Assembly: GCA_913009685.1 (NCBI GenBank)
Contig: CAJVXP010000017.1
Span: forward strand, 1-46,549
Source: an uncultured Bacteroidota bacterium
GTDB lineage: Bacteria > Bacteroidota > Bacteroidia > Bacteroidales > F082
DNA length: 46,549 nucleotides
Direction: 5' to 3'
Part shown: positions 1 to 46,549 of the stretch, one piece after another
Layout: the number at the start of each line of letters is the position of its first letter
Numbering within the stretch: the stretch's first letter is position 1
Program-made: the position numbers and the translations under genes
The notes under the pieces: generated by a model
Database searches by the model: none
The model's input: the letters and a program-made list of their open reading frames with translations, nothing else
Told to the model about the DNA's origin: nothing

Positions 1-674
1 TTTTGTGGGAAGCAGCCAAATTGAAAAAATATGAAAACATACTTTCCAAAGCCGACCATTTACTGACTATTTCCCAAACAGATAATCAATATTTCTCTGC
101 CCGGTATAAATCTGTGGTTTACCTGCCTGCTTTTCATCCTTATACAAAAGTGGCAAGCCTGACCGGAAGCGGAAAATATGTGCTTTATCACGGAAACCTG
201 TCCATCCCTGAGAACATCCATGCCGTTGAGACTTTACTAAATACAGTATTTAAAAATTCGGAAATATCTTTTAAAATAGCAGGTCTCGACCCTCCGGTGA
301 TGTTGAAAAAAATGGCAGCTTCCCATCCGCTGACAGAAATCATTGCCAGTCCGGACGATCAGCAGCTAAACGACCTTATTCAAAATGCCCATGTGAATAT
401 TTTGTTTACCGATCAGGCAACCGGCTTAAAGCTGAAATTACTGAATGCGCTTTACAACGGCAGGTTTGTACTGGCAAACAACAAAATGGTGCGTGGCAGC
501 AACCTGGAGAAATTATGTGTAGTGGCCGATACGCCGGATGAAATGAAGAATGTATTGCCCGGACTTATGAAAAAAGACTTTACAGCCGAAATGAAAAAGA
601 AACGGCAGGAGTATCTGCAAAATATATACATGGCCGGAAATAACGTAGAGCGTCTAATCAATTTTATTTCCTGA
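1..674 (+). CDS. glycosyltransferase, GT4-like, 5'-truncated by the window edge
   Basis: The reading frame is open from the first bases, so the true start lies upstream and only the C-terminal ~223 residues are visible. The pattern is a GT-B glycosyltransferase C-terminal half: a YVLYHGNLSIPENIHAVE strand-turn that opens the nucleotide-sugar-binding Rossmann domain, then FKIAGLDPP, and a late segment (GLKLKLLNALYNGRFVLANN) in the place where GT4 enzymes bind the donor. It would transfer a sugar to the growing polysaccharide at the inner face of the membrane. It is the first visible gene of the polysaccharide locus, followed by a polymerase and more transferases. Donor and linkage cannot be told. 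The family call is fairly safe; GT4 versus a related GT-B family is less so. Confidence 0.7.
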   Translation, partial: LWEAAKLKKYENILSKADHLLTISQTDNQYFSARYKSVVYLPAFHPYTKVASLTGSGKYVLYHGNLSIPENIHAVETLLNTVFKNSEISFKIAGLDPPVMLKKMAASHPLTEIIASPDDQQLNDLIQNAHVNILFTDQATGLKLKLLNALYNGRFVLANNKMVRGSNLEKLCVVADTPDEMKNVLPGLMKKDFTAEMKKKRQEYLQNIYMAGNNVERLINFIS

Positions 675-969
675 ATAGCCCTAATGGTTCAAGCCTGCGT
701 AACCTTATTTAGCTTTGGTACAGAAGGCCTTGCGGGAGGTGAGTGAAGAATCTCTTATCCCCGTTCATCTCCGAGTCGCTTTTGGTGAGCCGGTGCGATA
801 GAGCGGCGTGGGAGTCTTGGTATATACAAGCAGGAAATACATCGCTTCATTAGATTCTCACTCTCGCCTGAGGCGAGATCAGAATTAAACATTGGGAGGA
901 TAATATGGACGGAGGGGAGGGACATCCCGCTTGGACATGGTTATCAATATTCAACCTTTATTTCAATAA
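675..969. other. 295-bp spacer with a 17-nt palindrome
   Basis: No credible gene is visible. A perfect 8-1-8 palindrome, TCTCGCCT-G-AGGCGAGA, lies at 862-878. The rest is GC-richer than usual for a spacer here and resembles decayed repeat sequence. No TAnnTTTG box is seen before the polymerase gene, which may be co-transcribed with the upstream transferase. Confidence 0.5.
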
Positions 970-2208
970 ATGACAGACAATATTTTCCATTGGTTTAAAG
1001 AGAAATATCCCCTCTTTCTGAATATTTCAATGATATCGCTGTTTGTGGATGTCATGGTTGACCCCACAAACCTTATCTTCCATGTGAAATATGTGCTGTT
1101 TGCTTTGGTTTTCCTCATCTGGCTTTTGGGAAATTATTCGAAAAAACTTATCCTTCCCAAATACTTATGGTTTATCCTGCTCTTTATCGCTTTTTTTATG
1201 CCCTTTTATCAATTATCCGTTGGGCTGATAAACAGCATGTTGCATAATGTTCCTCTTGGGAAACCGGTTTATTTTAATTCATTTTTCTTTTTTGTCATTA
1301 TTTTGGTAACGGTGAGCGAAAAGATGAATTTGACAGCGATGTTTAATTATTCCTCGTTGACCATTGTCTTCATGACACTGGGGCTCTATCTGGTGCTAAT
1401 TTTCAAAACCAGCTTATTTGGAGATATGTACCGTTATTTTGTGATGGATAAACAGGTGGTGGTGTATGCCTTAAGGGACTATGGAAAAACAACCCTGTTA
1501 ATGATTTTCTATAAAACCTCTCCGCTTTTGGTTTTCCCGCTGTCCTGGTATCTTTACAGGATTCTGATTGAAAAGCAAAGAAAGGCGCTTTTTGTAAATA
1601 TTCTGCTCCTGGTGCTGACAGCGCTCACGCTTTATTTTTCCGGCACACGGGCAAATTTGGCATCGTTAGTTCTTATTATTGTCTTTTATGTTGGTTATTT
1701 TCTGTTTAAGAAATCCAAAATCTGGTTTGTCTGGGCCCTCGGGCTCGGCGTGCTTGTGGCGCTGTTCCTGCTGCCTTCGGTTGCCGGTTTGCTGCTCAAC
1801 AAACAGGAAGCCTCCAACGCCATCAAGTTTGGTTATCTCTCTTCTTATGCCAATTATTTTGATCACCATCTGCTGAGCCTTTTGTTTGGACAGGGTATCG
1901 GCGGAATATTTTATGCTTCCGGATTGCACCGTTTTATTGATGTCTCCGAACTGACTTACCTCGAGCTGATTCGTGTTTGGGGCATTCCAATTGCCATCCT
2001 TTTCGTGGCAGTCCTTTTGACCCCTCTTTTTGTGGAGATAAGGGCAAAAAACATAACCCATCTTTTCATTGCTTATCTTGCCTATCTTTTTATTTCCGGA
2101 ACCAATCCGTTACTGCTCAGCTCCACCGGCATGCTTGTGTTGGTCTATGTCTTTACCCACACTTTTTTGTACCCGGTTCATATCCCCGCTTCAAGCGAAA
2201 ACGCTTAA
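970..2208 (+). CDS. O-antigen ligase/polymerase-like membrane protein (Wzy-like)
   Basis: This 412-residue protein is almost entirely hydrophobic, with roughly ten to eleven membrane segments. A longer polar loop lies about residues 270-320, and the segment FSGTRANLASLVLIIVF (about 223-240) resembles the SGSRG-type turn of O-antigen polymerases and ligases. Such proteins join lipid-linked repeat units, or move finished chains to an acceptor, on the periplasmic face. Placement between glycosyltransferases and upstream of SLBB/Wzz export genes fits a Wzy polymerase. Sequence conservation in this class is poor, so ligase and polymerase cannot be separated. The ATG at 970 is the first in the frame. 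Confidence 0.75.
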   Translation: MTDNIFHWFKEKYPLFLNISMISLFVDVMVDPTNLIFHVKYVLFALVFLIWLLGNYSKKLILPKYLWFILLFIAFFMPFYQLSVGLINSMLHNVPLGKPVYFNSFFFFVIILVTVSEKMNLTAMFNYSSLTIVFMTLGLYLVLIFKTSLFGDMYRYFVMDKQVVVYALRDYGKTTLLMIFYKTSPLLVFPLSWYLYRILIEKQRKALFVNILLLVLTALTLYFSGTRANLASLVLIIVFYVGYFLFKKSKIWFVWALGLGVLVALFLLPSVAGLLLNKQEASNAIKFGYLSSYANYFDHHLLSLLFGQGIGGIFYASGLHRFIDVSELTYLELIRVWGIPIAILFVAVLLTPLFVEIRAKNITHLFIAYLAYLFISGTNPLLLSSTGMLVLVYVFTHTFLYPVHIPASSENA

Positions 2209-2243
2209 AGATTTAAATTGTTGACTATCCATCAAATTTCGTT

Positions 2244-3080
2244 TTGAAAACAGACATCTTACTTTCCACTTTTAACGGCGCAGCTTTTCTGGATGATCTG
2301 ATGCAATCCCTGTATGCCCAAACCTATACTAACTGGCAGTTGATTGTCCGTGATGATGGCTCAACAGACGGTACGATTGATCTGTTAAACCAATGGCAGG
2401 AGAAAGACGAAGAACGGATAACCATCTTAAATTCAGAAAACAGAAATCTCGGGCCTAAGAAAAGTTTTGAAAAACTTCTGGAATACAGTAAGTCCGATTA
2501 TATTATGTTTTGTGATCAGGACGACTACTGGCTTCCTCATAAGATTGAAAACACGTTAACAAAAATGAAGTTGTTGGAACAACAATATCCGGATATTCCG
2601 GCTTTGGTTTTTTCCGATTTAACTGTTGTGGACAAGATGTTACGTGAGATTCATTCCTCCTTTTGGGAATTTATTAAAGTTAATCCGGAGAATGTCCATA
2701 ACATTTACCGTTTGCTCATTAACAATCCGGTTGTGGGCTGCACGGTGATGATAAACAAAAAAGTAAAATCCCTTGTGCTGCCCTTCCCGGAACAAGCCGT
2801 TATGCACGACTGGTGGGTTGCCTTAAAAGTTTCCCAAAAAGGAGTGATAGATTATCTTCCTCAGCCAACAATTTTATACCGGTTACATAATAAAAACAGT
2901 ATCGGGGCAACGCTTACCGACAGGAAATATTATGCCGGTCGTCTGGCTCATTTTTCAAAAACATTTTCACAGAACATAGATGCCATAAAAATGCTCCGGG
3001 CGCTGGATTTCCCGCTTTCGCGGATAAAATATACGGGATATAAAATTGTCATCACCCTTTCAAAAATCTTTTGCCGATGA
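2244..3080 (+). CDS. GT2 family glycosyltransferase
   Basis: This is a 278-residue GT-A enzyme starting at a TTG codon (KTDILLSTFNGAAFL...); the next in-frame ATG would delete the first strand of the fold. The nucleotide-sugar site is seen in IVRDDGSTDGT (about 35-45), and the metal-binding DXD equivalent is FCDQDDYWL (about 90-98). MHDWW near 188 is the usual second motif of this subgroup, which includes rhamnosyl- and similar transferases. It lies 35 bp after the polymerase gene and its stop overlaps the next GT2 start by ATGA, so the two are translationally coupled. The sugar donor is unknown. Confidence 0.88.
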   Translation: MKTDILLSTFNGAAFLDDLMQSLYAQTYTNWQLIVRDDGSTDGTIDLLNQWQEKDEERITILNSENRNLGPKKSFEKLLEYSKSDYIMFCDQDDYWLPHKIENTLTKMKLLEQQYPDIPALVFSDLTVVDKMLREIHSSFWEFIKVNPENVHNIYRLLINNPVVGCTVMINKKVKSLVLPFPEQAVMHDWWVALKVSQKGVIDYLPQPTILYRLHNKNSIGATLTDRKYYAGRLAHFSKTFSQNIDAIKMLRALDFPLSRIKYTGYKIVITLSKIFCR

Positions 3081-3796
3081 TTTCCGTCTGCATGACAACC
3101 TGTAATGGGGAGAAATACCTGAAACGGCAAATGGATACTATCCTTTTACAGTTGGGAGATGAAGATGAATTAATTATTTCCGATGACTCATCTGCCGACC
3201 TTACCGTTGAAATAATTAAATCGTACAATGACAGCAGAATCAAACTGCTGGAAAACGGAAATTTCGGAAGTCCCGTTTTCAACATGGAAAAGGCTTTGAA
3301 AACAGCAAAGGGCGATTATGTCTTTCTCGCAGATCAGGACGATGTATGGCTGCCGGGACGGGTTCAAAAAGCCATAGAAAAATTGCAACAATACGATTTA
3401 GTGGTCTGCAACGCTTTTATTGTTGACCGGGAGGAAAAGATACTACACGAATCTTATTTTGAATGGAAAGGCTCGGCTCCCGGGTTCTTCAGAAATCTTA
3501 AGAAAAATTCCTTTCTGGGATGTTCCCTGGCTTTTAACAGTAAAATTCTAAAAGCCGCCCTGCCTTTTCCAAAGCAAATTGCCATGCACGATGTATGGAT
3601 TGGTTTGCTGGCCGAATGTACCGGAAAAGTGCTGTTTCTTGATGAGCGGTTGATCTATTACCGTCGCCACGACGACAACTTTACGGCTGCTGCCCATAAA
3701 GCAGATAACCGGCTTTCCGATTTCAGTTTCTCTTATAAAATCAGGTACCGGTTTTTGCTGCTTTTCTACGTGATGAAAAGATGTTTGACAGTATAA
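3077..3796 (+). CDS. GT2 family glycosyltransferase, second of a coupled pair
   Basis: This 239-residue GT2 enzyme is a paralogue of the gene before it, with the same landmarks: MTTCNGEKYLKRQMDTI at the N-terminus, IISDDSSADLT, ADQDDVWLPGR as the DXD-type motif, and MHDVWIG late. An upstream in-frame TTG exists at 3071, but the ATG at 3077 overlaps the previous stop as ATGA and begins exactly at the conserved first strand, so it is preferred. The two paralogues probably add successive sugars of one repeat unit. The C-terminus (FSYKIRYRFLLLFYVMKRC) is amphipathic and basic, suited to membrane association. Confidence 0.88.
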   Translation: MISVCMTTCNGEKYLKRQMDTILLQLGDEDELIISDDSSADLTVEIIKSYNDSRIKLLENGNFGSPVFNMEKALKTAKGDYVFLADQDDVWLPGRVQKAIEKLQQYDLVVCNAFIVDREEKILHESYFEWKGSAPGFFRNLKKNSFLGCSLAFNSKILKAALPFPKQIAMHDVWIGLLAECTGKVLFLDERLIYYRRHDDNFTAAAHKADNRLSDFSFSYKIRYRFLLLFYVMKRCLTV

Positions 3797-3920
3797 AAGT
3801 CCCGACAGGGACGACTCAACAATTGCCTGTGAATTTATTCATAGGTTGATAATGTAATAGTCAACCTTTCATAAATAACCGGAATCTTCTTATAAAGAAT
3901 TCTACTCCTATAAATAATCA
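3797..3920. repeat. three consecutive hairpins between GT2 and GT4 genes
   Basis: Three inverted repeats are packed here: GTCCC-GACA-GGGAC at 3799-3812; CCTGTGAAT-TT-ATTCATAGG at 3826-3845 with one G-T pair; and AGGTTGA...TCAACCT at 3843-3867. The second and third share bases 3843-3845, so both cannot form fully at once. No U-run follows any of them. They may be a palindromic intergenic repeat or a transcript-processing signal. Confidence 0.5.
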
Positions 3921-5108
3921 ATGGCCAATAGACAAAAGATAGTACTGGTTTCCCTTTTTTATTATGAGAAATCAGACAACATCCGTATCAGTACAATTTA
4001 CCGGTTGCTAAAAGAAAAAGATGCTGACGTTGAGCTGATTACCACAGACTTTAACCACCGGAAGAAACGTAAACATAACCCGACACAACACCCTGCTGAC
4101 ATAACTTTTCTGCCTGTACCGGAATATCAAAGAAATGTCAGCTTACAAAGACTGTATAGCCATTTGGTTTTTGCTTTCAGGCTGCGTTCCTGTTTAAAGA
4201 AACTTTCTTACCATCCTTCAAAAGTATATTGTCTGGTGCCTGCTGTTTCGGCCGGATGGGCTTGTGCCGGTTATTGCAAAAGAAATAATATTCCTTTTGT
4301 TGTGGATGTGATTGACCTTTGGCCGGAGTCGTTTATCGTCCTGTCTTCGCATAAAAAGCTGCTGCAACTCATTACTTTTCCCTGGAAAAAAATGGCCGAA
4401 AAAGTTTACAAGTCGGCAGATTTTTTGTTTGCCGGCTCGGTGCAATATGCGCAACACGCCCAAAGATTCAATAAAAAAACCAAAGCTGTCCCGGTTTATC
4501 TCGGAACAGATGTCCGACAATTCCAGTCACTGATCTCTGCCAACAGCCTGAAAATTGGCAAGCCTTCCCGGCAAAAATGGATTTGCTTTGGCGGCATGCT
4601 CGGAAACAGTTACGATATAGAGATTATTCTCGAAAGTTTTAAAAAACTATCAGCCCTGAACCGCCATGATGTAAAACTTATCTTCATAGGTGATGGCCAG
4701 GAAGCTGGTAAGATTTTGCAGTTCAAAAGCCAATATGACTTAAACATTGAGGTAACCGGATTTCTGGATTATGCCGGTTACATGAAATATCTAAGCTATG
4801 CCGATATTGCCATAAACAGTTTTAAAAAAGGAACACAGGTAGCTTACTCTTACAAATTTAACGATTATATTACTGCCGGAATTCCGGTGTTGAATAATGT
4901 GAAAGGAGAAATGGCAGCGCTTATAACGCGGTATAACATCGGCCGGAATTTTGACCACTCTGTCGGTTCGCTTTATGATAAACTTGATGAAATGCTCGGG
5001 AACCCACGGCTTCTTCCCGAAATGAGAAAAAATGCTACTTTTGTGGCTACTACCGTTCTTGATAAGAAAATTGTGTACCGGGAAATGCTTGAAAAATTAA
5101 TGCATTAG
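3921..5108 (+). CDS. GT4 family glycosyltransferase
   Basis: This 395-residue GT-B enzyme belongs to the WcaI/WbuB-like group. The N-terminal domain opens with IVLVSLFYYEKSDNIR (about 5-20) and carries IPFVVDVIDLWPESF (about 126-140), the DLWPE motif typical of this group. The C-terminal donor domain contains WICFGGMLGNSYDIEII (about 223-239), LIFIGDGQE and YADIAINSFKKG. WbuB-type enzymes transfer N-acetylated amino sugars onto lipid-linked intermediates, which would suit the amino-sugar genes further along, but the donor is not proven. It ends two bases before the acyltransferase start. Confidence 0.87.
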   Translation: MANRQKIVLVSLFYYEKSDNIRISTIYRLLKEKDADVELITTDFNHRKKRKHNPTQHPADITFLPVPEYQRNVSLQRLYSHLVFAFRLRSCLKKLSYHPSKVYCLVPAVSAGWACAGYCKRNNIPFVVDVIDLWPESFIVLSSHKKLLQLITFPWKKMAEKVYKSADFLFAGSVQYAQHAQRFNKKTKAVPVYLGTDVRQFQSLISANSLKIGKPSRQKWICFGGMLGNSYDIEIILESFKKLSALNRHDVKLIFIGDGQEAGKILQFKSQYDLNIEVTGFLDYAGYMKYLSYADIAINSFKKGTQVAYSYKFNDYITAGIPVLNNVKGEMAALITRYNIGRNFDHSVGSLYDKLDEMLGNPRLLPEMRKNATFVATTVLDKKIVYREMLEKLMH

Positions 5109-5110
5109 AA

Positions 5111-5728
5111 ATGTTAAGAAGGTTATATCTTTCTCCTTTCGGCTATCTGATTTCAGGAATATTGCACGCTTTTTCCTGGCTTCATAAACCTTTCATGGTG
5201 TATGGTTACCGGAATCCCAAAACCGGGAAATTTCAAAAACTCACCCGGATTAGCTCCTCGGCAAAACTTCTCAATAAAAAGGAGATTATTTTGGCAGACA
5301 ACATTTGGATTGGCCATTATTGCCTTGTGGATGGTACCGGTGGCGTATCTCTTGGCGAAGGCGTGCAGTTGTCATCGCATACCGTTGTTTATTCTCACAG
5401 CAGCCAGGATGCTATCCGGCTTCTCGGGAAACATTTCATAGAGCAACCGGCCACAAAGCGCCCGGGTTATAAACTAAAACCGGTATCCATTGGTGACTAT
5501 ACCTTTGTGGGAACATCCTCCGTTATTTTACCGGGATCGGTCATCGGCAAAGGTTGTATCATCGGTGCCGGAACGGTGGTGAACGGCATTATTCCTGATT
5601 ATGCCATTGCGGTGGGAAATCCGGCTAAAATTGTCGGGGATACGCGGGAGCGGGATAAACGCCGGTTTGGCGATAGTATTGATTTGGAAAAATATTATGA
5701 CCCGGAAGCGGTATCCAGAGGAAAGTAA
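5111..5728 (+). CDS. hexapeptide-repeat (left-handed beta-helix) acyltransferase
   Basis: This 205-residue protein has imperfect hexapeptide repeats from about residue 48 to 175, and the usual C-terminal cap (IIPDYAIAVGNPAKIVGD). The signature resembles WcaF/CapG/Maa-type O-acetyltransferases. A hydrophobic, basic N-terminus (LYLSPFGYLISGILHAFSWL) suggests it sits at the membrane. It lacks the N-terminal Rossmann-like domain of PglD/NeuD sialic- or bacillosamine-type acetyltransferases, so modification of the polymer or of a lipid-linked sugar is more likely than nucleotide-sugar acetylation. It follows the GT4 gene by two bases. Confidence 0.85.
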   Translation: MLRRLYLSPFGYLISGILHAFSWLHKPFMVYGYRNPKTGKFQKLTRISSSAKLLNKKEIILADNIWIGHYCLVDGTGGVSLGEGVQLSSHTVVYSHSSQDAIRLLGKHFIEQPATKRPGYKLKPVSIGDYTFVGTSSVILPGSVIGKGCIIGAGTVVNGIIPDYAIAVGNPAKIVGDTRERDKRRFGDSIDLEKYYDPEAVSRGK

Positions 5729-5780
5729 AAAAATACCAAGGTAAAAGACAAAAGTAAAAAGTAGTGTAACACTGACAAAT

Positions 5781-5956
5781 CCAACTTTCAACTTTCAACT
5801 TTTTCCTTTTAACTTTTTCCTTTTTCCTTTTTCCTTTTTCCTTTTCCCTTTTTCCTTTTCCCTTTTTCCTTTTAACTTTTTCCTTTTAACTTTTTCCTTT
5901 CTCCTTTTAACTTTTTTCCTTTTAACTTTTTCCTTTTAACTTTTTCCTTTCTCCCC
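5781..5956. repeat. ~175-bp pyrimidine-rich degenerate tandem repeat
   Basis: The plus strand is almost only C and T, interrupted by AA in recurring CTTTTAAC and CTTTTTCC units. It fills most of the gap between the acyltransferase and the SLBB exporter gene. The same units reappear at 16745-16790. Such tracts can slip in length and can form intramolecular triplexes. No gene is visible in 5729-6018. Confidence 0.85.
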
Positions 5957-6018
5957 ATCCTAAAATAAATTGACTAATTTTATACCCTGTTTATTTAATT
6001 TCTTTTCATCTTTGACCC

Positions 6019-8490
6019 ATGCGTAATTGTAAAACTATTATTCAGGTTGTTTTTCTCGGCCTTGTCATTTTTCTGCTGCCGGCAATACATACGCAGGCAC
6101 AGGTAACCACAACGACAAACCTGAGCTCTGTGAAATCGGAGCAGCTTTCTGATGAGCAGATTAAGCTATTGATGCAGAAAGCAATGAATTCCGGCATGTC
6201 GCCCGAACAGATAGAAGTCCTTGCCCGTGCAAAAGGATTGCCGGAGGCAGAAATAGAAAAGATAAAAGCAAGAGCCGAAATTTTTAGCGCCATCAAGTCG
6301 GCCAGCGGAAAAGATGGAAGCACAAACCAGCGGATTATTCCTAATCAATATACAAAGTATGCCACACCTGCCGGTGACCGGCTGAATGAAAGAGAAACAA
6401 AAACCGGAACAAAGATTTATAACCGTGTTTTCGGCTTTTCGTTGTTTACCAATAAAGACCTGACTTTTGCCCCGGGTATCAACATCGCCACCCCGAAAAA
6501 TTATCAGCTCGGTCCCGGTGATATTATTAACATCGATGTTTGGGGAGCCTCCCAAAAAAGCTATCAGGAGATTATCTCTCCGGAAGGTAAAATTATTATT
6601 CCGAAAATAGGACCCGTTTTTATGAGCGGACTTACTATTGAGAAAGCCACAAATAAACTTAAAAAATATCTGAGTAAAATTTATTCCGGCCTTACAAAAG
6701 GAAATACCTACATGGAGGTAAGCCTTGGTGGCGTCAGGAGTATCAGCGTGAACATGGTAGGTGAGGTTACCCTGCCGGGGACGTACAACCTTTCCTCTCT
6801 GGCTTCCGTTTTTAATGCCATGTATGCTGCCGGCGGTCCGGCTGACAATGGTTCTCTGCGGAATGTTAAAATTATCCGTAACAACAAAACCATAGCGGTT
6901 CTCGACTTCTATAATTTTTTGTTAAACGGAACCCTGAAAGGCAATATGCGCCTTCAGGATCAGGATATTGTGTTTGTTTCTCCCTATGCCGACAGGGTTG
7001 AAATAAAAGGACAGGTGAAACGAAACAATCTGTTCTTCGATATGAAACCCGGAGAGACATTGAAAAATTTGATTCATTTTGCCGGCGGGTTTACAGGGAA
7101 AGCTTATACCGGGCAGATTAAAATATTCAGAAAAACAGCCACCGAAAAGAAGATACTGGTGGTGAATGCCGCTCAGCAGGACACCACTAAATTAAAGGAC
7201 GGGGATGTGGTTGTTGTGGATTCCGTTTTAAACCGTTTCGAAAACCGGGTTCAGATTACCGGTGCCGTGATGCGTCCGGGGGAGTTTGCATTAGACAGTA
7301 TTATGACTTTACGCCAATTGCTACATTATGCTGATGGCTTACGTCAGGATGCTTATCAAAAAAGAATTGTCATCTATCGTTTAAAGAAAGACCTTGTCAG
7401 AGAAACAGTTTCTCTGAACCTTTCCCGTCTTTTGAAGTCTGGTAGTGCTTTTCTTTTGCAAAGAGAAGATTCTATCCATATTCCATCCATATTTGATATT
7501 CGTGAGAAATCTTATTTACAGATTGATGGTCAGGTTGCTAAACCCGGACCGTATCCCTTTACTGAAAATATACGGCTTGGCGATTTAATTATCCTCGCTG
7601 GTGGGATGCTCGAATCGGCTTCTATGGCACATATAGATATTGCCCGCAGGATGAGAGATACTGTTTCCGGAAAGTTTACTAATCAGCTGTCCAGAACGTT
7701 TAAGTTTTCGATTGGAAAGGACAGGAATCTGACAGATTCGGCCAGAAACTTTATTCTGTCTCCTTTTGACCATATTTTTGTGCGTAAATCGTATTCCTAT
7801 TCACCACAGCAATTGGTTTCTATTACCGGAGAAGTGAACTTCCCTGGAAAATATTCAATCCAAAACCGCAACGAACGTGTTTCTGATTTGATCAGACAGG
7901 CGGGTAATCCGACACCCCAGGCTTTTCTAAAAGGAGCCAGCCTGATTCGAAAACGAACGTCATATTTGCTTCATCAGAAAGCCATCGAGACAGTGAATGC
8001 GGCTAACAATGCCAGAAAGAATAAAATTATCACATCAAACTCAAACTATAATGTAATTGGCCTTGACCTGGAAAAGATTCTCAACCATCCCGGCTCTGCC
8101 GCTGATTTAATTTTGCGGCCGGGCGATTCTATCCGGATTCTCAGAAGATCGCAAACCGTGGAAGTTCAGGGAGCTGTTTACCGACCCAACGTTATTCCTT
8201 TTGTGGAGGGATGGACATTGCAACAATATATCTCAAATGCCGGCGGATTCACTAAAGATGCTATCAGGAGAAATATATATGTCATCTACGCCAATGGCTC
8301 GGTGAAGAAGACTTCGAGCTTTCTTGGTATAAAAAGTTACCCGAATATGGAGCCGGGAGCTGAAATTATAGTCCCTTTAAAACCTAAAAAATCAGCCCGT
8401 TTATCAGCGGCAACAGCCATCGGGCTTAGTACTGCTCTGGCATCACTGACTTTGATGGTCATTACCATTGCTAAAACCATAAAACCATAG
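6019..8490 (+). CDS. SLBB-domain polysaccharide export protein (Wza-like)
   Basis: This 823-residue protein has a signal peptide (residues 1-28, ending HTQAQ). A helical stretch at about 40-95 resembles those in Bacteroidota exporters. A polysaccharide-export domain begins at YQLGPGDII (162-170). About six SLBB repeats follow, each seen as a G-x-V-x-x-P-G strand then an L..L-x-x-A-G-G turn (near 245, 330, 412, 498, 603 and 716). One hydrophobic segment sits near the C-terminus. It should form the periplasmic and outer-membrane conduit for the polymer, working with the Wzz protein encoded 23 bp downstream. It has no lipobox cysteine, unlike classical Wza, and six SLBB repeats exceed the two or three of enterobacterial Wza; both are common in Bacteroidota. 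Confidence 0.92.
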   Translation: MRNCKTIIQVVFLGLVIFLLPAIHTQAQVTTTTNLSSVKSEQLSDEQIKLLMQKAMNSGMSPEQIEVLARAKGLPEAEIEKIKARAEIFSAIKSASGKDGSTNQRIIPNQYTKYATPAGDRLNERETKTGTKIYNRVFGFSLFTNKDLTFAPGINIATPKNYQLGPGDIINIDVWGASQKSYQEIISPEGKIIIPKIGPVFMSGLTIEKATNKLKKYLSKIYSGLTKGNTYMEVSLGGVRSISVNMVGEVTLPGTYNLSSLASVFNAMYAAGGPADNGSLRNVKIIRNNKTIAVLDFYNFLLNGTLKGNMRLQDQDIVFVSPYADRVEIKGQVKRNNLFFDMKPGETLKNLIHFAGGFTGKAYTGQIKIFRKTATEKKILVVNAAQQDTTKLKDGDVVVVDSVLNRFENRVQITGAVMRPGEFALDSIMTLRQLLHYADGLRQDAYQKRIVIYRLKKDLVRETVSLNLSRLLKSGSAFLLQREDSIHIPSIFDIREKSYLQIDGQVAKPGPYPFTENIRLGDLIILAGGMLESASMAHIDIARRMRDTVSGKFTNQLSRTFKFSIGKDRNLTDSARNFILSPFDHIFVRKSYSYSPQQLVSITGEVNFPGKYSIQNRNERVSDLIRQAGNPTPQAFLKGASLIRKRTSYLLHQKAIETVNAANNARKNKIITSNSNYNVIGLDLEKILNHPGSAADLILRPGDSIRILRRSQTVEVQGAVYRPNVIPFVEGWTLQQYISNAGGFTKDAIRRNIYVIYANGSVKKTSSFLGIKSYPNMEPGAEIIVPLKPKKSARLSAATAIGLSTALASLTLMVITIAKTIKP

Positions 8491-8513
8491 ACAGAAAAAC
8501 GGAATCAACAGGC

Positions 8514-9632
8514 ATGAAAGAGAATACTAACACAACAAAAGATGCAGGAATGGATATTAAAACTATCCTGAAACAAATATACCATGGCCGCAAGACCATT
8601 TACTATGCCCTGGCTGTCGCTTTTGTCCTTGCTGTTTTTGTTGTTATCCTGACGCCCCGGAAATATGATACAAAAGTTCTCCTGCTGGCCGAATCAAATG
8701 CCAGAAGCGGAACTTCCGGACTGCTCGGACAATTGGGATCTATGTCGGGGATGAATATCGGCAGCCTGCTCGGGCTCAATCTGGGTGGTTCATCCTCCAA
8801 CGATGCCCTCACCTCCGATCTGTATCCTGATGTGGTGAAAAGCACTCCTTTTTTGCTGGATGTGATGCAACAAAAGATTACCGATTCCAAAAACCATAAG
8901 ACGATGACGGTTTCGGAATATCTTAGAAAATATTCCCGCCCTTCGCCGGCTGGTTTGCCGGGTTACCTTTTTAGGAAAATCATAGGAGAGAATGACCATA
9001 ACAAGGAAGTAAAGTCTTTTAAAAAGGGGGTTATCAAACTTTCCAAAGAACAATCGGATTTGCTCAAGACACTGAGCGAGATGATACAGGTCGAAATCCA
9101 GCATCAGGGAAACAAACTGCTAAAACGAAGAAGTAAGATTTTCAGTGTGAGTGTGGAGGCACAAGACCCGCTGGTGTCTGCTCTTCTCGCAGACTCTGTG
9201 GTTAGCTGCCTTAAGCGCTATGTGGTGAACTATAATACGCGGAAAGCACAAAAAGATTTGAATTTTATCAAAGCACAATTTCTGGATGCACAGCAGAATT
9301 TCTACGCCACACAAAAAGCCCTTGCCGATTACAGCGATAGTAACAGCAATGTAATACTGGCATCCGTAAATATTCAAAGAGAACGTTTACAAAAGGAATA
9401 TAACCTGTCAGCCAGTGTTTATACAAGCCTGGCTCAGCTTCTGGAAAAAGCCAAAATCCAGGTGCAGGACCACACGCCGGTGCTGACGGTTATTCAACCC
9501 CCGGTGGTGCCTTTGAAAAAGAGCGCGCCAAAGACCACGTTGATTATTATTGAAATGCTGCTGGTGGGTGGATTCATCGGCTTTAGTATTGAGTTGATTA
9601 AAATAATGTTACACCCGCCTGATAACGGTTAG
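8514..9632 (+). CDS. Wzz-family chain-length determinant / polysaccharide co-polymerase
   Basis: This 372-residue protein has membrane segments at about 31-49 and 345-365, with a long periplasmic coiled-coil region between. The proline-rich VIQPPVVPLKKSAP before the second segment is the Wzz signature. It would set polymer chain length and link the inner-membrane polymerase to the SLBB exporter. A G/S-rich, L/M-rich stretch (about 62-100, SGLLGQLGSMSGMNIG...) is typical of Bacteroidota versions. It ends shortly after the second membrane segment, with no cytoplasmic tyrosine-kinase domain, and no separate BY-kinase or phosphatase gene is seen in the window. Confidence 0.92.
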   Translation: MKENTNTTKDAGMDIKTILKQIYHGRKTIYYALAVAFVLAVFVVILTPRKYDTKVLLLAESNARSGTSGLLGQLGSMSGMNIGSLLGLNLGGSSSNDALTSDLYPDVVKSTPFLLDVMQQKITDSKNHKTMTVSEYLRKYSRPSPAGLPGYLFRKIIGENDHNKEVKSFKKGVIKLSKEQSDLLKTLSEMIQVEIQHQGNKLLKRRSKIFSVSVEAQDPLVSALLADSVVSCLKRYVVNYNTRKAQKDLNFIKAQFLDAQQNFYATQKALADYSDSNSNVILASVNIQRERLQKEYNLSASVYTSLAQLLEKAKIQVQDHTPVLTVIQPPVVPLKKSAPKTTLIIIEMLLVGGFIGFSIELIKIMLHPPDNG

Positions 9633-9695
9633 AATACTGATGCCGGTTTTAATTTGGAAAAGGTTCAACAGCACTTCTTATAACAGATAAAAGAA

Positions 9696-10289
9696 ATGTG
9701 TAAACGGTTATTTGATATCATAGTTGCGGTCATTGGCCTTTGTCTGCTATCCCCGTTATTTGTGATTATCATTCTACTCACTATCATTTTGGACGGGGAA
9801 AGACCTTTTTTTGTACAGCAACGGGTTGGTAAAGGAGGCCGGCTTTTTTCCTTCTACAAATTCAGAACGATGAAACCCGGATTAGCTTCCGGGAAACACG
9901 ATTTTAATGCGGGTGAAACATCGCGTATAACGCCACTTGGAAAAATTTTGCGAAAAACAAAACTGGATGAACTCCCTCAGCTGCTCAATGTGCTGAAAGG
10001 AGAGATGTCTTTGGTGGGACCTCGTCCCGAAGTGAGAAAGTGGACTTTGGTATATCCGGAAAGGTGGGAAGTTGTCCACCGGGTGAAGCCCGGAATAACA
10101 GATAATGCTTCCATAATGTTTCGACATGAGGAAGAGCTGCTAACCGGCGCAGCGTCTCCTGACGATACTTACCGGGAGGTAATCCTGCCAAAGAAGCTGG
10201 AAATATATACAGACTACGTGAATAGCAGATCCTTTTCAGGAGATATAAAAATTCTTTTAAAAACGATGAAAGCGGTTTGGACAGATTGA
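9696..10289 (+). CDS. initiating phosphoglycosyl transferase (PglC/WcaJ C-terminal type)
   Basis: This 197-residue protein has one N-terminal re-entrant membrane helix (about 6-31) followed by the catalytic domain of monotopic phosphoglycosyl transferases. Visible motifs are KFRTM (about 51-55), KLDELPQLLNVLKGEMSLVG (about 88-107, including the catalytic Asp-Glu pair) and GPRPE. It transfers a sugar-1-phosphate from UDP-sugar to undecaprenyl phosphate, the first step of repeat-unit assembly. The short PglC-like form lacks the N-terminal membrane bundle of WcaJ. Together with the DegT and WbpM/PglF-like genes next to it, a UDP-diacetylbacillosamine-like donor is plausible but not shown. Confidence 0.93.
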   Translation: MCKRLFDIIVAVIGLCLLSPLFVIIILLTIILDGERPFFVQQRVGKGGRLFSFYKFRTMKPGLASGKHDFNAGETSRITPLGKILRKTKLDELPQLLNVLKGEMSLVGPRPEVRKWTLVYPERWEVVHRVKPGITDNASIMFRHEEELLTGAASPDDTYREVILPKKLEIYTDYVNSRSFSGDIKILLKTMKAVWTD

Positions 10290-10297
10290 AAAAAGCT

Positions 10298-11467
10298 ATG
10301 AGGATTCCTTTTGCAAAAGTGCCTGTCGCAGCGAATGAGCTGAAGTACATAAAAGAGGTGCTGGAAAGCGGCTGGCTCACCACAGCTGGCAAAGCCATGG
10401 CTTTCGAGAAGAATTTTGCCGATGCTGTGCAGGCACGGTTTGCCTGTGCGGTAAATTCGGGAACCGCTGCTTTGCATCTCGGACTGGAGGCTCTCGGCGT
10501 AAAACCCGGCGACAGGGTGTTTGTTCCCTCTATGACCTTTACATCCTCTGCGGAAATTATCAGATACCTTCAGGCAAATCCGGTTTTCCTCGATACGGAA
10601 TACGGAACCAATTTAATTACACCGGAAATCCTTCAGGAGGCTATTAATAAAAATCCGGATGTTCGTTATCTCATCGTAGTGCATTATGGCGGCCATGCAG
10701 CCCGGATGCTGTCCGATGAACAAGAGGGAATATTGGATATTTGCAAAAAGCACAGAATAAAAATCCTGGAAGACGCCGCCCATGCTTTTCCTGCCCGGCT
10801 GAACAACCAAATGGTTGGCTCCCTTGGAGAGGTTGCCTGCTTTAGCTTTTATGCCAACAAGCCTATTACAACCGGCGAAGGCGGAATGCTGACAACCCAA
10901 AACGAAGCGATTGCCGGGCGGGTAAAAAAGATGCGCCTGCACGGTATCGACAGGGATGTGTGGAACCGTTTCACCGGGAACAAACCTTCCTGGGAATACG
11001 ATGTGGTGGAAGCCGGATACAAATACAACATGCCGGATGTCAACGCAGCCATTGGTCTGGCACAATTGGAAAAGGCGGAGGAGTTCCGTGCCGAACGACA
11101 GCGGGTGGCAGAATATTATTATGAGCATCTAACTCCTTTAAAACACCTCATAGACCTTCCGGTAACTCATGTTCCGTTTCAGGATCACGCCTGGCACCTG
11201 TTTCCTGTAGTATTAAAGGAAAATGCACCCGTGAGCAGAAACAAATTCATTGAAAAAATGGCAGAAGCCGGGATTGGAACTTCCGTACATTACAAACCCC
11301 TGCACAGGATGACCTACTATAAAAACAAATATCAGCTTAAAGCTTCCGATTTTCCCAATACGGAGAAAACATGGCGGGGAAACGTCTCTCTCCCGATTTT
11401 TCCGTACATGCAGGATGATGAGTTAGACTATATCTGCAAAACCATTGGAAAGATATTGAAATACTGA
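10298..11467 (+). CDS. DegT/DnrJ/EryC1/StrS-family sugar aminotransferase
   Basis: This 389-residue PLP enzyme begins with MRIPFAKVPVAANELKYI, the standard family opening. The ATG at 10298 is chosen over TTG codons at 10277 and 10286, which would add a stretch overlapping the previous gene. SGTAALHLGLEALGVKPGD binds the PLP phosphate, LEDAAHAF holds the aspartate facing the pyridine nitrogen, and FSFYANKPITTGEGG carries the Schiff-base lysine. It would aminate a keto nucleotide sugar, probably the 4-keto-6-deoxy product of the WbpM/PglF-like enzyme encoded downstream. It lies 8 bp after the phosphoglycosyl transferase gene. Confidence 0.93.
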   Translation: MRIPFAKVPVAANELKYIKEVLESGWLTTAGKAMAFEKNFADAVQARFACAVNSGTAALHLGLEALGVKPGDRVFVPSMTFTSSAEIIRYLQANPVFLDTEYGTNLITPEILQEAINKNPDVRYLIVVHYGGHAARMLSDEQEGILDICKKHRIKILEDAAHAFPARLNNQMVGSLGEVACFSFYANKPITTGEGGMLTTQNEAIAGRVKKMRLHGIDRDVWNRFTGNKPSWEYDVVEAGYKYNMPDVNAAIGLAQLEKAEEFRAERQRVAEYYYEHLTPLKHLIDLPVTHVPFQDHAWHLFPVVLKENAPVSRNKFIEKMAEAGIGTSVHYKPLHRMTYYKNKYQLKASDFPNTEKTWRGNVSLPIFPYMQDDELDYICKTIGKILKY

Positions 11468-11828
11468 GTTTAACTTAAGAAATAACAGTTATTTATACTT
11501 TATGCTCATTCGGATTTGCAATCCGAATGTTTTAAACACAGGGATTTGAAATCCTCATTCCCCCGGCAAGTAAATAAACCAGTATTTTTATTTGGGGTAT
11601 TGGTCTGCCTTCTCTGAAGTTCCGGCAGATAAAAGGAATGGAGTATGTCGGGATTGTTGCCTTGAAACAGGCTGCTAAGCCATTCTTTTTCCTGTACATT
11701 TCATATAGTTTATAAATTATTCGTACGTTTGTAAATGCAAATGGTTTTCAGTTTTGAAAACAAGACAGTATTAGAAACCCTGACTTCTGTGTTGTCAAAC
11801 ATTGTCCCGGTTTAACAGATAAAAATAT
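11468..11828. repeat. 361-bp spacer with dispersed hairpin repeat (copy A)
   Basis: No gene is visible. At 11507-11529 there is a perfect hairpin, CATTCGGATT-TGC-AATCCGAATG. At 11541-11556 a second small palindrome follows (GGATTT-GA-AATCC). The pair recurs in opposite orientation at 35385-35428, so it is a dispersed palindromic element of REP type. A promoter box lies further along at 11724. Confidence 0.7.
11724..11731 (+). promoter_or_regulatory. minus-7 box TACGTTTG before the dehydratase gene
   Basis: It matches the Bacteroidota TAnnTTTG minus-7 consensus exactly, 97 bases before the ATG of the WbpM/PglF-like gene. A clear minus-33 TTG at the right spacing is not seen. Confidence 0.4.
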
Positions 11829-13742
11829 ATGGTAAAATTAATCATAGATTCGTTTTCAGAGCGGTATATATCACGCTGGTTTATTTTTGCGTTTGATGCA
11901 TTTCTGGTGATATTTACTTTGTGGTTTTCCGGTCTGATACATAATAATTTTATCCTGGATGAACTCAACCCGGGTGCTTTTTTCCTGCATTTAAGATTTG
12001 TCTTCTTTATCTATATCGGGACCTTTCTCTTTTTTCGTACATTTTCCGGAATCATCAGACAAACAAGTCTCTCCGACGCTTTTGTGGCTTTTAAAGCCAT
12101 TACCCTGGGGTTTGTTATTATTCTCGTGTTGGCTCTCATTTCTCGTCGCGCAGAAACAGCTTCCGTAAACTGGCCATCCTATTCCGTGTTGACCCTGCAA
12201 TATTTGTTGTTACTGATCTCTCTTATCGGAAGCCGGTTTGTGGTGAAAAGTGCCTATAGCCGGATTACACATATTCCTTTAAAAAAAGAGATCGGAGTGG
12301 TTATTTATGGCGCAGGAACAGCCGGCGTACTGACAAAAAATACGCTTTATGAAGATAAGGAGTATCATTACAAAGTGGTTGCTTTTATTGATGATAACCC
12401 TTACCTCGCCTATAAGACCCTGGAAGGGATTCCCATTATCTCTTATTTTGTTGCTTTACGCAGCTCTTTTATCAAACGGCATAATGTAAAACAGTTAATT
12501 ATTTCTATCCCCTCTTTGTACCCGGAAAGAAAAAAAGAAATCATTGAAACATGCCTTGAACAGGGTATCCAGGTGAAGGTGGTTCCTGCCCTGAACCTGT
12601 GGATTCATGGTCAGTTGAACACTCATCAGCTGGAAAGGGTTAAAATCGAAGAACTGTTACAGCGGGAACCAATTTTGATTGATAGCAAAAATGTTTATCG
12701 CGAGGTAAAAAATAAGGTGGTCATGATTACCGGTGCGGCAGGTTCAATAGGCAGCGAACTGGCCAGACAGGTTTTAACGCACTCTCCCAAAAGACTTGTG
12801 TTGGTTGACCAGGCCGAATCTGCTATCTATACGCTTCAGTATGAACTAAGAAATGCTACGGAACAAAGAGACTTGTCCCATCGTATTGAGTTTCTGGTGG
12901 CTAATGTAAAAGACCGGTTTCGTATGACGAACATCATGGATATGTACCGTCCGGATATTATTTTTCATGCGGCGGCATACAAACATGTCCCGTTGATGGA
13001 GGAAAATCCTTATGAAGCCCTGATGGTTAATGTTTTCGGTACTAAAATTATGTCCGATCTGGCACTAAAATTCGAAGTGGAAAAGTTCGTTATGATTTCT
13101 ACGGATAAAGCGGTTAATCCGACCAATATTATGGGGGCTTCCAAACGCATCGCTGAGATATATATTCAAAGTCTCGCTAACGGAAGAACCCGGTTTGTTA
13201 CCACAAGATTTGGCAATGTGCTGGGATCCAACGGCTCTGTTGTTCCGCTATTCCGTAAACAAATTGAACACGGAGGGCCGGTTACGATTACCCACAAGGA
13301 TATCACCCGCTATTTTATGACCATACAGGAAGCATGCAGTCTGGTACTGGAGGCCGGGGCCATGGGAAAAGGCGATGATATTTTTGTCTTCGATATGGGT
13401 GAACCGGTGAAGATTTATGATCTGGCCGTGAAAATGATACAGTTGTATGGCTTTAAACCTGAGGTTGATATAAAGATAAAAGAAACCGGCTTGCGCTCTG
13501 GTGAAAAACTCTTTGAGGAGTTGCTTACAAACAGCGAAAACCTGTTGCCAACACCCCACCCGAAAATTATGCGTGCCCGGGTTTCCGGTCTCACTTACAA
13601 GGAAGTCAGTAAGTTTATTGATGAACTAACCGGACTTATCATTGAAGAAGATGAGTTTTTAATCGTTCGGAAAATGAAAGAAATTGTCCCCGAATTTGTA
13701 AGTAATAACTCTGTTTTTCAGGTGCTTGATAAGAATGTTTAG
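11829..13742 (+). CDS. membrane-bound nucleotide-sugar 4,6-dehydratase (WbpM/PglF/CapD-like)
   Basis: This 637-residue protein has four membrane segments (about 1-125), a CoA-binding-like Rossmann domain (about 150-290; VVIYGAGTAGVLTK) and an extended SDR domain. The SDR domain carries MITGAAGSIGSELARQV (about 299-315), HAAAYKHVPLMEENP and STDKAVNPTNIMGASKR. In the last motif a methionine replaces the usual catalytic tyrosine (MxxxK), as in WbpM, FlaA1 and PglF. These enzymes convert UDP-GlcNAc to UDP-4-keto-6-deoxy-N-acetylhexosamine. The product would feed the DegT aminotransferase upstream. It has its own candidate promoter and is not tightly coupled to the genes before it. Confidence 0.93.
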   Translation: MVKLIIDSFSERYISRWFIFAFDAFLVIFTLWFSGLIHNNFILDELNPGAFFLHLRFVFFIYIGTFLFFRTFSGIIRQTSLSDAFVAFKAITLGFVIILVLALISRRAETASVNWPSYSVLTLQYLLLLISLIGSRFVVKSAYSRITHIPLKKEIGVVIYGAGTAGVLTKNTLYEDKEYHYKVVAFIDDNPYLAYKTLEGIPIISYFVALRSSFIKRHNVKQLIISIPSLYPERKKEIIETCLEQGIQVKVVPALNLWIHGQLNTHQLERVKIEELLQREPILIDSKNVYREVKNKVVMITGAAGSIGSELARQVLTHSPKRLVLVDQAESAIYTLQYELRNATEQRDLSHRIEFLVANVKDRFRMTNIMDMYRPDIIFHAAAYKHVPLMEENPYEALMVNVFGTKIMSDLALKFEVEKFVMISTDKAVNPTNIMGASKRIAEIYIQSLANGRTRFVTTRFGNVLGSNGSVVPLFRKQIEHGGPVTITHKDITRYFMTIQEACSLVLEAGAMGKGDDIFVFDMGEPVKIYDLAVKMIQLYGFKPEVDIKIKETGLRSGEKLFEELLTNSENLLPTPHPKIMRARVSGLTYKEVSKFIDELTGLIIEEDEFLIVRKMKEIVPEFVSNNSVFQVLDKNV

Positions 13743-13858
13743 ACTGACAATTCAGGGTCTTTGTTGGTATTATATGTACAGAAGCTGCTCCCCGGGTAAA
13801 AATATATCAGCTGTGTCTCAGTTATATTAGAAAGTTTATTTTTCCTAAAAGAAATTCC

Positions 13859-15505
13859 ATGGATAGAAAAATCCGTTTCTGTTTTTCTCTTTTTATACTG
13901 CTTTTCGTATGCTTGCCTGCGTTTTCACAAAGCGCTTATCTTCCTTTAAATCAGGAATATAATCGCTCTTTACAGAAAGCTTTGTATAGTAAGAATATTC
14001 GATTTCATACCTCCATACGGCCTTATGCCTTTCAGGATGTAAAAATTGTGGTTAACTATGATTCGCTGCAGTCACTTCTGCGTATGAACCGTGTGATTGA
14101 AAAAAAATGGAAACAAAAAGCCTGGGATAAATTTTTTAATGATGATGTGATAACCCTTTACAAAAAAAAATTCTCCCTGGTGATGAATCCGTTAATGAAC
14201 TTTTCTTACGGCCATGACTTCGTTGAAAATAAAAATGTATGGGTCAATACCCGGGGTATTGAGGTGAAAGGACGAATAGGTAAAAATTTTACATTTTATA
14301 CTAATTATTATGAGAACCAGGGAGCCTTTGTCAATTATATTGACACTGCTATCCGGGAAAAGATGGTTATTCCGGGACAGGGTCGTGTCCAATACTATTT
14401 AGATAGTACCGGAAAACATCTCTATTTAAACGGGAAAGGTTTTGATTATAGTTCTGCTACCGGCTATATTTCGGTTACAGCAGGGAAACATTTCATGTTC
14501 CAGTTGGGACACGGTAAAAATTTTCTTGGCGATGGCTATCGTTCCCTGTTGCTTTCAGATAATGCTTATGCCAATGCTTATTTCAAAATGGAGATAAACT
14601 TTTGGCACATGAAATATTTGGTATTGTATAACCAGTATCTGGATATGCACGAAGATATACCGGAAATCGGCTATGCACGAAAATATTCTGCCGTTCATTA
14701 CCTCAGCTGGGCAATATCGAAACGGGTGAATCTGAGCTTTTTCGATGCTATTATATGGCAGGCTACCGACACTCTGGGGCACTATCGGGGCTTCGACTGG
14801 CAATACCTTAATCCGGTAATCTTTTTACGTTCTGTAGATCTTGGCCTGGGGTCTCCTGATAATGCTTTATTAGGATTTAATCTGAGAGTTATTGTGGGGA
14901 AACACAATGTTTTTTACGGACAATTGCTGCTTGATGAGTTTATCCTTAAAAAAGTGCTGGCACACAGTGGCTTCTGGGCCAATAAACAGGCTTTTCAACT
15001 AGGATTTAAAACCTTTGATCCGTTTGGAATAAAGAATTTATATTTCCAGACAGAATTTAATTATGTACGTCCTTATACTTATTCCGAAGCGGTCGAACGC
15101 ATAAATTACGGTCATTATAATCAGCCTCTGGCACATCCTTTTGGTGCCAATTTCTGGGAGTCTGTGAATTTTATCCGGTATAGCTGTAAAAGATTTTTCT
15201 TTAACTATGAATTCCTCTACTCCATAAAAGGGCTTGACCCGCCGGGAAAGAATTATGGCGGCGATATCTATAAATCCTATTATACCTACGTAAACGCCTA
15301 TGGTAATTATGTAGGCCAGGGTATTAGCACCCGGCTTCTTTACCAGAACCTGAGCGCCTCTTTTCTCATCAATCCGGCTTATAATCTGAACTTCACCATG
15401 GGCATGGTCTTCCGGAATCTTAAATCGGATGTCTCCACTGAAAACACACATTATTTCTACCTCGGCCTGCGTACCTCCCTGCGGAATTTGTATTACGATT
15501 TTTAA
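13859..15505 (+). CDS. outer-membrane beta-barrel protein, Wzi/RemB-like
   Basis: This 548-residue protein has a signal peptide (1-24, ending PAFSQ) and many alternating aromatic/polar strands. It contains GKHFMFQLGHGKNFLGDGYR followed by LLLSDNA, and ends in an aromatic residue (YYDF), a mark of outer-membrane barrels. The pattern matches the Wzi capsule-assembly/RemB group in Bacteroidota. Wzi binds polysaccharide at the surface; RemB relates to gliding and surface adhesion. Its place straight after the polysaccharide genes favours a role in anchoring or organising the polymer. The family call is moderate; the exact function is inferred. Confidence 0.72.
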   Translation: MDRKIRFCFSLFILLFVCLPAFSQSAYLPLNQEYNRSLQKALYSKNIRFHTSIRPYAFQDVKIVVNYDSLQSLLRMNRVIEKKWKQKAWDKFFNDDVITLYKKKFSLVMNPLMNFSYGHDFVENKNVWVNTRGIEVKGRIGKNFTFYTNYYENQGAFVNYIDTAIREKMVIPGQGRVQYYLDSTGKHLYLNGKGFDYSSATGYISVTAGKHFMFQLGHGKNFLGDGYRSLLLSDNAYANAYFKMEINFWHMKYLVLYNQYLDMHEDIPEIGYARKYSAVHYLSWAISKRVNLSFFDAIIWQATDTLGHYRGFDWQYLNPVIFLRSVDLGLGSPDNALLGFNLRVIVGKHNVFYGQLLLDEFILKKVLAHSGFWANKQAFQLGFKTFDPFGIKNLYFQTEFNYVRPYTYSEAVERINYGHYNQPLAHPFGANFWESVNFIRYSCKRFFFNYEFLYSIKGLDPPGKNYGGDIYKSYYTYVNAYGNYVGQGISTRLLYQNLSASFLINPAYNLNFTMGMVFRNLKSDVSTENTHYFYLGLRTSLRNLYYDF

Positions 15506-15567
15506 TCTGTCCCGTACCGAAGATCGGGAGGGATAGCTTGCAATCCTGAGCAAAAGCCCCTACTTGT

Positions 15568-15583
15568 CCCCCGCTGGCGGGGG
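15568..15583. repeat. GC-rich hairpin between barrel and FemAB-like genes
   Basis: CCCCCGC-TG-GCGGGGG forms a perfect 7-bp stem. It lies in a GC-rich stretch unlike its neighbours. No U-run follows, so it is a palindromic repeat rather than a clear terminator. Confidence 0.6.
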
Positions 15584-15627
15584 CAGGGGGTGGATCTCTC
15601 CCCCCTGGTAAATTCCCTTAAATATTT

Positions 15628-16686
15628 ATGTCCCAATTTACAGAAATATCCCCCATCACCGCCCTTCCCATTTGTAACAACTTCACCGCCAACCAACCAG
15701 TTCCTCCTCCCTTCTCTTTTAATCCTTCCCTTTTTTATTTTTACCAAAATCATTTCCACTGGAAACCCTGGTATTTCCTGTTGCTTGATGACAATAAGGT
15801 AGCAGGACTGTTGCCGTTGGTGAATACGGGAAAAGCATGGGTCAGCCTCCCGCATTTTTCCTATGGGGGCGTGTTTATGAAAAATAATGTACAATTTGAT
15901 CTTGAAAAACTGATAAAAAACCTCATCGTTTCTGTCGAAGAGGAGAAAATCAATCCCGGTTTTTTTCAGGTTGATATAAAAAGCAGGATTTCCCATAATG
16001 GTTTTGATAAAAAAGTTTATGTCAGGTCATTACTTTCGTTTAAAAATGAGCTGGAATATAACAAAGCCTCTTCCGCTATTCAGCTGCCGGCAACTAAAAA
16101 TGAACTCTTTCAACAACTATCCTCAAATCTTCGCCGTAAAATTCATAAAGCTGAAAGCAGTAATTTTTCTGTAAAACAGGGAATGCAGGAGCTTTTGGAT
16201 GACTTTTATGCCGTATATGCAAAAAATATGCATCGTCTGGGCTCTCCTGCTTATGGCAAGCACTTTTTCAGCGATTTGATGAATACTTATGAATTCGGAG
16301 AAACTCTCTTTTTTGTTATCTATAAAGAAAAGAAACCGGTGGCGGCGTCCATGTTAATGTCGTACAACGGATTTTGGGAGAACACCTGGTTTTCTACCAA
16401 AAAAGAAACACAAAAAGAATACGTGTCGGATTTTTTGCACTGGCAAATGATACAATATGCCATTCAAAGGAAAGCAAAAATATATTCTTTTGGCCGCAGC
16501 GATGCAGATGGAAATGTATTTCAATATAAAAACCACTGGCCTGTCAAAAATTTGCCAATTTACGAATACCGCTTAAACCATAGTGCCGACATTAAAGACC
16601 ACAAATGGATGGCTAAATTATGGCGTAAAATTCCTTATCCGGTGGCTTATTATTTGGGACCAGGTTTGGTGAGACATATCTATTGA
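15628..16686 (+). CDS. FemAB-like acyl/aminoacyltransferase of the exosortase-EPS type
   Basis: This 352-residue protein has two GNAT-like halves. Key stretches are VSLPHFSYGGVF (about 72-83), LRRKIHKAESSNFSVKQG (about 169-186), MHRLGSPAYGKHFF (about 201-214), PVAASMLMSYNG, and YSFGRSDADGNVFQYKNHW near the C-terminus. This order (SYGG, H-LG-P, FGRS..G....K..W) is what I know from the FemAB-related proteins of XrtA/PEP-CTERM EPS loci. The substrate of that family is not established; some acyl or aminoacyl transfer to a saccharide or lipid intermediate is expected. An exosortase and a deacetylase gene follow directly. Confidence 0.75.
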   Translation: MSQFTEISPITALPICNNFTANQPVPPPFSFNPSLFYFYQNHFHWKPWYFLLLDDNKVAGLLPLVNTGKAWVSLPHFSYGGVFMKNNVQFDLEKLIKNLIVSVEEEKINPGFFQVDIKSRISHNGFDKKVYVRSLLSFKNELEYNKASSAIQLPATKNELFQQLSSNLRRKIHKAESSNFSVKQGMQELLDDFYAVYAKNMHRLGSPAYGKHFFSDLMNTYEFGETLFFVIYKEKKPVAASMLMSYNGFWENTWFSTKKETQKEYVSDFLHWQMIQYAIQRKAKIYSFGRSDADGNVFQYKNHWPVKNLPIYEYRLNHSADIKDHKWMAKLWRKIPYPVAYYLGPGLVRHIY

Positions 16687-16744
16687 CAAGATAAAAGCTG
16701 AAAATGAGTAAGTGAAAACGTCAACGTTATTTAGGCATCGACAC

Positions 16745-16790
16745 TTTTTAACTTTTTCCTTTTAACTTTCTCCTTTTTCCTTTTATCCTC
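16745..16790. repeat. pyrimidine-rich repeat overlapping the exosortase 3' end
   Basis: It carries the same CTTTTAAC/CTTTTTCC units as 5781-5956. Read on the minus strand it encodes the last residues of the exosortase (KGKRRKLKGKS and stop), so the basic tail of that protein comes from repeat sequence. Confidence 0.7.
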
Positions 16791-17332
16791 TCCACCCACA
16801 CAACCCACAAAGCAAAGATAACCACGTAAAAGAAAGGCCGTAATATCCACATGTGGATAAAATCCCAGTGAGCAGGCCAGTGGACTACCACTACCGAAAG
16901 GATAACAATCCGGATGATGTTATTGATATGAATTACAACAAGGCCGAGAGGAATATACCAAAGCTTTTTCCTCCAGGGTCCCGGAAAAAGAATCATCAAA
17001 ACTGTCCACTGATAAAATTGCTTTAGTCCCGAGCAGGCTCCCTCTATGGCGACATAGCTGTTCCTGGCAAAGTACAGCGTGTTATCCACCGCTTTAACAG
17101 GATAATGCAACACGTGTTCCACCAGCCAGGCCGCCGGCACAAAGACCTGATGTGCCAGAAACTGTTCCGTTTCTGAGAAAAAAGCAAATTCTTCCAGAAA
17201 ATGTTTTAGCCCGCCGCTCCACCAAAGCCAGTGGAAAAAGTAGATGATGATGGCAAAAAAAAGCACATCTACCACCGGTTGCAACTTGTGTTTCTGAATA
17301 AACAATTTAATAAAAGGATAATAAGGGCACAT
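16748..17332 (-). CDS. exosortase/archaeosortase family membrane protease-transpeptidase
   Basis: This 194-residue protein has about six membrane segments. It carries all three exosortase landmarks: EGACSGLKQF with the catalytic Cys100, HINNIIRIV with Arg141, and HWDFIHMW with His160. The family recognises a C-terminal tripartite signal (short motif, hydrophobic helix, basic tail), cleaves it and is thought to attach the protein to a lipid or glycolipid. It is short, as Bacteroidota forms (XrtF-like) tend to be. It lies convergent to the FemAB-like gene and divergent from the deacetylase, both exosortase-locus partners. The C-terminal tail is unusually basic and is encoded by a pyrimidine-rich repeat. 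Confidence 0.9.
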   Translation of the reverse strand: MCPYYPFIKLFIQKHKLQPVVDVLFFAIIIYFFHWLWWSGGLKHFLEEFAFFSETEQFLAHQVFVPAAWLVEHVLHYPVKAVDNTLYFARNSYVAIEGACSGLKQFYQWTVLMILFPGPWRKKLWYIPLGLVVIHINNIIRIVILSVVVVHWPAHWDFIHMWILRPFFYVVIFALWVVWVERIKGKRRKLKGKS

Positions 17333-17484
17333 CGATTGGGTTGTATTATTTTGGCAAATTAAAGGAAAAAAATTTAATGCTTTTTCAGTTTTTCAGTTTT
17401 TCCGAAGCTTTTTTGCCATCCTGACCGGAGTGAAGGAGCTCAGCCATACACTCTTTCAATAGTTTTGAACAAAAAAACAGAAAA

Positions 17485-18327
17485 GTGCATATTCTTACTT
17501 TCGATATAGAAGACTGGTTTCATACTTTTGATAAAGCTTATTACAACCGGCCTGCTCTTTGGGAAACCTTATCCACATCATTGGAAGAAGATGTAAACCA
17601 TATTTGTGAATTTTTGGATGAGAGAGACTTAAAAGCTACATTTTTCTGGTTAGGATGGGAAGGTGAAATCCATAAAAACCTTATTCGGAAAATTGCCGAA
17701 CAGGGTCATGAAATAGCAGCACACTCCTTTCTGCACCGGAAGTTGGAGTCTATGGGGCCTGAAGGTTTTCGCCAGGATACAGAAAGAGTTATCAAAACCC
17801 TTGAAGACGTAACGGGGGAGAAAATAAAATCTTACCGCGCTCCCGGCATGTTCGTTAATAGAAATACGTTGTGGGCTTTTGAAATACTGGCATCACTCGG
17901 CATCCAACAGGACAGCTCCCTGATAGCAGGTTTCAGGCTCGGAGCTGAAGTTCAGCTTATTCCGCCGGCCCCCTGCATCATAGATTATAACGGAATTCAA
18001 ATTAAAGAGTTCCCCGTGGTGGGGATTCCCCTGCTTGGGAAGTCGTTTAACTATTCGGGCAGTGGCTATTTCCGCATTTCTCCTTATCGCTGGTTGAAGA
18101 GAAATTTATTGGAGGCTGATTACAGCCTGTTGTATTTCCATCCCCGTGATTTTGACACGGAGATACATCACCGTCAGGATAACCTTTATTTGAAATTAAA
18201 ATACCGGATGGGAACCCGTGGGGCTTTGCAGAAACTGGCAAAAATCAGCGATAAAGCAGAACTTATCAGTCTTCAGGAAGCCGAAAACCGTATTTCGTGG
18301 GATGAAGTACAAAAAATAGTGTTGTGA
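17485..18327 (+). CDS. polysaccharide deacetylase (NodB-fold, DUF3473-like, exosortase-locus type)
   Basis: This 280-residue protein starts at GTG (HILTFDIEDWFHTF). Metal-site motifs of carbohydrate esterase family 4 are present: the FDIEDWF Asp pair, HEIAAHSFLHRKL (His-x4-His type) and SYRAPGMF. The C-terminal YFHPRDFD...NLYLKLKYRMGTRG matches the DUF3473-like tail of deacetylases found in XrtA EPS loci. It should remove N- or O-acetyl groups from the polymer, changing its charge. There is no signal peptide, so action on lipid-linked or cytoplasmic intermediates, or an unusual export, is implied. It is transcribed divergently from the exosortase gene. Confidence 0.9.
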   Translation: MHILTFDIEDWFHTFDKAYYNRPALWETLSTSLEEDVNHICEFLDERDLKATFFWLGWEGEIHKNLIRKIAEQGHEIAAHSFLHRKLESMGPEGFRQDTERVIKTLEDVTGEKIKSYRAPGMFVNRNTLWAFEILASLGIQQDSSLIAGFRLGAEVQLIPPAPCIIDYNGIQIKEFPVVGIPLLGKSFNYSGSGYFRISPYRWLKRNLLEADYSLLYFHPRDFDTEIHHRQDNLYLKLKYRMGTRGALQKLAKISDKAELISLQEAENRISWDEVQKIVL

Positions 18328-18410
18328 ATAGCCACAGTTTATACCGATTATTATTTGAATAGTGCCTTATAATTTACTGCTCCCGGCGATCCTTTGGGGG
18401 AAATAATCAA

Positions 18411-18448
18411 AAAAAAAAGCCTGTTTCTGTGAGGAAACAGGCTTTTTT
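18411..18448. terminator. bidirectional rho-independent terminator
   Basis: A 9-bp stem, GCCTGTTTC (18419-18427) and GAAACAGGC (18434-18442), with a 6-nt loop is flanked by an A-run on one side and a T-run on the other. It can stop the deacetylase transcript on the plus strand and the tRNA-Pro transcript on the minus strand. Confidence 0.88.
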
Positions 18449-18453
18449 GGTTG

Positions 18454-18528
18454 TCGGGGTGAGAGGATTCGAACCTCCGGCCTCGTCGTCCCGAACGACG
18501 CGCGCTAACCGGGCTGCGCTACACCCCG
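18454..18528 (-). tRNA. tRNA-Pro (anticodon CGG)
   Basis: On the minus strand the cloverleaf is complete. The acceptor stem is CGGGGTG (18522-18528) with CACCCCG (18455-18461). The D arm is followed by anticodon stem CGTCG/CGACG with loop TTCGGGA (anticodon CGG), and the T arm is GGAGG-TTCGAAT-CCTCT. The discriminator is A and no 3' CCA is encoded. The terminator lies just downstream. A partial copy of its 5' half lies upstream at 18556-18686. Confidence 0.97.
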
Positions 18529-18555
18529 AAAAAAATTATTAATTAATGAAACAAA

Positions 18556-18686
18556 CCCGAATGACGCGCGCTAATCCCGAAAAACAGAAAATCTTTGATT
18601 TTCGTAGTTTTTCGAGGATCCACGATTTTGTAACGAAATTTCAAATTTCGACAAAATCGGGACCGGGCTGCGCTACATCCCGAAAA
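18556..18686 (-). pseudogene. duplicated 5' half of tRNA-Pro, split by an 88-bp insert
   Basis: Bases 18556-18574 match 18490-18508 of the tRNA at 18 of 19 positions. Bases 18663-18686 match 18509-18532 at 23 of 24. Joined, they recreate 43 contiguous bases covering the tRNA 5' half up to the anticodon loop. Between them, precisely in the D-loop region, sit 88 foreign bases (18575-18662). The copy lacks the 3' half and cannot make a tRNA. Confidence 0.9.
18575..18662. mobile_element. 88-bp double-hairpin element inserted in the tRNA-Pro copy
   Basis: The insert is symmetric. It has TCC at one end and GGA at the other, two hairpins of exactly 37 nt, and an 8-nt spacer AGGATCCA. Hairpin one (18578-18614) pairs CGAAAAAC with GTTTTTCG and GAAAATC with GATTTTC. 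Hairpin two (18623-18659) pairs CGATTTTGT with ACAAAATCG and CGAAATTT with AAATTTCG. The ends TCCCGA/TCGGGA are inverted repeats. There is no coding capacity and no clear target-site duplication. The form recalls paired REP sequences or a tiny MITE. Class unknown. Confidence 0.75.
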
Positions 18687-18968
18687 TCAGGCCGCAAAAT
18701 TAATAAACATTATCAATTGACAAAAATATTTTCGGGATTTGTTTTTCATCAAAGATGCAGCCACTTAATATCTTCTTACAATCTCCGGAGTACTGCCCGC
18801 TTCTAACAGAAAACGACCGAACTGTGTGTGTAGGGAACAATGGGATTGTTCTGTATTCCGGCAGGAAACCAGTCCCTGAGTTGCCGGAAAACAAGAATAA
18901 ATCTTATTTTTGTGGCCGTTTTCATTATGGGGTAGAAATACATATTTTCAAACAATCGCCAAACCGGT
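18687..18968. other. spacer without a recognisable gene
   Basis: A 78-codon open frame crosses this stretch but has no family resemblance or promoter and overlaps the next gene in another frame, so it is not called. No strong palindrome is seen. Confidence 0.5.
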
Positions 18969-19961
18969 ATGCAGGAAACATCCGCCATTGAGAAAAATCT
19001 TTTCAACATAAAGTCCGAAACGGATTTTAATGCTGTGGCGCTGGAGGTCTTTCGCTTTCAGTATGCCCGCAACGATATTTATCACCGGTTTGTGGAAGAG
19101 TTGGGGATTGACACGGCTGCCGTAAAAAATTACCGGAAGATTCCTTTTTTGCCCATCGAATTTTTCAAAACACACAAAGTTGTTTGCGGAGATTTTGAAC
19201 CGGAAGCTGTTTTCCGTAGCAGCGGTACCACAGGAATGACTATCAGTCATCATTTTGTAAAAAGCATCCGTCTTTACGAACAAAGTATACTTCAGGGCTT
19301 CAACTTGTTTTTTGGGAAACCGGAAAGTTATGTTTTCCTGGCGCTTTTGCCCACTTACCTGGAGCGCACCGGCTCGTCGCTGGTACACATGGCCGATCTG
19401 CTTATTCGTCTGAGCAATGATGAAAACAGCGGTTTTTACCTGCACGATTACGACAAGCTGGCGGCGGTGCTAACCGGGCTGAGGAGACAAAAGAAAAAAG
19501 TTATCCTGTTGGGAGTTACCTATGCTCTGTTGGATTTGGCAGAGCAGTTTCCCCTGGATTTTAGCGAATTAATACTTATGGAAACCGGTGGCATGAAAGG
19601 CAAACGCCGTGAGCTGGTAAGGGAAGAGCTGCATGCCACACTACAATCTGCTTTTGGCGTAGAGAATATTTTTTCGGAATACGGTATGACCGAGTTGCTG
19701 TCGCAGGCTTACTCAAAAGGCCGGGGTGTTTTTTCCACGCCACCATGGATGAAAGTGCTTATTCGCGATATAAACGACCCGCTGAGCCTGATGCCGGAAG
19801 GTAAAAGCGGAGGGATCAATGTTATCGATCTGGCCAATATCCATAGCTGTTCTTTCATTGCCACCCAGGATTTGGGCAAGCTGCACACCTCTTCGGGTTT
19901 TGAAGTGCTTGGCCGTTTCGACAACAGCGATGTGAGGGGATGTAATCTGCTTGTGGGGTGA
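18969..19961 (+). CDS. LuxE/PaaK-like acyl-protein synthetase (adenylate-forming family)
   Basis: This is a 330-residue member of the LuxE-like branch of adenylate-forming enzymes. It contains FRSSGTTGMTISHHFV (about 79-94, the AMP-binding P-loop SGTTG), METGGMKGKRRELVREEL (about 203-220), FSEYGMTELLSQAYS (about 236-250, adenine/AMP pocket) and a shortened C-terminal part. LuxE activates a fatty acid for reduction. The Bacteroidota homologues are common, often called acyl transferase, and have no settled substrate. Start is ATG at 18969. It is monocistronic, with a structured repeat downstream. Confidence 0.85.
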   Translation: MQETSAIEKNLFNIKSETDFNAVALEVFRFQYARNDIYHRFVEELGIDTAAVKNYRKIPFLPIEFFKTHKVVCGDFEPEAVFRSSGTTGMTISHHFVKSIRLYEQSILQGFNLFFGKPESYVFLALLPTYLERTGSSLVHMADLLIRLSNDENSGFYLHDYDKLAAVLTGLRRQKKKVILLGVTYALLDLAEQFPLDFSELILMETGGMKGKRRELVREELHATLQSAFGVENIFSEYGMTELLSQAYSKGRGVFSTPPWMKVLIRDINDPLSLMPEGKSGGINVIDLANIHSCSFIATQDLGKLHTSSGFEVLGRFDNSDVRGCNLLVG

Positions 19962-20072
19962 AAGGCATAACCCCATAATTATATTTCATGGCACAGGGCA
20001 CGTGTGCTATCACCATTCATTCATCATTCTGTCGTTCAACATTTATTATTCCGATGCGGCAGGGGTGGTAGT

Positions 20073-20189
20073 GGATAGCCCGGAGCCCCAAAGGGGAATG
20101 GAAGCTGGCGGGGCAGGGCGACATCAGGAGCCACTGCTAACGCATAGCTGACACCACTTTGGGGCGAGGACTATGAACGGACAGCCCGG
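20073..20189. repeat. GC-rich structured intergenic element
   Basis: It is bounded by a near-direct repeat, GGATAGCCCGG (20073-20083) and GGACAGCCCGG (20179-20189). Inside lies a long-range stem, GCCCCAAAG (20085-20093) with CTTTGGGGC (20157-20165), enclosing about 63 bases of GC-rich sequence. The surrounding spacer is AT-richer. No protein is encoded. A comparable arrangement is familiar to me as a dispersed intergenic element in Bacteroidota, but I cannot name it; it may be a structured RNA or a repeat. Confidence 0.6.
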
Positions 20190-20340
20190 TGAGGTTTGCG
20201 TTGGCAGGGTGTGTGGAAACCGAAGCCGCCCTAAAAAAGCAAATCATTTTTGAAAACTTGTTTATTACCATCCATAATTTTTTCGCGGAAAGTTTGGACT
20301 TCCGGTTTTTTTGTAAATTGTAGCCACCAAATTAAAGAAG

Positions 20341-20586
20341 ATGATTAGCAAGGAAGAACTTCTGGAGGCTATTGAAATGGTCATGGACGATAATCTGGAG
20401 GACGCACACCGCATTGTGCAGCATTACGAATGTCCTGAGGCGAGTTGGTTTCACGCGTTTTTGCACCGGAAAGAGGGTGACAACTGGAATGCAAATTACT
20501 GGTATGAAAAGGCAGGCAGAACCATGCCGACAAAAAACCTGGATGCCGAGCTGGAAGAGATTCGTACCTGGGTGGAGAATATGTAG
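20341..20586 (+). CDS. conserved 81-residue protein of unknown function
   Basis: This small acidic protein has an N-terminal helical part (ISKEELLEAIEMVMDDNLEDAHRIV) and the strongly patterned core ASWFHAFLHRKEGDNWNANYW followed by YEKAGR. I recall the same core (W-x-HA-x-LHR-x-EGD...NA-x-YWY-x-x-AGR) in short proteins from many phyla, so it is a real and widespread gene; no function is known to me. It resembles a single helical-repeat unit. The start ATG has a candidate minus-7 sequence (TAAATTG, 20314-20320) and TTTG at 20293. A terminator follows at 20620-20654. The neighbours give no hint of role. Confidence 0.8.
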   Translation: MISKEELLEAIEMVMDDNLEDAHRIVQHYECPEASWFHAFLHRKEGDNWNANYWYEKAGRTMPTKNLDAELEEIRTWVENM

Positions 20587-20619
20587 CAGGATTTAAAATG
20601 CCGTTGCTGGATTTTTGTG

Positions 20620-20654
20620 AAATAGCTGTCCGGCAAAGGGGAGCTATTTTTTTT
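20620..20654 (+). terminator. rho-independent terminator after the 81-residue gene
   Basis: AAATAGCT (20620-20627) pairs with AGCTATTT (20642-20649), and T residues continue to 20654. The T-run overlaps the 3' end of the opposing lipoprotein gene, where it encodes its last lysines. Confidence 0.65.
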
Positions 20655-21033
20655 CGTAGGTCACTACCAGTTTTCCCAGCGGGATTTTAGTATCCGACAC
20701 GATCTCGTTGCCATTCCATTTGCCCAGCTTGTTCACCGTGTGTGGTTGCGTGGTAAAATAGTAGCTTATATTGTGCTGTTTATCCATTTTCCATTTGGCT
20801 TCGTGGGTATTGTTGTCCAGCATCAACACCATTACCGAATCGTTTATGATGCGAAAACTGATTTTCTTCTGTTCTGCCACAATGTGTGCTTCCAGTGCGG
20901 GAGGAAGCTGCATTTTCCCAAAATCAGTTTTTACATCGGTAACTTTCCAGTTGCCTATAAGCTTACTTTCCGGACTTCTACAGGAGCCCAGAAAAACGAT
21001 AGCCATGACAGCCACCAACAAAAGTTTCTTCAT
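20644..21033 (-). CDS. small lipocalin-like lipoprotein
   Basis: This 129-residue protein starts at ATG 21033 (MKKLLLVAVMAIVFLGSC). The signal peptide ends in the lipobox FLGSC, with the acylated Cys at residue 18. Upstream in-frame starts would bury the signal, so they are rejected. The mature part, KLIGNWKVTDVKTDF... with MLDNNTHEAKWKMD, has the G-x-W opening of lipocalin-like folds found in many Bacteroidota lipoproteins. Anchoring in the inner or outer membrane is expected; the ligand is unknown. The gene is convergent with the 81-residue gene and its stop lies in that gene's terminator. Confidence 0.82.
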   Translation of the reverse strand: MKKLLLVAVMAIVFLGSCRSPESKLIGNWKVTDVKTDFGKMQLPPALEAHIVAEQKKISFRIINDSVMVLMLDNNTHEAKWKMDKQHNISYYFTTQPHTVNKLGKWNGNEIVSDTKIPLGKLVVTYEKK

Positions 21034-21145
21034 CTTTTCATTATTTGCCTGACAAAAATACATCCATATTTTGATTTGCAAAATGCACCATCGCCTGACC
21101 CTGTCCGCCGGAGCCTCTGCGAAGGCGTGACTACTGCCTGACAGC

Positions 21146-21160
21146 GTAGCGGCCCGCTAC
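21146..21160. repeat. palindrome upstream of the ABC-transporter gene
   Basis: GTAGCGG-C-CCGCTAC is a perfect 7-1-7 inverted repeat in the divergent spacer between the lipoprotein and ABC-transporter genes. It may be a repeat remnant or an operator. Confidence 0.45.
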
Positions 21161-21221
21161 CGGAAGAATTTATTTTTAACAAAGATTTAAAGTACACCGG
21201 GCGCATACTTTTCAAAATCAT

Positions 21222-21229
21222 TATCTTTG
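21222..21229 (+). promoter_or_regulatory. minus-7 box TATCTTTG, 4 bases before the ABC-ATPase ATG
   Basis: An exact TAnnTTTG match lies so close to the ATG at 21234 that the transcript would start at or near the start codon (leaderless). No matching minus-33 TTG is evident. Confidence 0.45.
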
Positions 21230-21233
21230 AAAA

Positions 21234-22202
21234 ATGTTATCAGTAAATAATTTGTGTATAGATGTCAGGGATTCCCGTGTAGTAAACCGGGTGAGCTTTC
21301 ATCTGAAAAAAGGAAGATGCATGGGGTTGGTGGGCGAATCAGGGTCGGGCAAATCGCTTACCGCACTGGCTATTATGAGGTTGCTACCCAAACAGGTTAG
21401 CATCTCCGGTGGTGAGATTCTCTTTAAGGATAACGACCTGCATTTGCTTTCGGAAAAAGCCATGCGAAAAATCAGAGGCCGGAAAATTTCCATGATTTTT
21501 CAGGAACCCATGACAGCACTGAATCCGGTGATGCAATGTGGAAAACAGGTGGTAGAGGCTATCCGGCAACATCAAAGGATATCAAAAAAGGAAGCACACA
21601 AACAGACGCTCCTGCTTTTAGAAAAAGTACAGATTCCCAATCCGGTGAATATTTTCTCTTCTTATCCGCATCAAATTTCGGGAGGACAAAAACAGCGGGT
21701 TATGATTGCCATGGCGCTGGCCAACAATCCGGATATTCTGATTGCCGACGAACCGTCCACAGCTCTTGACGTAACCGTTCAAAAAGAAATTCTCATCCTG
21801 CTTAAAAGGCTACAGCGGGAAACCGGCATGAGCCTGTTGTTTATATCCCATGACCTGAACGTAGTTTCAGGTATTGCCGATGAGGTAATGGTCATGTATA
21901 AAGGCGAAATTGTTGAACATGGCGACAGCCACAAAATCTTTGGTCATCCGGAACATCCTTATACAAAGGCACTACTTGCCTGTCATCCGCCTCTGGACAA
22001 AAGGCTGAAAAAGCTGGCCACGCTGGATGACTTTTTAAATACCGGCAAAGAAATCTCTTTTCAGCCGGAAGAAGAGACAACAGAAAATCGCAGAAAACGA
22101 TTAGAAACATTATACCAACAACCGCCCCTGCTAGAAGCCGATGAGCTAATAAAATCCTATCCTTTGCAAAAACGTGGAATGGGAAAATCCTGCGTGAATT
22201 AA
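21234..22202 (+). CDS. peptide ABC-transporter ATP-binding protein, first NBD of a broken two-NBD gene
   Basis: This 322-residue frame carries a complete OppD/DppD-type nucleotide-binding domain: Walker A GESGSGKS (34-41), signature ISGGQKQR (about 151-158), Walker B ILIADEPSTALD (about 169-180), the H-loop FISHDLNV, and the peptide-transporter extension HPEHPYTKALLACHPPL (about 241-257). After a linker the frame enters the start of a second domain (LLEADELIKSYPLQKRGMGK) and stops at 22200. The second domain continues in the minus-one frame. Bacteroidota usually encode both domains as one YejF/GsiA-like protein of about 560 residues, so this is the N-terminal part of a split gene. No permease genes are adjacent. 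Confidence 0.85.
   Translation: MLSVNNLCIDVRDSRVVNRVSFHLKKGRCMGLVGESGSGKSLTALAIMRLLPKQVSISGGEILFKDNDLHLLSEKAMRKIRGRKISMIFQEPMTALNPVMQCGKQVVEAIRQHQRISKKEAHKQTLLLLEKVQIPNPVNIFSSYPHQISGGQKQRVMIAMALANNPDILIADEPSTALDVTVQKEILILLKRLQRETGMSLLFISHDLNVVSGIADEVMVMYKGEIVEHGDSHKIFGHPEHPYTKALLACHPPLDKRLKKLATLDDFLNTGKEISFQPEEETTENRRKRLETLYQQPPLLEADELIKSYPLQKRGMGKSCVN
22181..22187 (+). other. G GGA AAA heptamer at the frame break of the ABC gene
   Basis: In the zero frame the codons are ATG GGA AAA TCC, so the heptamer G GGA AAA has the X XXY YYZ form of minus-one slippery sites. Slipping one base back at this point joins the first frame directly to the second NBD (..GK-ILRELKAVNQVSF..). The zero-frame stop is 12 bases on. 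The nearest clear stem (22229-22247) is 41 bases downstream, too far for a classical stimulator. Confidence 0.5.
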
Positions 22203-22918
22203 AGGCGGTAAACCAGGTAAGTTTCAAGGTGTTTCCGGGTGAGACACTGGGGCTGGTGGGCGAGTCGGGATGTTGGAAAACTACCCTCGGCAGAAGTCTG
22301 CTGCGACTGATTGAACCCGACAGCGGCAGGATTTATTTTGAAGAAAACGAACTGCTCTCGCTTTCGCGAAAAGCGCTCCGGCCTTTTCGTAAAAAGATGG
22401 GGATTGTCTTTCAGGACCCATATTCTTCCCTCAATCCGCGAATCAGCATCGGCAAAGCCATTATGGAGCCTATGCAGGTGCACCGGATCTATAAAAATAA
22501 TACGGAACGAAAACAAAAAGCCATTGAACTTATGGAAAAGACGGGGCTGAAAGCAGAACATTTTCACCGTTACCCTCATGAGTTTTCCGGCGGTCAGCGG
22601 CAGCGTGTTGTCATTGCCCGCGCGCTGGCTCTTCAACCCCGGTTTATCATTTGTGATGAGGCCGTCTCCTCCCTCGACATCTCGGTGCAGGCCACCGTTT
22701 TAAACCTGCTGAACCGGCTTAAAGCCGAATTCGGATTTACCTACATCTTTATCTCACACGATTTGTCAGTCGTACGGTTTATGTCTGACCGCATCATGGT
22801 GATGAAAGATGGTGAAATTATTGAGGCAGGAGATGCCGATGAAATCTATTTTCATCCCCAACAATATTATACGCAACAACTTATTGCAGCAATTCCAAAA
22901 CTGCAGAATCAAATTTAA
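22184..22918 (+). pseudogene. second NBD of the peptide ABC-ATPase, frameshifted and with altered Walker A
   Basis: Read in the minus-one frame from about 22184, this encodes a second OppF/DppF-type domain: ILRELKAVNQVSFKVFPG, signature FSGGQRQR, Walker B FIICDEAVSSLD, H-loop ISHDLSV and HPQQYYTQQLIAAIP. Walker A reads GESGCWKT; the invariant glycine before lysine is tryptophan (TGG, one base from GGG). That should block or disturb ATP binding here. A GTG at 22229 could restart translation but would drop the first strands. A frameshift plus a damaged P-loop suggests a decaying domain; recoding at the slippery heptamer, or an assembly error, is the alternative. Confidence 0.7.
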
Positions 22919-22925
22919 AATAATT

Positions 22926-25082
22926 ATGACAAAAAAAAGAAAATATCCTAAAAGTCAGCTTCATGGTATCATCGTCAGCATTTTTGCCGGTGACCCGTTT
23001 AAAGCATACAACAACAAACAAATATCAAGTAAGCTCGGCATTAAAGACAAAGCCGGTAGAAACCTTGTTTACATCATTTTAAATGAACTTATGACGCAGG
23101 GAGTCCTGCGGGAAGTGAAAAAGGGAAAATTTATTTTGCATGCAGACAAATTGGAAACACTTGCTAACAAAAAGAAATATATCACCGGAACCGTAGATTT
23201 GAAAAAGACGGGGAAAGCTTATATTCTCTCCGATGAAGGGGGTGAAGATATTTTCATTGCCTCCAACAATGTGCATCATGCGCTGAACAGCGATCATGTG
23301 AAAGTGCTTCTCTTCCCAAAACGAAAAGGACACAAACCCGAAGGACAAATTGTGGAAATTCTGGAACGAAAGAAGACAAACTATGTCGGTATTCTCGAGC
23401 TGAGCAAGAATTTCGGTTTCGTTGTGGCCGACAGCCAGGCCATGCCCTACGATATTTTTATCCCGAAAAGCCAGATAAAAAAAGCCAAACACGGCGAAAA
23501 AGTGCTGGTAAAAATTACTGACTGGCCGGAGCACTCCAACAACCCGTTTGGCGAAATAACAGAAGTGCTGGGAAAACCCGGCGACAACGATGTGGAGATG
23601 AAATCTATCCTTGCCGACTTTGATTTTCCCCTCGCTTTCCCTAAAAATGTAGAGCAGGGAGCCGAAAAAATCAGCATGGAGATTCCGAAAGAGGAAATTG
23701 CCCGCCGAAAAGATTACCGGAAAGTGTGGACCATCACCATCGACCCGGTGGATGCCAAAGATTTTGATGATGCCATATCCCTGCAAAGTCTCGGCGATGG
23801 CCTGTGGGAGGTGGGTGTGCACATTGCCGATGTGTCGTATTACGTGAAACCCGACACTATACTGGATGCCGAAGCGTACAAAAGAGCAACATCCATCTAT
23901 CTCGTGGACCGTGTGATTCCAATGCTGCCCGAAAAACTCTCCAACGGCGTTTGCTCCCTGCGCCCGGACGAAGATAAACTGACTTTCTCGGCCGTTTTTA
24001 AAATAAACGATAAAGCAGAGGTGCTGAGTCAGTGGTTTGGAAAGACGGTCATTCGTTCCAACCGCCGGTTTACCTACGAGGAAGTACAAAAAATTATTGA
24101 AACAGAAGAGGGTGAGTCTGTAAAAAACATCCTGAAACTAAATGACCTCGCTGTCATCATGCGGGATGCCCGCTTTAATAGCGGAGCCATCAACTTCAAT
24201 ACCCCTGAAATACGTTTTAAATTGGATGAAAAAGGAAAACCCATTGAGACGTATGTGAAAGAGGCGAAAGAAGCTAACCATCTCGTGGAGGAATTCATGC
24301 TGTTGGCCAACAAATCGGTGGCTGCTTTTATCGGGAAACCGCAAAACAACAAAAAACCCAAGACTTTTGTTTATCGTGTACATGACGAACCTAACCCCGA
24401 AAAGCTGAACACTTTTACCCAGTTTCTGAATCGGCTGGGCTATTCGCTGGAGGTTCAGTCGCACGAAAGTCTGGCCAAATCCTTTAACCGGCTTTTTCGC
24501 GATATCAAAGGCAAAGGCGAAGAAAATATGATCGAATCCATTGCCATCCGCACCATGTCAAAAGCCTATTATTCAACGGATAACATCGGGCATTACGGGC
24601 TTTCTTTCCCGTTTTACACCCATTTTACCTCACCCATCCGGCGTTATCCTGATACCATGGTTCACCGGTTGCTGGAGCATTATCTCGAAGGCAAACGGTC
24701 GGTAAACAAAGAAACTTACGAAGAGAAATGCGAACATGCTTCGGATATGGAAAAACGAGCCGCCGAGGCCGAAAGAGCTTCTGTCAAATACAAACAGGTG
24801 GAGTTTCTTTTGGATAAAGTGGGTAAAATTTTTGACGGACTGATTTCGGGCGTGAGCAAATGGGGCATTTTTGTGGCGCTGGTGGAAAGCAAAAGTGAAG
24901 GGCTTATCCGTTTCAACGACATGAAAGACGACTATTACTACTTAGATGAAGACAACTACCAGATTATAGGAAAGCGTTACGGACAAAAACTCCGTTTGGG
25001 CGATCCGGTGCGTGTGCTGGTCAAGAAAGTGGATATGGAACATCGCCAGCTGGACTTTGAACTGGTGGAGGATGAAGAATGA
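22926..25082 (+). CDS. rnr: ribonuclease R (RNB-family 3'-5' exoribonuclease)
   Basis: This 718-residue protein starts at ATG 22926, seven bases after the ABC frame; a longer reading from 22809 would overlap that gene and is rejected. The order is a winged-helix-like N-terminus (about 10-75), cold-shock domains (about 80-245), then the RNB domain with TITIDPVDAKDFDDAISL (about 272-289, the metal-binding aspartates) and TSPIRRYPDTMVHRLL (about 572-587). The C-terminal S1 domain is GLISGVSKWGIFVALVESKS (about 636-655). It degrades structured RNA, including mRNA and defective rRNA, in the cytoplasm. Length is usual for Bacteroidota RNase R. It may be co-transcribed with the ABC gene. Confidence 0.96.
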   Translation: MTKKRKYPKSQLHGIIVSIFAGDPFKAYNNKQISSKLGIKDKAGRNLVYIILNELMTQGVLREVKKGKFILHADKLETLANKKKYITGTVDLKKTGKAYILSDEGGEDIFIASNNVHHALNSDHVKVLLFPKRKGHKPEGQIVEILERKKTNYVGILELSKNFGFVVADSQAMPYDIFIPKSQIKKAKHGEKVLVKITDWPEHSNNPFGEITEVLGKPGDNDVEMKSILADFDFPLAFPKNVEQGAEKISMEIPKEEIARRKDYRKVWTITIDPVDAKDFDDAISLQSLGDGLWEVGVHIADVSYYVKPDTILDAEAYKRATSIYLVDRVIPMLPEKLSNGVCSLRPDEDKLTFSAVFKINDKAEVLSQWFGKTVIRSNRRFTYEEVQKIIETEEGESVKNILKLNDLAVIMRDARFNSGAINFNTPEIRFKLDEKGKPIETYVKEAKEANHLVEEFMLLANKSVAAFIGKPQNNKKPKTFVYRVHDEPNPEKLNTFTQFLNRLGYSLEVQSHESLAKSFNRLFRDIKGKGEENMIESIAIRTMSKAYYSTDNIGHYGLSFPFYTHFTSPIRRYPDTMVHRLLEHYLEGKRSVNKETYEEKCEHASDMEKRAAEAERASVKYKQVEFLLDKVGKIFDGLISGVSKWGIFVALVESKSEGLIRFNDMKDDYYYLDEDNYQIIGKRYGQKLRLGDPVRVLVKKVDMEHRQLDFELVEDEE

Positions 25083-25126
25083 CAAATGAAAACCGGAACC
25101 AAATGGCGCAGACAGACGTTTGTGCC

Positions 25127-26053
25127 TCACCTGTCAACCCAGGAAACATAAACCCTTTTCATTCCGTAAAACAGCCCCACTGTTACCAACAGGCTGAAAA
25201 CAATGACAAAATAATTGTGGGAGCTTCCGAAATCATCTATTTTCGTGGTAATGAAACCGTTGAAATGCAGGTAGAAAAGAATCACAAAAGTGGCATTATT
25301 TACAAAGTGTGCAAAAACCGGAACCCACAAGCTTTGTGTTATCTCCAATAGATAGCCCAGCATCAATCCCAGCAAAAACCGCGGCAGAAAACCGAAAAAC
25401 TGAAGATGAATGGCGCTGAAGATAAAAGCTGTCAGGATAACACCTGCGTGGATGTTCCTGGTCCATTCGCCCAACAGGCGTTGCAGCAGGCCCCTGAAAA
25501 GCAGCTCTTCGCCCACTGCCGGAACCAGTGCGATTACCAGTAGGTTCAGCGCCAGCCTTCCCGGACTTTTTACACTTAAAAATATCTGCGTAAGCATATC
25601 GGCCTGCACCTCTTTGGCTTTCATCCACTCCCCGATACCCGCCAACGCGTCCGGAAAGATCATGTGCGCATTGATTTCCGTCAGCCAGTTGATAAAAGGC
25701 AGAATGGCGAAAATGCTTACCCCTGCCAACAAAAGCAACCTCAGCGTAGGTGTCGGACTAATTTTCAGATAACGGCTGCTGTTGGTACTGAAAAGATAAG
25801 CAAACAACAAAGGCGGCAGAATAAACACCCCTATCTGATTTATTAACTGGAAGATATAGAGAAATGATTTGGCTGTTTCATTTTCCGGTTGCGACAGCAT
25901 GACCACGAGCGAAGAAAGATCGCGATGAAAAAATAACTTTCCGGCCACCAGCCCGAGGACAGAAAAGATCAGTGCCGACAAAACTACCAGAAAAAGTAAC
26001 CAGAAAAATTTGATGGCCGGTTTTGTATCCGGAAAGAAAATCATGCGTTTCAT
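25127..26053 (-). CDS. CPBP-family intramembrane metalloprotease (CAAX/Abi-type)
   Basis: This 308-residue protein has about eight membrane segments. Family motifs are visible: EELLFRGLLQR (EExxxR, Glu pair for metal and catalysis), a later histidine in FSAIHLQFFGFLPRFLLG, and the third motif VFAHFVNNATF. Such proteins are site-2-like glutamic proteases related to Rce1; bacterial members process membrane or secreted peptides and substrates are mostly unknown. ATG 26053 is chosen over an in-frame GTG at 26074, which falls inside the minus-7 box. It converges with rnr and diverges from dusB. Confidence 0.88.
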   Translation of the reverse strand: MKRMIFFPDTKPAIKFFWLLFLVVLSALIFSVLGLVAGKLFFHRDLSSLVVMLSQPENETAKSFLYIFQLINQIGVFILPPLLFAYLFSTNSSRYLKISPTPTLRLLLLAGVSIFAILPFINWLTEINAHMIFPDALAGIGEWMKAKEVQADMLTQIFLSVKSPGRLALNLLVIALVPAVGEELLFRGLLQRLLGEWTRNIHAGVILTAFIFSAIHLQFFGFLPRFLLGLMLGYLLEITQSLWVPVFAHFVNNATFVILFYLHFNGFITTKIDDFGSSHNYFVIVFSLLVTVGLFYGMKRVYVSWVDR

Positions 26054-26073
26054 GAACAAGCGATTAGAAGCCA

Positions 26074-26081
26074 CAAAATTA
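26074..26081 (-). promoter_or_regulatory. minus-7 box TAATTTTG for the CPBP protease gene
   Basis: On the minus strand TAATTTTG fits TAnnTTTG and lies 20 bases before ATG 26053. It abuts the plus-strand box at 26083, so the two divergent promoters share the same few bases. Confidence 0.42.
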
Positions 26082-26082
26082 A

Positions 26083-26090
26083 TATTTTTG
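26083..26090 (+). promoter_or_regulatory. minus-7 box TATTTTTG for dusB
   Basis: An exact TAnnTTTG match on the plus strand, 51 bases before the dusB GTG start. It is one base away from the opposing box of the protease gene. Confidence 0.4.
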
Positions 26091-26141
26091 TCCCACCGTT
26101 ACTCCCTTTTGAAAAGGTAGTCTGTCATAAAAAATTAATCT

Positions 26142-27131
26142 GTGGTAAAAATAGGAAATATCAATCTCGGAGAATTCCCGCTGCTGCTTGCGCCTATGGA
26201 GGATGTTACCGATCCCCCATTTCGTTACGTGTGCAAGATGTTTGGCGCCGACCTGATGTACACCGAGTTTATCTCCTCCGAAGGACTGATTCGCGATGCG
26301 GATAAAAGTGTGAAAAAGCTTGATTTTGATGATTTTGAACGGCCTGTCGGCATACAGATTTTCGGCCATGATATTGATTCCATGACAGCTGCCGCCCGTT
26401 ATGCCGAAAAAGCCCATCCCGACCTCATCGATATAAACTTCGGCTGCCCGGTAAAAAAAGTGGTGGCCAAAGGAGCCGGTTCCGGTATTTTGAATGATAT
26501 TCCCAAAATGGTGAAAATGACTGCTGCCGTGGTGAAAGCTGTCAGCATTCCGGTAACGGTCAAAACCCGTCTTGGCTACGACGAAGAGCACAAAGAGATT
26601 GTGGATATTGCCGAACGGTTGCAGGATACGGGCATTCAGGCCCTCACCATCCACGGGAGAACCCGCACCACCCGCTTCTCCGCTCCCGCCGACTGGACAC
26701 TTATTGGCGAAGTAAAAAATAACCCGCGCATGTACATCCCCATCTTCGGCAACGGCGATGTAAACGACCCGCTCTCGGCCAAACATTTCAAAGAGACGTA
26801 TGGCGTAGATGGTCTCATGATTGGCCGGGCTGTTTACGGTAACCCGTGGATCTTTAGTGAGATAAAACACTATTTTGCCACAGGAGAGTTGCTGCCCCCC
26901 GCAGCCATCGAAGAACGTGTGCGTATTAGCCTGCTACATCTCAACCGGTCGGTAAGCTGGAAAGGCGAACGCCGCGGCGTGATGGAAATCCGCAAACACT
27001 GGTCGGCCTATTTCAAAGGCCTCCCCGGGTTTAAACCCTTCCGTATTCGGCTCATGGAGGCTCAAACGCTGGTAGCGGTAACGGAAATTCTGAAAGAAAT
27101 CGAAGATCATTACGAAGGGATAACCGGTTAA
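26142..27131 (+). CDS. dusB: tRNA-dihydrouridine synthase (DusB-like)
   Basis: This is a 329-residue FMN enzyme starting at GTG 26142. It shows LLLAPMEDVTDPPFR (about 13-27, FMN-binding TIM-barrel opening), DINFGCPVKKVV with catalytic Cys102, ALTIHGRTR (about 166-174) and DGLMIGRAVYGNPWIF (about 224-239). It reduces uridines to dihydrouridine in tRNA. The DusB subgroup is the usual one in Bacteroidota; target positions cannot be deduced. It ends 35 bp before the convergent small sorted-protein gene, with a strong hairpin between. Confidence 0.95.
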   Translation: MVKIGNINLGEFPLLLAPMEDVTDPPFRYVCKMFGADLMYTEFISSEGLIRDADKSVKKLDFDDFERPVGIQIFGHDIDSMTAAARYAEKAHPDLIDINFGCPVKKVVAKGAGSGILNDIPKMVKMTAAVVKAVSIPVTVKTRLGYDEEHKEIVDIAERLQDTGIQALTIHGRTRTTRFSAPADWTLIGEVKNNPRMYIPIFGNGDVNDPLSAKHFKETYGVDGLMIGRAVYGNPWIFSEIKHYFATGELLPPAAIEERVRISLLHLNRSVSWKGERRGVMEIRKHWSAYFKGLPGFKPFRIRLMEAQTLVAVTEILKEIEDHYEGITG

Positions 27132-27133
27132 CT

Positions 27134-27157
27134 TTTCAGGAGGCCTTGCTCCTGAAA
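27134..27157. terminator. hairpin between convergent dusB and the small sorted-protein gene
   Basis: TTTCAGGAG-GCCTTG-CTCCTGAAA is a perfect 9-bp stem with a 6-nt loop. There is no long U-run on either side, so it is a probable but not textbook bidirectional terminator. Confidence 0.5.
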
Positions 27158-27166
27158 GGCTTGGGA

Positions 27167-27388
27167 CTACTCTTCCAAAGAGGATTTCCTGTGGTCGTAG
27201 ATTTTCTTTCCACCGTAAGCAGCACCCAAACCGAGCAGAATAAACAACCCGCCGCCAATGGGTGCGCCACCACCGGACTGATTTTCGGATATCCCATGAT
27301 CTGCAGGAGGATTACTTTGAGCAAGAGTTCCGTTGGTCGAAAAAAGGAGAGAAAACATCAATACGAACAGAATAATATACTTTTTCAT
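27167..27388 (-). CDS. 73-residue secreted protein with a PEP-CTERM-like C-terminal sorting signal
   Basis: A signal peptide covers residues 1-24 (MKKYIILFVLMFSLLF... ending TLAQ). A Gly/Pro-rich linker of about 17 residues follows. Then comes a tripartite end: motif APIGGG (42-47), a short hydrophobic helix LFILLGLGAAY (48-58), and a basic tail GGKKIYDHRK (59-68). This layout is that of the short exosortase-type sorting signals of Bacteroidota (PID-CTERM-like; here PIG instead of PID). The exosortase at 16748-17332 is the natural partner. The gene lies 22 bp after a T9SS cargo gene on the same strand and is probably co-transcribed. A plain small membrane protein is the alternative. Confidence 0.75.
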   Translation of the reverse strand: MKKYIILFVLMFSLLFSTNGTLAQSNPPADHGISENQSGGGAPIGGGLFILLGLGAAYGGKKIYDHRKSSLEE

Positions 27389-27410
27389 TTTCGATTATTT
27401 TTTAATTGCG

Positions 27411-29513
27411 TTATTTAATAAATACTTTTCTTGTTACCAGCTTGTTACCGTCTTCAACACGTATAAAATAGATACCTGTTTTCCGGTTCAGGCTGATCTT
27501 TTGCGACTTCATCCCGTTCAGCCTGCCGGTATAAATTTCCTGACCGAGGGTGTTGAAAACCGAAACTTTCCCCTTCAGTCTCTTTTGTCCCGGAGCATGT
27601 AAACAGACCGTTTTTCCGTATGCGAAAATCTGAATACCATCGGCTTCGTCCATGGAGGGAACTGCCGTTACGCCGTTGATGTGCAACACAAAACGGCTTT
27701 CGTCATCATCCGTCGTGGCGGAAAAATCGTAGCTATCCTGCTGACTTAAATCAATCTTTTGTCCGGTTTGAAGGTCTTCCAGCACCAGGCTTGTATTTTC
27801 AAAACTGTTTACTCCCGTAACACTCAAATGATAAACGGTATTGACGCCTGCTCTGAAATCCAGCGGCACATCATAAGCTGTGGTTATTTCAGGCAGACAT
27901 TTGGTCGAAAATTGTTGATTTTTGCTTACTGTCCACAATTGCGGAGCCGTTTTGACAAGGCTAAACAATTTGTGCGAATCAAAGGCAATATCCCAACCTT
28001 CGGTGGCGCCGGCTTTGAAAACAAGGGTATTCATGTCGTAATAGCTGTTGGCATCGTTAGTTACCTTAAAATTAAGGACCTCTTTCCGGTTTGCTGCCGA
28101 AGCACTTTTGTTATTGTTTGTAGTGTTGTGGGTACGGTCAGCAGCAGGTATGGTAAGGGAGTTGGTTGCAGAAGTAACCTGAACAAAAAAGCCATTGGTG
28201 GAAGGGATAATGCCACCGGAGGAAATATCGCTATAATTTGCAGCCGCTTCATTCCAGACTTTTGCCACACCACTCACACCGGTAAGAATCCAGTTGGCAT
28301 CGCCCCATATTATAGCGGAGGAGAAGGGATTCCCCAACAAATGCCAGCCATTTCCCCGGGTTGTATTATAACTGAGATTGGAAAAGGAGACATCAGAATT
28401 ATTAAGCGTTCCTGTGAAAGCTTTGATAGCTGTACTTTGGCAGGAAACAAGATAGCCGTTTCCATTAATAAAGTTATTGATACTATTTCCGGAAATTTTA
28501 TCGTTTAACCATGTGTTGGTAGCTTCGCCCCAGGCATACAGGTCATCATTGGCTCCGGGAGCAAAATCCGAACCGGAAATAGCCATATTATTAACCGGAG
28601 AACCGATTTCGTGCCAGCCATCATCCTTACCGGGAGTGTATGCAGCAATATATCGTTCTATAGTAGCTCTTCCGGTAACTGTACCGTTCAAAATGAGAGA
28701 ACCGTTACCGGCAGCATCTGACGCCACTACTAACGTTCCCGGTGTGGCAGAAGCATCAATGCTTAAATCACCATTTACCGTAAGGGCTTTGTTCACAGGA
28801 ACGGTAAGTGTTCCGCCGGAAGCAATGGTAAGGTTGTCGCATTCGGCGGGAGAGGATGTAGCATTGTTAATATGTGGAGAAACCCCTCCGGGAATATATG
28901 CATCGGCAGTTGCTGTTGGCGTTTCATTATCCCAGTTGCTTGAAGTCCCCCATATTGTATGAGAAGTTGTCTTTCTCCAAACAGTGCCATGAAAACCCGG
29001 AATAATATCGTTAGCATTATTGACAGTACTAAATACCCATTGATTTACATCATAAGTCGCTGTTGGAGATACAACTGTAAGTTTTCTTTTCATCTCTTTA
29101 TTGTCAAAAGTTTTTGTGGCATCATCTTGCACAGCATAATCAATGACGGTTCCATTATTATCTTTAAGAATTGTGCCATCACCACCTTTCCCATTCCACG
29201 ATACTCCGGACCAGGTAGCTGTAAAGTCAGGCGTAATAGTTTGCCCGGTAGTATCAGCATTTCCACATATTTTAGTCTCCCCGGAATTAATTGTACCCGA
29301 AAGAGACCATGAAAATTTAACCTTTCCCCCCTGTATATTTTCTAATGTCCATCCGGTGAGGTCAACAGCAGCATTTCCGACATTATATATCTCACAAAAT
29401 CTATCAGGTGAAAAATTTTTCTTTGGATCACAATTCCGGGCAATAATAACTTGTGCAACACCTGTTTGATATAAAGTTATGCCCACAAATAAAATAAGTA
29501 ACAGTTTTTTCAT
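27411..29513 (-). CDS. secreted lamin-tail-domain protein with type IX secretion C-terminal domain
   Basis: This 700-residue protein has a signal peptide (1-20, ending GVAQ). A lamin-tail domain covers about 22-175 (FCEIYNVGNAAVDLTGWTLE...). A long middle region resembles adhesin-like Bacteroidota surface proteins (DNLTIASGGTLTVPVNKALT, then WHEIGSPVNN and GWHLLGNPFS). A type A T9SS sorting domain covers about 625-700 (VSVFNTLGQEIYTGRL... TGIYFIRVEDG... RKVFIK). It should cross the outer membrane through T9SS and be fixed to surface polysaccharide or released. The binding target is unknown. It is followed by the small exosortase-substrate candidate, so two different sorting signals occur in one likely operon. 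Confidence 0.88.
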   Translation of the reverse strand: MKKLLLILFVGITLYQTGVAQVIIARNCDPKKNFSPDRFCEIYNVGNAAVDLTGWTLENIQGGKVKFSWSLSGTINSGETKICGNADTTGQTITPDFTATWSGVSWNGKGGDGTILKDNNGTVIDYAVQDDATKTFDNKEMKRKLTVVSPTATYDVNQWVFSTVNNANDIIPGFHGTVWRKTTSHTIWGTSSNWDNETPTATADAYIPGGVSPHINNATSSPAECDNLTIASGGTLTVPVNKALTVNGDLSIDASATPGTLVVASDAAGNGSLILNGTVTGRATIERYIAAYTPGKDDGWHEIGSPVNNMAISGSDFAPGANDDLYAWGEATNTWLNDKISGNSINNFINGNGYLVSCQSTAIKAFTGTLNNSDVSFSNLSYNTTRGNGWHLLGNPFSSAIIWGDANWILTGVSGVAKVWNEAAANYSDISSGGIIPSTNGFFVQVTSATNSLTIPAADRTHNTTNNNKSASAANRKEVLNFKVTNDANSYYDMNTLVFKAGATEGWDIAFDSHKLFSLVKTAPQLWTVSKNQQFSTKCLPEITTAYDVPLDFRAGVNTVYHLSVTGVNSFENTSLVLEDLQTGQKIDLSQQDSYDFSATTDDDESRFVLHINGVTAVPSMDEADGIQIFAYGKTVCLHAPGQKRLKGKVSVFNTLGQEIYTGRLNGMKSQKISLNRKTGIYFIRVEDGNKLVTRKVFIK

Positions 29514-29883
29514 AATCTTTAGTTTTAATGAATAAATTTATTTGAATTGTATTTTATATAGAATTGTATCGGAATCTTCCGGGTGCCGGAAGAAAGAAAG
29601 CTCCGGCAAAAGTGCAGGATAGTGCTCCTTCTTCATGTTTTCAGCCTTAAAAAGCATGGAAAATGATGGGTTTTTCGTGTTTGTTGTTGTAATGAATCAA
29701 CAAACTTATAAAAATATTTTTTAGAAAACAAATTCTCGGGTTAATAAAATGTTAAAATTCAAATGGTTGTGCCAATATGAGAACCGTGTACCGAAATGGG
29801 ACAGCTTCTTAAAACGGGAATTAGTTTAAATACATAATTTATGAAAGGAAAAAGAATAGTTAATGGTATAGTAAATGAAGTTG

Positions 29884-29909
29884 TTTCGTAACAATTCCTA
29901 AAGTCAATC
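29884..29909 (+). repeat. short dispersed repeat, copy 1
   Basis: This 26-base stretch beginning TTTCGTAACAAT matches 40339-40363 at about 23 positions with one gap. Both copies lie in intergenic DNA. Origin unknown. Confidence 0.55.
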
Positions 29910-30011
29910 TGTTCCTCTCGAAAGTCCCCTTTAAACCGTTTCAGTAGTTGACAGTTAAAAGAGGTCAGCGTATTTCAGGCATTGACACTCACTTCGTGCC
30001 AAAAAACCTTG

Positions 30012-30019
30012 TACTTTTG
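30012..30019 (+). promoter_or_regulatory. minus-7 box TACTTTTG just before the RNase H gene
   Basis: An exact TAnnTTTG match with only four bases between it and the ATG at 30024, implying a leaderless or nearly leaderless transcript. Confidence 0.42.
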
Positions 30020-30023
30020 CCCT

Positions 30024-30659
30024 ATGAGCAAAGATGCAAAGCAGAAGTATTATGTGGTGTGGCGGGGATTTAAACCGGGAATCTACAGCAGTTGGGAGAT
30101 GTGCAGAAAACAGATTACAGGTTACGAAAACGCTCAGCATAAATCGTTTACTTCATTAGAAGAAGCGCAACAGGCTTTTGAGAAATCCTATGAAGAGATC
30201 AGGGCGTTGAAAGGAAAGAAAGATCTGCACAAGCTCACCACCGGGCACAAACCCATACTAAACAGCCTTTCGGTAGATGCTGCCTGCAAGGGGAATCCGG
30301 GAATTCTGGAGTACCGGGGTGTCTATACCGACACACAAACGGAAGTATTCCGCCGCGGACCGTATGCAGAGGGAACAGTGAACATCGGGGAGTTTCTCGC
30401 CATTGTGCTGGGACTGGCCTGGCTGAAGAAAAACAAACTACAAATGCCCATCTATTCCGACTCGCGCACAGCTATTGCCTGGATTAAGAAAAAACAGGTG
30501 AACACCAAGCTGAAATGGAGTGAGAAAAACCGGGAACTACTCCGTGCCGTTCACAGCGCCCAGCAGTGGCTCAAAGAAAACGACTACGGTAACATTCCCA
30601 TCCTGAAATGGGAAACACGTATCTGGGGAGAGATCCCGGCAGATTTCGGAAGAAAATAG
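30024..30659 (+). CDS. ribonuclease H with N-terminal viroplasmin domain
   Basis: This 211-residue protein starts at ATG 30024; an upstream in-frame start at 29982 precedes the promoter box and is rejected. Residues about 6-50 (KYYVVWRGFKPGIYSSWEMC...) form the caulimovirus-VI/viroplasmin RNA-DNA hybrid-binding domain. Residues about 75-205 are RNase H: LSVDAACKGNPGILEYRGV (first Asp), NIGEFLAIVLGLAWL (Glu) and IYSDSRTAIAWI (Asp). It removes RNA from RNA-DNA hybrids such as primers and R-loops. This two-domain form is common in Bacteroidota. Confidence 0.93.
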   Translation: MSKDAKQKYYVVWRGFKPGIYSSWEMCRKQITGYENAQHKSFTSLEEAQQAFEKSYEEIRALKGKKDLHKLTTGHKPILNSLSVDAACKGNPGILEYRGVYTDTQTEVFRRGPYAEGTVNIGEFLAIVLGLAWLKKNKLQMPIYSDSRTAIAWIKKKQVNTKLKWSEKNRELLRAVHSAQQWLKENDYGNIPILKWETRIWGEIPADFGRK

Positions 30660-30854
30660 AACCTGATTACAGATTTTGCCGTTGTACGGGCTCTCGCTTT
30701 AAACATTCACCTCCTCCTTTCTCTTTTCGCTATTCATTCCACAGCCGGAGAGGATACAGGCTTTGAAAAAGGAATTCCTTGTTTAATGGACAAAATCCGG
30801 TTACAGGAAGAAAATAATGACGACTGAAAGAATCCCGTTATTTCAGCGCCCATC

Positions 30855-30885
30855 TTGCTCAAATTTCCTTATTTCCTTACCTTTG
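30855..30885 (+). promoter_or_regulatory. Bacteroidota-type promoter, TTG-N20-TACCTTTG
   Basis: Minus-33 TTG at 30855-30857, a 20-base spacer and minus-7 TACCTTTG at 30878-30885 fit the primary sigma consensus of Bacteroidota. A start near 30892 gives a leader of about 40 bases for the peptidase gene. It is the best promoter match in the window. Confidence 0.65.
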
Positions 30886-30932
30886 TTCACATTACAAAAC
30901 TGTTACGGCATTTCAACATTAAATAAAAACTC

Positions 30933-33086
30933 ATGCTTAAATCAAAACAACTATTAACAACAGTCCTTTTACTCCTGTCATCGCTGGTCTTTTCACAAAC
31001 CCTTCATCACCGGATAGCGGCTATGCTGAATATCAAAACCAATGATATCCAATTATCGGATACCATAACTTTCCCGGCTGCCTTTTTAGCGCAACATGAT
31101 AGTTTGATTTTTTACCTGAATCCTCACTTGAGAGTAACGCTCACTGCCGGTGATTTCAGGATGGTGAAAACCCGAAAACAGGACAAGAAACCGGATGCAT
31201 TTCGTTACGCCCTGCTGAAAACAGGCAAAAATACAACCAAAGCCGGGCTTAGCTGTTCGGGGCAAATTAATGATTCCCTTACCTCCGGAGCGGCAGAGTA
31301 TGCCCGTGGATTCAGCGAGACAAAAGGTATCATCAGCAAAAAAGGCGTTTACCTCGCCGGCACCTCTTTTTGGATGCCCTCTTTTGATGAGCCGCTTTTC
31401 ACTTACGACCTCACCACCCGCCTGCCTGCCAGCTGGCAGGTTGTTTCGCAGGGTACCCGTACTGAAAATGATACAGCAGACGGTATGCGTACCGTTCGTT
31501 ATAATTGCAAATATCCGCAGGACCAGGTTTATCTGACTGCCGCCCGTTGGACGGAATACGACAGCAAAGCCGGTGATGTGCTGATACAGGCATTTTTGCG
31601 TACGCCTGACAAAAAGCTGGCTATGCGCTACCTGAACATGACCGGCATTTATCTGAACATGTATGCCAGACTGCTGGGTCCTTATCCTTATTCCAAGTTT
31701 GCTTTGGTAGAGAATTTCTGGGAAACCGGTTATGGCATGCCTTCGTTTACCTTGCTCGGCTCACGTATTATTCGCTTTCCTTTTATCCTCTATTCGTCCT
31801 ATCCGCATGAGCTGCTGCACAATTGGTGGGGCAACTCGGTGTATGTGGCGATGGAAAAAGGCAACTGGAGCGAAGGTCTCACCGCTTATATGGCCGACCA
31901 GATGCTGAAAGAGCAGCGGGGACAGGGAGCAGAATACCGGCGTAATATACTGCAAAAGTTCACCGATTTTGTCAATCCCGAAAATGATTTCCCGGTGGTG
32001 GATTTCCGCGACAGACACAATGCCGCCGAAGAAGCCATTGGTTACGGCAAGTCGCTTATGTTTCAGCACATGTTGCGGCAACGCGTGGGCGATTCGCTTT
32101 ATATCCGTGCTTACCGCCGGTTTTATAAAGACTACCGTTTTAAAATTGCCTCTTTTGATGACATCCGTGCTACCTTCGAAAATGTTACCGGTCGCGATTT
32201 CAAACCCTTTTTTAAAGAGTGGCTCACACGAAAAGGCGCACCGCAACTAACGCTGGCAGAGGTGAAGGTAATAAAACGCAAAAAAGATTTCCTGCTCTCT
32301 TTCCGCCTCTCCCAGATACAAAAAGAAGCTGTTTTCGCGCTGATCGTGCCTGTAGCCGTTTATTTTAAAGATACGGTTATCCTGAAAAAAGTTCGCATGT
32401 CCCGGCGACAGATTTATCCATTGCTTACTTTCAGCGAACGGCCTTTAAAAATAGAAATTGACCCGCAGTTTGATCTCTTCCGGCGGTTAGACAAAGGCGA
32501 AGCGCCTTCCTCGCTCACCCAGCTTTTCGGCAACGTAAAAGGGACGCTGATACTGCCCGCAAAAAGTCCTTATTTGGATGCTTACGAACAACTTGCCGAC
32601 ACTTGGAAAAAAATCCAGGAGATACAAGGCAAAAGCCTTTCCATAGTTCTTGATACGGATTTGCAAACACTTCCCGCCAAGGGTGCCGTGTGGGTTATCG
32701 GGTTTCAGAATACGTTTGCCAACCGGTTTGAAGTACCGAAAGATTATGCCCGGTATTTCAATGCGCAGCAGCTGAAAACCATAAACAACCTGAGCACAAC
32801 AGGAGCGCTTGTGTATGCCATTCCCAATCCGGACAACCCCGGGCAAACCCTTGGTTTTGTGGGTGCTAACATGAAGGAATCTATTTCAGGGCTGGCCCGC
32901 CTGTTGCCGCATTACGGAAAATATTCGTGGCTTGGTTTTGAAGGCAGCCGCCCCGACAACGTGATGAAAGGAACTTTTCCGCTGCTACACTCGCCACTGC
33001 ATTACAACATTCCGGTAAAAGGACAATGGCCGGCTGTCAAAGTCAGACTAAAGCCCGAACCGCCATTGACCACGTTGCCGCGATAA
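30933..33086 (+). CDS. secreted M1-family-like metallopeptidase
   Basis: This 717-residue protein has a signal peptide (1-21, ending LVFSQ). The gluzincin zinc site is HELLH (292-296) with the third ligand in NWSEGLT (Glu about 314). The canonical GAMEN exopeptidase motif is replaced by TGYGMPSFTLLG (265-276), so aminopeptidase activity is uncertain. The N-terminal beta domain (SFWMPSFDEP, about 145-154) and the region after the catalytic domain are as in M1 proteins. It is probably periplasmic or secreted, with no T9SS domain visible. A good promoter precedes it, and it converges with the 175-residue protein gene. Confidence 0.88.
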   Translation: MLKSKQLLTTVLLLLSSLVFSQTLHHRIAAMLNIKTNDIQLSDTITFPAAFLAQHDSLIFYLNPHLRVTLTAGDFRMVKTRKQDKKPDAFRYALLKTGKNTTKAGLSCSGQINDSLTSGAAEYARGFSETKGIISKKGVYLAGTSFWMPSFDEPLFTYDLTTRLPASWQVVSQGTRTENDTADGMRTVRYNCKYPQDQVYLTAARWTEYDSKAGDVLIQAFLRTPDKKLAMRYLNMTGIYLNMYARLLGPYPYSKFALVENFWETGYGMPSFTLLGSRIIRFPFILYSSYPHELLHNWWGNSVYVAMEKGNWSEGLTAYMADQMLKEQRGQGAEYRRNILQKFTDFVNPENDFPVVDFRDRHNAAEEAIGYGKSLMFQHMLRQRVGDSLYIRAYRRFYKDYRFKIASFDDIRATFENVTGRDFKPFFKEWLTRKGAPQLTLAEVKVIKRKKDFLLSFRLSQIQKEAVFALIVPVAVYFKDTVILKKVRMSRRQIYPLLTFSERPLKIEIDPQFDLFRRLDKGEAPSSLTQLFGNVKGTLILPAKSPYLDAYEQLADTWKKIQEIQGKSLSIVLDTDLQTLPAKGAVWVIGFQNTFANRFEVPKDYARYFNAQQLKTINNLSTTGALVYAIPNPDNPGQTLGFVGANMKESISGLARLLPHYGKYSWLGFEGSRPDNVMKGTFPLLHSPLHYNIPVKGQWPAVKVRLKPEPPLTTLPR

Positions 33087-33122
33087 TGCTGAACGTAACA
33101 GAACAATCACTTTACACAACGC

Positions 33123-33650
33123 TTATCGTATCATCACCCGCACAACGGGAGCAGCACCCTGGAGTACTCTGATATTATATGTGCCTGTTAATGTGGTGCC
33201 ACTTTGAAATTGTGTACCGATGATGTATGATCTGACATAATAATTGTATGGGTCCTTTTTTTTGTCCACAGGTGGCGGACATTTCCTGCATTTGTAAGGC
33301 ACCTCAATAGTCAGCGGTTGCGCATAAAGTTTACCTGAAGTAGCCGAAAAAGCTCTTCCTGTGGCATTGACAAACTGAAAATAAGCCAATGCATTGTTGG
33401 CGGTTTTTCTAAAAATTCTGGTTGCTCTGGAAAAAAGCTGTTGAAAATCACCTCCCCGGTTGGTAATGGAAACGGTTACCCGGTACAGGTCTTCTCCCTT
33501 TTTGGTCTTCTTTATAGCGGCAATATAACTCACGGCAATACTGTTGATTTGCGTGGTTTTCCCGGCTTTTAAAGTTACAAAATTCTGTGCTTCTAATTGA
33601 ACACCGGAAAAAATCAGGATAAGAAACAGAGAAGAAACAATCTTTCTCAT
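33123..33650 (-). CDS. exported protein of unknown function
   Basis: This 175-residue protein starts at ATG 33650 (MRKIVSSLFLILIFSGVQLEAQ), a clean signal peptide of 22 residues; a longer frame to 33728 adds a second hydrophobic stretch and is less likely. The mature part contains TLKAGKTTQINSIAVSYIAA, a CRKC pair (CxxC, about 127-130) followed by PPPVDKKKDPYNYYV, and ends VVRVMIR. I do not recognise a family. Beta-strand-rich spacing and the signal suggest a periplasmic or surface protein. It is convergent with the M1-like peptidase gene, leaving 36 bp between. Confidence 0.75.
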   Translation of the reverse strand: MRKIVSSLFLILIFSGVQLEAQNFVTLKAGKTTQINSIAVSYIAAIKKTKKGEDLYRVTVSITNRGGDFQQLFSRATRIFRKTANNALAYFQFVNATGRAFSATSGKLYAQPLTIEVPYKCRKCPPPVDKKKDPYNYYVRSYIIGTQFQSGTTLTGTYNIRVLQGAAPVVRVMIR

Positions 33651-33883
33651 AGTTTTGGGTTTTAAGAAATAAGAAATCAGGTCAATATGAAGTTTAAACA
33701 AAAATAGCAAAAATAATGTCAAAGTCAAGGACTTAAATAATATTTTGGAACGCTAACAAGCAGTTTTCAATTTTTCAAAATCCGCCGGAGGCAGATGTTC
33801 CTGCTTTGAGAAATAGTTATTCCATCGCCTCAAAATATTATTTTGCTATCTTTTTGTTTCTGAAAAACGGTTAAATTTTTCCG

Positions 33884-33891
33884 TAATTTTG
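33884..33891 (+). promoter_or_regulatory. minus-7 box TAATTTTG for kbl
   Basis: An exact TAnnTTTG match 30 bases before the kbl ATG. A TTTCTG sequence at 33857-33862 is at a plausible minus-33 distance. Confidence 0.45.
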
Positions 33892-33921
33892 TGGAAACAT
33901 TAACAGCTTAAAACTTATATT

Positions 33922-35112
33922 ATGTACGGAAAATTTAAAGAACATTTAACCCGCGAACTTGCCAATATCCGCAACGAAGGGTTGTATAAAGATGAACGCA
34001 TTATCATTACCCCGCAAGGCGCTGAAATAGAACTTGAATCAGGCGAAAAGGTGCTGAATTTCTGTGCCAACAACTACCTCGGACTGTCTAATCATCCCGA
34101 GCTGATTAAAGCCGCCAAAGAGGGCCTCGACACACACGGCTATGGCATGTCGTCAGTACGGTTTATCTGTGGAACCACCGACTTGCACAAAACGCTGGAA
34201 CGGAAAATCGCTGAATTTTTCGGTACGGAAGACACTATTTTGTATGCCGCTGCTTTTGATGCCAACGGCGGTGTTTTCGAACCGTTGCTCACCGCCGAGG
34301 ATGCTATCATCTCTGACAGCCTGAACCATGCTTCCATTATCGATGGCGTAAGGCTTTGTAAAGCACAGCGCTACCGCTATCCCAATGCCGATATGGCTGG
34401 TTTGGAAGAAGAATTGAAAAAAGCACAGAAAAACAGGTTCCGGGTCATCGTTACCGATGGGGTTTTCAGCATGGACGGCAATGTAGCGCCTGTAGATAAA
34501 ATAGTGGAACTGGCCGAAAAATATGATGCCATGGTGATGGTGGACGAAAGCCATTCTGCCGGCGTTGTCGGTAATACCGGAAGAGGCGTAAGCGAATATT
34601 TCAACATTACCGGACGTATTGATTTAATTACCGGAACACTTGGCAAGTCGTTCGGAGGCGCCATTGGCGGTTTTACCACCGGACGGAAAGAAATTATCGA
34701 AATGCTGCGCCAACGCTCACGTCCTTATTTGTTTTCCAACTCACTGCCGCCCATGGTGGTCAATGCGGGTATTCGCATGTTCGACATGATGTCGGAAACC
34801 AATGAGCTGCAGGATAAACTGCACAAAAACACTGACTATTTTATGGAAAATATGACGGCTGCGGGTTTTGACATTAAACCGACCCGGTCAGCCATTTGTG
34901 CTGTCATGCTTTACGATGCCAAATTGTCGCAGGATATGGCGACAAAATTATTGGATGAAGGAATTTATGTCATTGGCTTCTATTTTCCGGTGGTTCCCAA
35001 AGGAGAAGCACGTATTCGCGTACAGCTTTCTGCCGCTCACGAACAACATCATTTGGATAAAGCCATTGCTGCTTTTACCAAAGTAGGGAAAGCGTTGGGT
35101 GTTATTAAATAG
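33922..35112 (+). CDS. kbl: glycine C-acetyltransferase (2-amino-3-ketobutyrate CoA ligase)
   Basis: This is a 396-residue PLP enzyme of the alpha-oxoamine synthase family. NFCANNYLGLSNHPELI (about 46-62) is the family opening. The Asp-Glu-Ser-His motif VDESHSAG (207-214) contacts PLP, and GTLGKSFGG carries the Schiff-base Lys242. Substrate-defining positions resemble Kbl more than BioF, HemA or serine palmitoyltransferase. It condenses glycine and acetyl-CoA to 2-amino-3-ketobutyrate, or runs in reverse for threonine breakdown. No threonine dehydrogenase gene is adjacent. Confidence 0.92.
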   Translation: MYGKFKEHLTRELANIRNEGLYKDERIIITPQGAEIELESGEKVLNFCANNYLGLSNHPELIKAAKEGLDTHGYGMSSVRFICGTTDLHKTLERKIAEFFGTEDTILYAAAFDANGGVFEPLLTAEDAIISDSLNHASIIDGVRLCKAQRYRYPNADMAGLEEELKKAQKNRFRVIVTDGVFSMDGNVAPVDKIVELAEKYDAMVMVDESHSAGVVGNTGRGVSEYFNITGRIDLITGTLGKSFGGAIGGFTTGRKEIIEMLRQRSRPYLFSNSLPPMVVNAGIRMFDMMSETNELQDKLHKNTDYFMENMTAAGFDIKPTRSAICAVMLYDAKLSQDMATKLLDEGIYVIGFYFPVVPKGEARIRVQLSAAHEQHHLDKAIAAFTKVGKALGVIK

Positions 35113-35473
35113 TGTTTGTCCATAATGTCCGATTTCTTCCCCGCTTAAAGCGGGGCAAGCTGTTACGCTTGTATTTAAAACCAGTCATTTACAAAAGTAA
35201 ACTCCTGATTTTAAATACTTCGCAAGCCTTGAACTCGAACATTCTGAACTAAACACATAGCTTTATGGACAGACACTTCGAAACCAGGCAGTTATCGGGT
35301 CGAACCTGAAGCCTTATAAGTCCCACGGTAAAATCCCGTGAGTTTTCTTAGGGGCACAAAATAATAGAAACCGGACATGTTTTTGAGGATTTTAAATCCT
35401 TTTGCCCGGAACATTCGGATTTGCAACCTAAACGGCAGAGAAGAAGAGAAACAAAGTTTTACAAAAACAAGAT
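35113..35473. repeat. 361-bp spacer with nested hairpins and dispersed repeat (copy B)
   Basis: No gene is seen. A palindrome CCCCGCTT-A-AAGCGGGG lies at 35139-35155. A long interrupted stem at 35167-35227 pairs GCTTG, TATTTAAAA, CAG and TTTAC with GTAAA, CTG, TTTTAAATA and CAAGC. A hairpin CACGG/CCGTG follows near 35325-35340. At 35385-35428 the bipartite motif of copy A (11507-11556) recurs in the opposite orientation. Confidence 0.7.
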
Positions 35474-35851
35474 ATGATTTTCGGAACAGGAACAGATATT
35501 ATTGAGATAAAGCGAATTGAAAACTCTATTGCGCGAACCGAAGTGTTTGTAAACAAAATTTTCACCGAAGCGGAGCAGACCTATTGCAAAGCGCAAAAAG
35601 CGGGGATATTCCAGAGTTATGCAGCGCGCTATGCCGCCAAAGAGGCTTTTTTTAAAGCGTTGGGGACGGGCTATCGCTACGGGATGGCTTTCAGGGAAAT
35701 TGAGGTGATAAATGATACGCTTGGAAAGCCGGAAGTACTGGTTCACGGAAAAGTAAAAGCATTTGTTCAGGAACAGAAAATTACAAAGATTCACTTAAGT
35801 CTTTCGCATGTAAAAGAGATGGCGCTGGCTTTTGTGGTGTTGGAGAAATAA
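35474..35851 (+). CDS. acpS: holo-[acyl-carrier-protein] synthase
   Basis: This 125-residue protein matches AcpS in length and motifs: GTGTDIIEIKRIENSI, with metal-binding Asp8, and ARYAAKEAFFKALGTG, with the conserved Glu of the WxxKEA-like motif, then HLSLSHVKEMALAFVV. It transfers 4'-phosphopantetheine from CoA to acyl carrier protein for lipid synthesis. The neighbour cvpA is convergent, 12 bp away. Nothing odd in the protein itself. Confidence 0.95.
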   Translation: MIFGTGTDIIEIKRIENSIARTEVFVNKIFTEAEQTYCKAQKAGIFQSYAARYAAKEAFFKALGTGYRYGMAFREIEVINDTLGKPEVLVHGKVKAFVQEQKITKIHLSLSHVKEMALAFVVLEK

Positions 35852-35863
35852 GCAGCGGTTTGT

Positions 35864-36403
35864 TTAAAGTACCTTTTTCAACAACGTGTCTTTGTCCGGA
35901 ATCCGGTCTTTGAAATTTTCGAGATGTAGTTTGGAATAAAGCATCGGGGCTAAGGACTCTACGGGCTTGTAAAAAATAGATTTCTTAACCGCCTGCGGTT
36001 TAATAATGGTTCTTCCCGTATCGAAATAATTAATAATCAGAATGATAATACTCAGGAAAAGAGCCCCTTTCAGCATCCCGAAGACAGCGCCCCCGAGTTT
36101 GTTCAGGAATCCGAGCAGCAGGATATTGATAAACTTTTCTAACAGTTTGGCAAGTGCCAAAACAATGATGACGACACCGATAAAAGTAACAATGAAAGAT
36201 ATGGCGGCCATGTATTTCGGCTCAATATTGAAAAATTGTTTAAGATAGTCAGCTGTAAAATCAGAAAAATAGAATGCAAAATAGAGCCCCAGAATAAACG
36301 CTGCCAGCGAGGCAATTTCTATAATCAGCCCTTTCTTGTAACCGTTATAGCCAAACCATAAAAGCGGAATCAGTAAAATAATGTCCAGAAGATTGATGCT
36401 CAT
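35864..36403 (-). CDS. CvpA-family inner-membrane protein
   Basis: This 179-residue protein has four membrane segments. The N-terminus LLDIILLIPLLWFGYNGYKK has the family pattern (a D-x-x-L-L opening and a GxxxGxxKG-type loop). An amphipathic part around GFLNKLGGAVFGMLKG (about 95-110) is the conserved CvpA core. Family members link to colicin V production and envelope stress; the biochemical role is unknown. It is convergent with acpS and lies 50 bp downstream of the UpxY-like gene on the same strand. Confidence 0.88.
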   Translation of the reverse strand: MSINLLDIILLIPLLWFGYNGYKKGLIIEIASLAAFILGLYFAFYFSDFTADYLKQFFNIEPKYMAAISFIVTFIGVVIIVLALAKLLEKFINILLLGFLNKLGGAVFGMLKGALFLSIIILIINYFDTGRTIIKPQAVKKSIFYKPVESLAPMLYSKLHLENFKDRIPDKDTLLKKVL

Positions 36404-36453
36404 GTTCCGACGCGTTAAGTTATTCCAAAAGTAGTAAAAAAGTCATAACCGGT

Positions 36454-36969
36454 TTACCCGACAATGCGCAGCTGTTTTCGTGGGATGTTGAGGATAATGG
36501 CACTACCCACGACTTCAATTTCAACTTTTACCCGGTTTTTTCCATTGGCTTTTATCAGAACACCTTTTAGCCCGATGAGGCTGCCGGCCATAACTTCCAC
36601 TTCCTTACCCTCTTCCCATACAACATCTTCATTCAGTACCGGGTCTGTTTCATTAAGATATATTTTAACAGCATCGATTTGCTGCGGTGGTACGGATACA
36701 GCTTTCCCCTCAAAGCTAATGTATTTTACAACTCCCCGCGTCTGCAATACTTTGTAGTATTCTTTTTGTGTGATATGCACGAAAATATAAGAGCGGAACA
36801 GGGGCTCTTCCACCCATTTTTTCCTGTCACTCCATTGTCTCAGCCTTTTTTCCAAAGGGAGGTAAAAGTCTATGTCGGCTCCCTCCAGCTCAACAGCTAC
36901 TTTTTTCTCTGTTCGTGATCTCACATACAGGGCATACCAAACTTTTTCCGCTTTTTTCTCCCTATCCAT
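36454..36969 (-). CDS. UpxY/NusG-like transcription antiterminator
   Basis: This 171-residue protein begins with a NusG N-terminal (NGN) domain, WYALYVRSRTEKKVAVEL (about 11-28) and YLPLEKRLRQWSDRKK. A C-terminal KOW-like part carries GKEVEVMAGSLIGLKGVLIK (about 121-140). UpxY proteins in Bacteroides let RNA polymerase read through terminators in the leader of a capsule operon, and normally are that operon's first gene. Here it lies 18 kb from the polysaccharide locus, among housekeeping genes, overlapping the nitroreductase gene by 8 bp, so it would have to act in trans or on the whole cell. Confidence 0.88.
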   Translation of the reverse strand: MDREKKAEKVWYALYVRSRTEKKVAVELEGADIDFYLPLEKRLRQWSDRKKWVEEPLFRSYIFVHITQKEYYKVLQTRGVVKYISFEGKAVSVPPQQIDAVKIYLNETDPVLNEDVVWEEGKEVEVMAGSLIGLKGVLIKANGKNRVKVEIEVVGSAIILNIPRKQLRIVG

Positions 36970-37513
36970 AGGTGTTATATTTTACCACGGTTTCAAAACT
37001 TTTCCGAATTTTTTTGCGATGCCTGTAGTTTTCCGGCGTGTAACCGACCGTAATCAAAAGAGGAATATTTTTCTCTTCCGGGACATGCAGCATCTCTTTT
37101 ACTTTTCTCTCGTCAAACCAGCCAAGCATACATGTCCCCAGCCCTTCTTCCGTTGCCTGGAGGCAAAAGTGCCCGGCAGTAATACCCACATCTATCAGGG
37201 GGTACTCTTTTTTCTTAATCCGGCCACCCACTTCGGTAATTATTTTGGGTTTTTCCATGACAATGACAATAATAACCGGAGCCTGAGGAGCAAACGTATT
37301 AAAAGAGTATAATGGTCCCATAGCTGCTTTGCCCACCTTTTTCACCAGCTCCGGATTATTGATGACCACAAAAGTCCAGGGTTGTGAGTTACTTGCCGAA
37401 GGCGCCAGACGGGCTGCTTCGAGGCAGCGTTCCAGCTTTTCCGTCTCAACGGGCTTGTCAGTATATTTCCGGTCGCTCTGCCGCTTTTGTATTAGTTCAA
37501 GGAAATTTTTCAT
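36962..37513 (-). CDS. nitroreductase-family FMN oxidoreductase
   Basis: This 183-residue protein shows the family features: IQKRQSDRKYTDKPV (about 8-22, FMN-binding RxSxRxY-type start), AARLAPSASNSQPWTFVV (about 33-50), GITAGHFCLQATEEGLG (about 129-145) and a C-terminal GYTPENYRHRKK. It would reduce a quinone, nitro or flavin-like substrate with NAD(P)H; the substrate is unknown. Its stop overlaps the UpxY-like start, so the two are translationally coupled. It lies 19 bp after lnt on the same strand. Confidence 0.92.
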   Translation of the reverse strand: MKNFLELIQKRQSDRKYTDKPVETEKLERCLEAARLAPSASNSQPWTFVVINNPELVKKVGKAAMGPLYSFNTFAPQAPVIIVIVMEKPKIITEVGGRIKKKEYPLIDVGITAGHFCLQATEEGLGTCMLGWFDERKVKEMLHVPEEKNIPLLITVGYTPENYRHRKKIRKSFETVVKYNTYG

Positions 37514-37532
37514 GGCTAATAGTTTTTTCCGG

Positions 37533-39131
37533 TTAAAAAAGACTTTTTCGATTTTTTAATATGCCCTGTACTATGGATGCCAGCAGTATTAACGTGCTGA
37601 TATAACCTGAAATACGAGCAATCATATCACCGTTTTTTACGTAAAATGTCAACCGGCTGTTGATGTTAAGTTGCCGGGCAATGACAGCCGGTTTCCAGTA
37701 AGCTGTTTTTTGCAGGATGTCCCCTCTTTGGTTGATGAAGCCGGAAATACCTGTGGTGGCTGACTGTGCCACATCGCGGCGGGTTTCGATAGCACGAAGC
37801 ACCGAAAAAAGAAAATGCTGACGGTAGCCGGGAGTAGGACCCCACCAGCCGTCGTTGGTGATGACAATAATAAGCCCGGCCCCCGCCCGGACAGTTTTGT
37901 TCACAAAATCTCCGTAAACCGATTCATAACAAATCAATGGCGCTACTTTTACATCGGTTTGTGCATTGGTAAAAACGGTGGTGTGATTATCCTCTTTCAG
38001 GGTACCCACAATTCCTCCCAAATTAATGGCATATTTTTCAAGCGGTTTCAGGAAAAACCAGGAGGGCATTTTTTCGACCCCCGGAACGAGTTTCGATTTG
38101 TGATGAACCTGAACATAAGGTGAATTATCAAAATAAAAAGCGGTGTTATAAGCGTAATAATACAAACCTTTTCTATAAAATCGTGCTGCCGGGGTTCGTT
38201 TTTCGTTACGGCTGAGCCACCGAAAAGTGGAGGCACCAACCACCACGGATAGTTTTGGATACGGACGGATAAAATTTTGTAGCGTCCGAATGCTTTGTGA
38301 GCGGCGCAGATTGCCTTCCCAAATATTTTCCTGAATAGTCGATTCAGGAAATACCACGTAGTTGGTGCTGTCGTTTATTTTTTCTGCTGCGAGCTTAAGG
38401 TTTCTTTGAAGAATTTCTGCAGGCGGCAAACCATACTCTTCGGTGTAAGGGTCAATGTTGGGTTGAACCACCACCACATTTGCCGGATTCCGGGTCTCCC
38501 GGTAATGGGAATAAAGATAAGAAGAGAGGGAAAGCGGCACAAATAGCAGAAGAAAAAGCATGGCAATATTCCCGGCCATCCTGATTTTTTCTTTTGACAG
38601 ATAATTTTGCAGCACGTTAAATGCCAGAATGTTTACCACTATCACCCAAAAACTTCCGCCGAGAACACCGGTAAACTCATACCACTGAATCCATACATGT
38701 TTGCTGGCAAAGACATTTCCGAGTGTGAGCCATGGCCAGGTCAGATCCCAGTTCATGTTAAAATATTCCCAGCTTATCCAGTAAAAAATTAATATTCCAA
38801 ACCCACGCCGGTTATTAAAAAGCCATTTTTTTGAAATGTGAAATACCTGAAAAATCGTGGCCATGAAAAGAGAACTCATCAAAATAGCAACTACTGCTCC
38901 TCCATGTGTCGAATTCCATATCCACCATGTCGTCAAAACATTCCAGACAAAAAAAGTAAGCCAGGCCAGCCAGAACATACCTTTTTGCCGACTGTCGCCG
39001 AGATATTGCTGCACAAAAAACAACGGTACCAGTGCTACAAAAATCAGTGGGGTAAAACCATGTGCAGGCCAGGCAGCCGCCAGCAGCAGTCCTGACAAGA
39101 GCGAAAGCAATAACAAATGAATTCGTTTCAT
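37533..39131 (-). CDS. lnt: apolipoprotein N-acyltransferase
   Basis: This 532-residue protein has about seven membrane segments in its first ~215 residues and one at the C-terminus. In between is a nitrilase-fold domain: FPESTIQEN (Glu), SKLVPGVEKMP (Lys) and PLICYESVYGD (nucleophile Cys). The WPW-TLGN element (WDLTWPWLTLGN, about 123-134) is typical of Lnt. It adds the third acyl chain to lipoproteins in the inner membrane. The genome encodes at least one lipoprotein near by (20644-21033). Confidence 0.95.
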   Translation of the reverse strand: MKRIHLLLLSLLSGLLLAAAWPAHGFTPLIFVALVPLFFVQQYLGDSRQKGMFWLAWLTFFVWNVLTTWWIWNSTHGGAVVAILMSSLFMATIFQVFHISKKWLFNNRRGFGILIFYWISWEYFNMNWDLTWPWLTLGNVFASKHVWIQWYEFTGVLGGSFWVIVVNILAFNVLQNYLSKEKIRMAGNIAMLFLLLFVPLSLSSYLYSHYRETRNPANVVVVQPNIDPYTEEYGLPPAEILQRNLKLAAEKINDSTNYVVFPESTIQENIWEGNLRRSQSIRTLQNFIRPYPKLSVVVGASTFRWLSRNEKRTPAARFYRKGLYYYAYNTAFYFDNSPYVQVHHKSKLVPGVEKMPSWFFLKPLEKYAINLGGIVGTLKEDNHTTVFTNAQTDVKVAPLICYESVYGDFVNKTVRAGAGLIIVITNDGWWGPTPGYRQHFLFSVLRAIETRRDVAQSATTGISGFINQRGDILQKTAYWKPAVIARQLNINSRLTFYVKNGDMIARISGYISTLILLASIVQGILKNRKSLF

Positions 39132-39205
39132 GGAGAAAAATTTGGGGCTAAATTAAAGCTTTTGCACATTATCCCGGCAGGGAATACACAAAACATCTTG
39201 ATAGT

Positions 39206-40051
39206 TTAACCTTTCATAAAACCAATAACTTTTTCCCAAAACCCCTTTTCCAAATGGCAATCGGAATGGCCGCGGTGGGGGATAATCCATAGTTCGGCAC
39301 GGCTACCGGCAGCTTTTGCCAACCGTTTTCCTTCTTCCACCGGTACCGTCTTGTCTGCCTCTCCGTGAATCAGCAAAAAAGAAGCTTTAGCATTAGCAAT
39401 ATGTTTTACGGGAGCAATCTTATTTAAATCAAGGTTTTGGAAGATTCTTAAATACCTGAACATCAGCCAAATCATGGGGTAGTAAGGAATGTGATGGTCA
39501 TTAAATTGCTTTTTCATCACCGAGGCCGGATGAGCAAAGGCCCCCACGGTAACTACCTTCTTTATTCTTTTGTCGTTACCGGCGGCATAGATGGAACCGG
39601 CTCCGCCAATGGACAGTCCGACAAGGTAAAATGCCGGATTATCCACTTTTCTGTTATCCTCTACGAAATTGATGGAAGCAATAATGTCGTTGGCAAACTT
39701 TACCAGATTGGAATATTTGTCCGGATCGCTGTTGCCATGACCTCGTGCATCAAAAGCCAGCATGTTAAATCCTTTACAACAAAATCGTTTCAAATATGGT
39801 AACATGCGCCGCACACTACGTCCCCAGCCATGGGCAAAAATAATGGTGGGGGCATTTTTGTCAGATAAAACCCACCAGCCATACAGATGCCTGCCATCCG
39901 GAAGAGGAATTCGTACCTCTTCAATCTTAAAAGGTAAGTTTTCGGGAACATTATGCTTGTCTATGGGATTGATAAAACCTCTGACCATAAAATAAAAAAG
40001 GACGATAACCGCTAAAAGAGCAACGCCCAAAACAAAGAATAACCAGTTCAT
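39206..40051 (-). CDS. alpha/beta hydrolase with N-terminal membrane anchor
   Basis: This 281-residue protein starts at ATG 40051 (MNWLFFVLGVALLAVIVLFYF), giving one N-terminal membrane helix. The hydrolase domain shows IFAHGWGRS (oxyanion region, HGxG type), FDARGHGNSD, the nucleophile elbow VGLSIGGAGS (Ser), and a late LLIHGEADKTVPVEEG (Asp) and HRGHSDCH (His). It probably acts as an esterase or peptidase on the periplasmic or cytoplasmic face of the membrane. The substrate is unknown. A TAGCTTTG minus-7 box precedes it. Confidence 0.88.
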   Translation of the reverse strand: MNWLFFVLGVALLAVIVLFYFMVRGFINPIDKHNVPENLPFKIEEVRIPLPDGRHLYGWWVLSDKNAPTIIFAHGWGRSVRRMLPYLKRFCCKGFNMLAFDARGHGNSDPDKYSNLVKFANDIIASINFVEDNRKVDNPAFYLVGLSIGGAGSIYAAGNDKRIKKVVTVGAFAHPASVMKKQFNDHHIPYYPMIWLMFRYLRIFQNLDLNKIAPVKHIANAKASFLLIHGEADKTVPVEEGKRLAKAAGSRAELWIIPHRGHSDCHLEKGFWEKVIGFMKG

Positions 40052-40072
40052 TTCTTGTAGTTTTAAGATGGA

Positions 40073-40080
40073 CAAAGCTA
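40073..40080 (-). promoter_or_regulatory. minus-7 box TAGCTTTG for the hydrolase gene
   Basis: An exact TAnnTTTG match on the minus strand, 21 bases before ATG 40051. No clear minus-33 TTG at the right spacing. Confidence 0.4.
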
Positions 40081-40338
40081 AGAAATAAAGCTCTGAATAT
40101 CATTAGTACTCCTGGCGCCCATTATTAGTATTTTTATATTAATATTCGTCTGTTTTTTGGCAGAAAATCACCTTGCCAGAAAGAGGCGAGGCAGGCAAAT
40201 AACAAATTCGAAAAAACCAATTTTCAAACAGAAACCTAATTGTTTGGTATTTTGATATTAATGATTAGAATTTATTTTGATTTTGTGGTTTGGGAATTGT
40301 CTTTTCCGGTTTATCCGGGTTAGGGTTTGATAAACTTA

Positions 40339-40363
40339 TTTCGTAACAATACCTAAGCCAATC
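40339..40363 (+). repeat. short dispersed repeat, copy 2
   Basis: It matches 29884-29909 at about 23 positions with one gap. It lies next to the 3' end of hflX. Confidence 0.55.
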
Positions 40364-40376
40364 AGTGTGCTTGCGA

Positions 40377-41573
40377 TTAGTACAGGAAATTATTATAAGG
40401 ATAACGCACAGCGTGCACAGCGCGGATATGGTCGTACAGCAGTTTTTTAAATTCGGGATAGTTTTCCTTTGTTTTGGCCGAAAGAAAGATGCAAGGCTGG
40501 TTTTCGCGCGACATCCATGTAGCTTTCAGCTCGTCGAGACTTATGTTTTCGCGGATTGGTTCCGTCAGGTCATCTTCCTCTTTGCGGACAAACCGAAAAG
40601 CATCAATTTTATTGAAAACCATAATGACATCTTTGTCGCCGGCGCCAATTTCCGTTAGTGTTTCATTAACGGTTTTTATCTGGTCTTCAAATTCGGGATG
40701 CGAAATATCAATCACATGAATTAAAATGTCCGACTCGCGTACTTCGTCCAGCGTTGATTTGAACGATTCGATTAGTGCGGTGGGGAGTTTACGAATAAAA
40801 CCCACTGTATCAGATAAAAGAAATGGCAGGTTTTCGATGACTACCTTTCGTACGGTAGTGTCGAGCGTAGCAAAAAGTTTGTTTTCCGCCAGAATATCCG
40901 ACTTACTCAGCAGGTTCATCAGCGTTGATTTCCCTACATTGGTATAGCCCACCAGCGCTATCCGCACAAGCTTTCCGCGATTTTTCCGTTGGGTAGCTTT
41001 TTGTTTGTCGATCTCTTGCAGCCGTTTTTTCAGCAGGCTGATTTTATCGCGGATGATACGCCGGTCTGTCTCAATTTCCGACTCTCCGGGACCGCGCAGG
41101 CCGATGCCGCCGCGTTGCCGTTCGAGGTGAGTCCACATGCGGGTCAGCCGCGGCAAAAGGTATTGGTATTGTGCCAGTTCGACCTGCACTTTAGCGTGTG
41201 CCGTCTGTGCCCGCCTGGCAAAAATGTCGAGAATCAGGTTGGTGCGGTCAAGGATTTTACATTCAAGCACTTTTTCTATGTTCCGCAACTGCGAAGGCCC
41301 CAGCTCGTCATCAAAAACCACTAAATCAACATCTTCTGCTTTTACATACTGAAAAATCTCTTCTAACTTTCCTGAGCCCACATAGGTCTGCGGATTGGGA
41401 TAATTCAGTTTTTGGACAAAGCGTTTTTTGACCACTCCGCCGGCAGTCTCCACCAGAAAATCCAGTTCGTTAAGGTACTCCTCAACTTTCTCTTTGTTTT
41501 GCGCCGGCGTCACCAAGCCGATCAGTACCGCTCTTTCCGGCCGGTCATCCGGCTTTTTTTCTTTTTCTATCAT
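40377..41573 (-). CDS. hflX: GTPase HflX
   Basis: This 398-residue protein has the HflX N-terminal domain (NPQTYVGSGKLEEI, about 60-73), a Gly-rich linker (QRGGIGLRGPGESEIETDRR, about 153-172) and a G domain with GYTNVGKST (P-loop), DTVGF (G3) and NKID (G4). HflX binds the 50S ribosomal subunit and splits stalled or hibernating ribosomes. ATG 41573 follows a TATCTTTG box by 19 bases. It is the third gene on the minus strand after the two-component pair but has its own box. Confidence 0.95.
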   Translation of the reverse strand: MIEKEKKPDDRPERAVLIGLVTPAQNKEKVEEYLNELDFLVETAGGVVKKRFVQKLNYPNPQTYVGSGKLEEIFQYVKAEDVDLVVFDDELGPSQLRNIEKVLECKILDRTNLILDIFARRAQTAHAKVQVELAQYQYLLPRLTRMWTHLERQRGGIGLRGPGESEIETDRRIIRDKISLLKKRLQEIDKQKATQRKNRGKLVRIALVGYTNVGKSTLMNLLSKSDILAENKLFATLDTTVRKVVIENLPFLLSDTVGFIRKLPTALIESFKSTLDEVRESDILIHVIDISHPEFEDQIKTVNETLTEIGAGDKDVIMVFNKIDAFRFVRKEEDDLTEPIRENISLDELKATWMSRENQPCIFLSAKTKENYPEFKKLLYDHIRAVHAVRYPYNNFLY

Positions 41574-41592
41574 AAGTCATTGCTTCGCCGGG

Positions 41593-41600
41593 CAAAGATA
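41593..41600 (-). promoter_or_regulatory. minus-7 box TATCTTTG for hflX
   Basis: An exact TAnnTTTG match on the minus strand, 19 bases before ATG 41573, in the 44-bp gap after the histidine-kinase gene. Confidence 0.42.
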
Positions 41601-41617
41601 AGCATTTGAGATAGTTG

Positions 41618-42658
41618 TTAATCTTTTTTCAGAGTAAACGAAAAAGTTGTCCCTTTTTCGGGTTTGCTGCGCACGGTAATGCTTTGCCTGTGGGCTTCGA
41701 TGATGTGTTTGACGATGGCAAGTCCCAAACCGGTGCCGCCTTTCTCGCGTGAACGGCTTTTGTCAACGCGGTAAAAACGTTCAAAGATACGAGGGAGATT
41801 TTCTTCCGAAATCCCAATGCCATTGTCGCTCACTTCAATAAGGATATTGTCATGAAAATCGTAAAAAGAGATAACTATCCGCCCACCTTCCGTTCGTCCG
41901 TAGTGGATAGCGTTGTCCACCAGGTTAATAAGCACCTGACGAATACGCGTTTTGTCCGCGCGCACATTGATGCGGCTGTTTTCAGCCTCTTTAATAATAA
42001 TTTGTGTATTGTTTTTTTCAGCTTTAATTTCCAGAAACTCACGCACTTCACGACAAAGCTCATTGATGTTAAAAACCGTTTCGTTCAGGTTCATTACCCC
42101 CGATTCAAATTTTGAAATCTCTTCGAGGTCCTGTACGATGACAATCATTCTGTCCACACTCTTTGCTGACTTTTCCAGAAACTTTTTGTTAATTTTTTTG
42201 TCTTTCAAACCGCCATCGAGCAGCGTGAGAATATATCCCTGAATGTTGAAAATCGGGGTCTTCAGCTCATGCGAAACGTTGCCGAGAAACTCACGGCGAT
42301 AGTCAGCCATTTTTTGTAATTCATCAATTTTCTGCTGCTGCTCGTCATGCCATTCCAAGACAACCTGATTCACCATGCTCAAAATATCTTCCGGATTTTT
42401 GTCTGCGTGTTGTCCCTGTTTTATTTCATTCCATTTTCCGATGGTTTTATAGATAACTTTCAGCCGGTTATAGATAAACCTGTTCAGTGAATAGTAAAGC
42501 GTTACATAAGAAGCAGCAAAAATCAGCACGCTACCCGCAGCAATCGGAAACAGATGATAAGACGTACCGAAATAGGCCATTCCGAGGCAAACGGCCACAA
42601 AAACCAAAGTTATGATGCCGGCATTCAACAAAGCTACATTGCGGGGAGCATGTTTCAT
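41618..42658 (-). CDS. sensor histidine kinase (PhoR-like)
   Basis: This 346-residue protein has two membrane segments close together (about 8-32 and 36-58) with almost no periplasmic loop, so it may sense within the membrane or through partners. HisKA carries NVSHELKTPIFNIQGYIL (phospho-acceptor His about 125). The ATPase domain shows INLVDNAIHYG (N box), VSDNGIGI (G1) and GGTGLGLAIVKHI (G2). The response regulator gene ends three bases before its start, so they form one operon. PhoR of phosphate control is a close relative in form, but the signal is not known. Confidence 0.93.
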   Translation of the reverse strand: MKHAPRNVALLNAGIITLVFVAVCLGMAYFGTSYHLFPIAAGSVLIFAASYVTLYYSLNRFIYNRLKVIYKTIGKWNEIKQGQHADKNPEDILSMVNQVVLEWHDEQQQKIDELQKMADYRREFLGNVSHELKTPIFNIQGYILTLLDGGLKDKKINKKFLEKSAKSVDRMIVIVQDLEEISKFESGVMNLNETVFNINELCREVREFLEIKAEKNNTQIIIKEAENSRINVRADKTRIRQVLINLVDNAIHYGRTEGGRIVISFYDFHDNILIEVSDNGIGISEENLPRIFERFYRVDKSRSREKGGTGLGLAIVKHIIEAHRQSITVRSKPEKGTTFSFTLKKD

Positions 42659-42661
42659 GGA

Positions 42662-43360
42662 TTATTCTACAAATTTATAGCCAACACCCTTGATAGTTAT
42701 TATGTTGTCCAAACCGACTTTTTCACGAATTTTCCGGATGTGCACATCAATGGTCCGGCTTCCCACAACGACATCATCGCCCCATATTTCATGGAAAATC
42801 TCTTCACGGCGGAAAACTTTATTGGGTTTGGAGGCCAGTAAATAGAGCACACCAAATTCTTTTCTCGGCAAAGAGATGGTTTCATCCCCTTTGTTAACCA
42901 CATAACGCTGCGGGTCAATAGTGATGTTCCCTCTTTGGATGGTGGTATTCTCTTTGTCTGCTTTTTTAGAGCGCCGCAACAGGGCCATGATACGTTTTAT
43001 TAGCACCCGCGGCTTGATGGGCTTGGTAACATAATCGTCAGCTCCGGATTCAAATCCGGCAATTTGCGAGTAATCTTCCGAGCGGGCAGTAAGAAAAACG
43101 ATGAGCGTATTATCCAGTTTCGGGATTTTCCTGATTTGCTCCACCGCTGTCATCCCATCCATTTTCGGCATCATAATGTCCATCAAAATCAGATGAGGAA
43201 GTTCTTTTTTTGCTTTTTTGACTGCTTCTTCACCATCGAAAGCTACCACTACCTGGAAACCTTCTTTTTTTAGGTTGTAAGAGAGAAATTCAATGATATC
43301 TTCCTCATCGTCAACAAGAAGAATCTTATAATCGCTGTAGTCTGTTGTTTCCTTTTTCAT
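42662..43360 (-). CDS. OmpR/PhoB-family response regulator
   Basis: This 232-residue protein starts at ATG 43360 (MKKETTDYSDYKILLVDDEED); an upstream in-frame start at 43390 is less likely. The receiver domain has DDEED near the start, the phospho-acceptor Asp in LILMDIMMPKMDG (about 62), and FLTARS and TKPIKP. The C-terminal winged helix is GSRTIDVHIRKIREKVG...IKGVGYKFVE. It regulates transcription together with the kinase encoded immediately downstream. A TATCTTTG box lies 83 bases upstream. Confidence 0.94.
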   Translation of the reverse strand: MKKETTDYSDYKILLVDDEEDIIEFLSYNLKKEGFQVVVAFDGEEAVKKAKKELPHLILMDIMMPKMDGMTAVEQIRKIPKLDNTLIVFLTARSEDYSQIAGFESGADDYVTKPIKPRVLIKRIMALLRRSKKADKENTTIQRGNITIDPQRYVVNKGDETISLPRKEFGVLYLLASKPNKVFRREEIFHEIWGDDVVVGSRTIDVHIRKIREKVGLDNIITIKGVGYKFVE

Positions 43361-43443
43361 TTTTTCAGTAGATGCTGCGAAGATGGACAATATTTGTAAA
43401 CCCTTAAAAAGGAGAATATTAAGTTTTAGTTAACTTTTATTGA

Positions 43444-43451
43444 CAAAGATA
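43444..43451 (-). promoter_or_regulatory. minus-7 box TATCTTTG for the two-component operon
   Basis: An exact TAnnTTTG match on the minus strand, 83 bases before ATG 43360. Confidence 0.42.
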
Positions 43452-43654
43452 CAACAAATCAAAAGATAATGGTTATGTGGTATTTGCCATTTTAAAATCA
43501 CAAATCCAAAAATCCAAATAAATACCAAATTCAAAAGGCCAATGTTCAAAACTATTCCGGAAACAGAACAAAAGAATAGATTATTCATCAGTCGTGAATA
43601 AAAGAACCGGCAGATTGTTTTTTGCGATTTCATTTAACAGAAGCCTTCTCTTGC

Positions 43655-43674
43655 TTACTTACTTACTTACTTAC
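43655..43674. repeat. (TTAC)x5 tetranucleotide repeat
   Basis: Five perfect TTAC units, preceded by TTGC. The tract lies 30 bp past the queG stop, outside coding sequence, so changes in copy number should be silent for protein. Confidence 0.85.
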
Positions 43675-43704
43675 TCATACAGACCGGCATTGAACCGAAA
43701 TAAA

Positions 43705-44655
43705 TTATGATGCTTCCGAAGACAGAAAATCAATATTTCTGCGAAGCTTTTTAAAACCCGTTCGTTCAACAGCAGTGCCTTTAAACAGTTTTTTAAAAGT
43801 CGGTTTGTTAAGGCTTTCCCAGCTGGTTTTTTGCATACTAACGAGAAGCTTCGAAGGTTCGAATGCGGGCTCATTATGTGGCCGGACATTCAGGTTCCAC
43901 GGACAGACATCCTGACAAATGTCGCAGCCGAAAATCCATTGTTTCCATTTTCCCTGGAATTCGTCCGGGATTTTTTCTCCGCGGTACTCGATGGTCAGGT
44001 ACGAAATGCATTTGCGGGCGTCCAATTCGAAAGCTGACAAAGCGCCCGTGGGACAGGCATCAATACACTGTGTGCAACTTCCGCAATAGTTTGCCACGGT
44101 TTCCGTGTCCGGCGTAAGTGCCAAATCCAGTATGATATGGCCGATAAAGAAAAACGAACCGCCTTTCCGGCTGATGAGCATGGTGTTTTTTCCTATAAAT
44201 CCCAGCCCGGCCCGCCATGCAGCCGCCCGGTCGAGCACCGGCGCCGAATCCACAAAGATCCGGGCTTCCCGCTTTTCTGTCAGAGCTTCAATTTTTTCAA
44301 GCAACAATGCCAGCTTTTGTTTTACAATGTAATGATAATCTTTGCCGTAAGCATATTTCGAGATTTTGTAATGGCCCTTTTCGGGTAGTTTGGCCGGTGG
44401 GAAATAATTGAAAAGTACCGAGATAACCGACCGGGCATTTTCCACCAGCCTGGAGGCATCGTAACGTTTTTCGCGGTTTCGTTCCAGATATTGCATGTCG
44501 CCCTGCATACCTTTTTTGAGCCAGTTTTCCACGTGTTCTGCATCCTCATTCAGGAAGCCGGCTTTGGAAATGCCACAGGCAAAAAATCCCAGCTTTTTCG
44601 CTTCCGTTTTTATCCGGTCATTCAGTTGTTCTCTTTGCAGAGCGTGGATAGGCAT
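43705..44655 (-). CDS. queG: epoxyqueuosine reductase QueG
   Basis: This 316-residue protein shows cobalamin-dependent QueG features: GFFACGISKAGFLNEDAEHV at the N-terminus, FVDSAPVLDRAAAWRAGLGF (about 134-153) and GKNTMLISRKGGSFFFIG. Two 4Fe-4S clusters are marked by CGSCTQCIDACPTGAL and CDICQDVCPWN. It reduces epoxyqueuosine to queuosine in tRNA. With MnmA 33 bp upstream on the same strand, and DusB elsewhere, three tRNA-modification genes occur in this window. Length is slightly shorter than in proteobacterial QueG, as usual for Bacteroidota. Confidence 0.95.
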   Translation of the reverse strand: MPIHALQREQLNDRIKTEAKKLGFFACGISKAGFLNEDAEHVENWLKKGMQGDMQYLERNREKRYDASRLVENARSVISVLFNYFPPAKLPEKGHYKISKYAYGKDYHYIVKQKLALLLEKIEALTEKREARIFVDSAPVLDRAAAWRAGLGFIGKNTMLISRKGGSFFFIGHIILDLALTPDTETVANYCGSCTQCIDACPTGALSAFELDARKCISYLTIEYRGEKIPDEFQGKWKQWIFGCDICQDVCPWNLNVRPHNEPAFEPSKLLVSMQKTSWESLNKPTFKKLFKGTAVERTGFKKLRRNIDFLSSEAS

Positions 44656-44688
44656 AAACTCAAATTTTTGATACGGAAAACAGGGCTG

Positions 44689-45765
44689 TCAGTCTGCCTT
44701 TTGGCCAATAATGCTGCTACCGATACAGGTTTTTTCGTCCCGGTCGTAAATCACGGCAAACTGTCCCGGTGCAATGCCCGAAATCTTTTTACCGGAATTA
44801 ATCCGCAATCCTTTTTCATCGCGCAGCAGCTCTCCGGCAGTAAATTCCGGCTGATGTCTGATTTTAAATTTTATTTCTTTTAAAGCGGAATAGTCGTGGT
44901 TGGGATTTAAAAAGTGAAGATTTTCCAGCCAGACCGTGTCGCCATATTGGCTTATGGGGTCGTAACCATTGGAGACATAGATGATATTTTTTTTCGTATC
45001 CTTTTTCACAACAAACCAGGGGCCGCCGCCGAGTCGCAAACCGCGCCGCTGCCCAATGGTATGAAACCAGAATCCTTTGTGCTCGCCAAGCACTTTTCCG
45101 GTTTCCAGCTCGATAATTTCGCCCGGTTGTTCGCCCACATATTTCCGGATAAAATCGGTGTAATTGATTTTCCCGAGAAAGCAGATCCCCTGACTATCCG
45201 GACGATGAGCGCTGGGAAGGTTCATCTCTTCGGCAATACGGCGCACCTCTTTTTTCTGTAACCGGCCAATGGGAAACATGGCTTTTTCCAACTGGTCATG
45301 CGAAATTTGTCCCAGAAAATAAGTCTGGTCTTTCACGCGGTCAGCAGCAGTGCCAAGAAAAGCGCCTTCTTCCGTTTCGTAACGTGTGGCGTAATGACCG
45401 GTGGCAATACGATCGAAGTCTTTACCGTGCCGGTCGTTGAAAGCGCCAAATTTGATAAGCAGGTTGCACATCACATCCGGGTTAGGCGTAAGTCCCTGCT
45501 TTACACTCTTCATGGTGTATTTTACCACCGTTGACCAGTATTCTTTTTGCAAATCGACCACATCAAACCGGCAGCCGTACTTTTTGGCAATCCAGGTGGT
45601 AATTTCAATATCTTCTTCCGCCGGGCAGTCCGTAAAAGCCGGCTCATCTTCCATACCGATACGGATGTAAAAAATGTGCGGGTCGTAGCCCTGCTCTTTC
45701 AGCAAAGGAACACAAACCGAACTGTCCACACCACCCGAAACCAAGGCCGCAATCTTCATAATCAT
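44689..45765 (-). CDS. mnmA: tRNA-specific 2-thiouridylase MnmA
   Basis: This is a 358-residue PP-loop ATPase. IAALVSGGVDSSVCVPLLKE (about 5-24) is the SGGxDS pyrophosphatase loop. TPNPDVMCNLLIKFG (about 93-107) holds the first catalytic Cys, and RPDSQGICFLGKINY the second. The C-terminal domain has the barrel motif KIRHQ. It thiolates U34 of tRNAs for Glu, Gln and Lys. An alternative ATG at 45759 is two codons in and equally possible. It diverges from the glycosyltransferase gene at the right edge. Confidence 0.95.
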   Translation of the reverse strand: MIMKIAALVSGGVDSSVCVPLLKEQGYDPHIFYIRIGMEDEPAFTDCPAEEDIEITTWIAKKYGCRFDVVDLQKEYWSTVVKYTMKSVKQGLTPNPDVMCNLLIKFGAFNDRHGKDFDRIATGHYATRYETEEGAFLGTAADRVKDQTYFLGQISHDQLEKAMFPIGRLQKKEVRRIAEEMNLPSAHRPDSQGICFLGKINYTDFIRKYVGEQPGEIIELETGKVLGEHKGFWFHTIGQRRGLRLGGGPWFVVKKDTKKNIIYVSNGYDPISQYGDTVWLENLHFLNPNHDYSALKEIKFKIRHQPEFTAGELLRDEKGLRINSGKKISGIAPGQFAVIYDRDEKTCIGSSIIGQKAD

Positions 45766-45852
45766 TCTTCATTAAAATCCGCTGCAAAGGTCGGAAAAAA
45801 CAAGGATATATAATTTTCCAAATTATTTCATGTTGTGTTCCTGACAATTTTC

Positions 45853-45860
45853 TATTTTTG
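45853..45860 (+). promoter_or_regulatory. minus-7 box TATTTTTG before the right-edge glycosyltransferase
   Basis: An exact TAnnTTTG match, nine bases before ATG 45870. A TTG at 45833-45835 precedes it by 17 bases, slightly short of the usual 19-21. Confidence 0.42.
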
Positions 45861-45869
45861 ATTTTATAT

Positions 45870-46549
45870 ATGGAGAAATTATCAGCTGTTATTATTGCCT
45901 TAAATGAGGAGAAAAATCTTGCCCGGTGTTTACCCCCGTTAAAACGTGTGGCTGACGAAATTGTGGTAATTGATTCTTTTTCGACGGACGGCACCCTGGA
46001 GGTTTGCCGGCAGATGGGAGTCCGGGTGGTTCAGCACGCTTTTGTAGATTATGTCGGGCAACACCGTTTTGCAGATACACAGGCAACGTACGATTTAATT
46101 CTTTCGATTGATGCGGATGAGGTACTTTCTGAAAAGCTGATATCTTCCATTAACGAAGTAAAAAAAAACCGGCAATTTGATGGCTATTTCATGAACCGCA
46201 TGGCCAATTACTGCGGAAAATGGATTCACCATTCGGGATGGTATCCCGACCGTAAACTGCGCCTGTTTGATGTCCGCAAAGGTCGATGGGCAGGACTCAA
46301 TCCACACGATGTTTTTATTATGAAGGCGGACTCCGTTGTAAAACATCTGAAAGGCAACCTTTTACATTACAGTTACTACTCTATCGAAGAACATTACCGG
46401 CAGGCAGAACACTTTAGTACCCTGTCGGCAGAGGCAAAATTTGAAAAAGGGAAAAAGGCATCACTCATTAAAGTCTGGCTCAGCCCGGTGGTGAAATTTT
46501 TGAAATGTTACCTCCTTCAACGTGGGTTTCTGGATGGAAGTGCCGGGTG
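45870..46549 (+). CDS. GT2 glycosyltransferase (WaaE/KdtX-like), 3'-truncated by the window edge
   Basis: The frame opens at ATG 45870 (MEKLSAVIIALNEEKNLARC) and stays open to the last base, giving 226 residues. IIALNEEKNL, VIDSFSTDGTLEV and LSIDADEVLSE (the DXD equivalent) mark the GT-A fold. The later FMNRMANYCGKWIHHSGWYP and KLRLFD with YSYYSIEEHYRQAEHFS fit the KdtX/WaaE-type branch that adds a sugar, often glucose, to the LPS inner core. It suggests another envelope-glycan gene set begins beyond the window. Confidence 0.9.
   Translation, partial: MEKLSAVIIALNEEKNLARCLPPLKRVADEIVVIDSFSTDGTLEVCRQMGVRVVQHAFVDYVGQHRFADTQATYDLILSIDADEVLSEKLISSINEVKKNRQFDGYFMNRMANYCGKWIHHSGWYPDRKLRLFDVRKGRWAGLNPHDVFIMKADSVVKHLKGNLLHYSYYSIEEHYRQAEHFSTLSAEAKFEKGKKASLIKVWLSPVVKFLKCYLLQRGFLDGSAG

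Follow-up and report, generated by a model that had tools for sequence, protein, structure and literature searches.

Organization of the tRNA-Pro locus

The window, by which we mean the whole stretch of 46,549 nucleotides analyzed here from an uncultured Bacteroidota bacterium (genome G000), carries an intact tRNA-Pro gene and, 27 bases upstream of its 5′ end, a broken copy of tRNA-Pro positions 1 to 39 (Table 1). The copy is split between positions 20 and 21, and tRNA bases were neither lost nor duplicated at the split. The initial annotation had counted 43 repeated bases with 41 identities; 39 of these belong to the tRNA and differ from the intact gene at 2 positions, and the other four are flanking A's. 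When relic and tRNA were compared for exact matches, with the longest match per strand alone listed, the longest match was 16 nt, and the longest chance match on the opposite strand was 10 nt. The split tRNA copy is not a product of chance. In the Rfam search, tRNA was the one RNA family to reach the gathering threshold.

Table 1. Features of the tRNA-Pro locus and its flanks in the window
Feature	Position	Strand	Evidence
Polysaccharide deacetylase, gene flanking the other side	17485..18327	+	Pfam PF01522
Intact tRNA-Pro (anticodon CGG)	18453..18528	-	ARAGORN; Rfam RF00005, 63.9 bits
A+T-rich spacer, 27 nt, between intact tRNA-Pro and relic	18529..18555		
tRNA-Pro relic, positions 21-39	18556..18574	-	Sequence comparison with intact gene
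Hairpin 1 of insert, 44 nt	18575..18618	+	DNA fold; hairpin model, 61.4 bits; pair counts
Hairpin 2 of insert, 44 nt, mirror-image shape, other stem sequence	18619..18662	-	DNA fold; pair counts; 59 bits
tRNA-Pro relic, positions 1-20	18663..18682	-	Sequence comparison with intact gene
Ancestral tRNA-Pro leader, promoter-like, now before relic	18683..18718	-	34/36 identity to leader of the empty site in G004
LuxE-like acyl-protein synthetase, flanking landmark gene	18969..19961	+	Pfam PF04443; tblastn

We then compared leaders with that of the tRNA-Pro gene in G004, a genome of the same genus whose site is empty. The 36 bases before the broken copy matched the G004 leader at 34 positions, versus 13 of 36 for those before the intact gene. 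Since the ancestral leader precedes the broken copy and not the intact gene, the broken copy occupies the old tRNA gene start, and the start of the intact tRNA-Pro is shifted 154 bp further on. An exosortase-family ORF (PF09721; window 16748-17332, minus strand) was also observed among the polysaccharide genes adjoining the locus.

Structure and distribution of the double hairpin

The insert (18575-18662, 88 nt) is composed of TCC, 37 nt, AGGATCCA, another 37 nt, and GGA, exactly as first annotated, and it reads equally as two 44-nt hairpins, TCC...GGA each, with a one-base bulge toward the partner hairpin in the DNA fold. The precisely bounded, symmetric element proposed at the outset was thereby recovered as two mirror-symmetric hairpins, a mirror pair of the kind that characterizes REPINs and REP pairs. 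Each hairpin runs through 3 bp, a one-base bulge, 8 to 9 bp, and a further short bulge to a final 7 bp capped by a loop of three bases.

A covariance model of the hairpin half was built from the halves of the window and related halves. Run over the window, it returned the two halves (Table 1) and five other matches of at most 28.3 bits, two of which came from these same halves read on the opposite strand, the remaining three scoring at most 13.9 bits. A single structure accommodated fourteen ~44-nt halves with dissimilar stems, drawn from six genomes; 90.4% of cells were paired, and 12 of the 19 pairs were altered on both sides. The covariation score was 0.500, versus 0.177 when shuffled and at most 0.220 when slid; the rows are related, with up to two halves per element, and independent events are fewer than rows. 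Compensatory changes keep the hairpin shape, which is conserved more than sequence across genera.

Full-length relatives of the insert were found in two genomes of the same genus (G005, 90%, twice; G003, 85%), and G036, which belongs to the same order, has partial relatives; the window insert is not an isolated case. Searching 60 genomes with the half model under strict filters revealed the double hairpin in 3 of the 12 genus genomes, there only at tRNA-Pro; G000 has a single site and G005 has two. Beyond the genus, it was found on five contigs of G036, and one weak match was found in G047. The G036 double hairpin splits tRNA-Ala relics (twice) and a tRNA-Leu relic, and it also lies near tRNA-Asp. 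Two further double hairpins of this genome (L043:2590-2673 and L236:1502-1614) lie outside tRNA relics, beside TTGGCAG-like sequence resembling the D loop of tRNA-Ala.

Occupied and empty tRNA-Pro sites in sister genomes

The tRNA-Pro site was examined in the 11 other genomes of the genus. Six carry an empty tRNA-Pro(CGG) site (G001, G004, G008, G009, G010, and G011), the 260 bases upstream being free of broken copies; two are occupied (G003 and G005); two lie at contig ends (G006 and G007, whose contigs stop 7 and 4 bases upstream of tRNA-Pro); and one (G002) has no close tRNA-Pro copy. One and the same site is thus present in occupied and empty alleles. The empty sites for which the initial annotation had called do exist, and its picture of an insert that occurs only here, is shared by all relatives, and has no empty site does not describe this locus. 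The LuxE-like gene lies on the same side of tRNA-Pro in G008 (empty) as in the window and on the other side in G004.

The G005 locus runs from tRNA-Pro through broken copy A and a GIY-YIG ORF to broken copy B, with the end of the ORF reading into the tRNA sequence of copy A. One contig of G003 holds a broken copy, a GIY-YIG ORF, and the start of another copy, and on a second contig the end of the same kind of ORF runs directly into the intact tRNA. A GIY gene of the tRNA-Pro type is absent from the window and was not found elsewhere in G000, an assembly that is 87.8% complete. By eye, the window spacer resembles the one separating relic A from the intact tRNA in G005, and the window order of leader, relic, spacer, and tRNA is as expected from a G005-like state minus the stretch between relics B and A. 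The proposal that the duplication is tied to an insertion at the tRNA was borne out; as for the old integration that it was thought to record, the sister genomes show a small GIY-YIG gene and not an integrase.

The tRNA-Pro relic of G000 differs from the tRNAs of G005 and G003 by 4 and 5 mismatches, respectively, and the G004 tRNA equals the G000 tRNA here. Relic A of G005 and the G003 relic are identical to their own tRNAs, and relic B of G005 has diverged, differing from its own tRNA at 4 positions. This pattern of relics following the local gene fits a recent origin from the resident gene or gene conversion with it.

Two other features were noted in these genomes. A second locus of G000 (L045:1120-1740, contig G000:C38) holds a tRNA-Asp and a GIY-YIG gene flanked by broken tRNA-Asp copies, the copies being broken by TCTCG...CGAGA palindromes. 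Y1_Tnp (RAYT-like) genes lie ~0.25 kb (L021:1843-2400, beside copy B in G005) and ~0.9 kb (G009:C9:19631-19990) from the tRNA-Pro locus.

A single-domain GIY-YIG gene adjoins tRNA genes

The GIY-YIG protein consists of a single domain of ~85 aa, and Pfam PF01541 was matched by five of five scanned proteins. Among 32 aligned sequences, Y17, G19, R27, and E63 are invariant and Y6 is nearly so; full units therefore encode a GIY-YIG catalytic domain with conserved active-site residues. The fold was predicted confidently (model pLDDT 95), and the nearest solved relatives by both sequence and fold are UPF0213 (1zg2 and 1ywl) and SLX1. It is an attractive idea that such a domain, which has no long DNA-binding part, may recognize a folded hairpin or junction.

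With the GIY-YIG protein as the query, 26 of 60 relatives gave a match at an E value of 1e-8 or better, and the 32-protein alignment matched at least 101 of 198 genomes of the order (E 1e-8) and at least 157 of 247 genomes of the phylum (E 1e-10). The loci analyzed below are 125 from Bacteroidales, a fetched subset of the matches listed in the searches of relatives and order, with repeat fetches omitted, and 29 fetched from the matches listed in the phylum scan, all outside Bacteroidales. ARAGORN placed a tRNA within 300 bp in 93 of the 125 loci (including five with an odd '???' as the nearest tRNA call; 92 without '???' calls) and within 100 bp in 81. The tRNA lay on the strand of the GIY gene in all 93 adjoining loci. 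In control loci, which lay at chance DNA matches in G000 and its relatives (L005, holding the window tRNA, excluded), a tRNA occurred within 380 bp of base 1,500 in 1 of 32. The phylum scan gave a tRNA within 300 bp in 27 of 29 loci, all on the same strand.

A tRNA or a relic was present in 109 of the 125 loci and neither in 16; four of the latter (L062, L066, L077, and L079) are alike by eye and may represent a lineage without tRNA targets. Two PF01541 matches of G000 stand outside the 125: L046 (G000:C53, no tRNA in the 3,160-base locus), which tblastn with the tRNA-Pro GIY query missed, and L047, the third match in this genome, in a 610-aa frame. The GIY-YIG ORFs of L049, L069, L078, and L087 end in translated tRNA (e.g., ...GVAQPG and ...LVRVPFVRD), which is likely to give rise to odd C-termini in protein databases.

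Extra tRNA copies are commonly broken by palindromes

A relic piece was found in 100 of the 125 loci and an interruption in 79. Terminal inverted repeats of at least 5 bp bounded 123 of 177 relic interruptions and were absent from 54, the 177 including tandem copies that are not independent; random windows of the same lengths in the same loci had such repeats in 2.3% of 8,850 cases. Interruption by a palindrome is thus common among the extra tRNA copies.

Counting distinct combinations of locus, position, and insert with inverted repeats of at least 5 bp, we found favored break positions for individual tRNAs: 21/22 in Arg(CCT) (9 of 11), 22/23 in Arg(ACG) (3 of 4), 24/35 in Val(GAC) (4 of 5), 28/46 in Val(TAC) (9 of 17), and 25/36 in Asn (8 of 17). 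Breaks in Met were more scattered (n = 12), with three at 36/47, two at 38/49, and two at 25/43. The inserts took three recurring forms. Palindromes of 10 to 22 nt, often TCC...GGA, replace part of the anticodon arm or T loop; CCTGCC...GGCAGG or CCCGCCCG...CGGGCGGG inserts are mostly added without tRNA loss; and double hairpins of 50 to 95 nt are like that of the window. The first two forms could be assigned at 50 loci, 49 with a tRNA label, after setting aside short-inverted-repeat interruptions below 50 nt and those outside the two classes. The CCTGCC type occupied all 15 Arg loci, and the 34 non-Arg loci held 30 of the TCC...GGA type and 4 of the CCTGCC type. Seven genomes had at least two classed loci, and five of them contained both classes.

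Some loci are extended arrays. In G005, an array behind a single intact tRNA-Met (L078:1157-3481; G005:C1:2733657-2735981) contains six broken copies of this tRNA along with seven copies of the GIY-YIG gene, which recur every 356 bp and the last of which is truncated. The same genome has arrays lacking a GIY gene, one at another tRNA-Met (L209:1037-1885, seven broken copies at 110- to 111-bp spacing) and one of tRNA-Ser (L210:720-1337).

Palindrome counts were also taken genome wide in G000, G005, G226, and G208. TCCCGA..TCGGGA occurred 5, 4, 50, and 4 times, respectively (reversed-pattern control, 0, 3, 0, and 1), and TCCGCC..GGCGGA occurred 2, 34, 36, and 1 times (control, 0, 0, 0, and 2). 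Both types are commoner in G226, where a minority of the sites was inspected, and 18 of the 34 TCCGCC..GGCGGA sites in G005 lie inside three tRNA relic arrays. After these counts, a genome-wide REP was rejected. The preference for tRNA genes may be overstated, in that breaks are best recognized where an intact copy exists. Two further observations concern G226: at L215:420-580 (G226:C1), two palindromes break one copy of a non-tRNA repeat, and the 16-bp palindrome TCCGCCAGCTGGCGGA recurs roughly every 10 kb over much of G226:C1:101646-300699.

Nuclease lineages keep to a tRNA type

A tree was computed from 123 GIY domains, two of the 125 being too short, and 107 rows carried a tRNA label (16 unlabeled). 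On this tree, tRNA isotype changed 32 times, versus a mean of 70.9 and a minimum of 66 in 200 shuffles. Host family changed 75 times, versus a mean of 77.5 and a minimum of 74, and 11 of 200 shuffles needed no more changes than this; because the 107 rows carry 40 family labels, the test of family is blunt. When only the first 66 residues of the domain were kept, so that C-terminal segments that can be translated tRNA dropped out, isotype changes numbered 31 (mean, 71.0; minimum, 63) and family changes 76 (mean, 77.3; 51 of 200 shuffles as low). Palindrome class required 7 changes, versus 15.1 when shuffled (minimum, 10). Nuclease lineages keep strongly to tRNA type and weakly or not at all to host family, the pattern of target-specific lineages spreading between hosts, as read from one short domain and quick trees.

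Origin of the window element

We propose that the window probably holds a solo remnant of a small, homing-like element specific to tRNA genes, with putative cleavage activity and mobility. The full unit, as seen in the sister genomes, comprises a palindrome-split partial tRNA copy, the GIY-YIG gene, and then another partial copy or the intact tRNA. The nuclease would break DNA at its own tRNA gene or at the extruded hairpin, and repair by recombination via tRNA homology would add a unit, with one complete tRNA gene kept or rebuilt. The palindrome may tag the extra copy as nonfunctional and perhaps uncleavable. In the window, recombination between the two flanking broken copies would then have removed the nuclease gene, much as a solo LTR arises; the window state could instead predate GIY capture, or reflect a mixed population or assembly collapse. 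A wider form of the proposal, to which we give somewhat less than even credence, is that these are phylum-wide tRNA-gene elements of Bacteroidota in which a minimal SLX1-like GIY-YIG nuclease may act on DNA hairpins in a tRNA duplicate, the hairpin being the working end, each lineage homing to its own isoacceptor, and a functional copy always being kept.

Several findings count against a homing-like element: some relic arrays lack GIY genes, palindromes break a non-tRNA repeat in G226, double hairpins lie outside tRNA relics at two places in G036, 16 of 125 loci show no tRNA and no relic, and an inverted repeat of 5 bp is missing from the ends of 54 of 177 interruptions. There is also the weak host-family signal, the intact tRNA that persists beside the nuclease gene, and the build of the protein, a single domain of ~85 aa that has no long DNA-binding part.

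The main rival is a REPIN-like or paired-REP origin, in which a Y1/RAYT-type transposase moved the 88-bp insert into a neutral tRNA duplicate and the GIY-YIG gene is merely a neighbor; we consider this unlikely. The shape fits the paired REP suggested by the initial annotation, two inverted, bulged hairpins totaling 88 bp resembling the REPIN form described in PMC3116915, and Y1_Tnp ORFs do lie near copy B in G005 and tRNA-Pro in G009. The non-tRNA double hairpins of G036, beside TTGGCAG-like sequence, and the many inserts that entered without loss or duplication of tRNA bases also agree with it. Against it, G000 has one site and G005 two, rather than the many dispersed copies typical of REPINs, and the hairpin bases of the window carry no GTAG tag by eye. 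When a RAYT gene was looked for, as the initial annotation had recommended, Y1_Tnp matches occurred in 12 of 12 genus genomes, with one such ORF near copy B in G005, but their presence is not discriminating: because the double hairpin occurs in 3 of these 12, RAYT presence does not explain it. Moreover, palindrome class tracks tRNA type, with both classes in most of the multi-locus genomes (5 of 7). A minimal MITE, the other identity first suggested, was not supported; the inverted ends are present, but no tRNA base is duplicated as a target site at the window site.

Local rearrangement without mobility, by which a tandem tRNA duplication was followed by palindrome-forming mutation and slippage and a GIY-YIG gene was captured in some arrays, seems to us quite improbable. 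Relic arrays without GIY genes would be accounted for, as would the many short palindromes that replace tRNA bases instead of adding to them. Such events would hardly be expected to yield the same positions and palindrome classes for the same tRNA across genomes, GIY lineages that track tRNA type far more than host family, same-strand adjacency in 93 of 93 loci, or a 44-nt hairpin shape conserved in unlike sequences. Integrase-borne islands and prophages usually leave a partial tRNA copy beside an intact tRNA, and this general trace is what would recommend an attachment-site remnant of a classical island or prophage at tRNA-Pro. The copy here, however, is a 5′ half that is internally split and lies 27 bp from the gene; no 3′ tRNA duplicate accompanies it, no integrase domain was found by Pfam in the ten ORFs scanned between 11829 and 25082, and the sister genomes have a GIY-YIG unit instead. 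We rejected an integrase remnant as the main reading on these grounds and find it scarcely credible.

If a homing-like element is the right explanation, tiny nuclease-linked elements have a niche in tRNA genes throughout a bacterial phylum, and they spare gene function by leaving one copy intact, much as self-splicing introns do by splicing themselves out. The common small GIY-YIG family of Bacteroidota would gain a target and a partner DNA structure, and the units would offer a natural system for studying the site specificity of a one-domain nuclease. For annotators, several such ORFs end in tRNA sequence, and the surrounding tRNA relics are not random debris.

Comparison with known systems

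Rickettsia palindromic elements are likewise short palindromic inserts within genes; they have no known link with a nuclease gene or with duplicated tRNAs. The UPF0213/SLX1 branch provides the best solved relatives of the GIY-YIG protein, and SLX1 is a nuclease of branched DNA, but its chains are larger, several having been solved with SLX4, and we know of no tRNA-linked repeat unit in this branch. REPINs and BIMEs with their RAYTs share the mirror pair of hairpins, and a Y1_Tnp gene lies near one G005 copy; they differ in that the elements described here occupy one or two sites per occupied genus genome, mostly at tRNA relics, and conserve shape more than sequence across genera.

Among the matches listed in a search of an open-access library, no paper on a chromosomal unit of GIY-YIG gene, tRNA, and palindrome was found. 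SegB of phages T4 and T6 is a free-standing GIY-YIG homing endonuclease encoded beside tRNA genes; according to the excerpted account, it shows microhomology between a tRNA 5′ end and the 3′ end of the nuclease gene and drives tandem amplification, and the isotypes are varied (PMC13096335). The Bacteroidota units differ in residing on bacterial chromosomes rather than in phage genomes, in a protein of a single ~85-aa domain, in nuclease lineages that largely keep one tRNA type, and in their palindrome-broken tRNA relics, a feature that the excerpt does not mention for SegB (PMC13096335). A GIY-YIG gene adjoining tRNA genes, tandem tRNA-nuclease units, microhomology at the tRNA 5′ end, and varied isotypes are common to both, and, on the part of that account considered here, phage SegB is the nearest documented parallel that we found.
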